Below, piece by piece: positions 1-64,000 of a stretch of 64,000 nt of DNA. Location: positions 558,001 to 622,000 of the forward strand of contig CANKZM010000001.1 of the NCBI GenBank assembly GCA_947488305.1, read 5' to 3'. The notes beneath the pieces are model-generated. The model did no database searches. It was not told the DNA's origin and worked only from the letters and a program-made list of their open reading frames with translations. Position 1 is the first letter of the stretch. Each line of letters starts with the position of its first letter. The translations under genes and the position numbers were made by a program. The stretch is from an uncultured Roseobacter sp. GTDB lineage: Bacteria > Pseudomonadota > Alphaproteobacteria > Rhodobacterales > Rhodobacteraceae.

Positions 1-818
1 GTTTGGAACATCTGGATAAGGTGATCGATATCGACCAGCGCCCCATCGGGCGGACGCCACGGTCGAATCCTGCGACCTATACCGGGGCGTTCACGCCGAT
101 CCGCGATTGGTTCGCGGGGCTGCCGGAATCCAAAGCACGCGGCTATAAACCCGGGCGCTTCAGTTTCAACGTCAAGGGCGGCCGGTGCGAGGCGTGTCAG
201 GGCGATGGCGTCATCAAGATCGAGATGCACTTCCTGCCGGATGTTTACGTGGAATGTGAGACCTGCAAGGGGCAGCGTTACAACCGTGAAACCCTGGAAA
301 TCAGGTTCAAGGGCAAAAGCATTGCCGATGTGCTCGATATGACCGTCGAGGACGCGCAGGAGTTCTTCAAGGCCGTGCCGTCGATCCGCGAGAAGATGGA
401 TGCCTTGATGCGCGTGGGCTTGGGGTACATCAAGGTGGGCCAGCAGGCGACAACGCTCTCCGGTGGGGAAGCGCAGCGCGTGAAGCTTTCGAAGGAGCTT
501 TCCAAACGCTCGACCGGGCGAACCCTCTATATCTTGGATGAACCCACAACCGGCCTGCATTTCGAAGACGTGCGCAAGCTCTTGGAAGTGCTGCATGAAT
601 TGGTGGATCAGGGCAATTCAGTGATTGTCATTGAACACAATCTGGACGTGGTCAAAACCGCAGACCATATCATTGATATCGGTCCCGAAGGCGGCGACGG
701 CGGGGGGCAGATTGTGGCGACCGGCACGCCCGAACAAGTGGCCGAGGTGGTGGGGAGCTATACCGGCAAGTATCTTGCACCGATGCTGAATCCGCGCAAA
801 CGGGTCGCTGCTGAGTAG
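1..818 (+). CDS. uvrA: Excinuclease ABC subunit A, C-terminal part (truncated by window edge)
   Basis: Damage-recognition ATPase of nucleotide excision repair (UvrA2, works with UvrB in the cytoplasm). The reading frame is open to the left edge, so about 271 codons of the C-terminal ABC module are present. Visible are a CxxC...CxxC zinc module (fragment residues 62-65 and 85-88), the ABC signature LSGGEAQR (about 152-159), the Walker B run [11 protein letters not shown] (about 176-186) and the switch histidine in VIEHNLD. The TTG at base 3 is only the first start-like codon inside the fragment, not the true start. A GC-rich hairpin follows the stop. Identity is certain from these motifs and their order. 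Confidence 0.97.
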
Positions 819-835
819 ACATGACCGGGTGTGTC

Positions 836-863
836 GAACGGCGCTGCAATTGTCGCGCCGTTC
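836..863. terminator. Hairpin between convergent uvrA and DUF2892 gene
   Basis: Perfect 9-bp stem GAACGGCGC / GCGCCGTTC with a 10-base loop, 18 bases after the uvrA stop and just before the stop of the convergent small gene. No clear U-run follows on either strand, so it may be a weak or Rho-assisted terminator serving both genes. Confidence 0.5.
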
Positions 864-874
864 ATACCGTGTCG

Positions 875-1072
875 TTACTTCTTGCAGGTATTTATGCCCA
901 GTATCGCGTAAGGAGGGCAGGACCCCAATGCGGCGGTCGCCAGCAAGACGATGCCTGCGATCAGCAAGAGCCAACTTAACCCGCCGGACACCACGAAATA
1001 GGCTATCACCAGAATGGCTCCAACGATCCCGCGGATGGTTCTATCCGTTTGGCCTACGTTTTTCGAAAACAT
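875..1072 (-). CDS. DUF2892 (YgaP-like) small inner-membrane protein
   Basis: Encodes 65 residues. The N-terminal stretch MFSKNVGQTDRTIRG followed by two hydrophobic helices (about 15-30 and 32-50) is typical of DUF2892 proteins, which resemble the membrane part of YgaP. The start at 1072 is chosen because GAGGAG lies 6 bases upstream and because family members begin with this segment; the frame is open further upstream but that region overlaps nothing recognisable. Two cysteines (about 52 and 63) lie in the C-terminal tail. Function is unknown; the protein lacks the rhodanese domain of full-length YgaP. It is convergent with uvrA and stands alone. Confidence 0.85.
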   Translation of the reverse strand: MFSKNVGQTDRTIRGIVGAILVIAYFVVSGGLSWLLLIAGIVLLATAALGSCPPYAILGINTCKK

Positions 1073-1142
1073 TGTCTTCTCCTCATCCTGTGTCAGTTGT
1101 CGACACTGTAAGGTCAATGTCCCGGTCCGGCCATGATCTGGG

Positions 1143-2024
1143 TCAATCTCGGCCGCGTTTTTCGAATCTCGGCAAGATGGCGGAGAAATCCTTGCCGCGC
1201 CCGTCTTCCTCTTCGACAAAGGTTTGATAGAGCGTCTGCGCCAAAGCACCCATCGGAGTATCAGCATCAACAGATTGCGCTGCCTGTTGGGAAAGACCCA
1301 GATCCTTGAGCATGAGCTCTGCTGCAAAGCCGGGGGTGTAGTCATTGTCCGCAGGGCTTTGTGGTCCAATGCCAGGAGCGGGGCAATAAGCGTTCATCGA
1401 CCATGAATAGCCTGACGAGGTGCTCACCACGTCAAACATTCGCGCACGGTCAAGGCCGAGCTTGTCGGCCAGCGCGAAGGCCTCGCAGGTGGCAATCATG
1501 GTCGCGCCGAGGATCATGTTGTTGCAGATCTTGGCAGCCTGTCCTGCACCGGCCTCGCCACAATGCACCGCCTTTTGCCCCATGATGTCGAAGAGTGGTT
1601 TGGCAATCGCGAACCCTGCCTCAGATCCACCTGCCATGAATGTCAACGTCCCTGCTGCAGCGCCCCCGATTCCACCTGACACCGGTGCATCGACAAACGA
1701 CAGGCCCTTGGTTTCCGCGATCTCGGCCACCGCGCGCGCGCTTTCGACGTCCACAGTTGAACAATCTAGTAGCAGCGCGCCGGGTTTCATGGCGGGGATG
1801 ACCTCATCTGCGACGCTGCGCAGGATGGCGCCGTTTGGCAGCATCGTAATCACGATATCCGCATCCGTTGCTGCTTTTGCTGCAGTTTCGGCATTCGTGA
1901 CGCCTTCAGCGCGGGTCTCGGCGGTATCAAAGCCCACCACCTGCATCCCTGCGCGGGCCAGGTTTGCAGCCATTGGCGCGCCCATGTTGCCCAATCCAAT
2001 GAACCCTACTTTTGTCTGGCGCAT
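1143..2024 (-). CDS. mmsB: 3-hydroxyisobutyrate dehydrogenase module, possible internal start
   Basis: This is the C-terminal half of the fused frame, listed separately because it has its own ribosome-binding site (GGAGGAG, 6 bases before ATG at 2024) and would encode a normal 293-residue enzyme. It oxidises 3-hydroxyisobutyrate to methylmalonate semialdehyde with NAD, feeding MmsA encoded upstream. The N-terminal Rossmann motif GFIGLGNMGAPMA, the substrate-binding DAPVSGGIGGAAAGTL and the catalytic lysine in GQAAKICNNMILG are all present. Whether the cell makes the free form, the fused form or both cannot be told from the sequence. Confidence 0.75.
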   Translation of the reverse strand: MRQTKVGFIGLGNMGAPMAANLARAGMQVVGFDTAETRAEGVTNAETAAKAATDADIVITMLPNGAILRSVADEVIPAMKPGALLLDCSTVDVESARAVAEIAETKGLSFVDAPVSGGIGGAAAGTLTFMAGGSEAGFAIAKPLFDIMGQKAVHCGEAGAGQAAKICNNMILGATMIATCEAFALADKLGLDRARMFDVVSTSSGYSWSMNAYCPAPGIGPQSPADNDYTPGFAAELMLKDLGLSQQAAQSVDADTPMGALAQTLYQTFVEEEDGRGKDFSAILPRFEKRGRD

Positions 2025-3065
2025 CCCGTTCTCCTCCAGCTTCAACGCGTTCTTCCCTAGCGGCATCAGCATTTTGCTGACCGCGATTGGTGGCACCCTC
2101 TGGTCGGAATATTGCCAATTCGGGGCGTGGTCCTTGTCGATGATCGTCGCGCGGATCCCTTCGAGCAGGTCTCCCTGCTCCATGGCCCGCGACGTGAAGC
2201 GGTATTCGAGGTCGAGCGCTTTTGCGATGGTCAGAGAAGGGCCGCGCAGCCGGTGAATTGCTTCGACGGTCGCTGCGAGCGACAAGGGTGATTTCCGAGA
2301 CAATTGTTTCAAACTGTCTTCGGCAAAGGTGCTTCTGGATTGACGCAGAACGCTCAGGATGTCATCCAGCCGTTCCCCGGCAAAAAACTGCGAAATCTGA
2401 ACTTGCATTGCTTCGAGCGGTGCGGTTTGCGCTGTGATCGCCGCTTCGGTCAGGAGATCGGTGTCCGCCCCGTTTTCGAGAGCAGCGATCAGCTCCCCCC
2501 ACTGGTCCTGCGGTATCTGAAGGTCCGCGAAACCCGCGAAAACTGCATCGGGCGCGTTCATCCGGTAGCCGGTGGTGCCAAGGTATTCGCCCGTTCGTCC
2601 CGGTGCCAATGCCAGCATCAACGACCCACCTACATCGGGGATCAGGCCAATCCCGCACTCCGGCATCGCGATCTTGCTGCTTTCCCCAACGATCCGGTGG
2701 GTGCCGTGACATCCGACACCAACGCCTCCGCCCATAGTATAGCCCTGCATGAAGGATACGACAGGTTTGGGGTAGCTGAATATCTTCGCATTCAGCCGGT
2801 ACTCATCGGCCCAAAACTTCCGGCAATAGTCGAAATTGCCAGCGCGCCCTTTTTCATAAAGCTCCGCAATATCGCCACCTGCGCAAAAGGCCTTATCGCC
2901 CTCTGCATCAATAACGACATGCGCGACGGCTGCATCATCCCGCCAGGCGTCCAGCGCGGCTTCGATGTCCAGACACATTTGGTAGGTCAGCGCATTGAGA
3001 GCCTTGGGCCGGGCGAGGGTTATCCGCCCGGCTTTGCCCTGAACGCGAATGTTGATGTCGTCCAA
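1143..3065 (-). CDS. Fused 3-hydroxyisobutyryl-CoA hydrolase / 3-hydroxyisobutyrate dehydrogenase
   Basis: One uninterrupted frame of 640 codons joins two consecutive enzymes of valine catabolism. Residues 1-347 form an enoyl-CoA hydratase/isomerase-fold 3-hydroxyisobutyryl-CoA hydrolase: oxyanion-hole segment GYTMGGGVG and catalytic-type MPECGIGLIPDVGG. Residues 348-640 are a complete 3-hydroxyisobutyrate dehydrogenase (see the separate entry). Both halves have the usual full length, and no linker is visible. The start is TTG at 3065, supported by GGAGG 7 bases upstream and by homology of the first residues (IRVQGKAGRITLARPKALNA). At the junction a GGAGGAG motif and an ATG (2024) are retained, so the second half may also be made independently. 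Located downstream of mmsA on the same strand. Loss of one stop codon, or a sequencing error there, would explain the fusion. Confidence 0.85.
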   Translation of the reverse strand: MDDINIRVQGKAGRITLARPKALNALTYQMCLDIEAALDAWRDDAAVAHVVIDAEGDKAFCAGGDIAELYEKGRAGNFDYCRKFWADEYRLNAKIFSYPKPVVSFMQGYTMGGGVGVGCHGTHRIVGESSKIAMPECGIGLIPDVGGSLMLALAPGRTGEYLGTTGYRMNAPDAVFAGFADLQIPQDQWGELIAALENGADTDLLTEAAITAQTAPLEAMQVQISQFFAGERLDDILSVLRQSRSTFAEDSLKQLSRKSPLSLAATVEAIHRLRGPSLTIAKALDLEYRFTSRAMEQGDLLEGIRATIIDKDHAPNWQYSDQRVPPIAVSKMLMPLGKNALKLEENGMRQTKVGFIGLGNMGAPMAANLARAGMQVVGFDTAETRAEGVTNAETAAKAATDADIVITMLPNGAILRSVADEVIPAMKPGALLLDCSTVDVESARAVAEIAETKGLSFVDAPVSGGIGGAAAGTLTFMAGGSEAGFAIAKPLFDIMGQKAVHCGEAGAGQAAKICNNMILGATMIATCEAFALADKLGLDRARMFDVVSTSSGYSWSMNAYCPAPGIGPQSPADNDYTPGFAAELMLKDLGLSQQAAQSVDADTPMGALAQTLYQTFVEEEDGRGKDFSAILPRFEKRGRD

Positions 3066-3128
3066 ACTTGTGCCTCCGTCATTTTAGCTCGGGTATGGCG
3101 CGCCTTCCGTCAATGCTCAAGCCAAGCA

Positions 3129-3188
3129 ACCGGCGCGTGTTGCGCCGGTAGGGTAGCCCTGGCAAGACCGAGATGTGGCTGTCTCGGT
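3129..3188 (-). terminator. Two hairpins between mmsA and the fused hydrolase gene
   Basis: ACCGGCGC / GCGCCGGT with a 5-base loop (3129-3149) and ACCGAGA / TCTCGGT with an 8-base loop (3167-3188, next to the mmsA stop). Neither is followed by a U-run on the minus strand, so they look more like mRNA-stability or attenuation structures within a co-transcribed unit than full terminators. Confidence 0.45.
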
Positions 3189-4687
3189 CACTCCATCACA
3201 GGGATGGAGAATTCGCCACCTTCCTTGATACCCGACGGCCAGCGAGCGGTGACAGTCTTTGTTCGCGTGTAGAACTTGAAGGCGTCAGGTCCATGCTGGT
3301 TCAGATCGCCAAAGACCGATTTCTTCCAGCCGCCAAACGTGTGGTAGGCCAAGGGGACAGGGATGGGTACATTGATACCGACCATCCCGACGTTGACACG
3401 GTTGGCAAAATCACGCGCCGCATCACCATCGCGCGTGAAGATTGCGGTGCCGTTCCCGTATTCGTGGTCCATCGCCAGCCCCAAGGCTTCTTCGTAAGAT
3501 TGCGCACGGACGGTCGAAAGCACCGGCCCAAAGATCTCGGTCTTGTAGATGTCCATGTCCTTGGTGACATTGTCAAAGAGGTGTGCGCCGACGAAAAACC
3601 CGGTCTCATAGCCTTGCAAGTTGAAATTCCGGCCATCCACGACGAGTTTTGCGCCTTGATCCAAGCCGGATTGCACAAGCCGTTCAATGTTTGCCTTTGC
3701 TGCTGCTGTCACAACGGGTCCATAGTCCACGTCATTCCCAGCCGTGTAGGGGCCCACTTTCAGCTTTTCGATCCGGGGAACCAGTTTCTCGATCAATCGA
3801 TCAGCGGTCTCATCCCCGACGGGTACCGCGACCGAAATTGCCATGCAGCGTTCGCCCGCTGCTCCGTAGCCCGCGCCGACCAGCGCGTCTGCGGCTTGAT
3901 CCATATCCGCGTCGGGCATGATGATCATGTGGTTCTTGGCCCCGCCGAAACACTGCACGCGTTTGCCATTCGCGCAGCCGGTGCCATAGATATATTCGGC
4001 AATCGGGGTGGAGCCCACAAAGCCCACGGATTGGATCACATCATGGTGCAGGATGGCATCCACCGCTTCCTTGTCGCCGTTGACGACTTGCAGGATGCCT
4101 TTGGGCAGGCCGGCTTCTTCGATCAACTCTGCCAGCATCAGCGGCACCGAAGGGTCGCGTTCCGAGGGTTTCAGAATAAAGGCGTTACCGCAGGCGATCG
4201 CCGGTGCAAACATCCACATCGGGATCATGGCCGGGAAGTTGAATGGCGTAATCCCGGCTGTGACCCCCAGCGCCTGGCGCATTGAATACATGTCGATGCC
4301 AGGTCCCGCGCTATCAGTGTATTCGCCCTTGAGCATATGCGGGGCACCAATGCAGTACTCTACAACCTCCAAACCGCGCTGCACATCGCCAGCAGCATCG
4401 GGGAGCGTCTTGCCGTGTTCGCGTGACAGCGCTTCGGCGAGTTTGTCCATATCCCGGTTCAGAAGATCGACAAATTTCATCAACACCCGCGCGCGGCGTT
4501 GCGGGTTGACTGCCGCCCATGCGGGCTGCGCCTTGGCAGCCACGTCAACGGCCTGCGCAAGCTCTTCGGTGGAGGCTAGGGGTACCTTTGCCTGAACTTC
4601 ACCGGTTGCGGGGTTCATAACGTCGGCAAATCGTCCCGAGGTGCCCTTGACATGCGCGCCGTTGATATAGTGGGTAAGCTCTTGCAT
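3188..4687 (-). CDS. mmsA: Methylmalonate-semialdehyde dehydrogenase (CoA-acylating)
   Basis: Converts methylmalonate semialdehyde to propionyl-CoA with NAD and CoA, the last dedicated step of valine catabolism, in the cytosol. The 499-residue length is that of the family. Visible are the aldehyde dehydrogenase core, including ITPFNFPAMIPMWM in the cofactor domain, the segment VQCFGGAKNHMIIMPDAD, and the catalytic cysteine in GAAGERCMAISV. Start at 4687 (MQELTHYING) has AGGGAG upstream and matches the family N-terminus; an upstream extension of the frame to 4951 would overlap the divergent regulator and lacks homology. Downstream lie the fused hydrolase/dehydrogenase of the same pathway; upstream and divergent is a LysR gene. 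Confidence 0.95.
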   Translation of the reverse strand: MQELTHYINGAHVKGTSGRFADVMNPATGEVQAKVPLASTEELAQAVDVAAKAQPAWAAVNPQRRARVLMKFVDLLNRDMDKLAEALSREHGKTLPDAAGDVQRGLEVVEYCIGAPHMLKGEYTDSAGPGIDMYSMRQALGVTAGITPFNFPAMIPMWMFAPAIACGNAFILKPSERDPSVPLMLAELIEEAGLPKGILQVVNGDKEAVDAILHHDVIQSVGFVGSTPIAEYIYGTGCANGKRVQCFGGAKNHMIIMPDADMDQAADALVGAGYGAAGERCMAISVAVPVGDETADRLIEKLVPRIEKLKVGPYTAGNDVDYGPVVTAAAKANIERLVQSGLDQGAKLVVDGRNFNLQGYETGFFVGAHLFDNVTKDMDIYKTEIFGPVLSTVRAQSYEEALGLAMDHEYGNGTAIFTRDGDAARDFANRVNVGMVGINVPIPVPLAYHTFGGWKKSVFGDLNQHGPDAFKFYTRTKTVTARWPSGIKEGGEFSIPVME

Positions 4688-4793
4688 GGGTGTCTCCCTG
4701 ACTGATGATGCCGCCTCGTTGGCGGCCTGAGATCTCACGCGCAGCCTAGTCTTGCATAATTCCAGTATAAAGAGGAAATATGGCAAAGCTGTT

Positions 4794-4807
4794 TTGCATT
4801 TTTGCAA
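4794..4807. promoter_or_regulatory. Candidate LysR operator in the mmsA / LysR divergent promoter
   Basis: The AT-rich 134-bp spacer between mmsA and the LysR gene contains the palindrome TTGCA-N4-TGCAA at 4794-4807. A related TTGCA lies at about 4752, and GCAAA at 4784-4787 begins an overlapping GCAAA-N4-TTTTGC repeat. The position, 15 bases before the regulator start, fits autoregulation. Assignment is inference. Confidence 0.4.
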
Positions 4808-4821
4808 TATAAGGAAGAGCG

Positions 4822-5718
4822 GTGCAGGCAAATTGGGATGACTTGCGGGTATTTTTGGCCGTGGCGCGGGAGCGTAGCCTTTCGGCGGCGGGCGGGGTTC
4901 TACGTCTGGACCCTGCCACGGTTGGGCGTCGAATACATAAACTGGAGGCAACGATCAACGCGGTTCTGTTTGCAAAATCGCCGCAGGGATACGCGCTGAC
5001 CGAAGCGGGGAGCGTCCTGTTGACCCGCGCAGAAGAGGCTGAAGCGGCCATGCGTGCAGCGATAGCGGAACTCCCCGAATCCAGCGACCGTCTGCGGGGG
5101 CAAATCCGCATCGGTGCTCCGGATGGGGCTGCGAACTACCTGCTGCCACAAGTCTGTGCGGAAATCGCCGATGAAAACCCAGATCTGGACATCCAGATCG
5201 TGGCGTTGCCTCGGGTCTTTAATCTGTCACGGCGGGAAGCGGACATGGCAATTGCGGTAAGTGCGCCTACGGCCGGGCGGCTCATGGTGCAAAAGATCAC
5301 TGATTACAAACTCCATCTGGCGGCGTCCTCGGCCTATCTGGCGGCGCATCCGACAATTGCGACCGCAACTGATCTCAACGATCATCGGGTCGTCGGATAC
5401 ATTCCGGATATGATCTTCGACCAGGAATTGGACTATTTGTCGGAACTTGGGGTCAAGCGCGTGCATTTGGCGTCGAATTCCGTGTCGGTGCAGTTGAACT
5501 TCATCCGTCAGGGTGGGGGTGTCGGCATCGTTCACGATTTTGCCCTTCACGCCGTGCCAGAGGTGCAAAGACTTCTGACGCAGGAAATCAGCCTGACGCG
5601 GGCGTTTTTCCTTATTCGCCATCAGGATGATCGTCGGAATATCCGACTAAGTCACTTCGCGGACAGGTTGAGCAGCGGATTGCGGGCAGAAGTGGCGCGG
5701 CTGGAAGCCTTGACTTGA
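4822..5718 (+). CDS. LysR-family transcriptional regulator, likely of valine catabolism
   Basis: A 298-residue LysR-type regulator. The N-terminal winged helix-turn-helix covers about residues 5-65 (WDDLRVFLAVARERSLSAA, then VGRRIHKLEA) and is followed by a linker helix and a substrate-binding fold. The start is GTG at 4822 with AAGGAAG upstream. It is transcribed away from mmsA across a short spacer with palindromes, which is the classic arrangement for a LysR regulator of the neighbouring catabolic genes. The effector is unknown; a valine-pathway intermediate is a guess from context. Confidence 0.9.
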   Translation: MQANWDDLRVFLAVARERSLSAAGGVLRLDPATVGRRIHKLEATINAVLFAKSPQGYALTEAGSVLLTRAEEAEAAMRAAIAELPESSDRLRGQIRIGAPDGAANYLLPQVCAEIADENPDLDIQIVALPRVFNLSRREADMAIAVSAPTAGRLMVQKITDYKLHLAASSAYLAAHPTIATATDLNDHRVVGYIPDMIFDQELDYLSELGVKRVHLASNSVSVQLNFIRQGGGVGIVHDFALHAVPEVQRLLTQEISLTRAFFLIRHQDDRRNIRLSHFADRLSSGLRAEVARLEALT

Positions 5719-5779
5719 CTTGGCCCCACTTTGCGGTGACGCTGACGGTGTTCACAAATCATTTACCTGGAGGTGCAGT

Positions 5780-6214
5780 ATGCTTGTCTCTCAAATCTTG
5801 AAAACCAAACAACTGCATGATGTTGTGACCGTTCCGCCGACAATGACAGTTTCGGAAGCCGCCCGAATTCTGTCGGACAAGGGCATCGGCACAGTGATTG
5901 TGTCGGCCGACGGATCAACCGCGGATGGCATTCTTTCGGAGCGGGATATCGTGCGGGAAATCGGGGCACGCGGGGCCGGATGCCTGACGCATACTGTAAG
6001 CACACTGATGACATCGAAACTGGTCACCTGCACGGGCAACGACCAAGCCGATGAGGTGCTGAAAAAAATGACCGACGGGCGGTTCCGCCATATGCCTGTC
6101 GTCGAGAGCGGTAACCTGCTGGGCATCATCTCGTTGGGTGATGTGGTGAAGGCGCGGCTCATGGAACTGGCGATGGAAAAAGACGCGCTCGAAGGCATGA
6201 TCATGGGCCACTAG
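5780..6214 (+). CDS. Two-CBS-domain protein
   Basis: A stand-alone pair of CBS domains (144 residues). Repeats cover about residues 8-62 and 72-128; each ends with the GI(I/L)S.RD or GD pattern (GILSERDIVREI, GIISLGDVVKARL). Such pairs bind adenine nucleotides and act as regulatory modules; the partner of this one is not evident. Start ATG 5780 is preceded by GGAGGTGC. It sits between the LysR gene and coaD, with a short gap to each. Function beyond nucleotide sensing cannot be inferred. Confidence 0.88.
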   Translation: MLVSQILKTKQLHDVVTVPPTMTVSEAARILSDKGIGTVIVSADGSTADGILSERDIVREIGARGAGCLTHTVSTLMTSKLVTCTGNDQADEVLKKMTDGRFRHMPVVESGNLLGIISLGDVVKARLMELAMEKDALEGMIMGH

Positions 6215-6303
6215 GCTGGTTGTTTGGTGTTCGTTTGTAACTGCTTGCAAACAATCGGAAATGATGGTCGGTTGGGCCACCAATAAGATTACAGGACGTC
6301 CCA

Positions 6304-6801
6304 ATGCGCGTTGGCCTTTATCCCGGTACCTTCGATCCTATCACGCTCGGCCATATTGATGTGATCCGCAGAGCCAGCGCGCTGCTCGATAAGCTGGTGA
6401 TTGGAGTCGCTATCAATCGCGACAAAGGTCCGTTGTTCAGTCTTGAGGAACGTGTCGCCATGGTCGAGGCCGAGTCGGTCAAGATCGCCAAGTTGACTGG
6501 CCTTAAAGTGGAAGTTCACCCTTTTGAGAACCTGCTGATTGACTGCGCCCGGGATGTCGGGGCCACGGTTATTGTCAGGGGACTGCGCGCGGTTGCGGAC
6601 TTCGAATATGAGTACCAGATGGTCGGTATGAACCGTCAACTCGACGATACCATTGAAACTGTGTTCATGATGGCCGAAGCCCAACATCAGGCGATTGCCA
6701 GTAAGCTGGTCAAGGAAATCGCCCGTCTGGGGGGGGACGTCAGCAAATTCGTGACGCCCGAAGTGAACCACGCGCTCCTTCAGAAGCTCGGGCGGACTTA
6801 A
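6304..6801 (+). CDS. coaD: Phosphopantetheine adenylyltransferase
   Basis: Transfers AMP from ATP to 4'-phosphopantetheine to give dephospho-CoA, the penultimate step of coenzyme A synthesis in the cytosol. The 165-residue length is normal. The nucleotidyltransferase signature GTFDPITLGHIDVI (with the GH of the T/HxGH motif) is at residues 8-21, and RGLRAVADFEYEYQM is the usual substrate-binding segment. The stop codon overlaps by a few bases the end of a small convergent gene. Confidence 0.96.
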   Translation: MRVGLYPGTFDPITLGHIDVIRRASALLDKLVIGVAINRDKGPLFSLEERVAMVEAESVKIAKLTGLKVEVHPFENLLIDCARDVGATVIVRGLRAVADFEYEYQMVGMNRQLDDTIETVFMMAEAQHQAIASKLVKEIARLGGDVSKFVTPEVNHALLQKLGRT

Positions 6802-6941
6802 CGCCAGAACGCCATCCATTCGATCAGATCGATCAGCTTCTTGCTGAGGAAAATCAGATGGTCCGATCCGAACAGAAGCAAGTCAATGACAATGCCGCCT
6901 ATCAGGGTCAAACCCAGTATCAGTGCGATGCGGTTGGTCAT
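6798..6941 (-). CDS. 47-residue single-pass membrane microprotein
   Basis: A short frame beginning MTNRIALILGLTLIGG and ending EWMAFWR, tail-to-tail with coaD and overlapping it by 4 bases. Residues 5-24 form one strongly hydrophobic helix; the tail is amphipathic with aromatic and basic residues (FLSKKLIDLIEWM). There is an in-frame stop 14 codons upstream, so ATG 6941 is the only reasonable start, although the Shine-Dalgarno match is poor. It follows gap on the same strand. I have the impression that similar short proteins occur beside gap in related bacteria, but could not check. Function unknown. Confidence 0.65.
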   Translation of the reverse strand: MTNRIALILGLTLIGGIVIDLLLFGSDHLIFLSKKLIDLIEWMAFWR

Positions 6942-7048
6942 GTGACGCTTACTCTGGCTGTGCGGTGCGATGAACGCAACACGTCAAAGCGGGCGCGATC
7001 GGCAGGGGTATGCCAGTGCCGCGATCGGCTCGCAAGGGTAACCTGCGC

Positions 7049-8047
7049 CTAGAGACGCCCCATCGCGACAGCAACATCTGCCATACGGGCGGAGAACGCC
7101 CATTCGTTGTCGTACCAGGCGAGGACCCGTATAGTCCGACCACCAACCACTTTGGTCTGGTCCGGCGCCACAATGCAGCTGTGCTCAGTATGATTGAAAT
7201 CAATTGAGACCTTGGCTTCCGCATCATAAGCAAGGACGCGGGACATTGGGCCCATGGCGGCGTCTTGCAAGCAGGCGTTCACCTCATCGCGGGTAACCTC
7301 GCGTGCAGCTTCAAAGGTCAGATCAACTGCAGAGACATTCGGGGTAGGGACCCGCATAGCCGTGCCATCCAGTTTTCCCGCAAGGTTTGGCAGGACCTCA
7401 CCAAGTGCCTTTGCCGCACCGGTCGATGTGGGGATCATGGCCATGGCGGCTGCGCGCGCGCGATAAAGATCGTCATGGCGGCGGTCCAGTGTGGGTTGGT
7501 CGCCGGTGTAGGAGTGGATCGTCGTCACGATGCCACGCTCAATGCCAATGGCTTCGTCCAGAACTTTCGCAAGGGGTGCCAGGCAATTTGTCGTGCAGGA
7601 TCCGTTCGAGACAACAGCGTCTTTCGAGATCAAGTCCCGGTGGTTCACACCAAAGACGACTGTGCGGTCCACGTTCTTGGCAGGCGCCGAAATCAGCACG
7701 CGGCCCGCCCCACGCTCGATGTGTGTTTTTGCCTTGTTGCCATCATTGTGTTGGCCGGTGCATTCCAACACCACGTCGACGCCTTCCCACTCCAACGCGT
7801 TCATGTCGTAGGTCGACATCATGCGGATCGGGCCGCGACCAAGATCAAGGGAGTTTGCGCCGGTAATTATCTCGCCAGGAAAACGTCCGTGGATGCTGTC
7901 GTATTTCAACAGATGTGCTGCAGTTTCGAGCGGCCCCGTCGCGTTTATGGCGACTACATCGATGTCATTTCGCCCGGAACTCACAATATGGGAAAGCGTA
8001 CAGCGCCCGATGCGTCCAAAACCGTTGATACCAACTTTGATGCTCAT
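7049..8047 (-). CDS. gap: Glyceraldehyde-3-phosphate dehydrogenase, GapB-like (possibly NADP-preferring)
   Basis: Type I phosphorylating GAPDH of 332 residues: Rossmann motif GINGFGRIGR, catalytic cysteine in SNGSCTTNCLAP (Cys 151), base in TTIHSYTGDQ, and the C-terminal WYDNEW. At the end of the second beta strand the sequence reads INATGP: alanine replaces the aspartate that normally fixes NAD. Bacillus subtilis GapB, a gluconeogenic NADP-preferring enzyme, has alanine at this place, so the same preference is inferred here. An erythrose-4-phosphate dehydrogenase role is a less likely alternative. ATG 8047 is chosen over the adjacent GTG at 8050; GGAG lies upstream. Transketolase lies nearby on the same strand, with a + strand gene in between. 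Confidence 0.92.
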   Translation of the reverse strand: MSIKVGINGFGRIGRCTLSHIVSSGRNDIDVVAINATGPLETAAHLLKYDSIHGRFPGEIITGANSLDLGRGPIRMMSTYDMNALEWEGVDVVLECTGQHNDGNKAKTHIERGAGRVLISAPAKNVDRTVVFGVNHRDLISKDAVVSNGSCTTNCLAPLAKVLDEAIGIERGIVTTIHSYTGDQPTLDRRHDDLYRARAAAMAMIPTSTGAAKALGEVLPNLAGKLDGTAMRVPTPNVSAVDLTFEAAREVTRDEVNACLQDAAMGPMSRVLAYDAEAKVSIDFNHTEHSCIVAPDQTKVVGGRTIRVLAWYDNEWAFSARMADVAVAMGRL

Positions 8048-8266
8048 CACCAGTCACTCCACTCAATTCATCTTGTTGCTGTCTATACCCGCTGTCAGAT
8101 CGTCGGGGAATGGGTAAAGCGACGTGTTTTCCGTGTGTTAGCGTTAAACTTGCCGCAGTGCAGCTAGATGTTTGCGCCAACGGTTCGGGAATCACCTGAT
8201 TGTCAATGGAACGGGAACGGTCTAGTTCACGGTGAACGGGAAAGACTATCGAGAAGGCGCGGCACC

Positions 8267-9226
8267 ATGAGCGGACTTTTGGCATTGTTGGACGATGTGG
8301 CAGGCATCGCAAAAGTTGCTGCGGCTTCGGTGGATGATGTGGCGGCTCAAGCTGCCAAGGCCGGGTCGAAGGTGGCTGGCGTCGTGATCGACGATGCAGC
8401 GGTAACGCCCAAATATGTGACCGGATTTGCGCCCAAGCGCGAGCTTCCCATCATCTGGAAGATCACCAAGGGATCCTTATTCAACAAAATCGTCGTGCTC
8501 TTGCCCGCGCTTTTGCTGCTGAACGCCTTTGCGCCTTGGGTCATCACGCCCTTGCTCATGCTCGGCGGTGCGTATCTGTGTTTCGAAGGGGCGGAGAAGG
8601 TCTTTCATTGGTTGTTCCCACATGGGGACAGTCACGTTGAGAAAGACATGAGCATCGGTGACCCGGTGCATCTTGAAGAGACGCGTGTCAAAGGTGCGAT
8701 CAAGACCGATTTCATTCTTTCAGCCGAAATTATGACCATCATCCTGTCAGGCATCGAAGCGGCCAGCTTCTGGTTTGAGGCCGCAACACTTGCCTTTGCA
8801 GGGGTTGCCGTCACAATCCTCGTTTATGGCACCGTAGCGCTCATCGTTAAAATGGATGACATTGGCGTCTGGCTGGCAGCGAATGGGATAACAGGGATCA
8901 GCCGAAAGCTGGGCACTGGGTTGGTCAAAGGTATGCCCGTCTTGCTGAAGACCCTGACGATCGTTGGAACCGCTGCAATGCTATGGGTCGGAGGGTCGAT
9001 CATTCTGCATGGTATGGACGTGCTCGGGATGCCTTGGCTCTATGACACGATCCATCACATCGCGGTCGCTGTCGCGGGCGGCTCCGGGTTTCTGGAATGG
9101 GCTGTAACAGCCTTTCTCGACGGCATTTTTGGGATCTTTCTGGGGATGTTGTTGATCCCGGTCGTCACCCGTGTTTTTGCCCCAGTTGCCGCAAGTCTGG
9201 CAGGCAAAGAAAAAACGCCGCACTAG
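8267..9226 (+). CDS. DUF808 / YedI-like inner-membrane protein
   Basis: A 319-residue integral membrane protein of the DUF808 family (E. coli YedI). The start MSGLLALLDDVAGIAKVAAAS and the conserved segment near residue 100-120 (GGAYLCFEGAEKVFHW) are characteristic. Several hydrophobic helices follow (about 67-100, 150-215, 240-300). Function of the family is unknown. Start ATG 8267 is preceded by GAGAAGG. The 219-bp region between it and the divergent gap gene holds no recognisable gene. The stop codon lies inside a terminator hairpin shared with the convergent transketolase gene. Confidence 0.9.
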   Translation: MSGLLALLDDVAGIAKVAAASVDDVAAQAAKAGSKVAGVVIDDAAVTPKYVTGFAPKRELPIIWKITKGSLFNKIVVLLPALLLLNAFAPWVITPLLMLGGAYLCFEGAEKVFHWLFPHGDSHVEKDMSIGDPVHLEETRVKGAIKTDFILSAEIMTIILSGIEAASFWFEAATLAFAGVAVTILVYGTVALIVKMDDIGVWLAANGITGISRKLGTGLVKGMPVLLKTLTIVGTAAMLWVGGSIILHGMDVLGMPWLYDTIHHIAVAVAGGSGFLEWAVTAFLDGIFGIFLGMLLIPVVTRVFAPVAASLAGKEKTPH

Positions 9227-9236
9227 GCGGCGTCTT
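9205..9236 (-). terminator. Terminator shared by tkt and the YedI-like gene
   Basis: ACGCCGC / GCGGCGT stem with 5-base loop (9215-9233) that contains the stop codon of the + strand gene. On the minus strand it is followed by five to six U residues (A-run at 9210-9215), making a good intrinsic terminator for transketolase; on the plus strand only CUUU follows. Confidence 0.8.
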
Positions 9237-9255
9237 TCCAACAGTTTTGGCGATT

Positions 9256-11301
9256 TCAAACCCGTGGATCAGGCTGCCATTTGCCGTCCAGCAGATCGCG
9301 CACCTTTTGAGCGGTTGCTTCTGCTGTGATGCCGAATTCCTTGAACAGCACATCTGCGGGGGCAGACGCGCCAAAATCATGCATGCCGATGAAGCCTGAT
9401 TTCTCACGTTTGCCGCGTTCGCCAAAGAGCCAGCGGTCCCAGCCCATGCGAATGCCCGCCTCAATCGCCACGCGAACGGCACCGCCAGGCAACACGCGCT
9501 TGCGGTAGCTCTCGTCCTGAGCCTCGAACAGCTCCCAGCACGGCATAGACACAACTCTTGTTCCAATCCCCTGGGCGTGAAGTATGTCACGCGCGGCAAG
9601 CGCTACGGAGACTTCAGAGCCAGTGGCCATCAGGATCGCCTGACGCTTGCCGTCAGCGTCTGCGAGCACATAGGCGCCCTGAGCAACCAGGTTCTTTGTC
9701 TTGTGCTCCTTGCGTACTGTCGGCAGCCCTTGACGGGTCAGCGATATGACCGATGGGGTCTGCTTGCTTGAAAGCGCAAGCTCCCAGGCTTCCGCTGTTT
9801 CAATTGTGTCGGCAGGGCGGAAGACGTTGGTGTTTGGTGTTGCGCGGCTGATCGCGAGGTGTTCGACCGGTTGGTGAGTAGGTCCATCTTCGCCAAGTCC
9901 GATGCTGTCATGGGTCATGACAAAAACGGTTGGAATTTTCATCAGAGCTGCAAGCCTCATGGCTGGGCGCGCATAGTCAGTGAAACACATGAACGTACCG
10001 CCGTAGGGCCGCACACCACCGTGCAGGGCCATGCCGTTCATAGCGGCCGCCATGCCGTGTTCACGGATCCCCCAATAGACGTAGCGCCCGCCACGGTTGT
10101 CGATGTCAAACACGCCCAGATCGCTGGTTTTGGTGTTGTTGGAGCCGGTGAGGTCCGCCGATCCGCCAACGGTCTCAGGCATGATCGGGTTGACCACCTC
10201 CAGAACCTTTTCGGAACTCGCGCGTGTCGCGAGCTTGGGCGCGGTTTCGCTCATCTGTTTTTTAAATGCCTTGATAGTCGCGCTCAACTTCTTGGGCACG
10301 TCGAGCGCGTAGGCGCGGTTGAAGGTCTCGCGCTTGCCACGGGGCAGGGCATCAAAACGTTCCTCCCAGGCCTCTCGTGTTTCCTTGCCGCGTGCGCCAA
10401 TTGCCTTCCAGGCGGACTGTACGTCGGCGGGAACTTCGAAGGGTCCGGTTTTCCAGCCCCAGGCTTCCTTTGCGGCGACGTTCTGTTCTGCATTGGTCAA
10501 TGCGCCGTGGCCCTTGGAGGTATCCTGCGCGGCATGGCCCAGAGCAATATGGGTTTTGCAGGCAATCATTGTCGGTAGCTTGCTCTTTTTCGCGGCAGTA
10601 AGTGCGGCGTCAATCTCATCCGGGTTATGGCCGTCGATCTCGATCACTTCCCACCTGGCTGACTTGAAACGACCCACCTGGTCGGTGCGGTCTGAAAGCG
10701 TCACTGGGCCGTCAATGGTGATGTTGTTATTGTCCCAGAGCACAACCAGTTTCGACAACTGATGCCGCCCGGCGAGCGTAATCGCCTCCTGGCTGACGCC
10801 TTCCATCAGACATCCGTCACCGGCAACCACGTAAGTGTAGTGGTCGACGACTTTTTTTCCGTAATGCGCGCGCTGGATTTCCTCGGCCATGGCAAAGCCG
10901 ACGGCGTTGGAGATGCCCTGCCCAAGGGGGCCTGTGGTCGTCTCGATCCCGGTGGCATGGCCAAATTCCGGATGGCCTGCGGTGATCGCGCCCCACTGGC
11001 GGAAATTCTTGACCTGCTCGAGTGTCATGTCTTCGTAGCCTGTCAGGTGGAGCAGGGAGTAAAGCAGCATCGATCCATGTCCGGCGGACAGAATGAAGCG
11101 ATCACGATCAGGCCATTTTGGAGCGGTTGGATCAAACTTCAGGTGCTTTTCAAACAGCACGGTGGCGGCGTCTGCCATCCCGATCGGCATGCCGGAGTGT
11201 CCGGAATTTGCTGCCGCGACCGCATCCAATGTCAGGGCGCGTATGGCATTGGCTTTCGCCCAGTGGTCAGGATGTGCTGCAGCAAGAGCTTTGAGATCCA
11301 C
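9256..11301 (-). CDS. tkt: Transketolase
   Basis: Thiamine-diphosphate enzyme of the pentose phosphate pathway, moving two-carbon ketol units between sugar phosphates. The protein has 681 residues, the usual length. Motifs: [12 protein letters not shown] near the N-terminus, the ThDP/metal motif [13 protein letters not shown] followed by NNN, and the C-terminal domain ending in a typical [15 protein letters not shown]. The start is GTG 11301 ([14 protein letters not shown]), with AAAGGAA upstream; an upstream open frame lacks homology. Its mRNA leader contains a long GC-rich stretch. Co-directional with gap. Confidence 0.95.
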
Positions 11302-11454
11302 GTAGAGATTCCTTTGTTGGCTTCGGCCCTGCACGGGGCCTGATGGTCCGTTTTGGCTTGTGTTGCGCGCTGCATAACAGCCCGCCCGCAAAGATCAAGG
11401 AGGTTTGGGCAAGGGGCACCCAAGGGTACTTGAAGACAGTGTTCCAAGCACTTG

Positions 11455-11474
11455 AACAGGCTCAAAAGCCTGTT
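11455..11474 (+). terminator. Hairpin in the tkt / coiled-coil gene spacer
   Basis: Perfect 8-bp stem AACAGGCT / AGCCTGTT with tetraloop CAAA, followed on the plus strand by UGUUGU. It lies in the 277-bp spacer 11302-11578 between divergent genes, where no protein gene is visible. It may end a short unannotated plus-strand transcript or be part of the tkt leader RNA on the other strand. No 6S RNA consensus was recognised here. Confidence 0.4.
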
Positions 11475-11578
11475 TGTTGTAACGTCTGGTTGCGGGTACG
11501 CTTGCGGTGGGGGACGTCGATTCGCTCGTGTATCGGGTGTATTGATGCTTCGCGTAGGTGAGCGGATTAGAGGTGGGC

Positions 11579-12070
11579 ATGAGTGACATTGAAGAACTGA
11601 GCGGCAGGATCATGGCCGCGATGGACCGTGTTTCGGCAGGTCTTGATGCGGTGGGACAGGCAGGTGGCGCTGATGCGCAGGAATTGCAGCAGGCGCTGGA
11701 CGAAGAAAAGCAGGTGAACGCGCAATTGACTGAGCGCGTGCGTGTTTTGGGTGAACGTCAGGAGCAGGCCGTTGCGGCTATGGAAGCCAAGGCCGCTGAG
11801 GCCGAAGAGCGTATGAACAAGCTTGATACGGAGTTTCAGCAGTTGCGCCAGGCTTACGAGATGATGTCCGAAGCCTGCGAAACTTTGCGTGAAGCCAATG
11901 CGGCAGGTGTAGCCGACCCCGATCAGATCAACAAAGCGCTGGAGACTGAACTGGAAACGTTGCGGGCCATGCGTAAGGCCGAAATGGCTGAAGCCGATGA
12001 GATCATGGCAGGTCTGATGCCGCTGCTTAATGCGGGCTTTCAAGCTCAGCAATCAGAGGAGGCGCAGTGA
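11579..12070 (+). CDS. Coiled-coil protein coupled to ZapA
   Basis: A 163-residue acidic protein almost entirely predicted to be coiled coil: heptad-like runs rich in Ala, Glu, Gln and Leu from about residue 10 to 110 (ELQQALDEEKQVNAQLTERV and onwards). No catalytic motif, signal peptide or membrane segment. The start ATG 11579 is preceded by GAGGTGG. Its stop overlaps the start of zapA (ATGA), so the two are translationally coupled. By context it may be a structural partner of ZapA or of the Z-ring; this is inference, and I know no named family for it. Confidence 0.75.
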   Translation: MSDIEELSGRIMAAMDRVSAGLDAVGQAGGADAQELQQALDEEKQVNAQLTERVRVLGERQEQAVAAMEAKAAEAEERMNKLDTEFQQLRQAYEMMSEACETLREANAAGVADPDQINKALETELETLRAMRKAEMAEADEIMAGLMPLLNAGFQAQQSEEAQ

Positions 12071-12462
12071 TGCCGGAGGTTCAAGTATCCATCGGAGGCC
12101 GGCAATTTGAAGTCGCCTGTCAGGAAGGCGAAGAGCACTACTTGCGGACAGCGGCGAAATTGCTGGACGACGAAGCGAAAGTGCTGTCGGACCAGGTCGG
12201 ACGGATGCCCGAGACGCGGATGTTGCTGATGGCAGGCCTGATGCTTGCGGATAAGACCGCCAGCGTCGAGGATCGCGCGGCGGAAATTCAAGCCCAACTT
12301 GACGAGCGCGAAGCGGAACTGTCGACCTTGCGCGAGTCAGCCGCACAGCCGGAGAAAGTCGAAGTGCCCGTCGTGCCGCAAAGCGTCACCGACACGCTTG
12401 CTGAATTGGCTGCCCGGGCAGAGGCCTTGGCTGCAGCTGTCGAAGAGAAGTCTTCGACCTGA
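12070..12462 (+). CDS. zapA: Cell division protein ZapA
   Basis: ZapA binds and bundles FtsZ protofilaments at mid-cell. The 130-residue protein starts with a short beta segment typical for the family (VQVSIGGRQFEVACQEGEE), continues with HYLRTAAKLLDDEAKVL, and then a long dimerisation helix (about 65-100). ATG 12070 overlaps the upstream stop; an in-frame GTG at 12067 is also possible. AGAGGAGG lies upstream. A strong terminator follows. Confidence 0.9.
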   Translation: MPEVQVSIGGRQFEVACQEGEEHYLRTAAKLLDDEAKVLSDQVGRMPETRMLLMAGLMLADKTASVEDRAAEIQAQLDEREAELSTLRESAAQPEKVEVPVVPQSVTDTLAELAARAEALAAAVEEKSST

Positions 12463-12488
12463 TCTGGCCTGTTGTATCCGGAAACAAA

Positions 12489-12516
12489 AAAGGCGCGCTC
12501 GTCGAAGCGCGCCTTT
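12489..12516. terminator. Bidirectional terminator between zapA and grxD
   Basis: 11-bp stem AAAGGCGCGCT / AGCGCGCCTTT with loop CGTCGA. A U-run follows on the minus strand (A-run at 12486-12491), and on the plus strand UUU closes the stem, with a second U-run a few bases later. It lies between the convergent zapA and grxD genes and can serve both. Confidence 0.85.
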
Positions 12517-12536
12517 ATCGTTTTTGCAGATGACCT

Positions 12537-12899
12537 TCAGGCGTTGGCTTCGCGGATTTTATTCGCGGCATCCTTGTCAAAACCCACGCCGTTTTCTTCG
12601 AACAGTGTGTCCAACTCTCCGGACAGCGTCATCTCAGTGATGATATCACAACCGCCGACGAACTCTCCCTTGACATAAAGCTGTGGGATCGTGGGCCAGT
12701 CGGAAAACTCCTTGATGCCCTGACGGATCGCGTCGTCGGACAGGACGTTCACGTCGGAAAAATTAACGCCCATGTAGTTGAGCACACCGGCCACCCGGCT
12801 AGAGAAGCCGCATTGAGGCATCTCTTTTGTGCCTTTCATAAAGAGCACGACGTCATTGGCGGTAATGGTTTCCTGAATTTGGGTTGACGTATCAGTCAT
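12537..12899 (-). CDS. grxD: Monothiol glutaredoxin, Grx4 family
   Basis: Glutaredoxin-fold Fe-S carrier with the monothiol CGFS active site (MPQCGFSSR, about residues 28-36), the cis-proline segment [19 protein letters not shown], and 120 residues in total. Such proteins bind a [2Fe-2S] cluster with glutathione and form heterodimers with BolA. Here bolA is two genes upstream in the same operon, separated by one unknown gene whose stop overlaps the grxD start (ATGA). The operon layout strongly supports a role in Fe-S transfer or iron sensing. Confidence 0.95.
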
Positions 12900-13207
12900 G
12901 TATCCTGGCCTTTTTTCTGGTTGAATGCGCGGTGATAGCGCGCAGCATAGTTTTCATCGTCTGAGAATGGGGTGACGTGCATATCGGCGTTTTCGGCAAA
13001 ACTGCCATATCGGCGATTCCGGCCAAAAAGGTTGCTTACTCTTTCAAGTGAGGCATTGCGTCTGTTGACCTTGTCGACCACCGACATATCAATTGCTTCC
13101 AGTCCCAGTGGCACAGAGGCTTTTTCATCGCGTTGTGGCTGGCGATACGCCAGCGGGCGATGCTTTTCACGCCTGAATGGATATGTGACCCAGTGCCAGA
13201 GACTCAT
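12896..13207 (-). CDS. Unknown protein between bolA and grxD
   Basis: A basic 103-residue protein without recognised domain. It begins [21 protein letters not shown], with aromatic residues alternating with basic ones, and has an Arg/Asn-rich middle ([20 protein letters not shown]) and a Tyr/Arg/Lys-rich end. No cysteines, so it is not itself a cluster ligand by Cys; two His residues are near the N-terminus. ATG 13207 lies 5 bases after the bolA stop; TTG 13216 is an alternative. Its stop overlaps the grxD start. Tight coupling to both Grx4 and BolA suggests a role in that pair; this is inference. Confidence 0.7.
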
Positions 13208-13212
13208 TGTGA

Positions 13213-13449
13213 TCAATCCGGCGCGCGTGTTGTCAGTGCCAAGGCGTGTAGCTCTCCGCTCGGGCCGTCCATTTTGCCTTTGAGCGCCGCATAGACAGCG
13301 CGTTGTTGTTGGACGCGGTTTTTACCCCGGAAGCTCTCATCGACCACCATTGCGGCCATATGCACCCCATCATCTCCGTCAACCTGAATTTGGGCGTCTG
13401 GAAAACTCTGGCGCAGAAGCTCTTCGATCTCATGTGCTTGCATCGGCAT
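13213..13449 (-). CDS. bolA: BolA family protein
   Basis: A 78-residue BolA-fold protein. The order HEIEELLRQSFPDAQIQVDGDDGVHMAAMVVDESF..KNRVQQQRAVYAAL covers the helix-turn-beta core, with the conserved invariant region RVQQQRAVY and a C-terminal His (ELHALAL) that ligates the cluster in Grx4-BolA complexes. Start at ATG 13449 (GGGGGCG upstream) or ATG 13443. First gene of the bolA-unknown-grxD unit, divergent from the xdhC-like gene. Confidence 0.92.
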   Translation of the reverse strand: MPMQAHEIEELLRQSFPDAQIQVDGDDGVHMAAMVVDESFRGKNRVQQQRAVYAALKGKMDGPSGELHALALTTRAPD

Positions 13450-13611
13450 GGCATCGCCCCCAATTGAATGTATCGAACCACATGTAATTGGCGATGCGGG
13501 CTCTAACAAGATGTCAATTTGTACTCCATGGTGTTGGAAAACGGGGTGCAGTCGGGCGAAGAATGCGGCAACTATGGTCCAGAGCTGGCCATCGCCGTGG
13601 GGGAGACAGCA

Positions 13612-14580
13612 ATGAATGGATTTGACAACGCGCCGGAGCAGGCGCTGGCATGGCACCGGGATGGACGGGGCTCTGTTCTCGCAACCGTCATCGAAACGTG
13701 GGGGTCCGCGCCGCGGCGCGTTGGCGCACAGCTCGTGATCGCCGGTGACGGAGAGATGCAGGGCTCGGTTTCCGGTGGCTGCGTTGAGGGGGCCGTTGTT
13801 CTCGAAGCGACGGAAGCGTTGGAAAAAGGCGAGCAACGACTATTGGAATATGGCGTGAGCGACGGCGACGCCTTTGCGGTCGGGCTAGCCTGTGGTGGTA
13901 CGATCCGGGTGTTGGTGGAGCCAGTGGGATCCGTGATGCCGGTCCCTGTTCTGGAGGCGTTGGTGGCAGCGCGCGCGGCGCGCGAACCCGTGGCCTATGA
14001 AGTTGCGTTGAAAACAGGCGCACGCCGTTTGGTCCAAGACGCCTATTCGGACCGTTTCGCAATGGACCGATCAGGTTTTGAAGCCGAGGGAGAGTGCTTC
14101 GTTGCCATCCACAATCCCTCGCTGCGCCTCGTTGTGGTGGGGGCGGTACACATCGCTCAGGCCCTTGTGCCGATGGCGCGCATTGCAGGCTATGATCCGG
14201 TCATCATTGATCCGCGGGGCGCATTCGGATCTGAGGCGCGGTTCCCTGGTGAAAAGATCCTGGCGGACTGGCCGGATGAAGCGCTGGAAGAGGTGGGGCT
14301 TGATACGCGCACGGCACTGGTCTTGCTGACCCATGATCCAAAACTGGACGATCCGGCCTTGCATCTGGCGCTGAAATCAAAGTGTTTTTACATTGGGGCC
14401 TTGGGGTCAAAGCGCACGCATGCCGCGCGGGTTGCGCGTCTGGAGGACGCGGGCTTCACCCCCGACGAGATCGCCCGGATTCACGGCCCTATCGGCCTAG
14501 ATATCGGTGCGGCAGGCCCGCCAGAGATTGCCGTGGCGATCCTTGCGGAGATGACACAGCGATTGCGGCGCGGCGCATGA
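13612..14580 (+). CDS. XdhC/CoxI family molybdenum-cofactor maturation protein
   Basis: A 322-residue protein of the XdhC/CoxI family, which binds molybdenum cofactor, promotes its sulfuration and inserts it into molybdenum hydroxylases. The N-terminal XdhC/CoxI domain covers about residues 12-80 (WHRDGRGSVLATVIETWGSAPRR, GSVSGGCVEGAVV), and the C-terminal Rossmann-like XdhC_C domain about 165-310 (IDPRGAFGSEARFPGE, YIGALGSKRTHAARVARL). The start ATG 13612 is supported by GGGGGAG upstream and by the family N-terminus. It is the first gene of the cox-type cluster and overlaps the next gene by ATGA. Confidence 0.92.
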   Translation: MNGFDNAPEQALAWHRDGRGSVLATVIETWGSAPRRVGAQLVIAGDGEMQGSVSGGCVEGAVVLEATEALEKGEQRLLEYGVSDGDAFAVGLACGGTIRVLVEPVGSVMPVPVLEALVAARAAREPVAYEVALKTGARRLVQDAYSDRFAMDRSGFEAEGECFVAIHNPSLRLVVVGAVHIAQALVPMARIAGYDPVIIDPRGAFGSEARFPGEKILADWPDEALEEVGLDTRTALVLLTHDPKLDDPALHLALKSKCFYIGALGSKRTHAARVARLEDAGFTPDEIARIHGPIGLDIGAAGPPEIAVAILAEMTQRLRRGA

Positions 14581-15587
14581 AATTCGGACCTGTCGATCCG
14601 GCGAAGGCAGAAGGCTGCATCCTCGCGCATTCGATTTCTGTGGGGGACGGCAAGCGTTTGCGAAAGGGGCGGTTGCTGACATCTGATGATGTCTCGACTT
14701 TGCGGACCGCTGGCGTGAAAGCAGTCACCGTGGCCGCGCTTGATGCCGACGACGTTCAGGAAGATGATGCCGCCCGCGCGCTGGCAGAGGCCTTTGTGCC
14801 ACGTCCGGCTGAACAAGGGGTTGAGCTCACCAAGGCCTTTACAGGCAGGGTCAATCTGCTGGCAACTGGGCCGGGAGTTGTCGATATGGATGTTGCCGCC
14901 GTTGAGGCTGTGAACCGCATTCATCCGATGATCACCATGGCGACAGTGCCCCCGTTTCAGCAAATGCACCCGGGCGGCATGGTCGCAACAATCAAGATCA
15001 TCTCTTACGCAGTGCCAAGCAATGCGCTCGCGGAGGCCTGCGCCTTGGCAAGAGAAGCCATACGGGTAACTCGACCGGTTTTGGCTTCGGTACGATTGAT
15101 TATCAGCGAAATCCCGGGCGGGGCAGGTGACAAGGGGTGGCCCGCTATTGCAGAGCGTGTGGCATCCTTTGGGCTTCAGATGGAACCGCCTGTCATGGTC
15201 CCGCATACTGTCGAGGCGCTCGCTGAAGCTCTCGCCGCACAGACGTGCGACCTGACCCTGATCCTCACAGGCTCTGCGACATCTGATCCCGATGATGTAG
15301 CCCCTGCGGCGGTCCGTGCGGCTGGCGGGCAGGTCGATCGGTTCGGAATGCCTGTGGATCCGGGAAACCTGCTCTTTATTGGCGCCTTGAAAGGTGCTTC
15401 GGTGATCGGGCTCCCGGGATGCGCAAGGTCTCCCGCGCTCAATGGTGCAGATTGGGTCATGTCACGGGTGATTTGCGGGATACCTGTGAGTGACGCGGAC
15501 ATCTCGGCGATGGGTGTCGGCGGATTGCTCAAGGAGATACCGACACGGCCTCAGCCAAGGCGTGGTCGTGCTACAGGCTCCGCGTGA
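14577..15587 (+). CDS. Molybdopterin-binding (MoCF/MoeA-type fold) protein
   Basis: A 336-residue protein with an N-terminal SAF/MoeA-like segment (GPVDPAKAEGCILAHSISVGDGKRL split over about residues 3-28) and a central MoCF-like domain containing the glycine-rich LILTGSATSDPDD and LFIGALKGASVIGLPGCARSPA. The fold is known from molybdopterin-binding proteins that accompany CO-dehydrogenase-type hydroxylases. Start at 14577 overlaps the stop of the xdhC-like gene. Probably helps prepare or insert Mo cofactor (cytosine dinucleotide form) for the CoxL-type subunit encoded downstream. Confidence 0.85.
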   Translation: MKFGPVDPAKAEGCILAHSISVGDGKRLRKGRLLTSDDVSTLRTAGVKAVTVAALDADDVQEDDAARALAEAFVPRPAEQGVELTKAFTGRVNLLATGPGVVDMDVAAVEAVNRIHPMITMATVPPFQQMHPGGMVATIKIISYAVPSNALAEACALAREAIRVTRPVLASVRLIISEIPGGAGDKGWPAIAERVASFGLQMEPPVMVPHTVEALAEALAAQTCDLTLILTGSATSDPDDVAPAAVRAAGGQVDRFGMPVDPGNLLFIGALKGASVIGLPGCARSPALNGADWVMSRVICGIPVSDADISAMGVGGLLKEIPTRPQPRRGRATGSA

Positions 15588-15694
15588 GCAATAAAATGTA
15601 GACACATCCGAAAGTTGGTAAAATTAGTGGTTCTCATATCGGGAGCCGCGTGCTTAACTCGGCGAGAACAAAAATAGCTACCAGGGAGGAAGCC

Positions 15695-16180
<486 letters not shown>

Positions 16181-16184
16181 CAGC

Positions 16185-16201
16185 GCGGGGATTTGCCCCG
16201 C
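16185..16201 (+). promoter_or_regulatory. Intercistronic hairpin after coxS
   Basis: GCGGGG / CCCCGC stem with loop ATTTG, 5 bases after the coxS stop. No U-run follows. Likely an mRNA-stability or partial attenuation element within the cox operon. Confidence 0.5.
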
Positions 16202-16290
16202 ACCCGTTCTGCGCCAGTTCCGCCTCAGCGAAACGCACAGGACGCATTGAATGTGGCACTTTTTGCCGCGAGAATTCAAGGAGGAAGACT

Positions 16291-18651
16291 ATGCCGAAGG
16301 ACAGTGGCATTGGTGCAAGCTCAAAGCGCCGCGAAGACATCCGGTTTCTGACCGGAGCCGGAAATTATACGGACGACATCAATATCCGCGGGCAGGCGCA
16401 TGTCTATTTCTTGCGGTCCGATGTGGCTCATGGAACGATTGCCAAGATCGACACCTCAGCGGCCGAAGGCATGCCTGGCGTTGTAAGAGTTTTCACCGGC
16501 GCAGATTTTGAGGCGATTGGTGGTATGCCCTGCGGGTGGCAGGTCACGGACCGTCATGGTCAACCGATGCAGGAGCCGAAACACCCTGTTCTGGCCCATG
16601 TAAAAGTGCGCCATGTGGGCGAACCGGTTGCAGCCGTTGTCGCCGAGACACTGGAACAGGCCCGCGATGCTGCGGAGGCCATTGATCTTGAGATCAACGC
16701 CCTGCCAGCGGTTGTCGATATGAAGAGCGCGGTCACAGACGGTGCCCCCAAGGTGCACGATGATCTGACATCCAACCTCTGCTACGATTGGGGTTTCGTC
16801 GAGGAAAACCGCGAGGCGGTGAACGAGGCCTTTGACAAGGCAGCACATGTCACAACGCTCGAACTGGTGAACAATCGTCTGGTTGCAAACCCGATGGAGC
16901 CGCGCGTAGCCGTGGGCGACTACGCCCGTGGCACCGATGAACACACGCTCTATACCACGTCGCAAAACCCGCATGTGATCCGCCTTTTGATGGGCGCCTT
17001 TGTGCTAGGCATTCCGGAACATAAATTGCGTGTCGTAGCACCAGATGTCGGCGGTGGTTTCGGCACCAAAATCTTCCACTACCAGGAAGAGGCCTTCTGC
17101 ACATTTGCCGCCAAGGCCTGCAACCGGCCGGTCAAGTGGACCTCAAGCCGGACCGAGGCTTTCATGTCCGACGCACATGGTCGGGACCACGTCACGAAGA
17201 TTGAACTGGCGTTGGATGCAGACAACAACTTTGCTGCGATCCGTACGGAAACCTTTGCGAATATGGGGGCTTATCTGTCGACCTTTGCGCCTTCTGTTCC
17301 CACATGGCTGCACGGCACATTGATGGCAGGCAACTACAAGACACCGCTGATCTACGTGAACGTCAAAGCAGTCTTTACGAACACGGTACCTGTCGACGCC
17401 TATCGTGGTGCCGGACGGCCTGAAGCTACATTCCAGCTTGAGCGGGTCATCGATAAGGCGGCGCGCGAACTGGGTGTGGATCCGATTGCGCTGCGGCGGC
17501 AGAATTTTGTCACCGAGTTCCCCTATGCCACACCGGTTGCCGTCGAATACGATACAGGTGACTACGTGGCCACGATGGACAAGCTTGAAGAAATGGCGGA
17601 CCTCTCCGGCTTTGATGCGCGTCGCAAGGAAAGCGAAGCGCGTGGTAAGCTGCGCGGTCTTGGTGTGAACTGCTACATCGAGGCGTGTGGTATTGCGCCG
17701 TCGAACCTCGTCGGGCAACTCGGAGCGCGCGCTGGTCTTTACGAATCCGCCACCGTGCGTGTGAATGCCACAGGCGGGCTGGTTGTCATGACCGGATCAC
17801 ATAGTCATGGGCAGGGGCATGAAACGGCATTCCCACAGGTGATCGCAGAGATGATCGGCATTGACGAAAGCATGATCGAGATCGTGCATGGCGACACGGC
17901 CAATACGCCGATGGGTATGGGCACCTACGGGTCGCGTAGCCTCGCGGTCGGCGGATCGGCCATGGTTCGAGCCACCGAGAAGATCATCGCGAAAGCAACC
18001 AAGATCGCCAGTCACCTGCTGGAAGCCTCCGAAAGCGACATTGAGCTCAAGGATGGTGCCTTCAGCGTGGCCGGTACGGATAAATCCGTGGCCTGGGGGG
18101 ATGTGACGCTCGCGGCCTACGTGCCGCACAACTACCCGCTGGAAGACCTTGAACCGGGGTTGGAGGAGACAGCGTTCTACGATCCGTCGAACTTCACCTA
18201 TCCCTCGGGGGCCTATGCCTGCGAAGTGGAGGTTGATCCCGACACAGGTAAGGTCAGTATCGAAGCCTTCACCGCCGTCGATGACTTTGGCAATGTGGTC
18301 AACCCAATGATCGTGACCGGTCAGGTCCATGGTGGCATCGCGCAAGGGATCGGTCAGGCGCTTTTGGAAAACTGCGCTTACGACGAAAACGGCCAACTGC
18401 TCAGCGCATCCTATATGGATTACGCAATGCCACGGGCCGATGACCTGCCGATGTTCGCGGTTGATCATTCCTGCCAGACGCCCTGCACGCACAATCCGCT
18501 TGGGGTTAAGGGCTGTGGCGAAGCGGGGGCCATCGGCTCACCACCATCGGTGGTCAATGCTGTGGTCGATGCGCTCCAGTCCGCAGGCAAGGACGTGACG
18601 CACATCGATATGCCGCTTTCACCGGCGCGGGTTTGGGCTGCGATGCAATAA
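16291..18651 (+). CDS. coxL: Molybdenum hydroxylase large subunit, form II CoxL type
   Basis: The 786-residue molybdopterin-cytosine-dinucleotide subunit. The active-site loop reads AYRGAGR (370-376), the form II signature; true high-affinity form I CO dehydrogenases carry AYxCSFR with the Cu-binding cysteine, which is absent here. The catalytic glutamate is in GCGEAGAIG (Glu 744), and the Q-loop GGGFGTK is at about 255-260. The gene order S-L-M also matches form II. CO oxidation is therefore doubtful; an aldehyde, aromatic or other hydroxylation substrate is more likely, though some form II enzymes have been reported to act on CO. GGAGGA lies upstream of ATG 16291. Confidence 0.93.
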   Translation: MPKDSGIGASSKRREDIRFLTGAGNYTDDINIRGQAHVYFLRSDVAHGTIAKIDTSAAEGMPGVVRVFTGADFEAIGGMPCGWQVTDRHGQPMQEPKHPVLAHVKVRHVGEPVAAVVAETLEQARDAAEAIDLEINALPAVVDMKSAVTDGAPKVHDDLTSNLCYDWGFVEENREAVNEAFDKAAHVTTLELVNNRLVANPMEPRVAVGDYARGTDEHTLYTTSQNPHVIRLLMGAFVLGIPEHKLRVVAPDVGGGFGTKIFHYQEEAFCTFAAKACNRPVKWTSSRTEAFMSDAHGRDHVTKIELALDADNNFAAIRTETFANMGAYLSTFAPSVPTWLHGTLMAGNYKTPLIYVNVKAVFTNTVPVDAYRGAGRPEATFQLERVIDKAARELGVDPIALRRQNFVTEFPYATPVAVEYDTGDYVATMDKLEEMADLSGFDARRKESEARGKLRGLGVNCYIEACGIAPSNLVGQLGARAGLYESATVRVNATGGLVVMTGSHSHGQGHETAFPQVIAEMIGIDESMIEIVHGDTANTPMGMGTYGSRSLAVGGSAMVRATEKIIAKATKIASHLLEASESDIELKDGAFSVAGTDKSVAWGDVTLAAYVPHNYPLEDLEPGLEETAFYDPSNFTYPSGAYACEVEVDPDTGKVSIEAFTAVDDFGNVVNPMIVTGQVHGGIAQGIGQALLENCAYDENGQLLSASYMDYAMPRADDLPMFAVDHSCQTPCTHNPLGVKGCGEAGAIGSPPSVVNAVVDALQSAGKDVTHIDMPLSPARVWAAMQ

Positions 18652-18657
18652 CGGGTT

Positions 18658-18677
18658 TGCGGAGGACCTCCTCCGCA
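18658..18677 (+). promoter_or_regulatory. Intercistronic hairpin after coxL
   Basis: Almost complete inverted repeat TGCGGAGGA-CC-TCCTCCGCA, 6 bases after the coxL stop and before coxM. It could form a very stable hairpin that tunes coxM levels or protects coxSL mRNA from 3' decay. Confidence 0.5.
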
Positions 18678-18739
18678 CTTCCCGACAGTTTTTAGGTCAA
18701 AGAAGCCCTTGGGCGCTTGGACTTTGGAAAGGAAAGACG

Positions 18740-19531
18740 ATGTATAACTTTGATGTGGAGATGCCGACTTCCATAGCGGATGCAGTCGCGGCTCTGGGCA
18801 AGGAAGATGCTCAGGCTTTGGGCGGCGGGCAAACACTGATCCCGACACTGAAACAGCGGCTGGCCAGCCCCTCTGTGCTGGTAAGCCTCAGCGGGATTTC
18901 GGAAATGCAGGGGGTGTGCAAAGGTGACGACGGCAAACTATGTGTCGGTGGTGCAACGACGCACGCCACAGTAGCACGCGACGCTGCCAGCAGTTTCCCT
19001 GGCCTTGCGGGGCTCGCAAGCCATATCGGCGATCCGGCGGTTCGCAACCGGGGCACAATTGGTGGCAGCCTTGCCAACAATGACCCTTCTGCTTGCTACC
19101 CGGCGGCGGCCTTGGGGGCGGGTGCTACGATTGTCACAAATGATCGCGAAATTGCGGCTGATGATTTCTTTCAGGGCATGTTTACGACGGACCTTGAAGA
19201 GGGTGAGATCATCACAGAGGTGCGCTTTCCGATCCCGGACGCTTCGAACTACCAGAAGTTCCTGCAGCCCGCCTCGCGTTTCGCGCTGGTCGGCGTTTTC
19301 GTAGCGAAGTTCTCGGATGGTGTGCGGGTCGCTGTCACCGGGGCCAGCAATGATGGCGTTTTCCGGTGGAGCGAAGCGGAAGCTGCGCTCTCTGCGAATT
19401 TCTCTGCGAATGCGCTGGACGGGCTGACGGTGTCGGGTGACGACATGATCAACGATTTGCATGGTACCGGAGAGTACCGCGCGCATCTGGTCGGCGTCAT
19501 GACCAAACGTGCCGTGGCCGCGGCAGGATAA
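18740..19531 (+). CDS. coxM: Molybdenum hydroxylase medium FAD subunit (CoxM type)
   Basis: The 263-residue FAD-binding subunit that passes electrons from the Fe-S subunit to the acceptor. The two FAD motifs of the family are visible: ALGGGQTLIP (residues 26-35) and NRGTIGGSLANNDP (about 108-121). A CO dehydrogenase flavoprotein C-terminal domain follows. AAAGGAAAG lies before ATG 18740. Last structural gene of the cluster; coxD/E/G-type accessory genes are not present in the window. Confidence 0.93.
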   Translation: MYNFDVEMPTSIADAVAALGKEDAQALGGGQTLIPTLKQRLASPSVLVSLSGISEMQGVCKGDDGKLCVGGATTHATVARDAASSFPGLAGLASHIGDPAVRNRGTIGGSLANNDPSACYPAAALGAGATIVTNDREIAADDFFQGMFTTDLEEGEIITEVRFPIPDASNYQKFLQPASRFALVGVFVAKFSDGVRVAVTGASNDGVFRWSEAEAALSANFSANALDGLTVSGDDMINDLHGTGEYRAHLVGVMTKRAVAAAG

Positions 19532-19543
19532 ATTAAAGCAATA

Positions 19544-19574
19544 GGAGTGGCTTGGTCTTGGGTCTGGCCACTCC
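19544..19574 (+). terminator. Hairpin after coxM
   Basis: 8-bp stem GGAGTGGC / GCCACTCC with a 15-base loop, 13 bases after the coxM stop. The U-run is poor (GUCUACUU), so termination may be partial. It faces the convergent HisA-like gene. Confidence 0.5.
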
Positions 19575-19648
19575 GTCTACTTCCATTGGCACGGCAGACA
19601 GGCTGCTAATTCTGGGTGTTGGGACAATCACCGGTTCTGGTGCTGAGG

Positions 19649-20392
19649 TTAAATGAACTTGGCGCGCTCTTCCGGGACGGGTTTTGCGATTTCCAAAGCT
19701 TCGGAAAGATCGATGGTCTTGTCAAACAGGGCACGCCCGATCAAGGCACCAGACAGGTGCGGGACGTATTTCATACGCGACAGATCATCAAGGGACCCAG
19801 CCAATCCACGCGCGATCACGGGTGTTTTCGTTTCCGATGACAGCTGCGTGACAAGAGCAAGGCTGTCTTCGGATTCGTTCAGGTCAGCGTCGATATCCGT
19901 GATGATAAAGGCGGCGATGGGATCCTCGACGAATGATTTTAGTATCGACGCGGGTTCGAGTGCACTTTGCCCCCGCCACCCTTCACTGGCAACGCGGCCT
20001 TTATAAACGTCAACCGCGACGACGATCTGGCCGGGAAACGCCAATGCAGCTTGCTTGACAATGTCGGGCTGTTGAATGGCAAGCGTGCCAACCACGACGC
20101 GTCCCACTCCAGCGTCAATCCACTCTTCGATACGCTTGAGTGACCGAAATCCGCCGCCCAATTGGATCGAGGCGCTGGTGGTCCGAATGATCTCACGCAC
20201 CAGTTCTTCGTTGCGTTCATTGCCCTGTAAAGCGTCAAAATCGGTAATGTGGACCCATTCAGCGCCAGCCTGTGCAAATTCCTGCGCCTTTGCCAAAGGA
20301 TCGACATGCCAGATCTGAGGCTCTTCCAAACGACCTCGAAACAGGCTGACGCAGCGGCCGTCTAACAATTCAATCAGCGGATAGAGGATCAT
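19649..20392 (-). CDS. HisA/HisF-family TIM barrel, diverged paralogue
   Basis: A 247-residue half-symmetric TIM barrel clearly related to HisA (ProFAR isomerase): LIELLDGRCVSLFRG, ITDFDAL, LGGGFRS, VAVDVYKGRVASEGW and ALIGRALF occur in order. However, the general-base aspartate of HisA (IPA-x-D-L) is glutamate here (Glu 8), the TDIxxDG segment reads TDIDADLNE, and the second phosphate loop reads ARGLAG instead of xSGGV. Asp 128, equivalent to the general acid, is kept. The gene is not in a his cluster. It may have a different substrate or be a degenerate isomerase. Start ATG 20392; TTG at 20404 is an alternative. Confidence 0.8.
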   Translation of the reverse strand: MILYPLIELLDGRCVSLFRGRLEEPQIWHVDPLAKAQEFAQAGAEWVHITDFDALQGNERNEELVREIIRTTSASIQLGGGFRSLKRIEEWIDAGVGRVVVGTLAIQQPDIVKQAALAFPGQIVVAVDVYKGRVASEGWRGQSALEPASILKSFVEDPIAAFIITDIDADLNESEDSLALVTQLSSETKTPVIARGLAGSLDDLSRMKYVPHLSGALIGRALFDKTIDLSEALEIAKPVPEERAKFI

Positions 20393-20520
20393 GCCAGTCT
20401 CCAATCATAGGGGTTTGCTGCACGGTGCATTCAACCGTACGTAGATTCGGAGCGCGACGCATCCTTTGATACGACATTTCGCGATCTGGGAAAGACAGCC
20501 GCAAGACCACTCCACAGATA

Positions 20521-20548
20521 AAAAAAGCCCTCTCCGGGTGGAGAGGGC
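20521..20548 (-). terminator. Intrinsic terminator of infC
   Basis: 9-bp stem GCCCTCTCC / GGAGAGGGC with tetraloop GGGT, followed on the minus strand by six U residues (A-run 20521-20526). It lies 27 bases after the infC stop and faces the HisA-like gene. Confidence 0.9.
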
Positions 20549-20574
20549 GATTATATCCAGCGAGTGATCTTTGC

Positions 20575-21123
20575 TTACTTCGGCAAAGGTCCGATCAACA
20601 TGACCATTTGACGTCCTTCCATCTTTGGAAAGTTCTCTACCTTGCCATGGTCTTTGGTGTCTTCTGCAACACGTTCCAGAAGTTCGCGCCCAAGGTTCTG
20701 GTGCGCCATCTCACGTCCACGAAAGCGCAGGGTAATCTTCACCTTGTCGCCGTTTTCGAGGAATTTGAAGACATTCCGCATTTTTACATCGTAGTCATTG
20801 GTATCCGTATTGGGTCGGAATTTGACCTCTTTGATCTCAATGATCTTCTGTTTCTTGCGGGCTTCGCTCTCGCGCTTTTGCTGTTCGTATTTGAACTTGC
20901 CAAAATCCATGATCTTGCAAACGGGCGGATTGGCATTTGGCGAAATTTCAACAAGGTCCAGCCCGGCTTCGTCTGCCATCGCCATGGCGCGTTCTGGCGA
21001 GACAACGCCTACGTTTTCGCCGTCGGCTCCAATAAGGCGCACATCTGTGCCCCGGATCTTATCGTTCACGCGCGGGCCGGTATCTCTTTGTGGCGGCGCG
21101 TTATGTGGTCTGCGAGCGATGAT
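20575..21123 (-). CDS. infC: Translation initiation factor IF-3, probable AUC start
   Basis: IF-3 binds the 30S subunit, checks the start codon and initiator tRNA and prevents early 50S joining. N- and C-domain segments are complete ([47 protein letters not shown]). The first canonical start (GTG 21069) would cut off the conserved N-terminus [20 protein letters not shown], which is encoded in frame upstream. That upstream part contains no ATG, GTG or TTG; it begins with two ATC codons (21123, 21120) right behind GAAGGAAG. A rare AUC start is therefore proposed, in line with the AUU start used by E. coli infC for autoregulation. The resulting protein has 181-182 residues. Confidence 0.9.
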
Positions 21124-21241
21124 AGTCTTCCTTCAATTGTTTATCGAAACTGCGCCCGCAAATTAAACGCGAGCGCCCCCCACTGCAAGCGCCAAAAGAG
21201 CGGCCAGACGTATGTGTTCGCCTGTTTTTACGGGCATTGGG

Positions 21242-21281
21242 AAAAAAAAGGAGCATGCAGGGTCTCGACCTGACGCTCCTT
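21242..21281 (-). terminator. Intrinsic terminator of fpr
   Basis: AAGGAGC / GCTCCTT outer stem enclosing a further pairing region, followed on the minus strand by eight U residues (A-run 21242-21249). It lies 20 bases after the fpr stop, upstream of the infC promoter region. Confidence 0.85.
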
Positions 21282-21301
21282 CGGGATTCTGAGTGACGTT
21301 C

Positions 21302-22150
21302 TTAATCGAGGAACGCCTTTTCAACGACATATTGGGCCGGTTTTGAATTGGCGCCTTCTTCCAGCCCGTACTCCTCCAGCATTTCCTTAAGCTCGAGATT
21401 AAACGCCAGATTGCCGCAGATCATCGCCCGATCCGTTTCGGGCGACAGAGGGGCCACGTCAAGGTCCTTATACACTTCGCCAGACCGCATCAGGTCGGTG
21501 ATCCGACCCATCTTCGCGCTCTCTTCGCGTGTCGTGGTGGGGTAGTATTTGATTTTCTTCCAGAACCCTTCGCCGATCACCTCGTTGAGCAACTCGTCAT
21601 GCTTGAGCGCCTCGATCAGCTCGGCCCCATAGGCCAGTTCGCCCGCTTCGCGGCAGGTATGGGTTATGATGACTTCGTCATAGTCCTCGTAGGTTTGCGG
21701 CTCCCGCAGTAGCGAGGCAAAGGGCGCAAAGCCCGTGCCAGTGGCGAAGAACCAGATGCGCTTGCCCGGAAGCAATGCGTCGTGCACCAAAGTGCCGACG
21801 GGTTTGGGTCGCAAAATGATTTCTTCACCGGGCTGGATGTGCTGTAGTTTTGACGTAAGCGGCCCGTCCTGAACCTTGATCGAGTAGAATTCCAACTCTT
21901 CATCCCAGGACGGAGAGGCAATGGAATATGCCCGCAAGAGCGGTTTTTGCTTGCCTGTTTTAGGGTCCGGCTCGCCCATCAGTCCGATCATCACGAATTC
22001 GCCGGAGCGGAACCGCAGAGAGGCAGGGCGGGTTACCCGAAAGGAAAACAGACGATCTGTCCAGTGTTTGACGTGGGTGACCGTCTGCGCGTCGGGCAGG
22101 GTTGGCACCTTGGTAGCGGATTGTTGGTTCACGGCGGAATGCTCGGTCAT
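21302..22150 (-). CDS. fpr: Ferredoxin-NADP(+) reductase
   Basis: FAD enzyme exchanging electrons between NADPH and ferredoxin or flavodoxin, 282 residues. The FAD-binding RAYSIASP (about residues 74-81), the NADP-binding GTGFAPFASL (about 137-146) and the C-terminal YVVEKAFLD are those of the bacterial subclass. It lies directly downstream of the sulfite assimilation operon on the same strand (81-bp gap), which fits a role as electron source for the ferredoxin-type sulfite reductase; it may also serve stress defence. Own terminator downstream. Confidence 0.94.
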   Translation of the reverse strand: MTEHSAVNQQSATKVPTLPDAQTVTHVKHWTDRLFSFRVTRPASLRFRSGEFVMIGLMGEPDPKTGKQKPLLRAYSIASPSWDEELEFYSIKVQDGPLTSKLQHIQPGEEIILRPKPVGTLVHDALLPGKRIWFFATGTGFAPFASLLREPQTYEDYDEVIITHTCREAGELAYGAELIEALKHDELLNEVIGEGFWKKIKYYPTTTREESAKMGRITDLMRSGEVYKDLDVAPLSPETDRAMICGNLAFNLELKEMLEEYGLEEGANSKPAQYVVEKAFLD

Positions 22151-22231
22151 AATGTGTCAACGCAGGCTTACACCTGCGTGTCCCTTTTTGGAAGCTGATT
22201 GTGAGTTAGGAAAGAGGACGCATTGCCGCGT

Positions 22232-22645
22232 TTAAGCGGGCGTGCGCCCCCGAAGCCGATTCTGATAGTCGTTGTCCTGCCAGTTGGCACGGAATTGCCA
22301 TTGGTCCTCTGGTTGGCGTTTGGCAAGTGAGGCGTCGATCTCGACCTCATCAAAGCCGGAGCGGCGCGCCATCGCATATTGATCCGCGAGCACATGGCCT
22401 TTGGCCCGTAGCCGTCCGGTGTAACCGCGCAACCGCAACGCCCGCGCAATGGTGAAACCACGCCCATCGGCTGAAGAAGGAAAGTCCACACGGATCATGC
22501 GCAATCCCGCGCATAGAGGAACATCTTCCGGGTGGGCATCTGAGGGGACATCCAGCGCATCAGCGTCATTGGCAGCCCCAAGCGCCACATACCCTTCGGT
22601 CCAATCGTCCTCCGAAAACCCTTGGTCGTTTACAATTACTGTCAT
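22232..22645 (-). CDS. DUF934 protein of the sulfite assimilation operon
   Basis: A 137-residue acidic protein with the DUF934 core (IRVDFPSSADGRGFTIARALR, then GYTGRLRAKGHVLADQYAMARRSGFDEVEI). No cysteine-based cluster site. The family is regularly found next to cysH/cysI in proteobacteria, and its biochemical function is not established to my knowledge; an accessory role in sulfite or APS reduction is likely from context. Start ATG 22645 overlaps the cysH stop (ATGA). Confidence 0.85.
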   Translation of the reverse strand: MTVIVNDQGFSEDDWTEGYVALGAANDADALDVPSDAHPEDVPLCAGLRMIRVDFPSSADGRGFTIARALRLRGYTGRLRAKGHVLADQYAMARRSGFDEVEIDASLAKRQPEDQWQFRANWQDNDYQNRLRGRTPA

Positions 22646-23412
22646 TTGATTTCTCCAGTCCGAACCATTTTGCCATTCACAAAATGAATGCCGCATTCAT
22701 CTTTTTCTGTGTTTCTCCAACGTCCTGCGCGAATATCTTCACCCTCACGTACGGGTGAGGTGCAAGGCGCACAGCCAATAGAGGGAAAGCCCCTGGCCAC
22801 GAGGGGGTGCCGTGGCAGGCGGTTTTCATCGATGTAGTCCGCAACATCCTGCGGTGTCCAATAGGCCAAGGGGTTTACCTTGATCCGGCCCGTCTCGGCT
22901 TCGACTTCGAAGAACTCCAATTGAGCCCTCGTGCCCGACTGAAACCTCTTTCGACCTGTAAACCATCCATTTGAGCCGTTTAGAGCGGCTTGCAAAGGCG
23001 CGGTCTTTCGCAACGCGCAGCAGGCATCGGGATTGGATCTGTGCAGCGTTCGGTCCGGATCTTTTTGATCGGCCTCAAGACTTCGCAGAATACGCAGGTT
23101 TCGCAAACCCAGTCGTTCAGCAACTTCCTGTTGGTAGACAAGCGTTTCGGTGAACAGCATCTCGGTATCGATGAAGATGACGGGAATATCGCGATCTACC
23201 ATCGCTGCCAGATGGAGCAATGCAACGGATTCGGCGCCAAAACTGGACACCAGGCGTATTGGGGTGATCTCCTTCAAGGCAAGGCGGATCACATCCGTCG
23301 CGCTATGATGACGCATGCGGGCATTCAGCTCATCCACCAACTCCAGAAGTGCATCCGGCGGAGCAACCGACGAAGCGCCAGTTGCCTCTGGCCGTGGATC
23401 GTCAAGCGGCAT
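22642..23412 (-). CDS. cysH: Assimilatory adenylylsulfate (APS) reductase
   Basis: Reduces activated sulfate to sulfite using thioredoxin or a similar donor. The 256-residue protein carries Cys 131-132 and Cys 214/217 (CC...CxxC), the ligands of the [4Fe-4S] cluster found in APS-using enzymes, so APS rather than PAPS is the expected substrate. The PP-loop-like SSFGAES (56-62) and the catalytic ECGIH (Cys 240) near the C-terminus are present. Start ATG 23412 overlaps the 3' end of cysI by 11 bases; a longer frame to 23502 lies wholly inside cysI. Confidence 0.94.
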   Translation of the reverse strand: MPLDDPRPEATGASSVAPPDALLELVDELNARMRHHSATDVIRLALKEITPIRLVSSFGAESVALLHLAAMVDRDIPVIFIDTEMLFTETLVYQQEVAERLGLRNLRILRSLEADQKDPDRTLHRSNPDACCALRKTAPLQAALNGSNGWFTGRKRFQSGTRAQLEFFEVEAETGRIKVNPLAYWTPQDVADYIDENRLPRHPLVARGFPSIGCAPCTSPVREGEDIRAGRWRNTEKDECGIHFVNGKMVRTGEIK

Positions 23413-25066
23413 TGGCTCGCGCCTCGGGGTAGAGAATGGCTTTGAACGGGGCAAGGCCGACCCGGCGATAGGTTTGCAAAAACGTCTCGGACGGCTCCGC
23501 ACGCAGGTCCAGATATCCCAGCACCAAGCGTTCTATGGCAGGAATGATCTCGTCTGCGGAGAATCCAGGCCCGACACGTTCGCCAATGCTTGCAGTCTCC
23601 GTCCCGTCGCCTCCTAGGGTGATCTGGTAGTTTTCTACACCAGCACGGTCGAGCCCAAGAATGCCGATGTGCCCCACATGGTGGTGACCACAGGCGTTGA
23701 TGCACCCGGATATCTTAATCTTGAGTGGGCCTACGTCATGTTCAAGCTTCAGCTCATCGAACCGCTTCGCGATATCCTGAGCAATCGGGATCGAGCGGGC
23801 CGTTGCCAGCGCGCAGTAGTCCATCCCCGGGCAGGCGATGATGTCGGAGATCAGGCCCAAGTTCGCCGTGCCAAGCCCTTCGGCGCGCAAAGCGGAATAG
23901 ATCGAGGGCAGATCGCTCTTGTGCACATGGGGCAGGATCACGTTCTGCTCGTGGCTGATGCGCAATTCGTCATGGCCATAGCGTTTGGCGAGGTCAGCCA
24001 TCAGGCGCATCTGTGCCGAGGAGGCGTCCCCCGGTGTCGCGCCATGGGCCTTGAGGCTGATCGTCACGATCGCATATCCGGGCACCCTGTGCTCGGACAG
24101 GTTGGTATCGGCCCAAGAGCGGAATGCGGGGTAGTGGCGTCGCGCGTCTTCGTAGTCCGTGACCGCTTCGTCGCGGAAAGCGGGCGGGGCGAAATCCGCC
24201 TCGATCCCGGCGAGCAACTCCTGATCGACACCCGTGAATTGCGGGCGGATCAGGGCAAAGCGCTCCTCGACACGGGCGCGGATGTCGTCGAGCCCGTTTT
24301 CATGCACGGTGATCTTGATCCGCGCCTTGTACTTGTTGTCGCGCCGTCCAAGCACATTGTAGACGCTGACGATGGCTTCGAGATAGGGCAGCAGGTCTTC
24401 GCGCGGCAGGAAGTCGCGCAGCACCTTGCCGATCATCGGCGTGCGGCCAAGACCGCCGCCGACGATGACCTCGAACCCCTGTTCGCCGTCGCGCTCGACC
24501 ATCCGCAGGCCAATGTCATGGGCCTTGGTCACGGCGCGGTCGTTGGGGCTGCCGGTCACAGCGACCTTGAACTTGCGGGGCAGGAACTGGAATTCGGGAT
24601 GGTCCGTGGACCACTGGCGAATGAGTTCGGCCACGGGACGCGGATCGGCGATTTCATCGGCGGCAGCCCCGGCGAAATGGTCTGCGGTCACATTGCGGAT
24701 GGTATTGCCGGAGGTCTGGATCGCGTGCATCTGCACCTCGGCAAGCGCGTCCAGCATATCCGGCACGTCGCGCAGCTGCGGCCAGTTGTATTGGATGTTC
24801 TGGCGGGTGGTGAAATGGCCGTAACCCTTGTCCCACCGGTCGGCGATATCCGCGAGCCGGTGCATCTGGCGGCTGTTGAGCGTTCCATAGGGGATCGCCA
24901 CGCGCAGCATATAGGCATGCAGTTGCAGGTAGAGCCCGTTCATCAATCGCAGCGGTTTGAATTCATCCTCGGTCAATGACCCGTCTACACGGCGTTCGAC
25001 CTGAGACCGGAACTGCGCATTGCGCTCTTTGACGAAGGCCGCGTCGAAATCGGTGTAGTTATACAT
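23402..25066 (-). CDS. cysI: Sulfite reductase (ferredoxin-type, hemoprotein)
   Basis: Six-electron reduction of sulfite to sulfide. The 554-residue protein has the two-fold nitrite/sulfite reductase architecture, and the siroheme-[4Fe-4S] cluster ligands are Cys 412 and 418 (ACPGMDYC) and Cys 455 and 459 (GCINACGHH). A conserved Arg/Lys sulfite-binding region is visible (FTTRQNIQ; GSPNDR). No flavoprotein subunit gene (cysJ) is present, so electrons probably arrive from ferredoxin via Fpr. The start overlaps DUF2849 by 8 bases, showing tight operon organisation. Confidence 0.93.
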   Translation of the reverse strand: MYNYTDFDAAFVKERNAQFRSQVERRVDGSLTEDEFKPLRLMNGLYLQLHAYMLRVAIPYGTLNSRQMHRLADIADRWDKGYGHFTTRQNIQYNWPQLRDVPDMLDALAEVQMHAIQTSGNTIRNVTADHFAGAAADEIADPRPVAELIRQWSTDHPEFQFLPRKFKVAVTGSPNDRAVTKAHDIGLRMVERDGEQGFEVIVGGGLGRTPMIGKVLRDFLPREDLLPYLEAIVSVYNVLGRRDNKYKARIKITVHENGLDDIRARVEERFALIRPQFTGVDQELLAGIEADFAPPAFRDEAVTDYEDARRHYPAFRSWADTNLSEHRVPGYAIVTISLKAHGATPGDASSAQMRLMADLAKRYGHDELRISHEQNVILPHVHKSDLPSIYSALRAEGLGTANLGLISDIIACPGMDYCALATARSIPIAQDIAKRFDELKLEHDVGPLKIKISGCINACGHHHVGHIGILGLDRAGVENYQITLGGDGTETASIGERVGPGFSADEIIPAIERLVLGYLDLRAEPSETFLQTYRRVGLAPFKAILYPEARANAA

Positions 25067-25364
25067 TTCTCAATTCCTCTTGCTTGCCATGGGCATAGTT
25101 GGACGGGCCACGGGCCCGGAAATCTTCGCGAAAATGGGTGGGCGAGGGGGTGTCGCCCGTCACATCGACATCTGCAAGATAAGCACCCACGACCACATTG
25201 GTTTGTTGTGCCGCATCGATCAGGCGCAGATCCGCATCCGCTTCATCCGTCAGGATCTCTGCTTCTGCGAGGTGCCGGGTCCAGCCATTGGCAGTCTGGT
25301 AGATCACATCGCCTTTCAGCAGGTGATTGGCGGTAACGACCTTGGGGGTGAAATTGCGTGGCAT
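25059..25364 (-). CDS. DUF2849 protein of the sulfite assimilation operon
   Basis: A 101-residue protein of family DUF2849, which is typically encoded between cysG and cysI in alphaproteobacteria. It contains the segments VVTANHLLKGDVIYQTANGWTR (split as HLLKGDVIY and WTRHLAEA) and VVVGAYLADVDV. No cluster-binding cysteines. The start and stop overlap cysG and cysI respectively. A chaperone, linker or regulatory role in siroheme delivery is conceivable but not established. Confidence 0.88.
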   Translation of the reverse strand: MPRNFTPKVVTANHLLKGDVIYQTANGWTRHLAEAEILTDEADADLRLIDAAQQTNVVVGAYLADVDVTGDTPSPTHFREDFRARGPSNYAHGKQEELRNV

Positions 25365-26773
25365 CAGAAAGCCTCCTGTCTGGGGTGGGCGTTAGCTGTG
25401 TCAAAACCGGTGAGGGCAGCCGCCTGGCGCCGCGCCAACCCATAGATGGTCAGCGCAGGGCCGGTCATGTCGGCGGCTGATAGTGCTGCTGGCAACGCAT
25501 CGAGCGTTGTTTCCAGAATGCGCTGTTCGGGGCGGGAGGCGTTTTCGACGACCGTGACAGGGGTCTGGCGGTCAGCACCATGCATGATCAGGCGCCCCTG
25601 AATGAAACGGGCTGACTTCTTGCCCATGTAAATGGCCGCAACCTCGCCCGGACGGGCCAAGGCCGCCCAATCGTGATCCGCGAAACCTTTTGTATCGTGG
25701 CCGGTCAGGAACCGAACCGAGGAGTTTCGGCCGCGTTTGGTCAGGCTTTGACCGATCGTCGCTACGGCAGCTGAGGCAGAAGTGATGCCCGGCACGATGC
25801 TCCACTGGATGTGATGTTCATCGACCGCGTCAATTTCCTCGTCCAGCCGTCCGAACACCGTGGCGTCACCGGACTTGAGCCGAACGACCTGCGCCCCATT
25901 CTTTGCGTGCTCAACAATCAAGGCGTTGATGTCTTCCTGTCGCATGGAGGGACCAAAACCTTCCTTGCCCGCGTCAATCATCAGCGCTTCGCGCCGGGCA
26001 AGTTCCAGAACGGGCTGGCTGATCAAACGGTCGTGAATGACAACGTCCGCTTCGTCGAGAATCCGGCGTGCTTTCAGGGTGAGAAGATCCGGATCACCGG
26101 GGCCTGCGCCGATGAAATGAACTTGCCCGGGACGGCTTTCACGGTGCAGATGCGTCTGTAACAGGTCGTTAAGGCTCTCGCGCACCGCGAGCTCACCCTT
26201 GGCGACCGCCTCCGGGCCCGCGTCAAAATAGAACGCGCGCCAAAAGTCACGGCGCGGGCGACCAAAGGGCAGGGCATCCGCCATTTTGCGGAAGGATTTT
26301 CCAATGCGGGCCAATGTGCCCAGCGTCGGGGGCAGGCGTGTTTCCAAATCCGCCTTGATTGCCCGGGCCAGGACCGGTGCAGCGCCTTCGGTGCCAATGG
26401 CCACGGTGACGGGATCGCGGTCGACAATTGCCGGCGTGATGAATTGGCTGTCTTCCAGATTGTCTACGATATTGACCAAAGCGCCATCCGCACGTGCAAT
26501 GGTTGATGTCCGCGCGTCCTCCGTATCGTTCTCGTCTGCTGCATAGAAGAGCGCCGCACATAAGGCGTCACCTGGCGCCATCGAGCGCTGGTGCAACGTC
26601 AGCTTGCCGCTTTCGGCCAAGGCGATGATCTGTGGATCAGGGCGCGTGGCAAAAACCGTGATATGCGCGGTGGTCTTGAGGATCAGGCGCAGTTTTGCCA
26701 AGGCCGCGTCACCGCCACCGGACAAAACGATCCGGCGACCCTTCACGCGCAGAAAGACTGGAAAATGATCCAT
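25364..26773 (-). CDS. cysG: Siroheme synthase
   Basis: Multifunctional enzyme turning uroporphyrinogen III into siroheme, the cofactor of CysI. The 469-residue protein has an N-terminal precorrin-2 dehydrogenase/ferrochelatase part (about 1-210; RRIVLSGGGDAALAKLRLI) and a C-terminal SAM-dependent methyltransferase (about 218-460; VHFIGAGPGDPDLLTLKA, RLKSGDATVFGR). First gene of the cys operon, divergent from the Lrp-type regulator. Confidence 0.94.
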   Translation of the reverse strand: MDHFPVFLRVKGRRIVLSGGGDAALAKLRLILKTTAHITVFATRPDPQIIALAESGKLTLHQRSMAPGDALCAALFYAADENDTEDARTSTIARADGALVNIVDNLEDSQFITPAIVDRDPVTVAIGTEGAAPVLARAIKADLETRLPPTLGTLARIGKSFRKMADALPFGRPRRDFWRAFYFDAGPEAVAKGELAVRESLNDLLQTHLHRESRPGQVHFIGAGPGDPDLLTLKARRILDEADVVIHDRLISQPVLELARREALMIDAGKEGFGPSMRQEDINALIVEHAKNGAQVVRLKSGDATVFGRLDEEIDAVDEHHIQWSIVPGITSASAAVATIGQSLTKRGRNSSVRFLTGHDTKGFADHDWAALARPGEVAAIYMGKKSARFIQGRLIMHGADRQTPVTVVENASRPEQRILETTLDALPAALSAADMTGPALTIYGLARRQAAALTGFDTANAHPRQEAF

Positions 26774-26806
26774 AGAGTTGCCTCATTCTTACTTGTGCTC
26801 AATATA

Positions 26807-26861
26807 GGAAATTATTCTCCATAATGACCATATCTCAGGGTTGATAAGGAAATTTGTTCTG
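26807..26861. promoter_or_regulatory. Direct repeats in the cysG / Lrp divergent promoter
   Basis: GGAAATTATTCTCC (26807-26820, itself an imperfect palindrome) and GGAAATTTGTTCTG (26848-26861) are repeated 41 bp apart, about four helical turns; a further ATTCTC lies at 26871. This fits cooperative binding by an Lrp/AsnC-type oligomer between the cys operon and its probable regulator. Assignment is inference. Confidence 0.5.
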
Positions 26862-26910
26862 TTTATGAGCATTCTCGGAACAATGGGTTCAGCAAAGGCG
26901 GAAAACCAGA

Positions 26911-27372
26911 ATGTCAGTTCGAATTGACGAGACAGATCGGAAAATCCTCAGAGCGCTGCAGGTCGATGCCAGCCAGTCTCTGGACGAAATTGCGGCTCAG
27001 GTGGGGTCGTCAAAGACCCCGGTTTGGAATCGGATCCGCAAAATGCGCGATGCGGGCGTCATCGGTCAGCAGACGGTTATGCTGGATGCGGAAATACTCG
27101 GGTTTGAGGCCTGTTTCTTTGTGCTTATCCGGACGTCAGAGCATGAGGCGGAATGGCAGGCGGCTTTTCTCAAGGCACTGAGGGACCGTCCGGAGGTGCA
27201 GGAGGCGCACCGACTGGCCGGAGATATCGACTATATCCTGAAAGTACGGGTAAAGAACGCGCGCGCTTATGATGCGTTTTATCAAGCCCTGATTTCGGAA
27301 GTGAGGGTTCACAATGTGACGGCACTGCTGTCGATGGAAGAGATCAAATCCACGACGATGTTGCCGTTGTAG
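26911..27372 (+). CDS. Lrp/AsnC-family regulator, likely of sulfur assimilation
   Basis: A 153-residue feast/famine regulator: N-terminal helix-turn-helix (DETDRKILRALQVDASQSLDEIAAQVGSS region, about residues 6-50, with the recognition helix SKTPVWNRIRKM) and a RAM ligand-binding domain (about 65-145; GDIDYILKVRV). It is divergent from cysG across 137 bp containing repeated sites. Control of the sulfate assimilation genes in response to cysteine or a related amino acid is a reasonable inference. Confidence 0.9.
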   Translation: MSVRIDETDRKILRALQVDASQSLDEIAAQVGSSKTPVWNRIRKMRDAGVIGQQTVMLDAEILGFEACFFVLIRTSEHEAEWQAAFLKALRDRPEVQEAHRLAGDIDYILKVRVKNARAYDAFYQALISEVRVHNVTALLSMEEIKSTTMLPL

Positions 27373-27451
27373 GCGTTATCTTGCGGAGCGGCTTTGCCGC
27401 ATTCCATTTATGGCGCGGATCGCCAGGTGAGCCAAACGCATAGACGGCGTT

Positions 27452-28636
27452 TCAGGTCGAGACCATCAGAGCCTCTAACCCATGAAAATGATAGGTGTTC
27501 GCGTATGTGGGAGCCCCTTCTAACTGCAAGTCAGGATAGGCGTCGAACAGGCGTTGCAACCCGATCCTGAGCTCCAATCGCGCAAGGGGCGCACCGACAC
27601 AGAAGTGCAACCCACCGCCAAAGGCCGCATGCGGGAAGGATGGCCGGAAGGGATTGAAAAGCTGAGGGTCAGGGATGGCGCGCGGGTCGTGTCCGGCGGC
27701 ACCCAAAACCAGCATGATCTCTTGCCCGGGTTCCAGTTGATGGCCCCCGACGGTAACCGGTTCATAGACGAAGCGGTTAAAAATGTGCAGCGGCGGGTCA
27801 AAACGCAGAATTTCTTCGACAACGTCATTGGTAATTGTTGGTCGCGGGTTCAACGTAAAGAAACGGGTTTCAAGCAGCGTTTTGACGGCATTCCCCATCG
27901 TATGCACGGTGGCTTCATGTCCTGCGTTCAGCAATAAGATGCAGGTGCCGATCAATTCCTGGCGGGTGAGTTTTTGCCCCAGTTCTTCCGCCCTTATGAG
28001 CTCGCTCAGAAGATCGTTTCCCGGGTTTTTCCGGCGGTAATCGATGAGGTCGGACAAAAAGGCGGTGAACTCCGCTGCCGCTTGGTTCGCGGCGACTTCA
28101 GTATGTTTTGTGCGGCCAGCTTGATACATGGCGACCATTGCGTTTGACCAGCGCAACAAGTCGCCGGATGTTTCTTCGGGTACCCCAAGTAGTTGCGCGA
28201 TCACGTGGACAGGTAAGATCGCGCAATAGGCGGGCAGCAAGTCGAATGTGCCTTTCGGAATTGTTGCAATCAGTGTGTCGCAAATCTCATGGATGTCTGG
28301 TTTCAACCGTTCAATGCGTCCCGTGGTGAAGGCGCGCAGAACAAGGCTGCGAAGACGTGTGTGATCCGGTGGCTCCAGTTCCAGCATCGAGACGTCTTCC
28401 AGAGCGGCAAACGCCGCAAGATGGGAAGGTGAGGAAGATTTCAGATCGGCAGGTACCGCGCGCCCCAATCGGCGATCACGCAAGAGAGACCGGATTGTTA
28501 CGGCATCAAAAACGGCGACTTTTCCATAATCTTCCCAGAACCGAATTGGATCGTCGTCCTCCAGGACTTCCGCGTAGGTCGCATAGGGGTTCTGGACAAA
28601 TCTGTGATCGAGTGGGGATTGGCGCAGTGATTTCAT
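27452..28636 (-). CDS. Cytochrome P450 (bacterial class I type)
   Basis: Soluble heme monooxygenase of 394 residues. Visible are the I-helix oxygen-activation motif NAGHEATVHTMG, the K-helix EEILR, and the heme-binding FGGGLHFCVGAPLAR with the axial cysteine. No ferredoxin or ferredoxin reductase gene adjoins, so redox partners must come from elsewhere (fpr lies 5 kb away). Substrate unknown. Start ATG 28636 lies 58 bp from the divergent dctB start; an extended frame to 28696 would overlap it. Confidence 0.92.
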   Translation of the reverse strand: MKSLRQSPLDHRFVQNPYATYAEVLEDDDPIRFWEDYGKVAVFDAVTIRSLLRDRRLGRAVPADLKSSSPSHLAAFAALEDVSMLELEPPDHTRLRSLVLRAFTTGRIERLKPDIHEICDTLIATIPKGTFDLLPAYCAILPVHVIAQLLGVPEETSGDLLRWSNAMVAMYQAGRTKHTEVAANQAAAEFTAFLSDLIDYRRKNPGNDLLSELIRAEELGQKLTRQELIGTCILLLNAGHEATVHTMGNAVKTLLETRFFTLNPRPTITNDVVEEILRFDPPLHIFNRFVYEPVTVGGHQLEPGQEIMLVLGAAGHDPRAIPDPQLFNPFRPSFPHAAFGGGLHFCVGAPLARLELRIGLQRLFDAYPDLQLEGAPTYANTYHFHGLEALMVST

Positions 28637-28694
28637 GGGGTCTTTAATGCGCATGCCACTGGCCAAGGCAAGAGTGCCTTTGTACACTGCGGCC

Positions 28695-30443
28695 ATGCGC
28701 GCCTTGTTCTTTCAACGACTTGCAGTGACCTGCGCCTTCGTGGTTGCGGTCGCAGGTATTTCGGTTGGGGTCTGGCGCTATGGGTACCTGCAGGCGCTGG
28801 ACCAGCTGTCAAGGCAAGGGGCTGCTGATCTCGCTTTGGCCAGTGACCGGCTGGTCGGGCAGTTGGAGCGGTATCGCGAGCTTTCAGTGCTATTGGCGGA
28901 TCATCCGACGGTTGCGGCCCTCGCACAGGGCGGCGACGGTGAGCGTGCGGCGGCCCTTTTCCTTGAGGTGGCGGATAAAACCGGCGCGCTTGATGTGATG
29001 TTCGTTGATGCATCTGGTGAATTGCGGGCGGCCGCGCATACCCAAACCACGGCTAATCTCGCTGCGATGCCCTTCGTGCGGCGCGCGCAACAAGGGGCGT
29101 TGGGGTGGGGACATGGCGTCGACGCGCCTTTGGCACCACGCGCTTTTTACCATGCAGCACCTGTCTTTGGGGCACAAGGCCAGGTCATTGGCACCACAAT
29201 CGTTGCAGCAGGCATAACAGCAATCGAGGATGAGTGGCGAGGCGGATTCCGCCCGGTGTTTTTTACAGACGACAGCGGTCAGGTATTTGTCACCAACCGC
29301 TCTGAGCTGGTTGGGTGGCGGCGGCCCGATGGCGCCGCGGGGTTGATCTCGGATCAGGGAGAGGAACGCCCCTTTGACAGCTACCAAACCGGAGGACACG
29401 AAGTTTGGCAGGTGTCATGGGGGCCTTATCTACCGAAAGCAGCCCTGCATCTGGCGCAGGACCTTCCGATTATCGGGTTGGTAGGAGAGACATTGGTTGA
29501 TGTAGCACCCGCCAGGCGTTTGGCAGTTTTGCAGGCGGCCGTTGTGGCGACGCTTTGTTTTGCATTTGGTGCCTTGTTATTTCTGGCGGCCGAGCGGCGT
29601 CATGCGCTGGCAAGGATCAATGCGGAACTGGAAACCCGCGTGCAGCGGCGTACCCACGCTCTTTCCGAGTCGAACGCAGCATTACGGCGAGAGGCGGAGG
29701 AGCGCGAGCAAGCACAGGCAGCACTTGCGCGGGCGCAAGCGGATTTGCTTCAGGCTGGAAAGCTGAGCGCTTTGGGGCAGATGAGCGCCGGGATCAGCCA
29801 CGAGCTGAATCAACCGTTGATGGCGATCCGGTCATTTGCCGAAAACGCAGTGCAGTTCCAAAAGCGCGATCGTCCCGACCACGTCGAGGATAACCTCAAC
29901 CGGATTTCGGAAATGGCCCGACGGATTGGGCGCATCATTCAGAACCTGAGGGCCTTTTCTAAACAGCAGGTCGAACCGATGACCCGCGTGGATCTGAGAG
30001 ACGTATTGACGGATGCTATAGACATGGTTTCCCAGAAAGCGCAGGACACTGGCGCAGAGATTACGTTGAATTTCCCGGACGGGTCAGTCTGGGTCAAAGG
30101 CGGAGAGGTACGGCTGGGCCAGATATTCGTAAACCTGATGACCAATGCGCTGGATGCGATGGTCGATAGCCCGGAAAAGCGCCTGACGGTGACTCTAAGG
30201 CACGATAAAGCCATCCTGATAGATTTCCGCGACACTGGCCCCGGGGTTGATGTGCCGGAAAAAGTGTTCGATCCGTTTTACTCGACCAAGGCGGTAGGGG
30301 CGGCTGAAGGTATGGGGCTAGGACTGTCGATCTCTTATGGCATCGCAAAGAGTTTCGGCGGTGACATTCGTGTGCGCAATTGTGATCCCGGCGCGCTCTT
30401 CATCGTTGAGTTGCAACCTTGGGAGGCGCAAGAAGCAGCATGA
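28695..30443 (+). CDS. dctB: C4-dicarboxylate sensor histidine kinase
   Basis: Membrane sensor of 582 residues: transmembrane helix 1 (about 7-29), a periplasmic PAS/Cache-type sensor domain (about 35-270), transmembrane helix 2 (about 275-299), a coiled-coil linker, then the HisKA domain with phospho-acceptor His 369 (GISHELNQPL) and the HATPase domain (NLMTNALDAM, DTGPGV, GMGLGLSI). This is the DctB layout, and the gene overlaps dctD by ATGA and precedes the TRAP transporter operon. Likely senses succinate, malate or fumarate. Confidence 0.92.
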   Translation: MRALFFQRLAVTCAFVVAVAGISVGVWRYGYLQALDQLSRQGAADLALASDRLVGQLERYRELSVLLADHPTVAALAQGGDGERAAALFLEVADKTGALDVMFVDASGELRAAAHTQTTANLAAMPFVRRAQQGALGWGHGVDAPLAPRAFYHAAPVFGAQGQVIGTTIVAAGITAIEDEWRGGFRPVFFTDDSGQVFVTNRSELVGWRRPDGAAGLISDQGEERPFDSYQTGGHEVWQVSWGPYLPKAALHLAQDLPIIGLVGETLVDVAPARRLAVLQAAVVATLCFAFGALLFLAAERRHALARINAELETRVQRRTHALSESNAALRREAEEREQAQAALARAQADLLQAGKLSALGQMSAGISHELNQPLMAIRSFAENAVQFQKRDRPDHVEDNLNRISEMARRIGRIIQNLRAFSKQQVEPMTRVDLRDVLTDAIDMVSQKAQDTGAEITLNFPDGSVWVKGGEVRLGQIFVNLMTNALDAMVDSPEKRLTVTLRHDKAILIDFRDTGPGVDVPEKVFDPFYSTKAVGAAEGMGLGLSISYGIAKSFGGDIRVRNCDPGALFIVELQPWEAQEAA

Positions 30444-31672
30444 GCCGACAAGTGCTCCTCGTAGACGATGATAGTGCGGTGCGGGACGCTTTGGCCCAAA
30501 CGCTGGAACTCGCTGATATCGAACCCTTGGCGGCAAGCTCCTTTGTCGCGGCGAAGGACCATATCACACGGGATTTTAACGGCGTTGTTTTGTCTGACTT
30601 GCGCATGCCCGGTCGGGATGGATTTCACCTTTTGACCTATGCACGTGGGCAGGATCCGGAACTACCTGTCATCCTGTTGACCGGCGAAGGCGACATTCCG
30701 ACCGCGATGAAGGCTGTCGAGCAAGGCGCTTATGATTTTCTGGAAAAACCTTGTGCACCAACAGACTTGATTGCCGTATTGGAGAGTGCTCTGGAGGCCC
30801 GCCGGGGGGTCCTTGAAATGCGCGCGCTTCGGTCAGCACTGGAAACGGGGGATCCGGCAGCGCGTATGCTGTTTGGCATTTCACAGCAGGCCGATGGGCT
30901 GCGCGCCCGCGTGCGCAGGGTTGCGATGACAGATACCGAGGTCCTGGTTTCAGGCGATCCGGGGACGGGCGTGTCGAAAGTCGCCGAGGTCATTCATTTG
31001 TGCTCAGCGCGTTCCAAAGCGCCCTTCCTGAAGCGCGCCGCCTCTGGCATGGACAGTACCAGCCTGCATGATGCTATCGCTGCTGCTCAGACTGGCAGCT
31101 TGTTTATCGACGAGATTTCGCAATTGCCGGCTCAGGCACAGATCGCCTTGATGGAGAAGCTTGAATCGGGCAGCACCACACGTGTTATTGCGGGTACGAA
31201 CCGTGATCTCAAAGCCTGTGTTGCGGCCGGTACATTCAACACGGAACTCTATTACCGACTGGATGTTACACCTGTTCAAATACCGTCTCTGGCGGAACGC
31301 CCGGAAGACATACCAGTGCTCTTTCGGCATTATGTGGAACAGGCCAGCGAACAGGCGGGATTGTCTGCGCCGCCGGTAACGCCTGCGGTTACCTCTCGAT
31401 TGATGGCTCTGGATTGGCCAGGCAATGCACGTGCTTTGATGTCGGAAGCGATGCGCTTTGCTTTGGGTCTATCCGAAGAGACTATGCCAGATGCGGAGCT
31501 TGGGCTTGCCGAACATCTCGCGCAGTTTGAACAAAATCTGTTGGAACAGGCCTTACGTCGTGCAGAAGGGAAGGCAGTGGAGGCGGCACGGGCTTTGAAG
31601 CTGCCGCGCAAGACCTTCTATGACAAACTGGCCCGTCACGGGATTCGTCCCGAAGAGTTCCGCCGGGAATAG
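30440..31672 (+). CDS. dctD: DctD-type response regulator with degenerate AAA+ domain
   Basis: A 410-residue NtrC-family regulator. The receiver domain (about 4-118) has the phospho-acceptor Asp 53 and is intact. The AAA+ domain is unusual: Walker A reads GDPGTGVSK (172-180), with valine in place of the catalytic lysine, and the GAFTGA loop that contacts sigma-54 is missing together with about 25 residues between FLKRAASG and TGSLFIDEIS. Walker B (GSLFIDEI, about 219-226) and the C-terminal Fis-type helix-turn-helix (about 383-407) remain. It is therefore expected to act without sigma-54. Rhodobacter capsulatus NtrC is a known precedent for activation of sigma-70 polymerase without GAFTGA. 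Overlaps dctB by ATGA. Confidence 0.9.
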   Translation: MSRQVLLVDDDSAVRDALAQTLELADIEPLAASSFVAAKDHITRDFNGVVLSDLRMPGRDGFHLLTYARGQDPELPVILLTGEGDIPTAMKAVEQGAYDFLEKPCAPTDLIAVLESALEARRGVLEMRALRSALETGDPAARMLFGISQQADGLRARVRRVAMTDTEVLVSGDPGTGVSKVAEVIHLCSARSKAPFLKRAASGMDSTSLHDAIAAAQTGSLFIDEISQLPAQAQIALMEKLESGSTTRVIAGTNRDLKACVAAGTFNTELYYRLDVTPVQIPSLAERPEDIPVLFRHYVEQASEQAGLSAPPVTPAVTSRLMALDWPGNARALMSEAMRFALGLSEETMPDAELGLAEHLAQFEQNLLEQALRRAEGKAVEAARALKLPRKTFYDKLARHGIRPEEFRRE

Positions 31673-31722
31673 TGTGCGGAAATTCGCACAGTTGTCAGGC
31701 GTGCTGTGTGGCCATTCGCACA
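31673..31722 (+). promoter_or_regulatory. Twin palindromic operators upstream of dctP
   Basis: TGTGCGGAAATTCGCACA (31673-31690) and TGTGTGGCCATTCGCACA (31705-31722), 32 bp apart start to start (three helical turns). Each has near-perfect 6-bp arms TGTGYG / CGCACA. They begin right behind the dctD stop in the 229-bp dctD-dctP spacer and are the obvious candidate DctD sites. An AT-rich TATATAAA at about 31766 could be the -10 region. No TGGCAC-N5-TTGC sigma-54 promoter was seen. Confidence 0.65.
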
Positions 31723-31901
31723 ATTTTTATGCCAAGCACATGAGGCAAAGCCTTCAATGTACTGTATATAAATGGAAAAATATTCATAAGCACATAGGTG
31801 TATCCGACCCTTGCACCAATCCGGTTAACACTGTTTTCTTTACGGCAGTGCACCTTCAGGGAGAGGTGCCGCTTTTGAAACTGTTTCTGGGAGGAAGCAA
31901 T

Positions 31902-32903
31902 ATGAGAGTACTCACCGCCGCTTTGACGGCATTGACGCTGACTGTAAGTGCGGGCGCCGTTCAGGCCGCTTGTGATGACGGCGAAGTTGTTATCAAATTC
32001 AGCCACGTGACCAACACAGACCGCCACCCTAAAGGGATCGCGGCAAGTCTGCTGCAAGAGCGTGTAAACGAGGAAATGAACGGCAAGGCCTGCATGGAAG
32101 TTTTCCCGCAGTCCACGCTCTACAACGATGATCAGGTGCTGGAAGCGCTGTTGCAGGGCGACGTTCAACTCGCAGCCCCGTCACTGTCCAAGTTCGAGCA
32201 ATTCACCAAGCAATTCCGGATCTTCGATCTGCCCTTCATGTTCAAAAACGTCGAAGCGGTAGATGCATTCCAGGCCTCTGAAACGGGCCAGGCGATGAAA
32301 GAATCCATGACGCGTCGGGGTCTGCTTGGGTTGGAGTTTTGGCACAACGGCATGAAGCAAATGTCGGCCAACGTGCCGCTCAACTCACCATCAGATGCCA
32401 ACGGCCTGAAATTCCGCGTGCAGAACTCTGACGTTCTGAAGGCTCAGATGGCAGCCCTTGGTGGATCACCTCAGCCGATGGCGTTTTCCGAGGTCTATGG
32501 CGCTTTGCAAACAGGCGTTGTGGATGGACAAGAGAACACATGGTCCAACATCTACGGCCAGAAGTTCTTTGAAGTTCAGGATGGTATCACTGAAACCAAC
32601 CACGGCATCATCGATTACATGGTCGTAACCTCTGTTGACTGGTGGGAAAGCCTCGACGGCGATGTGCGCGATCAACTGCGTACGATCCTTGCCGAAGTCA
32701 CAACCACCCGCAACGCGGAATCTGCCGCGGTAAACCAGCAGGCCAAACAGGCTGTGCTTGATGCCGGTGGCGTCGTGCGTGAACTGGACGCAGCAGCCCG
32801 TGAAGAATGGGTCGCTGCCATGAAACCCGTTTGGGAGCAGTTCAAGGACGACGTTGGTCAGGAAAATATCGACGCCGCGCAAGCGATCAACGCCGGTTTC
32901 TGA
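31902..32903 (+). CDS. dctP: TRAP transporter C4-dicarboxylate-binding protein
   Basis: Periplasmic substrate-binding protein of the DctPQM TRAP system, 333 residues with a Sec signal peptide (residues 1-22, ending SAGAVQA). The DctP family core is clear: KFSHVTNTDRHPKG at the mature N-terminus, GLKFRVQNSDVLKAQMAALGG region with the carboxylate-binding arginine, and GVVDGQENTWSNIY. Start ATG 31902 follows GGGAGGAAG. A hairpin separates it from dctQ. Confidence 0.95.
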   Translation: MRVLTAALTALTLTVSAGAVQAACDDGEVVIKFSHVTNTDRHPKGIAASLLQERVNEEMNGKACMEVFPQSTLYNDDQVLEALLQGDVQLAAPSLSKFEQFTKQFRIFDLPFMFKNVEAVDAFQASETGQAMKESMTRRGLLGLEFWHNGMKQMSANVPLNSPSDANGLKFRVQNSDVLKAQMAALGGSPQPMAFSEVYGALQTGVVDGQENTWSNIYGQKFFEVQDGITETNHGIIDYMVVTSVDWWESLDGDVRDQLRTILAEVTTTRNAESAAVNQQAKQAVLDAGGVVRELDAAAREEWVAAMKPVWEQFKDDVGQENIDAAQAINAGF

Positions 32904-32921
32904 ACCGACTTTACAATAATC

Positions 32922-32946
32922 TCTGGCCCCTTTTCCGGGGGCCAGA
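32922..32946 (+). terminator. Attenuating hairpin between dctP and dctQ
   Basis: TCTGGCCCC / GGGGCCAGA stem with 7-base loop, 18 bases after the dctP stop. No U-run, so it is likely a partial terminator or 3' stabiliser that keeps the binding protein in excess over the membrane subunits. Confidence 0.6.
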
Positions 32947-32970
32947 CCACACTCTGGGAGGGGGAACGGC

Positions 32971-33651
32971 ATGTCGCATTCCTATGAGGCACAGTCTCTG
33001 CTTGGGCGGGTCGTCAATGAAATCGAGGAAACCGCAATTGCAGTGATCCTCGGATTGATGACCATCCTGACATTCATCAACGTGGTTTTGCGGTACGGCT
33101 TCAACACAGGCATCATCTGGGGTCTGGAAGCGGTCACCTTCCTATTCGCCTGGCTTGTACTCTTTGGAGTGAGCTACGCGGTCAAGATTACAGCGCATCT
33201 GGGTGTTGATGCTGTCATCAACCTCTTTTCCCCGCCAATCAGGCGTGTGTTTGCACTGTTCGCCGGCGGGATTTGTATTGTCTACGCCGCGTTGGTGTTC
33301 AAAGGCGCGTGGGACTATTGGGCGCCCTTCGCGGGCTTCGACGCGACCAGCGGGCGTTGGTTCCCAACCGGGTTTGAAAACAGTCGCGATCAGGGCTGGT
33401 ACGAAGTGGTTGATATCCCGATGCCTGAATGGCTGCGCTGGATCGAACCGATTTTCAATGAGGGGGAAGCGTACGAGAAAATTCCTCGCTTCATTCCCTA
33501 TGTGATCCTGCCGTTTGGGATGGGGCTGCTGCTCTTTCGTTTTGTGCAGGCCACGGTACGGATTTTCCGCGGTGATGCCACCAGCCTGATTGTCAGCCAC
33601 GAGGCAGAAGATGCCGTGGAAGACGTCAAACATATGAACGCAGGGGACTGA
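32971..33651 (+). CDS. dctQ: TRAP transporter small membrane subunit
   Basis: A 226-residue membrane protein with four hydrophobic helices (about 23-45, 50-75, 92-112, 175-197), the DctQ topology. The conserved LRYGFNTGIIWGLE segment after helix 1 is typical. There is a longer-than-usual loop (about 115-170) between helices 3 and 4, as in larger DctQ proteins for C4-dicarboxylates. GGGAGGGGG precedes ATG 32971. The gap to dctM is only 3 bases. Confidence 0.93.
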   Translation: MSHSYEAQSLLGRVVNEIEETAIAVILGLMTILTFINVVLRYGFNTGIIWGLEAVTFLFAWLVLFGVSYAVKITAHLGVDAVINLFSPPIRRVFALFAGGICIVYAALVFKGAWDYWAPFAGFDATSGRWFPTGFENSRDQGWYEVVDIPMPEWLRWIEPIFNEGEAYEKIPRFIPYVILPFGMGLLLFRFVQATVRIFRGDATSLIVSHEAEDAVEDVKHMNAGD

Positions 33652-33654
33652 TCC

Positions 33655-35034
33655 ATGGAAGTTGCAATTCTTTTCGCCATGGTGATTGGCCTGATGCTGG
33701 TCGGCGTACCGATCGCTGTCAGCCTGGGCATGTCCTCTATCGTTTTCCTGCTGGTCCTGAGTGACACGTCGCTTGGCTCTATCGCGCAAACGCTCTTTCA
33801 GGCGATGGCAGGGCACTACACTTTGCTCGCCATTCCCTTCTTCATCCTCGCGTCCAGCTTCATGTCCACAGGGGGTGTGGCGCGCAGGATCATCCGGTTT
33901 TCAATTGCCCTCGTTGGGCATTTACCGGGCGGTTTGGCCATTGCCGGTGTCTTTGCCTGTATGCTCTTTGCGGCACTCTCGGGCTCATCCCCAGCAACTG
34001 TCGTTGCCATTGGTTCGATCGTAATCGCGGGCATGCGTCAGGTGGGCTATACCAAGGATTTCGCCGCCGGTGTGATTGCTAACGCCGGCACCCTCGGCAT
34101 CTTGATCCCGCCCTCCATCGTGATGGTGGTCTATGCGTCGGCCACGGATGTCTCCGTCGGGCGCATGTTCCTTGCTGGCGTGATACCGGGCCTTATGGCC
34201 GGCACCATGCTGATGGTGACGATCTATATCATCGCCAAGATCCGCGACCTGCCCAAAGGCGAATGGCGCGGATGGGGTGAGGTATTTGAAGCGGGCCGAG
34301 AAGCTGGGTGGGGCTTGTTCCTCATCGTCATCATCCTCGGCGGTATCTACGGCGGTATCTTCACGCCAACGGAGGCGGCGGCGGTCGCAGCGGTTTATGC
34401 CTTCTTCATCGCCAGCTTCGTCTATCGGGATATGGGGCCCTTGCACGTCAAGGGGGAAGACGTGCAAAACCTCACCCTGATGCGCAAGCCCATTGCGCTG
34501 GTCACGGCCTTCTTTCACCGAGACACGCGCGATACGCTCTTTGACGCGGGCAAGCTGACCGTCACGCTGATGTTCATCATCGCCAATGCGTTGATCCTGA
34601 AACATGTTCTGACGGACGAGCAGATCCCTCAGCAGATCGCTGCCAGTATGCTGGAGGCGGGTTTCGGCCCGGTGGTCTTTCTAATCATAGTGAACGTGAT
34701 CCTGCTGATCGGCGGTCAGTTCATGGAGCCTTCAGGCCTCCTGGTGATCGTGGCGCCACTTGTGTTCCCAATTGCGATCGAGCTTGGCATTGATCCAATC
34801 CACCTCGGCATCATCATGGTTGTGAACATGGAGATCGGGATGATCACACCGCCAGTTGGTTTGAACCTCTTCGTGACTTCGGGCGTGGCGAACATGCCCA
34901 TGTGGGCGGTCGTGAAGGCGGCGCTTCCGTTCACGGCTGTCCTCTTCGTATTCCTGATCATGGTGACTTACATCCCGATCATCAGTACGTGGCTGCCAAC
35001 CACGGTGATGGGGCCAGAGATCATAGTCCAGTAA
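33655..35034 (+). CDS. dctM: TRAP transporter large membrane subunit
   Basis: The 459-residue membrane subunit that couples Na+ (or H+) flow to dicarboxylate uptake. About twelve hydrophobic helices and the family motifs FFILASSFMSTGG, ALSGSSPATVVAIGS and TLGILIPPSIVMVVYA are present; the C-terminal half contains GMITPPVGLNLFV. A cytoplasmic insertion around residues 260-290 is richer in charged residues. A terminator follows. Confidence 0.95.
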   Translation: MEVAILFAMVIGLMLVGVPIAVSLGMSSIVFLLVLSDTSLGSIAQTLFQAMAGHYTLLAIPFFILASSFMSTGGVARRIIRFSIALVGHLPGGLAIAGVFACMLFAALSGSSPATVVAIGSIVIAGMRQVGYTKDFAAGVIANAGTLGILIPPSIVMVVYASATDVSVGRMFLAGVIPGLMAGTMLMVTIYIIAKIRDLPKGEWRGWGEVFEAGREAGWGLFLIVIILGGIYGGIFTPTEAAAVAAVYAFFIASFVYRDMGPLHVKGEDVQNLTLMRKPIALVTAFFHRDTRDTLFDAGKLTVTLMFIIANALILKHVLTDEQIPQQIAASMLEAGFGPVVFLIIVNVILLIGGQFMEPSGLLVIVAPLVFPIAIELGIDPIHLGIIMVVNMEIGMITPPVGLNLFVTSGVANMPMWAVVKAALPFTAVLFVFLIMVTYIPIISTWLPTTVMGPEIIVQ

Positions 35035-35040
35035 CCAGAG

Positions 35041-35062
35041 CAGGGGCCGTCGTTGGCCCCTG
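35041..35062 (+). terminator. Terminator after dctM
   Basis: 8-bp stem CAGGGGCC / GGCCCCTG with loop GTCGTT, 6 bases after the dctM stop and just before the convergent tpiA stop. U-run weak, so possibly assisted. Confidence 0.6.
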
Positions 35063-35080
35063 TACCACTCCGGCCTTGTG

Positions 35081-35827
35081 TCAGCTCGCGTCGAGTGCCT
35101 GAATGATCGGCGAGAAATCCGCAGCTTTCAGGCTCGCGCCACCAACCAGGGCACCGTCTACATCCGGCAGCGCAAAGATGTCGGCTGCATTCCCCGGTTT
35201 GACTGACCCGCCATAAAGCAATCGCACGTCGTTGCCCGCATCTCCCAAAAGGTCTTTGAGGTCGGCGCGCAGCGTTGCGTGCACTTGGGCAATCTCTGCC
35301 ATGGTTGGGATTTTTCCCGTGCCGATGGCCCAGATGGGTTCGTACGCGACGACCAGATCAGCGCCTGTGCTGCCTGCAGGAACCGAACCTTTGAGCTGCG
35401 CTTTGATGACGGGCAGCGCCTCTCCCGCTTCGCGTTGTTCAAGGCTTTCGCCCAGACAAACGATGGCAACAAGCCCCGCGTTCTGGCCGGCTTTGGCCTT
35501 GGCTTGCACCTCTGCATCGGTTTCCCCGTAGCTTTCGCGTCGTTCGGAATGTCCCACGATGACATGGGTCGCACCGGTTTCAGCGATCATTGACGCAGAG
35601 ATGTCACCGGTATGCGCGCCAGCGGTTGCAGCGTGGCAGGTCTGTGCGCCAATCGCCACCGGTCCGCTTGAAGCCTTTTCTCTGGCCGGGATCAAAAACG
35701 GGGCAGGCGGGCACAGCAAAATCTCGCACCCAGCGTCACCATGTGCCTGCGATAGCTGGTCGATCATTTCCAGCGCGGCTATCGAGCCATTCATTTTCCA
35801 ATTTCCTGCTGCAAGTTTCCGCCGCAT
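35081..35827 (-). CDS. tpiA: Triosephosphate isomerase
   Basis: Interconverts dihydroxyacetone phosphate and glyceraldehyde 3-phosphate. The 248-residue TIM barrel shows AAGNWKMNG with the catalytic lysine, the base His in VIVGHSERR, the catalytic Glu in VVAYEPIWAIGTG and the phosphate loop LLYGGSVKPGNA. Start ATG 35827 has AAGGAG upstream. Convergent with dctM. Confidence 0.96.
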   Translation of the reverse strand: MRRKLAAGNWKMNGSIAALEMIDQLSQAHGDAGCEILLCPPAPFLIPAREKASSGPVAIGAQTCHAATAGAHTGDISASMIAETGATHVIVGHSERRESYGETDAEVQAKAKAGQNAGLVAIVCLGESLEQREAGEALPVIKAQLKGSVPAGSTGADLVVAYEPIWAIGTGKIPTMAEIAQVHATLRADLKDLLGDAGNDVRLLYGGSVKPGNAADIFALPDVDGALVGGASLKAADFSPIIQALDAS

Positions 35828-35951
35828 TCGGTGCTCCTTATTGCGATTTTCTCTTTGGTAACAGGACGAGACATCGGCGGCAAATGGTGCATAGGGCTTG
35901 CACGGCGCGCGGCCCTGTGGCACGGCACCAGCAGAATTCTGGAGAGTGGAA

Positions 35952-36854
35952 ATGATCCCTAGACTGGATGCGCGCAAACTGGCCAGCAACGACCCCGAAA
36001 CCATCGCGCAGATGCGTGAGGCGGCGACGGTGATCGGCTTTGCAACAGTACATGGCACGGGCATCAGTCCGGATCGTGTGTTGGAAATCCTCGATCTCTA
36101 CAGAAGCTTTTTTCACTTGCCCGAAAGCGAAAAAACGCGCGTGGATATGGCCCGCACGGGGGCAAATCGGGGATGGGGGGCTTCGGAGTCTGAACAGGTC
36201 GACCCGGATGCAAACCCCGACTACAAGCAGTTCTTTGACAGTGGTTTTACGCTGCCGGAAAGCGATCCACGGTCAAAACTCGACGTTTACGCGCCCAACC
36301 TCTGGCCCGAAAAACCGGCAGCCTTCAAACCCGAGATCGAAAGCTACTATGCGCAGGCTTGCGATGTGGCCATGGGGGTTCTACGCGGCGTTGCCAAGGC
36401 GATGGCGGTTCCGTCGAACTACTTTGATGACGCGTTTGATGCACCAATGGCTCTGCTTCGTGGCAACTACTACCCGGCGCGGCCATCTTGGGCGACCGAT
36501 CAGGACTTCGGCATTGCAACCCACACCGATTACGGTTGCCTGACCTTGTTGGCGACGGATGGGTCGCCCGGGTTAGAGGTCCGTAAGCGCGGTGGCGGAT
36601 GGATCCCCGTCAGCGCGCCTCCCGGAGAGTTCATCATCAATTTCGGTGAAATGATGGAAATCTGGAGTGAGAATGTGGTGAAAGCCACGCCACACCGGGT
36701 GATCGGAACGTCACATGAGCGTTTGTCGGTGCCATTATTCTTCAACCCTTCGGTTGATACCAATATCGCGCCAATCGGCTCAGGTCAGACGATTCTGGCC
36801 GGGGATCATCTCGCGAGACGCTTCAATGAGACTTATGTTCACCTCAAGGCGTAG
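35952..36854 (+). CDS. 2-oxoglutarate/Fe(II)-dependent oxygenase, isopenicillin N synthase-like
   Basis: A 300-residue member of the IPNS/2OG-Fe(II) oxygenase family: the N-terminal DIOX_N region (about 1-110) and the jelly-roll core with the iron ligands His 191 and Asp 193 (ATHTDYG) and His 248 (ATPHRV), plus the 2-oxoglutarate-binding Arg 257-x-Ser 259. The substrate is not deducible. GGAGAGTGG precedes ATG 35952. It is convergent with the A-type carrier gene, with stops only 2 bases apart. Confidence 0.88.
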   Translation: MIPRLDARKLASNDPETIAQMREAATVIGFATVHGTGISPDRVLEILDLYRSFFHLPESEKTRVDMARTGANRGWGASESEQVDPDANPDYKQFFDSGFTLPESDPRSKLDVYAPNLWPEKPAAFKPEIESYYAQACDVAMGVLRGVAKAMAVPSNYFDDAFDAPMALLRGNYYPARPSWATDQDFGIATHTDYGCLTLLATDGSPGLEVRKRGGGWIPVSAPPGEFIINFGEMMEIWSENVVKATPHRVIGTSHERLSVPLFFNPSVDTNIAPIGSGQTILAGDHLARRFNETYVHLKA

Positions 36855-36856
36855 GC

Positions 36857-37201
36857 TTAGCCGAACTTGATCGATTCACCGCAGCCGCAGGCCTCGGTCA
36901 CATTTGGGTTTCTGAACTTGAACCCAGCTTCCAGAAGGCTGACCTCATAGTCGATCTCTGTCCCGAAGAGGAACATCTGCGCCATCGGAGCAATCATCAC
37001 CCGGGCGCCGTCCTGTTCCACGATCTCGTCATTCGGGTCGGTTTGCTCAACGTATTCCATGGTGTATTCCATGCCCGCGCATCCGCCCTTTTTGACGCCG
37101 ATACGAAGTCCGGCGTGCCCGGCAGACGCCATCAGTTTTGACACCTGTGTCGCTGCTCGCGGGGTCAGTGTGACCGCTTGCTTACCTGGAATTCCGAACA
37201 T
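36857..37201 (-). CDS. A-type Fe-S carrier (IscA/SufA/HesB family)
   Basis: A 114-residue HesB-fold protein with the three conserved cysteines (GGCAGM and ACGCGES). A-type carriers accept clusters from the scaffold and deliver them to target proteins. Start ATG 37201 with AAGGAG upstream. Directly downstream of the SufT gene on the same strand, so it probably belongs to a SUF-type assembly set; the rest of the suf genes are not in the window. Confidence 0.93.
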   Translation of the reverse strand: MFGIPGKQAVTLTPRAATQVSKLMASAGHAGLRIGVKKGGCAGMEYTMEYVEQTDPNDEIVEQDGARVMIAPMAQMFLFGTEIDYEVSLLEAGFKFRNPNVTEACGCGESIKFG

Positions 37202-37286
37202 TGGAGCGCTCCTTCGGATTTCAATCTAGTCGCTCTGATCGCCTCGAACAAGAACAACGGGAAGGATTTGAGCGAGACTGAACGCT

Positions 37287-37649
37287 CTACATGAAGCCCA
37301 ATTCAAGTCGGGCCTCGTCCGACATCATGTCCATGCCCCAGGGCGGCTCCCAAACCAGTTCCACGTCGACCTGTTTTATCCCGGGGATCGGCTCTACTGC
37401 GTCGGCCACCCATCCTGGCATTTCACCGGCAACCGGACATCCGGGCGCTGTAAGAGACATCTTGATCTGCACCGCGTTCTCGGCGTCGATATCAATGGTG
37501 TAGATAAGGCCCAATTCGTAAATATTCACCGGAATCTCCGGGTCGTAGACCGAGCGGCACGCGTCGACAACCTGTTCGTACATTGGGTGATCCGTGGAAG
37601 AAGGTGCGATAAGCGGTGCACCTTCGAGCGGTTCTGGATGGTCGTTCAT
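37287..37649 (-). CDS. sufT: SUF Fe-S assembly factor SufT (DUF59/MIP18)
   Basis: A 120-residue DUF59 protein: YDPEIPVNIYELGLIY, MSLTAPGCPVAGEMPGWV with the conserved cysteine, and the C-terminal ELVWEPPWGMDMMSDEAR. SufT helps Fe-S maturation under high demand. ATG 37649 (GAGG 5 bases before the start codon) is preferred; ATG 37682 would add 11 residues and has a poorly placed Shine-Dalgarno. Upstream of the A-type carrier gene. Confidence 0.9.
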   Translation of the reverse strand: MNDHPEPLEGAPLIAPSSTDHPMYEQVVDACRSVYDPEIPVNIYELGLIYTIDIDAENAVQIKMSLTAPGCPVAGEMPGWVADAVEPIPGIKQVDVELVWEPPWGMDMMSDEARLELGFM

Positions 37650-37800
37650 CTCTGCCTCGGCATGTTTTCCTGAGTCTTTCATATAGGAATAATAACCTCT
37701 TGCGTAAAGGGGATCTCCCAAACCCTCTTGCAAGAATGAATTTCTATTGAGTAAGCTTTGATCACCTAACCGGGCAGCGGGTGTCTACCGGACGCGCCCG

Positions 37801-37819
37801 ACGTCGCATTGATCGACGT
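37801..37819. promoter_or_regulatory. Palindrome upstream of the hydroxyacid dehydrogenase gene
   Basis: Perfect inverted repeat ACGTCG-N7-CGACGT in the 241-bp spacer between sufT and the divergent dehydrogenase gene, about 70 bases before its start codon. Candidate repressor or activator site; no regulator gene adjoins. Confidence 0.4.
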
Positions 37820-37890
37820 GTGAAACCCCACAGAGATGATGGTTTTGACGGCGCATACCTGCATGCGTTGCAATGTTTCGGGAGGAAAAC

Positions 37891-38793
37891 ATGAAAAGAA
37901 TGGGAATAATTGGCATTGGTGATATGGGAAGCGGCATTGCCAAGAATCTGATGGCCAACGGCTTTCAGGTGACCGGTCTGGATCTTGATCCAGAGAGGCA
38001 AAAGCGTTTCGTCGAGATGGGGGGGCTAGGGGCCGCAACTGTCGCTGAGGTCGGCGCTGCCTCGGATGCCGTCTTCGTCATGGTGATGACCGGAGATCAG
38101 GCGAAATCCGTGATCTTGGGTGAAGAAGGATTGCTCTCTCATATGGCGACGGGCGGGGCGATCATTTTGGCGGCAACCATCAAGCCGCGAGAGGCCCAGG
38201 AAATTGGTGCCGCGATGGAAGGGTCGGGTATCCACCTTATTGATACGCCCGTTTCTGGCGGGTTCCCGGGCGCACAGGGAGGGACCCTGACGATGATGGC
38301 CGCAGCAGAAGGCGCCGTTCTGGATGAATTTGCACCTGTGATGGAGGCCGTTTCCGCCAACATCCATAGGGTAGGCACACGACCGGGTGACGGGCAGACG
38401 GTCAAGGCCTGTTTGCAATCGCTGATCGGCGCACAGTTCTCCGCCACGTTCGAGGCGGCGGCACTGGCTGCAAAAGCAGGCGTGCCGGGGCAGGTGATCC
38501 TCGACGTCTTTTCGACCTCTTCCGCCGGGTGTGGGGTGGTGAACAACGCCTTGGAAAAAATCATCGACCGGCAATTTGAAGGCACGGGAAGCCATATTAA
38601 CACCATGCATAAGGACCTTACGATTTCGATGAACCTGGGTGAGGAATTGGGCGTGCCACTGCACACGGCAGCTGCCGCCATGCAGATCTTCCACGCCGGG
38701 CGTACAAAATATCCCAATGGGGACAACTGGGTCTGTACTCGCGTGATCGAAGAGATCGTCGGCGCGGAACTCCATCGAAAGGCAGCGAAATGA
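37891..38793 (+). CDS. NAD(P)-dependent beta-hydroxyacid dehydrogenase (threonate/glycerate type)
   Basis: A 300-residue 3-hydroxyisobutyrate-dehydrogenase-family enzyme: Rossmann motif GIIGIGDMGSGIAKNL, substrate-binding DTPVSGGFPGAQGGTL, and the catalytic lysine in TVKACLQSLIG. It is a second, separate family member besides mmsB. It overlaps by ATGA a sugar-isomerase-like TIM-barrel gene, an association reminiscent of four-carbon acid-sugar pathways (LtnD/DenD with OtnI). No OtnC/OtnK genes are present, so the substrate is only inferred. Start ATG 37891 has GGGAGGAAAA upstream. Confidence 0.85.
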   Translation: MKRMGIIGIGDMGSGIAKNLMANGFQVTGLDLDPERQKRFVEMGGLGAATVAEVGAASDAVFVMVMTGDQAKSVILGEEGLLSHMATGGAIILAATIKPREAQEIGAAMEGSGIHLIDTPVSGGFPGAQGGTLTMMAAAEGAVLDEFAPVMEAVSANIHRVGTRPGDGQTVKACLQSLIGAQFSATFEAAALAAKAGVPGQVILDVFSTSSAGCGVVNNALEKIIDRQFEGTGSHINTMHKDLTISMNLGEELGVPLHTAAAAMQIFHAGRTKYPNGDNWVCTRVIEEIVGAELHRKAAK

Positions 38794-39653
38794 AACTTGG
38801 GGTGATTTGTGATGGCATCAGCCGCGACCTGAAACATGCGGTAGATGTGATGGACGAATTTGGACTGGAGTACGCCGAACTCCAGTTTGTAGGCGACACG
38901 GAGGTTGGCGATCACTCCGCGCAGGAAATTCGCGAGATCGACGCGCTGCTGCGCGACCGCGGCAAACCTGTGTCTTGTCTCTCACGCCACATTTTTGCTG
39001 GCATGAACAGCGACAACCGGCCCGGTGACGCGCTTCACCAGAAGCATATAGACGCGCTGAAACGCGTGATTGAAATGGCCCATATCGTGGGCAGTCCGTT
39101 GGTTCGGATCATGACCCAGAAGAAAGAACAGATCCTTTGGGGCTCGGGCGGGGCGGAGCGTTGGAACGTGGCCCATGGTGCTTGGGACAGCATGCCGCCG
39201 CTGATTGCGCCGGCGGTGGAGCTGGCGCGCGCGGAAGGGGTCACGCTGGTGGTCGAGACGGGCAATGGCACGATGGTCAATTCCAACTACACTGCGCGCA
39301 AGCTGATTGACGCGCTGGATGCCAAGGATGTCCTCAAGGTGCTGTGGGATCCGGCCAACAATTGCTGGTGCCATGAACGAGCCTGGCCTGATGGGTATGA
39401 AGAGGTTCAAGACGGCTATCTTGGCCATATTCACATCAAGGATGTGCAGGTTGATACGCCCCGCGCCACTTTGGAAGTCCGGCGAATGGGTGAAGGCCAG
39501 TTGGCCGACCAATTCCTGCCGCTCGCGGATGCATTGCGCGGGGATGCCTATGAGGGCGTGATCTCTTTCGAGAGCGTTTACCACCCCGGAGATGGCGATT
39601 TTGAAGCTGGATTCCGGCTCTGCATTGACCGCTTCAAGGAGATCTTTGCGTGA
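38790..39653 (+). CDS. Xylose-isomerase-like TIM-barrel protein
   Basis: A 287-residue AP-endonuclease-2/sugar-isomerase fold protein. Metal-site residues of the family are visible in VVETGNG (Glu), LWDPANNCW (Asp), GHIHIKDV (His) and ISFESVYHPGDG (Glu). The gene begins inside the stop of the preceding dehydrogenase gene and is its likely metabolic partner, perhaps isomerising or epimerising a keto-acid-sugar. Exact reaction unknown. Confidence 0.82.
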   Translation: MKLGVICDGISRDLKHAVDVMDEFGLEYAELQFVGDTEVGDHSAQEIREIDALLRDRGKPVSCLSRHIFAGMNSDNRPGDALHQKHIDALKRVIEMAHIVGSPLVRIMTQKKEQILWGSGGAERWNVAHGAWDSMPPLIAPAVELARAEGVTLVVETGNGTMVNSNYTARKLIDALDAKDVLKVLWDPANNCWCHERAWPDGYEEVQDGYLGHIHIKDVQVDTPRATLEVRRMGEGQLADQFLPLADALRGDAYEGVISFESVYHPGDGDFEAGFRLCIDRFKEIFA

Positions 39654-39655
39654 CC

Positions 39656-41035
39656 TTAGCTGCGTCGTTTGCGGGCGGGTTGGGGTTTTACGCGGGCTTC
39701 GATCTCGTCATAAAGCTTGCCGACAATGTCCTTGCCCGTGGCCGTTTCAATCCCTTCAAACCCGGGCGAGGAGTTTACCTCCAACACCTTCGGCCCATTG
39801 GAGGAGCGCAGCAAATCCACGCCTGCTTTGCCAAGGCCGAAAGCGCGGGCCGCACGCACGGCGGTTTCGCGCTCTTCCTTCGTGATCCGAACAACTTTGG
39901 CAGACCCGCCGCGATGCAGGTTGGAGCGGAAATCGCCCTCCGCACCGGTCCGTTTCATGGCGGCCACAACCTTGCCCGCGATGACCAGGCACCGAATGTC
40001 CTCGCCCGCCGCTTCCTTGACGAAATCCTGCACCAGGAAATTTGCTTTCAATCCCCGGAAGGCGTCAATGACTGACTCAGCCGCCTTTTTGGTTTCGGCC
40101 AAAACCACGCCCTTGCCTTGGGTGGACTCGAGCAGTTTCACGATCAGCGGTGCCGTGCCGACCAGACCCATCAGATTGGAGGTGTCCTTGGGTGAGGCCG
40201 CAAAGGCGGTGGACGGCATGCCGATTTTCTTGGTCGCGAGGATCTGGTGGGCGTGCAATTTGTCGCGGCTCGCCGTGATCCCGGCGGAGCCATTAACGCA
40301 ATAGGTTCCAATCGCCTCGAATTGACGAATAACGGCTGTGCCATAGGCGGTGACCGAGGCGCCAATGCGGGGAATGACGGCATCGTATCGCGGTAAGCGC
40401 TTGCCGTCGTAGTGCACTTCGGGCGCCATGGCGTTGATCGCCATGTAACAACGTGTTGTATCGATTACTTCAACTGTATGTCCCCGGGCTTCGCCTACAT
40501 CGACAAGGCGGCGGGTCGAGTAGTTGTTCTCACGACTCAAGACAGCGATCCGCAAGGCGCGTTTCGGGGCGGTGCGTTTCAGTGATGCGCTGTGATAGTC
40601 GTCGTAGGTCAATTCCGGTTGCAGGTGCTTTTCGGTCGGCGAAATGGAGATATGATCCGTCAGGGCCTGCCGCCCCAAGAGCATCCGTGATAGCATTTGC
40701 TGCCGGTTCGTCAGCGTGATCTCTATCGGCCAGCTCTGGCCCGCCACCGAAAGCCTGGAGGAGATGACAAAACGTTGTTCTGCTTCGCCATTGGACGAGG
40801 TGACTTCTCGACGGTCCACCAAGGGTGCGGAACAGGTGATCGACACATCGTCCCGCCCGGCAATCGGATGTACGTTGAACCTGACCTTGGGGTTTTTCGC
40901 GGAACCGAACACCTCAATGTCATGGGCATGCAGGGCGGATGTGCGTGCACCCGTATCCACCTTCGCGCGGACCGCAGGCAGGCCCAGATCCGGTAGCGAT
41001 ACCCATTCTTCCCAGCCGAAAGTCAGCTTGTCCAT
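39656..41035 (-). CDS. RimB-RimK fusion: retropepsin-like protease domain plus ATP-grasp glutamate ligase
   Basis: A 459-residue two-domain protein. Residues 1-150 form the RimB / putative ATP-dependent zinc protease domain with the aspartyl-protease-like [12 protein letters not shown] (Asp 27). Residues about 160-455 are a RimK-type ATP-grasp ligase: [75 protein letters not shown]. RimK adds glutamate residues to ribosomal protein S6, and RimB is an associated factor in Pseudomonas. Here both are one polypeptide. The stop lies 3 bases from the convergent TIM-barrel stop. Confidence 0.88.
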
Positions 41036-41106
41036 GTATCCCCCGTTATTTTGGTCCTGCGTGGGTAACAGGTGGTGGCAGTGACCTCAACAGGATGGCT
41101 TGGGTC

Positions 41107-41385
41107 TTAGTCGTCGTTGATGTCGTGGGTAATGATCTTCGCATCGCTGGACTGGCGTCGAAACGCGACCCGTAGCCCGACCCAGGCCAGAAGGGACACG
41201 ACCGCAAAAAACGCCATCAGTACAGGAGGAGATGGGACATCAGCCAACCCGACAAAAGCGGATGTCGCCAGTGCGCCTAGGGAGAACCCGAGGAAAATGA
41301 AGCTGGGGGCCACGAGTTCGATCAGACCCAAAACGATGGCAATCGCAATCCAGAGCCACCAGATGCCCAGAAGTGCTGTCATCAT
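41107..41385 (-). CDS. NfeD-family membrane protein
   Basis: A short (92-residue) NfeD-type protein: two hydrophobic helices (about 5-30 and 50-72) with the Gly-rich FIFLGFSLGALATS between and a charged tail. NfeD proteins accompany SPFH proteins; here the start overlaps the stop of the SPFH gene (ATGA). ATG 41382 is an equally possible start. The C-terminal OB domain of longer NfeD proteins is missing. Confidence 0.85.
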   Translation of the reverse strand: MMTALLGIWWLWIAIAIVLGLIELVAPSFIFLGFSLGALATSAFVGLADVPSPPVLMAFFAVVSLLAWVGLRVAFRRQSSDAKIITHDINDD

Positions 41386-42278
41386 GTGTTGCGTCCCTTG
41401 AGCAGTTTGAAGGCGTCGCCAAAGGCTTCGATGGCCTGAGCGGGAACAATGATGGTTTGCTTTCCTTCGCCAGCCCCCAAAGCATTGAGCGATTCAACCT
41501 GTTTCAACGCGATCTGGTACTGCGCCGCCTCCAACCCGTTTTCGTTGATTGCCTGCGCCACGGTTTGCGTCGCGTAGGCTTCTGCGTCCGCGAGGATCCG
41601 GCGCGCCTTTGCAGTTTGTTCAGAGGCGTAGAGTTCCGCATCCGCGGCCAGTTCCACGGCACGTTTGGAGCCTTCGGCTTCGGTCACCTGCGCGCGCCTT
41701 GCGCGTTCCGCATTAAGCTGTTGCAGCATGGCGTCGCGGGTGGCCTGATCGAGGTTCACGTCGAGGATTTCGGCCCGTGTCACTTCGATCCCCCAGTCAT
41801 CCACGGCGTCTTCGACAGAGGATTTGATGGTGCTGATGAGCTGGGCACGGTTCGCCTGCACGTCGTCAAGATCCATTTTGCCGATCTCCGCGCGCACGAT
41901 CCCTGCAACGGTCGTGGCAATCGCAGCATCCACGTCGCGAATGCGGTAAACGGTCTTCTCGGGTTCAGTGATCCGATAGAAAACTGACGTCTCCACCTGT
42001 ACCAGAACGTTGTCCTTCGTGATCGCGTCCTGACTGGCGTTCGGCAATTGGCGTTCCAGGATCGAAATCTCATGCGCCACCCGGTCGATGAACGGCACGA
42101 TCAGGTTGATCCCCGGCCCAAGTACCGAACGTAGGCGTCCGAACCGCTCGATCACATATTTCTCGGACTGCGGCACGATCTTGACGCCCTTCCAAATGAC
42201 GACGACGACCAGCACCGCGAAGAGAAGCAGCACAATGTTACCCGACAGAAGCTCTATGATGACGGTTTCTAAGTCCAT
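41382..42278 (-). CDS. SPFH/stomatin-type membrane protein (QmcA-like)
   Basis: A 298-residue SPFH (Band 7) protein: one N-terminal membrane anchor (about 12-30), the SPFH domain (about 32-190; KIVPQSEKYVIERFGR, GPGINLIVPFID) and an Ala/Glu-rich coiled coil (about 195-250) ending in a conserved tail. Such proteins form oligomeric rings in membrane microdomains and influence FtsH or transport complexes. Paired with an NfeD gene downstream. Confidence 0.92.
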   Translation of the reverse strand: MDLETVIIELLSGNIVLLLFAVLVVVVIWKGVKIVPQSEKYVIERFGRLRSVLGPGINLIVPFIDRVAHEISILERQLPNASQDAITKDNVLVQVETSVFYRITEPEKTVYRIRDVDAAIATTVAGIVRAEIGKMDLDDVQANRAQLISTIKSSVEDAVDDWGIEVTRAEILDVNLDQATRDAMLQQLNAERARRAQVTEAEGSKRAVELAADAELYASEQTAKARRILADAEAYATQTVAQAINENGLEAAQYQIALKQVESLNALGAGEGKQTIIVPAQAIEAFGDAFKLLKGRNT

Positions 42279-42401
42279 TTGTGGTGCCTTTTCGTCGTTG
42301 CCTAAGCCGATGTGATCGCTCAGAGGCGTAATTGCAAGAATTGAAGAAATTCTTAGCAGTTACTTTGGGCGAAAAAACGGCAGTGCTTCAGGCAAAACCG
42401 G

Positions 42402-45302
<2,901 letters not shown>

Positions 45303-45449
45303 GTTTGCCACCTTCTCCCGGTATTGTCAGCTAGAGGGCATCCGAGGCCACGTCCCAGGCGAGCCAAAAAAATGCGAAAAGCCAACCCGGGCATCTTGTA
45401 GTTTATGGCTCTAGTGGTCATTCTGGTGCGCGTAAAAAATGGCGCTAGG

Positions 45450-45475
45450 TTGATTTTGGGCAGTGTACGCCCCAC
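45450..45475 (+). promoter_or_regulatory. Candidate heat-shock (RpoH-type) promoter of lon
   Basis: TTGATT (45450-45455) and CCCCAC (45470-45475) with a 14-bp spacer resemble the alphaproteobacterial sigma-32 pattern, about 80 bases before lon. Heat control of lon is known in other bacteria; the assignment here rests only on this resemblance. The 255-bp spacer holds no gene. Confidence 0.35.
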
Positions 45476-45557
45476 TTCTAGCTTCTAGAAACGGAGATGA
45501 ACGCGAGCTGCTGCGAATGCGGGGCCAGATTCATCTTGCCAATAATAAGGATAGAGC

Positions 45558-47969
45558 ATGCAAGAGCCTCTAAACGCCTCATATCCGGTATTGCCTTTGC
45601 GCGATATCGTGGTGTTCCCTCATATGATCGTGCCGCTTTTTGTAGGGCGCGACAAATCCGTGCGTGCGCTGGAAGAGGTTATGGCGGACGACAAGCAGAT
45701 TTTACTGTCCAGTCAAATCGATCCCAGCGAAGACGATCCCGAAAGCGATGGCATTTTCAAAGCGGGTGTTCTCGCGAATGTTCTGCAACTGCTCAAGCTG
45801 CCCGATGGCACCGTCAAGGTTCTTGTTGAAGGGCAAGCACGTGTGCGCATCACCGAGTTCCTAGAGAACGACAGTTTTTTCGAGGCACGCGCTGAGTATC
45901 TGACAGAGATCCCGGGCGACCTGGCGACCACGGAAGCCTTGTTGCGTACCGTGACCGATGAATTTGAGCGCTATGCCAAGGTAAAGAAAAACGTTCCAGA
46001 AGAAGCGCTTGCGGCTGTCGGTGAATCGACCGAGCCCGCGAAGCTGGCTGATCTGGTGGCCGGGCATCTGGGCATCGAGGTGAATCAAAAACAAGACCTG
46101 CTTGAGACGCTGAGCGTGTCGGAAAGACTGGAAAAAGTCTACGGGCTCATGCAGGGCGAAATGTCTGTTTTGCAGGTCGAGAAGAAGATCAAGACGCGCG
46201 TGAAGTCACAGATGGAGCGGACACAGCGCGAGTATTACCTGAATGAGCAGATGAAGGCGATCCAGCAGGAGCTGGGCGACGGCGAGGATGGCAAAAACGA
46301 AGTGGCCGAACTCGAAGCGAAGATTGCCGATACAAAACTCAGCAAGGAAGCGCGCGAGAAAGCGGACGCGGAGATCAAGAAGCTTAAGAACATGAGCCCC
46401 ATGTCGGCGGAAGCGACCGTGGTGCGCAATTATCTCGACTGGATGTTGTCGATTCCGTGGGGTGTGAAATCGCGCGTCAAAAAAGACCTTGGGCGAGCTC
46501 AGAAGGTTCTGGATGACGATCATTACGGGCTTGAGAAGGTCAAGGAACGTATTGTCGAATATCTGGCCGTGCAACAACGCTCAAGCAAGATGAAAGGTCC
46601 TATCATGTGCCTTGTCGGTCCTCCGGGGGTCGGCAAAACCAGCTTGGGTAAATCCGTGGCAAAGGCGACGGGCCGAGAGTTTATTCGCATCAGCCTCGGC
46701 GGTGTGCGTGACGAGTCCGAGATCCGGGGTCATCGCCGGACCTACATCGGATCCATGCCGGGCAAGATCATTCAAGCGCTAAAGAAGGCCAAGACCACGA
46801 ACCCGCTGATCCTGCTCGATGAGATCGACAAGATGGGGCAGGATTTCCGGGGGGACCCGGCGTCAGCCATGCTGGAAGTGCTTGATCCTGAGCAAAACTC
46901 GACATTTGTCGATCATTACCTGGAGGTCGAGTATGACCTCTCGAACGTGATGTTCCTGACCACGTCAAACAGCTACAATATGCCTGGGCCGTTGCTCGAC
47001 CGGATGGAGATTATTCCATTGGCTGGCTACACCGAGGATGAGAAGCGCGAGATTGCCAAACAGCACCTGGTGCCAAAGCAGATCAAAAACCATGGTCTGA
47101 AGGGCAAGGAATTTACGCTGGAGGATTCAGCGTTATCGGAAATGATCCGCACCTATACGCGCGAAGCGGGCGTGCGTAACCTTGAACGCGAAATTGCGAA
47201 GGTGGCCCGGAAATCGCTCACCAAGATCATCAAGAAAGAGGCTGAGGCCGTCACCGTTACTGATGAAAACCTTGATGAGTTTCTCGGTGTAAAGAAATTC
47301 CGGTACGGGCTGGCTGAGAAAGAAGACCAGATTGGTGTCGTCACCGGTCTTGCCTACACGTCAGTCGGCGGTGAATTGTTGAGCATTGAGGCGCTTCGGC
47401 TGCCGGGCAAAGGTCGAATGAAAACGACCGGTAAGCTGGGTGACGTCATGAAGGAGTCGATTGACGCCGCGTCCAGTTATGTCCGCTCGATCAGTCCCAA
47501 GATCGGTGTGAAGCCGCCACAATTTGATCGGCTGGACATTCACGTCCACGTGCCGGACGGTGCGACACCCAAGGACGGCCCGTCTGCCGGGCTCGCGATG
47601 GTGACCTCCATCGTGTCCGTACTGACCCAAATCCCGGTTCGCAAAGACATTGCGATGACCGGGGAAGTAAGCTTGCGCGGAAACGCCATGCCAATCGGCG
47701 GCCTGAAGGAGAAACTGCTGGCCGCTTTGCGCGGGGGCATCACAACGGTCCTTATTCCCGAAGAGAACGCAAAGGATCTGCCAGAGATCCCGGACAATGT
47801 GAAAGAAGGGCTGACGATCATCCCGGTGTCGCATGTGTCCGAAGTTCTCGAGCACGCTCTGGTCGGCAAACCCGAACCTATTGAATGGGATCAGGAAGCC
47901 GAAGAAGCAGCAGCCGCTGCCACCTTGAGCAAATCAACTGAGGGGCCTGATGCTGCTACCGCGCATTAA
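45558..47969 (+). CDS. lon: ATP-dependent protease Lon
   Basis: Cytoplasmic AAA+ serine protease degrading misfolded and regulatory proteins; 803 residues. The N-terminal LON substrate domain (about 8-200; YPVLPLRDIVVFPHMIVPLF), a coiled linker, the ATPase with Walker A GPPGVGKTS and Walker B LILLDEIDK, and the protease domain with the Ser-Lys dyad (Ser 676 in PKDGPSAGLAM, Lys 719 in GGLKEKLLAAL). The acidic/Ala-rich tail after residue 775 is variable. A strong terminator follows. Confidence 0.97.
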   Translation: MQEPLNASYPVLPLRDIVVFPHMIVPLFVGRDKSVRALEEVMADDKQILLSSQIDPSEDDPESDGIFKAGVLANVLQLLKLPDGTVKVLVEGQARVRITEFLENDSFFEARAEYLTEIPGDLATTEALLRTVTDEFERYAKVKKNVPEEALAAVGESTEPAKLADLVAGHLGIEVNQKQDLLETLSVSERLEKVYGLMQGEMSVLQVEKKIKTRVKSQMERTQREYYLNEQMKAIQQELGDGEDGKNEVAELEAKIADTKLSKEAREKADAEIKKLKNMSPMSAEATVVRNYLDWMLSIPWGVKSRVKKDLGRAQKVLDDDHYGLEKVKERIVEYLAVQQRSSKMKGPIMCLVGPPGVGKTSLGKSVAKATGREFIRISLGGVRDESEIRGHRRTYIGSMPGKIIQALKKAKTTNPLILLDEIDKMGQDFRGDPASAMLEVLDPEQNSTFVDHYLEVEYDLSNVMFLTTSNSYNMPGPLLDRMEIIPLAGYTEDEKREIAKQHLVPKQIKNHGLKGKEFTLEDSALSEMIRTYTREAGVRNLEREIAKVARKSLTKIIKKEAEAVTVTDENLDEFLGVKKFRYGLAEKEDQIGVVTGLAYTSVGGELLSIEALRLPGKGRMKTTGKLGDVMKESIDAASSYVRSISPKIGVKPPQFDRLDIHVHVPDGATPKDGPSAGLAMVTSIVSVLTQIPVRKDIAMTGEVSLRGNAMPIGGLKEKLLAALRGGITTVLIPEENAKDLPEIPDNVKEGLTIIPVSHVSEVLEHALVGKPEPIEWDQEAEEAAAAATLSKSTEGPDAATAH

Positions 47970-47992
47970 CGCGTAGTTGCGCTTAAAGAGAT

Positions 47993-48023
47993 AAGGGCGT
48001 GCCTCTTGGGGGCGCGCCTTTTT
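47993..48023 (+). terminator. Intrinsic terminator of lon
   Basis: Eleven-pair stem AAGGGCGTGCC / GGCGCGCCTTT (with G-U pairs), 7-base loop, followed by further U residues, 23 bases after the lon stop. Confidence 0.85.
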
Positions 48024-48087
48024 CATTTTGATGGGACGAAACCCGCAGAGCTTTCCATTTCCGGGCACCATCGGCATAAGCGTCGCC

Positions 48088-48669
48088 ATGAGCTATCCCG
48101 TCCTATACATTCTGCGCCATGGGCAGACCGAGTGGAATGCAGAGCATCGTGTGCAAGGCAGCCTTGATTCACCGCTGACAGAAGAGGGGCGCGCGCAGGC
48201 CGCCACGCAAAGGCGCATATTGGAGTCCTTGGATTTGAAGGGATTCGGGGCGCTTTGCAGCCCACAAGGGCGTGCGTTTCACACTGCCTCCATCGCGTTG
48301 GAAAAGCTTGTTCCGCGTATTGATACCGATGCGCGGCTGCGCGAAATCGGTGTGGGCGACTGGGAGGGACTTCGGCGGAGCGACATCATGCCCGGCGTTC
48401 AGGCAGACGAAAGCGAAGAAAACGCTTTGTCTTTGTACGAAAAAGCGCCTCACGGCGAAGGGTTTGCGGCGTTGCGACTCCGCTGTCAATCCTTTCTGGA
48501 TGACCTACGCGGACCTTCGATCGTTGTGACCCACGGAATAACATCCCGCATGTTGCGCCTGATCCTGCTGGATATGGACACCTGCGAAATCGGGATGCTT
48601 CCAGGCGGGCAGGGTGTTGTTTTCCACATCGAGAATGGCCAACAAACCAAACTTGCAATAGGGGCTTGA
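48088..48669 (+). CDS. Histidine phosphatase family protein (phosphoglycerate-mutase-like)
   Basis: A 193-residue member of the histidine phosphatase clan: LRHGQTEWN with the catalytic His (about residue 9), second arginine region, the acid EIGVGDWEG, and the second His in IVVTHGITSRM. Substrate not predictable; cofactor-type phosphoglycerate mutase activity is unlikely at this length. Start ATG 48088 gives the family N-terminus MSYPVLYILRHG; upstream ATGs overlap the lon terminator. Confidence 0.88.
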   Translation: MSYPVLYILRHGQTEWNAEHRVQGSLDSPLTEEGRAQAATQRRILESLDLKGFGALCSPQGRAFHTASIALEKLVPRIDTDARLREIGVGDWEGLRRSDIMPGVQADESEENALSLYEKAPHGEGFAALRLRCQSFLDDLRGPSIVVTHGITSRMLRLILLDMDTCEIGMLPGGQGVVFHIENGQQTKLAIGA

Positions 48670-48704
48670 AGCCTCCGCCGAGTTTGGCTAAACCGCATTT
48701 CATC

Positions 48705-48780
<76 letters not shown>

Positions 48781-48971
48781 TTACCCTTCGCAACCAGAAG
48801 ACTTGCAGACAATGATTTGGGTATTCCGTTTGCGCGAGGCCTTGCACGTGCGCCCCTTCAATCCGGCGTTTTCCTGCTCGTTTGTGTCAATTGCTTTTTT
48901 GGGCTGTTGTCTCGGCGCGTGCTGTGTCACCGATAATGCAGTCGTGAGGTCAGGAAAAAGGGAACGACCTG

Positions 48972-49271
48972 ATGCATTTTGATAAAGCAATTAGAGCACA
49001 TTTAGTGTTGCAAGACAGTATGACCTGCAACGATACATTTTCCGATTTGACCAAACAGATCTCCCAGCTTCCGAGCGACGTCAGAGGCGCGCAGGCCCTG
49101 ACCCTTTCCGCGCACCTCATTGAAATGGCGGCCTATGAGTTGGCTGGTCAATTGGACAGCGCTGAAATTGGAGAGCTGATCCGCTGCGCTGCGGAGCTTT
49201 CGGAGCGTTCCGCTGATCTGACTAAGGATCGCTGCCTTGGCGAACGGGTCCGGGCCAAAGTTCTCCAGTAG
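48972..49271 (+). CDS. Unknown 99-residue helical protein
   Basis: No family recognised. The frame beginning MHFDKAIRAHLVLQDSMT is 99 codons with mostly helical, amphipathic composition and two or three cysteines (including Cys 19). An internal ATG (49020) would give 83 residues. The Shine-Dalgarno (AAGGGAACG) is moderate. It lies between tRNA-Val and the pirin gene. The 191-bp stretch before it (48781-48971) shows no gene. Confidence 0.55.
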   Translation: MHFDKAIRAHLVLQDSMTCNDTFSDLTKQISQLPSDVRGAQALTLSAHLIEMAAYELAGQLDSAEIGELIRCAAELSERSADLTKDRCLGERVRAKVLQ

Positions 49272-49415
49272 AAACACGCCGACAAGAACGGACGAAACGC
49301 TTCTTTTGATTTAGTTTGAAATTATGCACAGGTGCTGCGCGCGCCTTTGGAACCATGCGCTATTTGTGTCTTCGGCGCGGTGTCCTATCTTTCTCGAAAG
49401 GATAGGAGGCCGTAA

Positions 49416-50348
49416 ATGAGTTGGAACCCAGCACTGGACCCGGATTGCCCGATTGGGGATGCGGTTGATGCAATTGAAACGGTCATCGTGCCGCGGGCGC
49501 GTGATCTTGGCGGGTTTGAGGTCAGACGCGCCTTGCCTGCGCCCAAACGTCAGATGGTGGGACCGTTCATCTTCTTTGATCAGATGGGTCCGGTTGAATT
49601 TGTGACCGGCAAGGGGATTGATGTGCGCCCGCACCCTCACATTGGGCTGGCAACGGTGACCTATCTTTACAAGGGCAAGATCCACCATCGCGACAGTCTG
49701 GGAACCAATCAGTGGATCGAACCAGGAGCGGTCAACTGGATGGTGGCAGGACATGGTATCACCCACTCGGAACGTATGGACGGAGAAATGTTGCAGCGTC
49801 CAAATGATCTCTGTGGCATACAGACTTGGGTAGCACTTCCAGAGGAAGCAGAGGATGCGCCTGCTGATTTTGAGCATGCTCCGAAAGATACGCTGCCGCT
49901 TTTGGAAGGAGAGGGGAAAGAGGTGCGGCTGATCCTCGGAACTGCCTACGGGGAGGTCGCCCCAGTAAAGGTGTTTTCCGAAACGTTTTATGCGGACGCG
50001 TTGCTTCAACCCAAGGCGCAGATTCCCCTACCTGACGATCACGAGGACCGCGGTATCTACGTCATAAGTGGTTCGGTTACCGTCGCGGGCGACAGCTTTG
50101 ATGCTGGACAGATGATGGTGTTTCGTCCCGGCGATCAAATCTCCGTTCAGGCGGGCGAGCAGGGGGCGCGGCTCATGATGCTTGGGGGCGCGACGCTGGG
50201 TGGGCCACGTCACATCTGGTGGAATTTCGTGGCCTCGTCTCGCGATCGCATTGATGCAGCGAAAGAGGCGTGGCGGGCCGGGGATTGGACCCATGGCCGA
50301 TTTCAATTGCCGCCGGATGACGACAAAGAGTTCATCCCGCTCCCGTAA
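49416..50348 (+). CDS. Pirin family protein
   Basis: A 310-residue bicupin of the pirin family. The N-terminal cupin has the metal-site pattern RPHPHIGLATVTYL...HHRDSLG and GHGITHSERM, and a C-terminal pirin_C domain follows (IYVISGSVTVAGDSFDAGQM). Some bacterial pirins are quercetin dioxygenases and others act as redox-sensing cofactors; which applies here is not deducible. Start ATG 49416 has ATAGGAGG upstream. Confidence 0.92.
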   Translation: MSWNPALDPDCPIGDAVDAIETVIVPRARDLGGFEVRRALPAPKRQMVGPFIFFDQMGPVEFVTGKGIDVRPHPHIGLATVTYLYKGKIHHRDSLGTNQWIEPGAVNWMVAGHGITHSERMDGEMLQRPNDLCGIQTWVALPEEAEDAPADFEHAPKDTLPLLEGEGKEVRLILGTAYGEVAPVKVFSETFYADALLQPKAQIPLPDDHEDRGIYVISGSVTVAGDSFDAGQMMVFRPGDQISVQAGEQGARLMMLGGATLGGPRHIWWNFVASSRDRIDAAKEAWRAGDWTHGRFQLPPDDDKEFIPLP

Positions 50349-50475
50349 CTCATCCGTTGCGAGGATCGCGGCGAAAAAAACCGAAAAAATTCTGCATTGT
50401 CCCGCTTGACGCGGCAAGGTCGTCGCAATACTACGTCGAAACGCGTTCGGGCGATCAGCCAGACGCTTGCAGTGG

Positions 50476-50552
50476 GCGGTTGTAGCTCAGTTGGTTAGAG
50501 TACCGGCCTGTCACGCCGGGGGTCGCGGGTTCGAGCCCCGTCAACCGCGCCA
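50476..50552 (+). tRNA. tRNA-Asp (anticodon GTC)
   Basis: Cloverleaf of 77 bases with encoded CCA: acceptor GCGGTTG / CAACCGC, D arm GCTC-GAGT (one G-U pair), anticodon stem CCGGC / GCCGG with loop CTGTCAC (anticodon GTC), T arm GCGGG-TTCGAGC-CCCGT. A terminator follows directly. Confidence 0.97.
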
Positions 50553-50563
50553 CCGCTGCACAG

Positions 50564-50590
50564 AAAAGGCTCCCGATTGGGGGCCTTTTT
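50564..50590 (+). terminator. Intrinsic terminator of the tRNA-Asp transcript
   Basis: Stem AAAAGGCTCCC / GGGGGCCTTTT (one U-G pair) with tetraloop GATT and a run of five U residues, 11 bases after the tRNA. Confidence 0.88.
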
Positions 50591-50626
50591 GCATTTTGTT
50601 GGTGTACCGCAGATATCGAGGAAACC

Positions 50627-51505
50627 TTACAGAAAACGCCCTAAGGCCTCTGTGGTCTCAAGCGGCGATTGATCAACAAAAAAATGACCTCCCGGTATCG
50701 CTTCAGCATGCATGTTAGACAGGCGGTTTGCCCAGGTTGCCGGCACATCATAGGCCTTGGCCATTGCACCCTCTGCGCCATAGAGCACCAATGCCGGGGT
50801 GGTAATGGTCCTGTCCAGATCATCCGCATCAAGATCGAAATCGACTTGCAGCGTTGCGCGATAGTCGGCGCACATCCCGCGTATGGTGTCCTCGTTCCGC
50901 CACGCCTCGCGGTAGGCTCCAAGTGCGCCCTCAGCGAAGTCTTCCAAGCGCGCCGCGCCCCATCCCAGCAAGCAGCTTTCGAAGTAGGCATCAGGGTCAT
51001 GACCAATAAGCGTTTCCGGGAACGGGTAGGGCTGGGCTAAAAAGAACCAGTGATAATAGGCAGCGGCGACCTCTCGGGTCAGACCGTCCAGGAGGTGATG
51101 GGTGGGCACGATATCCATGACCGTAAGGCTTGATACTGCGTCCGGACTATCCAATGCCATTCGGTGGGCAACTCGACCGCCACGATCATGGCCAACCACA
51201 TGAAATTGCCCAAACCCCAGGTGATCCATCAAGGCAACCTGATCCGCAGCCATATGCCGAAAGCTGTAGGGATCTGTGCCTGTGGGCTTGCTGCTTTGTC
51301 CGTACCCCCGCAGGTCTGCCACAACAACCGTGTGCCGGTTCGTCAGGGCCGGGGCAACCGCATGCCACATGGCATGGGTTTGGGGGAACCCATGGAGTAG
51401 CAGGACCGGTGGCCCTTTTCCGGCACGGCGGTAGGAGATCCCTTGGCCATTAACCTCCGCAATGCCGCTTTCGAACGACGGGAATAGTCTATCTGTTGGC
51501 GTCAT
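50627..51505 (-). CDS. Alpha/beta hydrolase, fluoroacetate-dehalogenase-like
   Basis: A 292-residue alpha/beta hydrolase whose active-site residues match fluoroacetate dehalogenase: nucleophile Asp 107 in GHDRGG with Arg 108 and Arg 111 (carboxylate binding), Asp 131, the halide-binding His 152-Trp 153 (YYHWFF) and Tyr 215, and general-base His 274 (GGHFFVDQ). Spacings agree with the Rhodopseudomonas enzyme (Asp110, Arg111, Arg114, Asp134, His155, Trp156, Tyr219, His280). The substrate could be a haloacetate, but the family also has members without dehalogenase activity. ATG 51505 overlaps the M20 gene stop (ATGA). Confidence 0.85.
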   Translation of the reverse strand: MTPTDRLFPSFESGIAEVNGQGISYRRAGKGPPVLLLHGFPQTHAMWHAVAPALTNRHTVVVADLRGYGQSSKPTGTDPYSFRHMAADQVALMDHLGFGQFHVVGHDRGGRVAHRMALDSPDAVSSLTVMDIVPTHHLLDGLTREVAAAYYHWFFLAQPYPFPETLIGHDPDAYFESCLLGWGAARLEDFAEGALGAYREAWRNEDTIRGMCADYRATLQVDFDLDADDLDRTITTPALVLYGAEGAMAKAYDVPATWANRLSNMHAEAIPGGHFFVDQSPLETTEALGRFL

Positions 51506-52872
51506 GTGAATGCGGCCAGGATTCGGGCCCAACTGCGGGTGCCTTTGTGAAAGCTCTCAAGGTCATATTTCTCGTTAGGGGAATGCAGGGCGTCATCGTC
51601 CTTCCCGAACCCGATCAATAACGGTGTCGTGTCTAGTATGTCCTGAAAATGGCCAGCAATTGGAATTGAGCCTCCGCCCCCAATATAAGCTGCTGGAACT
51701 TGCCATTCATCGGTCAGCGCTTGACGCGCCTGTTCGAAACGCGGGTCTTCCGCATCAATCATGCAAGCCTTGTTCGCGCCGTGGCCTTCGAAGTCCAGTG
51801 TACAGTCTGGAGGCAACATATCGGTCGCCATTTTGCGAAAGCTCTCACGAATTGCATGCGGGTCCTGATCTCCCACAAGCCGGAAGCTGATCTTGGCATG
51901 CGCGACCGAGGGCAAAACGGTCTTGAACCCTGCGCCTGTGTAGCCTCCCCATATGCCGTTCACTTCGCAGGTGGGGCGCGACCACGTCATTTCGAGCGGT
52001 GTGCGATCCTGTTCGCCGGCAGGATGAGACAGATCGGCATCCTTAAGGAATTGCCCGTGATCGAAGCCCAATTGTTCCCACCCGAGGCGCATCTCCTCTG
52101 ACAAGTTTTTCACAGCATTGTAGAAACCGGGAATTGTAACCCGCCCGTGATCGTCATGAAGGGATGCAATGACGCGGGACAACACCCGGATCGGGTTGAT
52201 CGCGATGCCGCCGTAGTAACCGGAATGGAGGTCCTTGTCCGGGCCGGTGAGCGTGAGTTCTTCCTGCAACATGCCCCGGAGCATGGTCACGATCGCCGGT
52301 GTACGGCTTTCAAACATGGCAGTATCGCAAATCAGGGCCAGATCGGCGCGCAATTCGTCCGCGTTTTCTTCCATGAACGGGACAAGGGACGGTGAGCCGC
52401 TTTCTTCTTCACCCTCAAAAAAGAAGGTGATCTTGCAGGGCAGGCTGCCATACTCGGCCTTCCACGCCCTGCAAGCTTCGATGAACGTCATCAATTGCCC
52501 TTTGTCGTCCGCGGTGCCGCGCCCGCGGATCACGCGTCCCTTTGGCGTCTCTTCGATTTTCGGATCGAATGGATCGTTGGTCCAGAGGGACAAGGGGTCC
52601 ACCGGCTGAACATCATAGTGGCCATAAAACAAAAGATGCGGTCCGGGACCGTCGGCATGTCCGACAACCATTGGGTGTCCCGGTGTCGGGCGCTTCTCGG
52701 CAGCAATACCAAGGCTTTGAAGGTCCGCAACCAACCAGTCCGCCGCTGCGTCACAGTTTTTCTTATAGGCGGGGTCGGTCGAAATCGAGGGAATGCGCAG
52801 CAATTCGAACAGACGCTCAAGGGATTGCGGCATCTCTGCATCGATCCGTGATAACACGGCCTCTAGGGTCAT
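51502..52872 (-). CDS. M20 family dipeptidase
   Basis: A 456-residue zinc metallopeptidase of the M20 (CNDP-like) family: YGHYDVQPVDP with the first metal ligands, RGTADDKGQLM with the bridging Asp, FFEGEEESGSPSL with the catalytic and metal-binding Glu pair, and a C-terminal HSPNEK histidine ligand. Hydrolyses dipeptides or related amides in the cytosol. Start ATG 52872 has AAGGAGAC upstream; an upstream extension lacks homology. Overlaps the downstream hydrolase gene. Confidence 0.93.
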   Translation of the reverse strand: MTLEAVLSRIDAEMPQSLERLFELLRIPSISTDPAYKKNCDAAADWLVADLQSLGIAAEKRPTPGHPMVVGHADGPGPHLLFYGHYDVQPVDPLSLWTNDPFDPKIEETPKGRVIRGRGTADDKGQLMTFIEACRAWKAEYGSLPCKITFFFEGEEESGSPSLVPFMEENADELRADLALICDTAMFESRTPAIVTMLRGMLQEELTLTGPDKDLHSGYYGGIAINPIRVLSRVIASLHDDHGRVTIPGFYNAVKNLSEEMRLGWEQLGFDHGQFLKDADLSHPAGEQDRTPLEMTWSRPTCEVNGIWGGYTGAGFKTVLPSVAHAKISFRLVGDQDPHAIRESFRKMATDMLPPDCTLDFEGHGANKACMIDAEDPRFEQARQALTDEWQVPAAYIGGGGSIPIAGHFQDILDTTPLLIGFGKDDDALHSPNEKYDLESFHKGTRSWARILAAFT

Positions 52873-53072
52873 GGGGGTCTCCTTCTTTCTTTTTGGGTTC
52901 ACCGTATCAGGGGGCTTGTGACTGTCCAGTACGATCCTTTCAGTGCTGGGGTGCCCATGCGACATGGCGTCCACCGGTCTGTTATTGAATAATTTGGAAG
53001 CATTCTATAATTCTGGCATCGGAAGTTACGACATGGGCGCTTTGCGATGCGCCGCTCAAGGAAAGGTCTCGC

Positions 53073-54296
53073 GTGGACTACACTCTTAAGTTGGATCAGG
53101 CACTTGACCGTCTGCACGAAGAAGGCCGCTACCGGACCTTTATCGACATCGAGCGGCAAAATGGACAGTTTCCCCATGCGGTTTGGACCAAACCGGATGG
53201 TAGCAAGCAAGACATTACGGTCTGGTGCGGCAACGACTATCTGGGTATGGGGCAAAACCCTGTCGTGCTTGAAGCGATGCAGGAAGCGTTGGTAGCCACT
53301 GGTGCCGGGTCTGGCGGTACGCGGAATATTTCGGGCACAACCGTCTATCACAAACGGCTGGAAGCTGAACTGGCGGATCTGCATGGCAAAGAATCAGCTT
53401 TGCTGTTCACCTCTGCCTATATTGCCAACGATGCCACACTTTCGACACTTCCTAAGCTTTTTCCGGGGCTGATTATTTACTCCGATGAACTTAATCATGC
53501 CTCAATGATCGAGGGTGTACGGCGCAATGGCGGCGCAAAACGCATTTTCCGTCACAACGATGTGGCGCATCTGCGCGCGTTGATGGCCGCGGACGATCCT
53601 GCGGCACCCAAGCTGATTGCGTTTGAATCGATCTATTCGATGGACGGCGACTTTGGCCCCATTTCAGAGATTTGCGATCTGGCTGACGAGTTCGGCGCGC
53701 TGACCTATATCGACGAAGTTCATGCGGTGGGCATGTATGGTCCGCGCGGCGCTGGCGTGGCGGAACGTGACGGGCTCATGCATCGGTTGGATATCATTAA
53801 CGGAACCCTCGCCAAAGCTTATGGGGTCATGGGTGGTTATATCGCTGCATCGGATAAAATGTGTGATGCTATAAGGTCTTACGCGCCAGGCTTCATCTTT
53901 ACGACGTCGTTGCCGCCCGCTGTCGCAGCCGGCGCTGCAGCTTCTGTGGCCTTCCTTAAAGGCGCGAAGGAGTTACGCGATGCACATCAGTTGCAAGCGA
54001 GAATTCTAAAGATGCGCTTGAAGGGATTGGGCTTGCCGATTATCGATCATGGCAGCCACATCGTACCTGTCATGGTGGGAAATCCGGTGCACACCAAGAT
54101 GCTCAGCGACATGCTTTTGGAAGAACACGGCATCTACGTCCAACCGATCAATTACCCGACGGTCCCGCGTGGTACTGAGCGTTTGCGCTTCACACCATCA
54201 CCGGTACATGGCCCTCGTGAGTTGGACACATTGGTGCACGCAATGGACGGACTTTGGTCACATTGTGCGCTAAATCGCGCCGAAGAGGCTTGTTAA
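53073..54296 (+). CDS. hemA: 5-aminolevulinate synthase
   Basis: PLP enzyme condensing glycine and succinyl-CoA to 5-aminolevulinate, first step of tetrapyrrole synthesis by the C4 route typical of alphaproteobacteria. The 407-residue protein shows [14 protein letters not shown] (78-91), [17 protein letters not shown] and the PLP-binding Lys 248 in GTLAKAYG. Start is GTG 53073 with GGAAAGG upstream. Supplies heme, siroheme (cysG) and perhaps bacteriochlorophyll. The 200-bp spacer upstream (52873-53072) shows no gene and probably contains divergent promoters. Confidence 0.96.
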
Positions 54297-54430
54297 CCTT
54301 TGGCTGGATGAATTTCGAGTTGCCTTGTGTTAACCTAGGCTAAACAACAAGTCAGATACGAATCGTGGGGACGATTCTGTACTTTGACGGCGGCAGGCTA
54401 GGCAGACACGAGTAAAGACGGGGCAGTTGT

Positions 54431-55678
54431 ATGATTGGGCGCAAGCACTCCGAGAGTGTTGAGGAAAAAGTTGAACCAAAAGCGTTCGACGATTTCGAAT
54501 TGCGTCTTGGCGATATCATGCGCGGCGAGCGTGCAACGATGGGTAAATCGTTGCTCGACGTACAGCGTGAGTTGCGGATCAAAGCCTCCTACATTGCCGC
54601 AATCGAAAACTGCGATCCGGACGCTTTTGACACGCCAGGATTTATCGCAGGGTATGTCCGGTCTTATGCGCGCTATCTTGGCATGGACGCCGACGAGGCA
54701 TTTGACACATTTTGCGAAGAAAGCGGGTTCTCCGTTGCGCATGGCATGTCGGCCGAAGCTTCCGTTATCAAGAAATCCAAGAGTGATCGCAAAAGCCCGC
54801 GCAGAGCTGCTGAAGGTGACATCTTCAGTCGCCCTGGGACACCTTTTGTGCCCGCTAAAGACAGCATTTGGTCGCGCATTGAGCCTGCGGCGGTTGGATC
54901 ATCTTTTGTGCTACTGGCACTGATATCCGGCATCGGCTACGGCGGATATGCGGTCCTGCAGGAAGTGCAACGCGTTCAATTCACGCCCGCTGAGCAAACA
55001 CCGATTGTACTCTCTGACCTTGACCCGCTGGATGGCGTATTGGCGTCGGCGGCGCCAGGTGATTTGGACGATGGTACAACCTTGCCAGAGGCATCGGATA
55101 CACCTCGCGCCGAAGCACTGGATCGTCTTTATCGCCCGGATGCGTTGGATGTTCCTGTCCTGGTCGCGCGTGATGCTCCAATTTCAACGCTGGATCCGCG
55201 TAATATTGGGAACTTTATCCCACTTTCGGCACCAGAACCCAAAGCGCTGCCCGATAGTCTTCTCATGGAAAGAGAACTGGCTGATGCAGTTCCAAGTACA
55301 AGCAACCCGGTGCCAATCGTTTCAAAAGAGCCGGGACCCGCGTTGCGGATGGTCGCCGTGCGTCCTTCCTGGGTCCGCGTGAGTTCCGCCGATGGAACCG
55401 TTATTCTCGAAACGATTATGGAGCCAGGAGAAACATGGGATGCGCCGGTTGGAGAAGAGCCAGCCGTTCTTCGCACCGGTGAAAGCGGGGCGATCTATTT
55501 TGCCCTGAACGGAGAGTATTACGGCCCTGTCGGCGAGACAGGGACCATCACCTCCAATCTCGCGCTTGCAGTGGACTCGTTGAAAGCGACTTACAATGTT
55601 GCGGACCTGTCGGCGGATGAGGCCTTGGCCACGACAGTGGTGCAGTTGCAGACGCCACCGGACGCGGCGTCGGAATAA
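54431..55678 (+). CDS. RodZ-like helix-turn-helix membrane protein
   Basis: A 415-residue bitopic protein: N-terminal cytoplasmic XRE-type helix-turn-helix (about 22-95; LGDIMRGERATMGKSLLDVQRELRIKASYI split over 25-55), a basic linker, one transmembrane helix (about 155-178), a Pro/Asp-rich periplasmic spacer, and a C-terminal DUF4115 domain (about 305-385; VRPSWVRVSSADGTVI). This is the RodZ layout, linking the elongasome scaffold MreB to the envelope. In many alphaproteobacteria it precedes ispG, as here. Confidence 0.88.
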   Translation: MIGRKHSESVEEKVEPKAFDDFELRLGDIMRGERATMGKSLLDVQRELRIKASYIAAIENCDPDAFDTPGFIAGYVRSYARYLGMDADEAFDTFCEESGFSVAHGMSAEASVIKKSKSDRKSPRRAAEGDIFSRPGTPFVPAKDSIWSRIEPAAVGSSFVLLALISGIGYGGYAVLQEVQRVQFTPAEQTPIVLSDLDPLDGVLASAAPGDLDDGTTLPEASDTPRAEALDRLYRPDALDVPVLVARDAPISTLDPRNIGNFIPLSAPEPKALPDSLLMERELADAVPSTSNPVPIVSKEPGPALRMVAVRPSWVRVSSADGTVILETIMEPGETWDAPVGEEPAVLRTGESGAIYFALNGEYYGPVGETGTITSNLALAVDSLKATYNVADLSADEALATTVVQLQTPPDAASE

Positions 55679-55763
55679 CGCCAGATATCTGAATTTGAGT
55701 GATTGCGGGCAGGGGCCCGAGTGTCTAGTTTGGTGGACATAAGCATCAATCAAGGTCTCAACC

Positions 55764-56894
55764 ATGTCGCTCAACCATGTTCGCCCTTGGCGCAATATCT
55801 ACCGCCGCAGTTCGCGTCAAATCATGGTGGGAAATGTCCCGGTTGGCGGCGATGCTCCGATTTCCGTGCAGACGATGACCAACACGCTGACCACAGATGT
55901 GAAGGCCACGATTGAGCAGGTGAACGCCGCCGCGGAAGCAGGTGCTGACATCGTGCGTATTTCGGTCCCGGACGAGGGATCCTCGAAGGCCCTGAAGGAA
56001 ATTGTGCCCGAGGTGTCGGTGCCGATCGTGGCCGACATTCATTTTCATTACCGTCGCGGCATCGAAGCCGCTGAGGCTGGTGCCGCTTGTTTGCGTATCA
56101 ATCCAGGCAATATCGGAGACGAAAAGCGCGTCAAGGAGGTCATCAAGGCCGCACGTGACCACAATTGCTCGATCCGCATCGGGGTAAATGCTGGTAGTCT
56201 GGAGAAGCACCTGCTGGACAAATATGGTGAGCCTTGTCCTGATGCGATGGTGGAAAGCGGGTTGGATCATATCAAGATCCTGCAAGATAATGACTTTCAT
56301 GAATTCAAGATCAGTTGCAAAGCCTCTGATGTCTTCATGGCGGCCGCGGCTTATCAACAGCTAGCTGACGCAACAGACGCGCCTATACACCTCGGGATTA
56401 CCGAGGCGGGCGGTCTGGTATCGGGCACGATCAAATCAGCAATTGGTCTGGGGAATCTGTTGTGGATGGGAATAGGTGACACAATCCGCGTCAGCCTCTC
56501 CGCTGATCCTGTTGAAGAAGTTAAAGTCGGCTATGAGATTCTGAAATCGCTGGGTTTGCGCCACCGCGGTGTGAACATCATTTCCTGCCCAAGCTGCGCG
56601 CGACAAGGCTTTGACGTGATCAAGACGGTTGAGGCGCTGGAGAAGCGGCTTGAACACATCAAAACCCCGATGAGCCTGAGCATCATTGGCTGCGTTGTGA
56701 ATGGCCCGGGAGAAGCACTGATGACGGATGTGGGTTTTACAGGAGGCGGGGCCGGGTCCGGTATGGTGTATCTGGCGGGTAAGCAGAGCCACAAATTGAA
56801 CAATGACAAGATGATTGATCACATCGTCGAGCAGGTCGAGAAAAAAGCCGCCGAGCTGGACGCTGCGGCGGCTCTTGCGGATGCGGCAGAGTAA
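55764..56894 (+). CDS. ispG: 4-hydroxy-3-methylbut-2-enyl-diphosphate synthase
   Basis: Penultimate enzyme of the MEP isoprenoid pathway, a [4Fe-4S] protein of 376 residues. [13 protein letters not shown] and the TIM-barrel core are followed by the cluster ligands in [11 protein letters not shown] and the conserved [10 protein letters not shown]. Electrons probably come from ferredoxin or flavodoxin. An Ala-rich tail follows residue 360. Encoded downstream of the RodZ-like gene. Confidence 0.96.
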
Positions 56895-56900
56895 ACCCGG

Positions 56901-57650
56901 TCAGCCGCGTTTATCGTCGACGATCATCTGCAACTGATCTGACGGAAGAAAACCCCTAAGCATTTCATCTTCAAGCACAAATGTTGGGGTGCCGCTGATT
57001 TGCAGGCGCTGCGCCAATGCCCGGGTTGCGCGCAATTCTTCGGTGATTGCTTCGTCGTCCATGCGCGCTTCGATCTTGTCGCTGTCCAGATCGAAGGTTT
57101 TCGCCAGACGCCTCAGGGATGCCAGAGTGATATCACCGTTGAAAGACATCAGAGCATCATGGATTGACTTATATGCGTCGTTGCCTTTCTCAAGCCGCGT
57201 TGCGATCGCAAAGCGTGATGCCAGAAGGGACTGATCGCCCAGGATCGGAAACTCTTTTACAACGAAGCGGATGTTCCCATCTGCTTCGAGTAGTTTTTCA
57301 ACTTCGCCAAAAGCGCGTTTACAAAATCCGCATCGATAATCCATGAACTCGACCAAGGTGATGTCCCCGTCAGGATTACCCCCGACATAGGAGAAGCCGT
57401 CGTTAAAGAGCGCCTCGGCGTTTTGTGCGACGAGATCAAGGTCCGCTTGTGCCTGCGCCTCGGCCTGACGTTCTTCAAGTGAATTGACGGCTTCAAGGAT
57501 AACTTCCGGATTATCCATCAGATAGGCCCGCACTTCGGCACGAAAGAGTGCGCGTTCCTCCTCGCTCATGGCGTTGAGATCCAAAGCCATAGCGGGCGTA
57601 GAGACCGCCAAACAGCTTACCCCAAGGGCCAACATTAAGTTCTTGAACAT
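56901..57650 (-). CDS. DsbA-family thiol-disulfide oxidoreductase
   Basis: A periplasmic 249-residue protein with signal peptide (1-22, ending TPAMA) and a helical N-terminal extension (about 23-75) before a DsbA-type thioredoxin fold with the active site CGFC (MDYRCGFCKRA) and cis-Pro region SGTPTFV. The extension resembles Com1/ScsC-type proteins that oligomerise. Its Shine-Dalgarno (GGAG) lies within the last codons of the upstream M48 gene, so the two are coupled. Confidence 0.9.
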   Translation of the reverse strand: MFKNLMLALGVSCLAVSTPAMALDLNAMSEEERALFRAEVRAYLMDNPEVILEAVNSLEERQAEAQAQADLDLVAQNAEALFNDGFSYVGGNPDGDITLVEFMDYRCGFCKRAFGEVEKLLEADGNIRFVVKEFPILGDQSLLASRFAIATRLEKGNDAYKSIHDALMSFNGDITLASLRRLAKTFDLDSDKIEARMDDEAITEELRATRALAQRLQISGTPTFVLEDEMLRGFLPSDQLQMIVDDKRG

Positions 57651-57653
57651 GAA

Positions 57654-58985
57654 TTATCTCCGTTTCGCTGCCCGTTCAGAGGCAATCAACACATCTTGCG
57701 CCCGTTGCCAAGCACCTGAACCGGTCGGCAACTGGTCCATGGCGCGTTTGGCGTGTATTCCGGCATCCTTCATTCGACCCGTCAGGGCGTATCGTTCCGC
57801 AGTGACAACTGACGCCATGCCGGTTTGGCCCGATTTGGCATAGGCGACGGACAAATCCCGAAGCATAGTACCATCCCGAAAATCTATAGTCCTTGCTTTT
57901 TCAAGGATTTGCCGCGCTTTCTTGACGTCGTCGTTGATCAAGAGAGCACGCCCGTAGCCTGACAGGATCAACGGATCATTCGGCGCCAGTTGCACGGCAC
58001 GCCCATAGGCAGCGGCCGCAGCCTTGAAGTTGCGGGTTTCCAGCAGAATCTGCCCCCGTTGATCATGTAGAAACGGATCATTCGGACGCCGCGCGATGGC
58101 TTGGTCAATGGCACTCAGCGCTTGTTTGGTGCGGGATTGCCGGTGTTCCGCCACGGCCTCGCGCAAAAGGCGGACGTCTTCATAAGGCGATTCCTTGAGA
58201 CGTCGCAGGGTCCATTTGGGCGACCTGGTATAGGCGCTCAACTTGCCTTTGACGCGCGAAAACCAATAAGCAGCTGTGTTGTCAGTCGTGCTGTCCTTGC
58301 CGTAGGCGCTGACGAACCCTTCGACCGCTCTTACCCTGTCACGAGACAACGGGTGAGACCGGGTATAGGGCGATTGCCGCGATGCTGAGAGCAATTCCTG
58401 TCCCTTGAATATATTCAACACGTCAGACATGCCACGCGGATTGATCCCGGCTGACCGGAGGTACCGTACCGCCGATTGGTCAGCGGAGGCTTCTTCGGCG
58501 CGTGTATGGGCAAAGAAGCGGTTCATCGCCGCGCTTTGCGTGCCGATCAAGACACCGGCTGCCGCTTCACCCCCGCCAGCAGCGGCGACTGCGGCCGCAA
58601 GTGCCAATCCAAAACCCGCAGCCGTTCGCGCGCTGTAGAAGTTGTTCATGCGGCGCGTGAGGTGCCCATTGGCGATATGTGCGGCCTCATGGGCGATGAC
58701 GGCCTGGAGCATTTCGGCCGATTCCATTTTGTTGATCAGGCCGTAATTCAGGAAGATCGCATCCGTACTGACAACAAAGGCATTCAAGGAGCTGTCGTTC
58801 ACGACCAGCATTTTCACACGGGAAGGGCTGAGGCCAGCGGCGGTCAGCACCGGTTTTGCCAGTTGCTTGAGGCCGTATTCGATGTCGGCATCCCGCAACA
58901 AACCCTGTGCCAGAGCCGATTGTGCAAACAGGCAAAAAGCAAGGGCCGGGATTGACGCCAGCTGGAATACGCGGTGAAACCTCAT
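57654..58985 (-). CDS. M48 metalloprotease with TPR repeats (BepA-like)
   Basis: A periplasmic 443-residue protease: signal peptide (about 1-27, cleavage after QSALA), peptidase M48 domain with AHEAAHIANGH (zinc HExxH) and the third ligand Glu in EEASADQSA, and a C-terminal TPR region (about 290-430). BepA-type proteins handle outer-membrane assembly; the coupled DsbA-like gene fits an envelope quality-control role. Start ATG 58985 gives the best signal peptide; ATG 59009 would overlap the divergent gene's start codon. Confidence 0.9.
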   Translation of the reverse strand: MRFHRVFQLASIPALAFCLFAQSALAQGLLRDADIEYGLKQLAKPVLTAAGLSPSRVKMLVVNDSSLNAFVVSTDAIFLNYGLINKMESAEMLQAVIAHEAAHIANGHLTRRMNNFYSARTAAGFGLALAAAVAAAGGGEAAAGVLIGTQSAAMNRFFAHTRAEEASADQSAVRYLRSAGINPRGMSDVLNIFKGQELLSASRQSPYTRSHPLSRDRVRAVEGFVSAYGKDSTTDNTAAYWFSRVKGKLSAYTRSPKWTLRRLKESPYEDVRLLREAVAEHRQSRTKQALSAIDQAIARRPNDPFLHDQRGQILLETRNFKAAAAAYGRAVQLAPNDPLILSGYGRALLINDDVKKARQILEKARTIDFRDGTMLRDLSVAYAKSGQTGMASVVTAERYALTGRMKDAGIHAKRAMDQLPTGSGAWQRAQDVLIASERAAKRR

Positions 58986-59007
58986 GTAAACATAAGGAGC
59001 GGTTTTC

Positions 59008-60150
59008 ATGCGGGTTTCAAGGCGTTCTTCGGTTGATCCCTTCATTGTGATGGATGTGATGGAAGCCGCGCGTCGCGCCGAGGCTGCAGGTCGTCACATC
59101 ATTCACATGGAAGTTGGCCAACCGGGAACGGGTGCGCCGAAGGCGGCAGCCGAGGCCGTTTCTGCGACCATGGCGCGGGACGCGCTTGGCTACACAGTCG
59201 CATTGGGACTTCCCGCGCTGCGTCAGCGCATCGCAAGGCTATACGGGGAATGGTATAACGTAGATCTGAACCCCGAGCGTGTTGTGATCACCCCGGGGTC
59301 GTCAGGCGGGTTCATCCTTGCCTTCACGGCCTTGTTCGACACTGGCGACCGCGTCGGGATCGGCGCGCCGGGGTATCCAAGTTACCGGCAGATTCTGAGC
59401 GCCCTTGATCTGAAGCCGGTTGATATTGAGACGGCAGCGGAAAACCGCTTTCAACCCGCGCCTGACGATCTCGTCGGGCAGGACTTGGCAGGGTTGATGG
59501 TCGCATCGCCTGCAAATCCGACGGGCACGATGCTGGATGCTGGCGCGCTCGGGGCTCTCATCGAGGCTACACATGGGCAGGGTGCCTCGTTCATTTCGGA
59601 CGAAATTTATCACGGGATTGAATATGACGCGAAAGCCGTGACGGCCCTGCAACTCACTGACGAAGCCTACGTCATCAACTCCTTTTCGAAATATTTTTCG
59701 ATGACGGGATGGCGCGTGGGCTGGATGGTTGTGCCAGAGGATCATGTCCGCGTGATTGAGCGCATTGCGCAAAACATGTTCATCTGCGCGCCCCACGTCA
59801 GCCAGATCGCAGCGCTTGCCTCGATGGATGCCGAGGATGAGTTGCAAGCCAATATGGACGTCTATCGCGCGAATCGTGCCTTGATGCTGGAAGGCTTGCC
59901 AGCCGCAGGTTTCACCAAAATTGCCCCCCCGGACGGCGCGTTCTACGTCTATGCAGATGTCAGTGACATGACAGATGACAGCCGGGCTTTCGCTGCCGAG
60001 ATTTTGGAGCATGCCGGGGTCGCGGTTACACCGGGACTTGATTTTGATCCGGTCCGTGGGCACCAGACCTTGCGGTTTTCCTATGCGCGCAGCACCGAAG
60101 ACATTGCGGAAGGCCTCGACCGTCTGAAAAACTTCGTCAAAACCCGCTAA
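59008..60150 (+). CDS. Class I/II PLP-dependent aminotransferase
   Basis: A fold-type I aminotransferase of 380 residues: GQPGTGAPKAA near the N-terminus, GYTVALGLPALR, NPTGTMLD, SDEIYHGIEY and the PLP lysine in NSFSKYFSMTGWRVGW, with the C-terminal arginine in LRFSYAR. Aspartate/aromatic-type specificity is likely, but the substrate cannot be fixed. AAGGAG lies at 58994-58999, within the 22-bp gap to the divergent M48 start. Confidence 0.92.
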   Translation: MRVSRRSSVDPFIVMDVMEAARRAEAAGRHIIHMEVGQPGTGAPKAAAEAVSATMARDALGYTVALGLPALRQRIARLYGEWYNVDLNPERVVITPGSSGGFILAFTALFDTGDRVGIGAPGYPSYRQILSALDLKPVDIETAAENRFQPAPDDLVGQDLAGLMVASPANPTGTMLDAGALGALIEATHGQGASFISDEIYHGIEYDAKAVTALQLTDEAYVINSFSKYFSMTGWRVGWMVVPEDHVRVIERIAQNMFICAPHVSQIAALASMDAEDELQANMDVYRANRALMLEGLPAAGFTKIAPPDGAFYVYADVSDMTDDSRAFAAEILEHAGVAVTPGLDFDPVRGHQTLRFSYARSTEDIAEGLDRLKNFVKTR

Positions 60151-60211
60151 GGGATTCCCACACGACGATCACTGGTCTATGATCGGACAAAAGACATAAG
60201 GCCGAGCAGCC

Positions 60212-61432
60212 ATGATCCGCAGACTTATTCTGATGTGCGCCCTCTTTTGGACGGCGCTCCATACCATTCTATACGCGCAACCTTTGTCGGGTGTCGCGCG
60301 TGTTGATATATCTGAGAGTTTTGTAAAAACCGACTGGCGAGGACGCACAGAGTTCAACCTGCGACTCACGCAAGGCGTGCCTTTTCGTGTCTTCACATTG
60401 GAGAACCCGGCCCGCCTTGTGTTGGATTTCCGTGAAGTCGATTGGTCGGGCGTGAAATCCATCGATCTGCTACAGGACTCTACCGAAATAAACGATCTGC
60501 GGTTTGGCGCTTTTCAGCCCGGTTGGTCCCGTCTCGTGGCCGACCTAAAGGGCCCTTATCTGCCTGACGAAGTAGGCATGACGATCGATCCAGTTACAGG
60601 CGCTGCGGAACTGAACCTGATGTTGGCCGAGGCAGAGCCGAATGTTTTTTCTGCGGCATCAGGTGTGCCTCAGGATGCGCTTTGGCCCGTAAAAACCGAT
60701 GAGGTAACGACGGCGCCGGTAGCCGACGAACGGTTTGTGGTTGTTCTGGACCCGGGCCATGGTGGCATCGATCCTGGCGCTGAAAGAGAAGGCCTCTCCG
60801 AGAAAGCGTTGATGCTGGAAATGGCATTTGCGCTGCGTGACACGCTGATCCGCAACGCGGATGTCGACGTCGTCATGACGCGGGACCGCGATGTCTTCGT
60901 ATCGCTTGAGGCTCGGGTTGCCAAAGCGCATCAGGCGAATGCAGATCTTTTTTTGTCCCTGCATGCGGATGCGCTCAGCCAGGGTGGCGCGCAGGGGGCC
61001 ACGGTATACCTGCTTTCTGACGATGCAAGTGATACGGCCTCGGCTCATCTGGCAGCGCGCCATAACAGAGCCGACATTATTGCTGGCGCCGATTTGACCG
61101 GATCAGATGATGAGGTCACCAGCCTGCTATTGGATTTGGCGCGCCAGGAAACCGAACCCCGTTCGGAGGCGCTTGCGGGAACATTGATAAAAGGGTTGAC
61201 CCAAGCAGGTGGGCCGATGAATTCGCGCCCGTTACGACGCGCGGGCTTTTCCGTCCTGAAATCGGCGGATATCCCCTCGGCTTTGATCGAGGTCGGATTT
61301 CTGTCCAGCAAGCGAGATCTTGAGAATTTGCGCGACCCTGCGTGGCGGGCTGGCATCGTTGGTGCGATGGCAAAGGCAATTCTCACGTGGCACCGATCCG
61401 ATCAGGCGGTGAGGCTGCTTGTGCGCCAATAG
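60212..61432 (+). CDS. N-acetylmuramoyl-L-alanine amidase (AmiC type)
   Basis: Periplasmic cell-wall amidase of 406 residues: signal peptide (about 1-22), AMIN domain for septal localisation (about 28-140) and an Amidase_3 catalytic domain (about 170-395) with zinc ligands in LDPGHGGIDPGA, Glu of LSEKALMLEM and His of FLSLHADAL, and the catalytic Glu in LIEVGFLSS. Splits daughter cells by removing stem peptides from glycan. Directly upstream of the PBP1A gene. Confidence 0.93.
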   Translation: MIRRLILMCALFWTALHTILYAQPLSGVARVDISESFVKTDWRGRTEFNLRLTQGVPFRVFTLENPARLVLDFREVDWSGVKSIDLLQDSTEINDLRFGAFQPGWSRLVADLKGPYLPDEVGMTIDPVTGAAELNLMLAEAEPNVFSAASGVPQDALWPVKTDEVTTAPVADERFVVVLDPGHGGIDPGAEREGLSEKALMLEMAFALRDTLIRNADVDVVMTRDRDVFVSLEARVAKAHQANADLFLSLHADALSQGGAQGATVYLLSDDASDTASAHLAARHNRADIIAGADLTGSDDEVTSLLLDLARQETEPRSEALAGTLIKGLTQAGGPMNSRPLRRAGFSVLKSADIPSALIEVGFLSSKRDLENLRDPAWRAGIVGAMAKAILTWHRSDQAVRLLVRQ

Positions 61433-61540
61433 CAAGGCGGCGCTTATTCCGGTATTTTCACGGGGTGTTTTTTTGACGTCCCTTTCGCTTATGCCTATAT
61501 GGAGTAAGCGCTTTGGCAATGGCAAAAAGGCAGTACGCTT

Positions 61541-64000
61541 GTGTTTCGTTTCATCCTGTCGTTTTTCGGCGGAATTTTCACAACCATCACTATGGGGATC
61601 GGTATGGTTGTGCTCAGTATTGGTGCGATCTTCTGGGTTTATGGGAAAGATCTGCCAAGCCACGAATCTCTGGCGCAATACGCGCCTCCGACCATCAGCC
61701 GGATTTATTCCGGACAGGGCGAAATAATTGACGAGTTTGCCAAGGAACGCAGGCTTTTCACGCCTGCCGAAGATATTCCTGACCTCGTAAAGCAAGCCTT
61801 CATTTCTGCGGAAGACAAGAATTTCTACCAGCACCAAGGCTATGATCCGCGCGGTATCGCCGCCGCAGCCGTAGATGCCGTGAAATCCAAAGGCCGTGAT
61901 GTCCGTGGTGCCTCAACGATCACGCAACAGGTTATGAAGAATTTCCTTTTGTCCGGGGACCGGCGGGCAGAGCGAAAGATCAAGGAAATCATTCTTGCGT
62001 CCCGGTTGGAAGAGACGCTCGACAAGGAACAGATCCTCGAGCTCTATCTGAACGAGATTTTCCTTGGCCAAAACTCCTATGGTGTGACAGCTGCCGCGCA
62101 AACTTACTTCAACAAATCCCTGAGCGATCTGGAACCGCATGAGGCTGCATTTCTCGCGTCGCTTCCGAAAGCACCGTCAGATTATCACCCTGTACGCCAA
62201 AAAGACCGGCTGCTAGCGCGACGCGACTTCGTGCTGAAGGAGATGATGGAAAACGGCTATCTTTCGCAGGCTGTCTATGAAGAAGAAGTGGCGGCCCCCC
62301 TGAAATCAGTTCAGAACGGCGATTTTGAGAGTTTCCGGGCCGAGCTTCCACCCCGCGACTATTTCACTGATGAAATCCGCAGACAACTGAGCGAGGATTT
62401 TGGCGAAGGCGAGTTCTTTACCGGCGGGCTGAGTGTCCGCGCAACCATTGATGCCGACCTGCAACCGGTTGCCGCAGAAAGCTTGCGCCGCGAATTGGAA
62501 CTTTATGATCGCAGGCAAGGGATCTGGCGAGAGAGCAGACTAAAGCTTGATCCTGCTTTGCTGGAGGATGAGGAAAGTTGGCGCGCCGCGTTATCGGAAG
62601 TTGAGATTGCCCGCGACATCGATTTGGATGGCCCTTGGTATCCTGCGGTTGTCTTATCCGTTGGCGATAGTTCCGCCCGGATCGGGATTGAAGGGGTCAT
62701 CGACGACGAAGACGGGCATTTCATTACAGCGCGCGATGTGACCTGGGCGCGAAAGCGCAGCCTCGACGGTAAAGTCGGTCGCAAGGCGCAAGTGGCGGGC
62801 GACCTTTTGTCTGTTGGCGATGTGGTGCATGTCCGCGCCATGACGTCTGATGAAGACGACAGCTTTATCCGGTGGACCTTGCGGCAAGTGCCGGAAGTGC
62901 AGGGCGGCTTTGTCGCGATGGACGTGACATCCGGTCGTGTTCTCGCCATGCAGGGCGGCTTTTCTTATCAGGACAGCGTTTTCAACAGGGCCACGCAAGC
63001 ACGGCGGCAGCCTGGATCGAGTTTCAAACCTTTTGTTTATGCCTCAGCGCTCGATAGCGGCTATTCCCCGGCGACCATCGTTGTGGACGCACCGATTGAG
63101 ATCAACACGCCGCAGGGTTTGTGGCGGCCTCGCAATGCATCACGGGAATTCTACGGACCAACCCCGCTGCGAACCGGGATCGAAAGATCGCGGAACCTCA
63201 TGACCATCCGACTGGCCCAAGAAGTGGGGATGGAAACGGTTGCCCGCTATGCTGAACGGTTTGGCGTCTATGACGATATGGGGACATTTCTGGCCAACGC
63301 GCTGGGGTCGGAGGAGACGACGCTTTATCGCATGGTGGCGGCTTACGCGATGTTTGCAAACGGCGGTGAGCGGGTGCAGCCCACACTGGTCGACCGTGTT
63401 CAGGATCGCTATGGCAAGACGATCTACCGCCACGATGAGCGCTATTGCTTTGACTGCGAGCTGGCCAGCCTCGATCCCGGTTTTGGACCCCGAATAATTT
63501 CTAACCGTGAACGGGTGATGGATTCGATCACTGCCTACCAGCTGACCTCCATGATGCGTGGTGTGGTGGACCGTGGCACCGCTGCGCGCACCGTGAACTT
63601 GCCCGTGCCGACGGCGGGTAAGACAGGGACAACAAACGATGCCAAGGATGTTTGGTTCATAGGTTTTACCAGCAATATCGTCGCCGGCTGCTACATCGGG
63701 TACGATCAACCTCGGTCGTTGGGCCGTGGCGCGTCCGGTGGCGGCATGTGTGGCCCGGTCTTTCAGCGCTTCATGGAACAGGCGACCGAAAAATATGGCG
63801 GGGGACCATTTGAGGTGCCCCAAGGTGGCCGCTTCATCAAGATCGACCGGTTTACAGGCGCACGCCTGCCGGATGACGCGTCTGGCGCGTCGGTGGTTGC
63901 CGAGTATTTCCGCGTTGGTGAGGAGCCGCTCTTTGGCGTCATGTTCGACGGTGGCTTTGCCATGGGTGAAAATCTGCCGCTTTTCGAAGAGGTCCAGACC
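61541..64000 (+). CDS. mrcA: Penicillin-binding protein 1A (truncated by window edge)
   Basis: Bifunctional peptidoglycan synthase; 820 codons are present and the frame is open to the right edge. It has an N-terminal membrane anchor (about 5-30), a GT51 glycosyltransferase (about 60-235; ISAEDKNFYQHQGYD with the catalytic Glu, RGASTITQQVMKN), an OB-like insert, and a transpeptidase with SSFK (QPGSSFKPF), SRN and KTGT (TAGKTGTTND). The start is GTG 61541 with AAAAAGG upstream, matching the usual N-terminus with two to three hydrophobic residues before the anchor. Likely works with the AmiC amidase and RodZ-type factors encoded nearby. Confidence 0.94.
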   Translation, partial: MFRFILSFFGGIFTTITMGIGMVVLSIGAIFWVYGKDLPSHESLAQYAPPTISRIYSGQGEIIDEFAKERRLFTPAEDIPDLVKQAFISAEDKNFYQHQGYDPRGIAAAAVDAVKSKGRDVRGASTITQQVMKNFLLSGDRRAERKIKEIILASRLEETLDKEQILELYLNEIFLGQNSYGVTAAAQTYFNKSLSDLEPHEAAFLASLPKAPSDYHPVRQKDRLLARRDFVLKEMMENGYLSQAVYEEEVAAPLKSVQNGDFESFRAELPPRDYFTDEIRRQLSEDFGEGEFFTGGLSVRATIDADLQPVAAESLRRELELYDRRQGIWRESRLKLDPALLEDEESWRAALSEVEIARDIDLDGPWYPAVVLSVGDSSARIGIEGVIDDEDGHFITARDVTWARKRSLDGKVGRKAQVAGDLLSVGDVVHVRAMTSDEDDSFIRWTLRQVPEVQGGFVAMDVTSGRVLAMQGGFSYQDSVFNRATQARRQPGSSFKPFVYASALDSGYSPATIVVDAPIEINTPQGLWRPRNASREFYGPTPLRTGIERSRNLMTIRLAQEVGMETVARYAERFGVYDDMGTFLANALGSEETTLYRMVAAYAMFANGGERVQPTLVDRVQDRYGKTIYRHDERYCFDCELASLDPGFGPRIISNRERVMDSITAYQLTSMMRGVVDRGTAARTVNLPVPTAGKTGTTNDAKDVWFIGFTSNIVAGCYIGYDQPRSLGRGASGGGMCGPVFQRFMEQATEKYGGGPFEVPQGGRFIKIDRFTGARLPDDASGASVVAEYFRVGEEPLFGVMFDGGFAMGENLPLFEEVQT

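Follow-up and report, generated by a model that had tools for sequence, protein, structure and literature searches.

A DctD regulator lacking the Walker A lysine and GAFTGA loop that probably activates dctP from a sigma-70-type promoter while keeping a sigma-54 enhancer layout

The 64,000-nucleotide stretch of an uncultured Roseobacter sp. genome analysed here (the window) carries a dct locus whose response regulator DctD has lost both the Walker A lysine and the GAFTGA loop, with conserved paired sites, an IHF-like block and a sigma-70-type promoter footprint upstream of dctP. Our reading is that this protein is a sigma-70-class DctD that activates dctP from a retained sigma-54 enhancer layout. 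We give this explanation a probability of about 0.75, a joint figure that includes the assignment of the gene at 30440..31672 as the true DctD and partner of the neighbouring DctB. It would mean that a regulator can part from sigma-54 without a change in its DNA sites and looping layout, and it concerns a function important to marine roseobacters, namely the target of DctD, the uptake of succinate, fumarate and malate by a TRAP system.

The dct locus and its degenerate regulator

The genes of the locus are arranged in the order dctB-dctD-dctPQM on the plus strand. dctB (28635..30443) encodes a sensor histidine kinase with HisKA and HATPase_c domains (Pfam), and its 3' end overlaps the start of dctD (30440..31672) by 4 bp. 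ORF translation, Pfam and alignment characterize the dctD product as a response regulator with a degenerate AAA+ domain. The TRAP transporter genes are dctP for the solute-binding protein (31899..32903; PF03480, E 7.9e-103), dctQ for the small membrane protein (32971..33651; PF04290) and dctM for the large membrane protein (33655..35034; PF06808). A dctB homologue adjoins dctD in every locus searched except L108 and L124. This partner gene, the adjoining C4-dicarboxylate transport genes and tandem sites like the published Rhizobium DctD sequence (PMC11077940) characterize the gene as a DctD orthologue.

DctD has 410 amino acids, in which Pfam recognizes a receiver (residues 5 to 114), Sigma54_activat in two stretches, an AAA lid and HTH_8, giving receiver, AAA+ domain and Fis-type helix-turn-helix in the order of group I bEBPs; the receiver matches the solved DctD receiver PDB 1qkk (E 9.6e-31). 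The initial annotation had described a P-loop without Walker A lysine and a deleted GAFTGA segment in a protein that otherwise retains receiver, Walker B and Fis-type helix-turn-helix, and each of these points is borne out. The P-loop reads GDPGTGVSK at residues 172 to 180 (codons at 30953..30979, plus strand), recognizable by residue positions and conservation as a re-cut Walker A, and V178 occupies the position of the lysine, because the ...VIH that comes next anchors a gap-free alignment with GETGTGKEV. The segment that links the P-loop end with the Walker B Asp-Glu (within FIDE) has 45 residues compared to 64 in most looped relatives, and GAFTGA sits in the part that is missing. Also absent is the pre-sensor I segment, which carries RLGSN in canonical relatives. 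Among the hallmarks of group I sigma-54 bEBPs, DctD keeps the Walker B Asp-Glu and lacks GAFTGA, the Walker A lysine and the first arginine finger.

Conservation of the losses across the family

These losses are shared far beyond the window. We searched 149 genomes of the family, one per genus, and found 96 matches in 92 genomes; 90 of them were taken (the other 6 all show at most 49% identity), and omission of L152 for its in-frame stop left 89 sequences, which were aligned with 80 named loci, some of them from the same genomes as family loci. This alignment of DctD relatives, a check that the initial annotation had proposed, places both losses in all 64 of the 89 family sequences whose identity with the window protein is 52% or higher (Walker A lysine 0/64, GAFTGA loop 0/64), and the next-closest family sequence, at 46% identity, retains the lysine. 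Being common to all 64, the losses reflect neither chance nor sequencing error.

What these 64 proteins have kept is as uniform as what they have lost. Lys180, two residues downstream of the Walker A lysine position, is invariant (64/64), as are P-loop glycines 175 and 177, the sensor II arginine R331 and the receiver residues D10, D53 and K103, while glycine 172 is found in 63/64 and the Walker B aspartate D224 in 61/64. The Walker B glutamate is present in 53/64 and replaced in the other 11. At residue 267, which we take to be the first arginine finger by transfer from PspF, none of the 64 has an arginine; the second arginine is kept in 54. The invariant Lys180, the lost first arginine finger and the clade-wide extent of the losses, which includes rpoN-positive genomes, go beyond the initial annotation, as do the enhancer sites and IHF-like block kept upstream of dctP.

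The residues retained around the P-loop raise the possibility that ATP is still bound, and perhaps slowly turned over, via Lys180, with nucleotide occupancy as the needed switch. We regard this as a tentative refinement of our explanation. The conservation of Lys180, R331, the P-loop glycines and D224 speaks for it, as does the reported need of Rhodobacter capsulatus NtrC for ATP binding rather than hydrolysis (PMC10274813), and the absence of the Walker A lysine and first arginine finger, together with the replaced Walker B glutamates, speaks against it.

With several catalytic motifs gone, DctD could also be seen as a decaying paralogue without function, all the more as dctD of L152, one of the family genomes, carries a true in-frame stop (stops in four other family matches are the terminal stop) and 11 of 19 genomes of the genus gave no match at the threshold used. 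We consider this very unlikely and reject a pseudogene on account of the low median dN/dS (receiver 0.064, AAA+ 0.115 in 46 comparisons, lid 0.04, helix-turn-helix 0.059; 40 to 50 comparisons each), the invariant residues and the conservation of the operator pair described below; a dct-locus mutant of Ruegeria pomeroyi moreover shows a growth phenotype (PMC10130141).

In a FastTree phylogeny of 189 sequences (midpoint-rooted, with an uncertain root), the DctDs without Walker A lysine form one clade of 106 sequences (support 0.912) that has mostly kept Walker B. A second clade of 18 sequences (support 1.0) shows the opposite, with the Walker A lysine mostly kept (arginine in two members) and Walker B lost in the 17 aligned lysine-bearing rows, so a single route of ATPase-site loss is unsupported. 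The trio L093, L096 and L102 has an arginine in place of the Walker A lysine, and L090 and L092 have a shortened loop region (54 compared to 64 residues) with Walker A and B intact. Judged from these sequences, the simplest reading would be that the loop was lost first and that erosion of the ATPase site followed along different routes.

Presence and absence of rpoN

The initial annotation had also argued that such a protein should not remodel sigma-54 polymerase, and the genomic context supports it. The window genome, scored 100% complete, has no PF04963 and no PF00309 match, and its sole PF04552 match is weak and lies in a protein that we take to be LacI-type, which makes sigma-54 remodelling most unlikely in this genome. 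Three other NtrC-family proteins examined there, presumably an NtrX-like protein, an NtrC-like protein and another DctD that adjoins a DctB of its own, are also devoid of GAFTGA; three further PF00158 matches of this genome (L007 to L009) are weaker.

Across the family, rpoN is found in 40 of 149 genomes and is rarer alongside a DctD without Walker A lysine (11/64 vs 29/85 other family genomes; Fisher p 0.025, uncorrected for kinship). Among the named genomes it was looked for in 40 and found in 9, those with L092, L094 and L100 among these; the three Ruegeria genomes tested, whose completeness is unstated, gave no match. Within the genus of the window, 8 of 19 genomes match this form of DctD at the threshold used, and here rpoN is commoner alongside it (6/8 vs 2/11; p 0.024, uncorrected for kinship), the two exceptions being the window genome and G371. 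The rpoN-positive congeners carry the same P-loop change and promoter as the window. Because rpoN is kept in these family and genus genomes, we reject the idea that its loss was required and conclude that the conversion of DctD can occur without it. Some link of the conversion with rpoN loss is nonetheless possible, given their weak association in the family.

Paired DctD sites upstream of dctP

The intergenic region in front of dctP contains two palindromes, both putative DctD sites. Site 1 (31673..31690, TGTGCGGAAATTCGCACA) fits TGTGCG-N6-CGCACA exactly, as no other sequence of the 4.8 Mb genome does. Site 2 (31705..31722, TGTGTGGCCATTCGCACA) lies 32 bp away and is also scored as a terminator-like stem when the T run behind it is included. 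If one mismatch is allowed, the pattern has 13 sites in the genome, as many as its reversed control, which leaves single weak sites uninformative. The pair as such, at a threshold of 20/24 matches, occurs in 53 of 58 family loci that have a DctD without Walker A lysine and dctP nearby. Its spacing is narrowly distributed: among 112 entries (scores of at least 19, duplicates counted), 64 have 33 bp, 43 have 32 bp and 5 have 34 bp. For Rhizobium DctD the reported site is TGTGCGgaaatCCGCACA, and several such sites precede dctA (PMC11077940).

An IHF-like block and a sigma-70-type promoter

Downstream of the paired sites we analysed 87 upstream sequences (site pair at 20/24 or better, DctD identity at least 50%, mutual identity below 90%), in which two elements recur at fixed offsets, the promoter-like TTGAGC-N17-TTYACT and, so called after a consensus that we presume to be that of IHF, an IHF-like block (YAANNNNYTGAWW plus A-tract). 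In the window, the IHF-like block (CAATGTACTGTAT plus A-rich tail; 31755..31778, plus strand) has a held-out p of 0.005 (0.006 with the window excluded from training) and 6 of 9 matches to that consensus. The putative sigma-70-type promoter (31811..31839, plus strand) consists of a -35 element TTGCAC (31811-31816), 17 bp and a -10 element TTTTCT (31834-31839), with a held-out p of 0.02 and 0 of 500 shuffles when the window is excluded from training; it would place the dctP start near 31846. A plain sigma-70 consensus scan of the region upstream of dctP in the window finds no promoter, suggesting that this one is weak and would need activation.

At a two-fold held-out p of at most 0.05, the promoter is recovered in 54 and the IHF-like block in 58 of the 87 sequences (about 4 expected; scores are insignificant in 33 and 29, respectively), counts that are not independent because the models were seeded from the consensus of the same data, the sequences were selected for the site pair and they are related. 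The IHF-like consensus reaches 7 of 9 or more at offset 40-45 in 51/87, compared to 4.3 on average and at most 10 in local shuffles. A spacer of 17 bp is seen in 31 sequences versus 0 to 5 at other lengths from 13 to 21, and the -10 consensus differs between the training halves (TTCACT vs TTTTCT). The geometry is rather rigid, with 55-57 bp from IHF-like block to -35 element in 39 of 47 sequences (promoter p at most 0.05, IHF-like p at most 0.1), and site 2 lies mostly 41-43 bp and in a few cases 31-33 bp from the block. At 32 bp, the window is about one helical turn shorter. Measured from the inferred start, its sites lie near -132 and -164, compared to about -142 and -174 in most relatives.

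Seven congeners outside the training set, six of them rpoN-positive and one rpoN-negative (L237 and L238 are near-identical), all have the -35 element at offset 100 (p 0 to 0.014), with the IHF-like block exactly 56 bp away in five and insignificant in two. The -35 element of the window is 12 bp nearer, at offset 88, and its IHF-like block is likewise 56 bp from it. The window genome encodes three HU/IHF-family proteins. We also considered an alternative promoter in the AT-rich block and set it aside, as the positions fit the presumed IHF consensus plus A-tract at a fixed offset.

For a group I bEBP one would expect the genome to encode sigma-54 and dctP to have a -24/-12 promoter, and here we find neither. 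Strong sigma-54-like sites occur in 1 of the 87 clade upstream sequences versus 3% of shuffles, i.e., at chance level. Such promoters are strong in the GAFTGA-bearing relatives L094 and L100, both with rpoN, and fall short of that mark in L092 (rpoN, shortened loop) and the arginine trio. That DctD might still activate sigma-54 polymerase via an unrecognized contact could be argued from the rpoN found in 11/64 family genomes and 6/8 DctD-bearing genomes of the genus. This idea is hardly credible given the missing rpoN match in the window genome, the chance-level sigma-54-like sites and the same -35/-10 position in six rpoN-positive congeners and one without rpoN. These congeners, with the same P-loop change and dctP promoter position, provide a natural way to test whether enhancers can act without ATP, and the GAFTGA-bearing relatives with sigma-54-like promoters at the same gene offer a further natural contrast.

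Activation or repression of dctP

In R. pomeroyi, mutants of SPO2626 (dctM), SPO2628 (dctP) and SPO2630 lose 97-99% of their growth on fumarate and 75-93% on succinate, while the reduction on malate is 49%, 11% and 13%, respectively, the latter two insignificant (PMC10130141). SPO2630 is labelled a regulatory protein in PMC10041152 and a sensor protein in PMC4809877, and by these names it is probably dctB rather than dctD. The phenotypes show that the dct locus needs its two-component system, which does not imply that DctD itself is an activator. If SPO2630 is dctB, they are equally compatible with a DctD that represses dctP, or acts as an anti-activator, and is relieved by phosphorylation (PMC10130141); Caulobacter NtrC, which lacks GAFTGA, does repress some sigma-70 promoters (PMC10274813). 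We nevertheless consider repression unlikely, since the sites, about 130-165 bp in front of the inferred start, do not overlap the promoter, their spacing with the IHF-like block is a classic activator layout, and the dctP promoter is weak, as expected if it is activated.

A model for sigma-70-class activation by DctD

As an activator, DctD would be phosphorylated at Asp53 by DctB when C4-dicarboxylates are present, and its dimers would bind the two ancestral sites, near -132 and -164 relative to the inferred start. A bend of IHF type near -80 could then carry DctD to the sigma-70-type promoter, where contact with DctD may recruit or stabilize the housekeeping polymerase, and no ATP-driven remodelling would be involved. 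The AAA+ fold would be retained as a scaffold for assembly and contact, and Lys180, the Walker B aspartate and the sensor II arginine may still hold nucleotide. DctD would have given up the sigma-54 contact and, as far as its sequence tells, the ATPase, and kept binding sites, bend and receiver. A bolder version would have the whole clade practise enhancer-style sigma-70 activation through an IHF-bent loop and without ATPase, the Lys180 P-loop controlling assembly as a static sensor of nucleotide or phosphate, with the sigma factor swapped and the enhancer unchanged; this we would place below even odds.

Comparison with known systems

The NtrC of R. capsulatus has enhancer-like sites more than 100 bp upstream and an ordinary P-loop. 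HupR of the same organism uses a distal site plus IHF at hupSL and is active when unphosphorylated. DctD of Sinorhizobium and Rhizobium has GAFTGA and works with sigma-54 on dctA.

The initial annotation had likened DctD to R. capsulatus NtrC as a regulator converted to the sigma-70 class with a further loss in the P-loop, and the sigma-70-type footprint at dctP fits this comparison. Like the R. capsulatus NtrC/HupR class, the window system combines a regulator without GAFTGA, distal sites and, by sequence, a sigma-70-type promoter (though one that the plain scan misses). R. capsulatus NtrC likewise has no L1/GAFTGA loop and reportedly activates with sigma-70, and NtrC of other Rhodobacterales is said to have the same deletion (PMC10274813). 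Unlike that protein, with its reported requirement for ATP binding, the window DctD lacks the Walker A lysine and first arginine finger, and its Lys180 is new. HupR is an NtrC-family, sigma-70-dependent regulator as well (PMC3162934), but of another lineage and with another site and signal. Rhizobial DctD recognizes the same sequence, TGTGCGgnnntCCGCACA, at tandem sites of dctA, where IHF stimulation is reported for R. leguminosarum (PMC11077940, PMC9827912), whereas the window DctD has the TRAP genes dctPQM as its target, behind a promoter of sigma-70 type. Caulobacter NtrC, Vibrio cholerae VpsR and E. coli TyrR and DhaR also have no functional GAFTGA and act at sigma-70 promoters (PMC10274813, PMC3162934), in lineages other than that of the window DctD, and Caulobacter NtrC requires its Walker motifs (PMC10274813). 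A defective GAFTGA has already been noted in a Jannaschia that lacks rpoN (PMC3162934). For these sigma-70 bEBP relatives we found no relocated lysine described in PMC10274813 and PMC3162934, and we found no description of a DctD without Walker A lysine in the open-licence papers searched. Sigma-70 relatives of NtrC are already known from R. capsulatus NtrC and HupR; what is distinct here is the re-cutting of the P-loop, with Lys180 invariant, a geometry of enhancer, IHF-like block and promoter that is fixed across the clade, and the natural pairs of rpoN-positive and rpoN-negative genomes.

Additional features of the window and other DctD-type loci

Within the window, the predicted DctD palindrome upstream of dctP (site 2) is followed by a T run, and this element (31705-31732) scores as an intrinsic terminator, so that, judged from the sequence, it may have an additional role as the end of dctBD transcription. 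At the gathering threshold, Rfam matched two tRNA genes in the window (48705-48777 and 50476-50549) and nothing else across its whole length.

The same genome carries another DctB/DctD-like pair (G000 C3, locus L231:5735-8845, minus strand), flanked by genes that we take to be purQ and rne. Its regulator retains GETGTGK, but GAFTGA is absent and the Walker B motif departs from the usual form, reading LEDI.

Other forms of the regulator were found among the fetched loci. The Amylibacter-like DctDs (L097, L103, L104, L106, L109, L110, L112, L116, L117, and L121-L123) retain the Walker A lysine, but in them neither Walker B nor the sensor II arginine survives; no window-type dctP was found in the fetched flanks of these loci. 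At L152 (G009 C3), dctD has an in-frame stop near codon 90, and its genome gave no rpoN match. A distinct Rhodobacterales DctD-like group (many of L165-L184 and L199-L227) carries GAFPGA, GAFAGA, or similar in place of GAFTGA, with mostly intact Walker motifs. These proteins occur in both rpoN-positive and rpoN-negative Rhodobacteraceae genomes, and the group possibly represents another exit from sigma-54 control.
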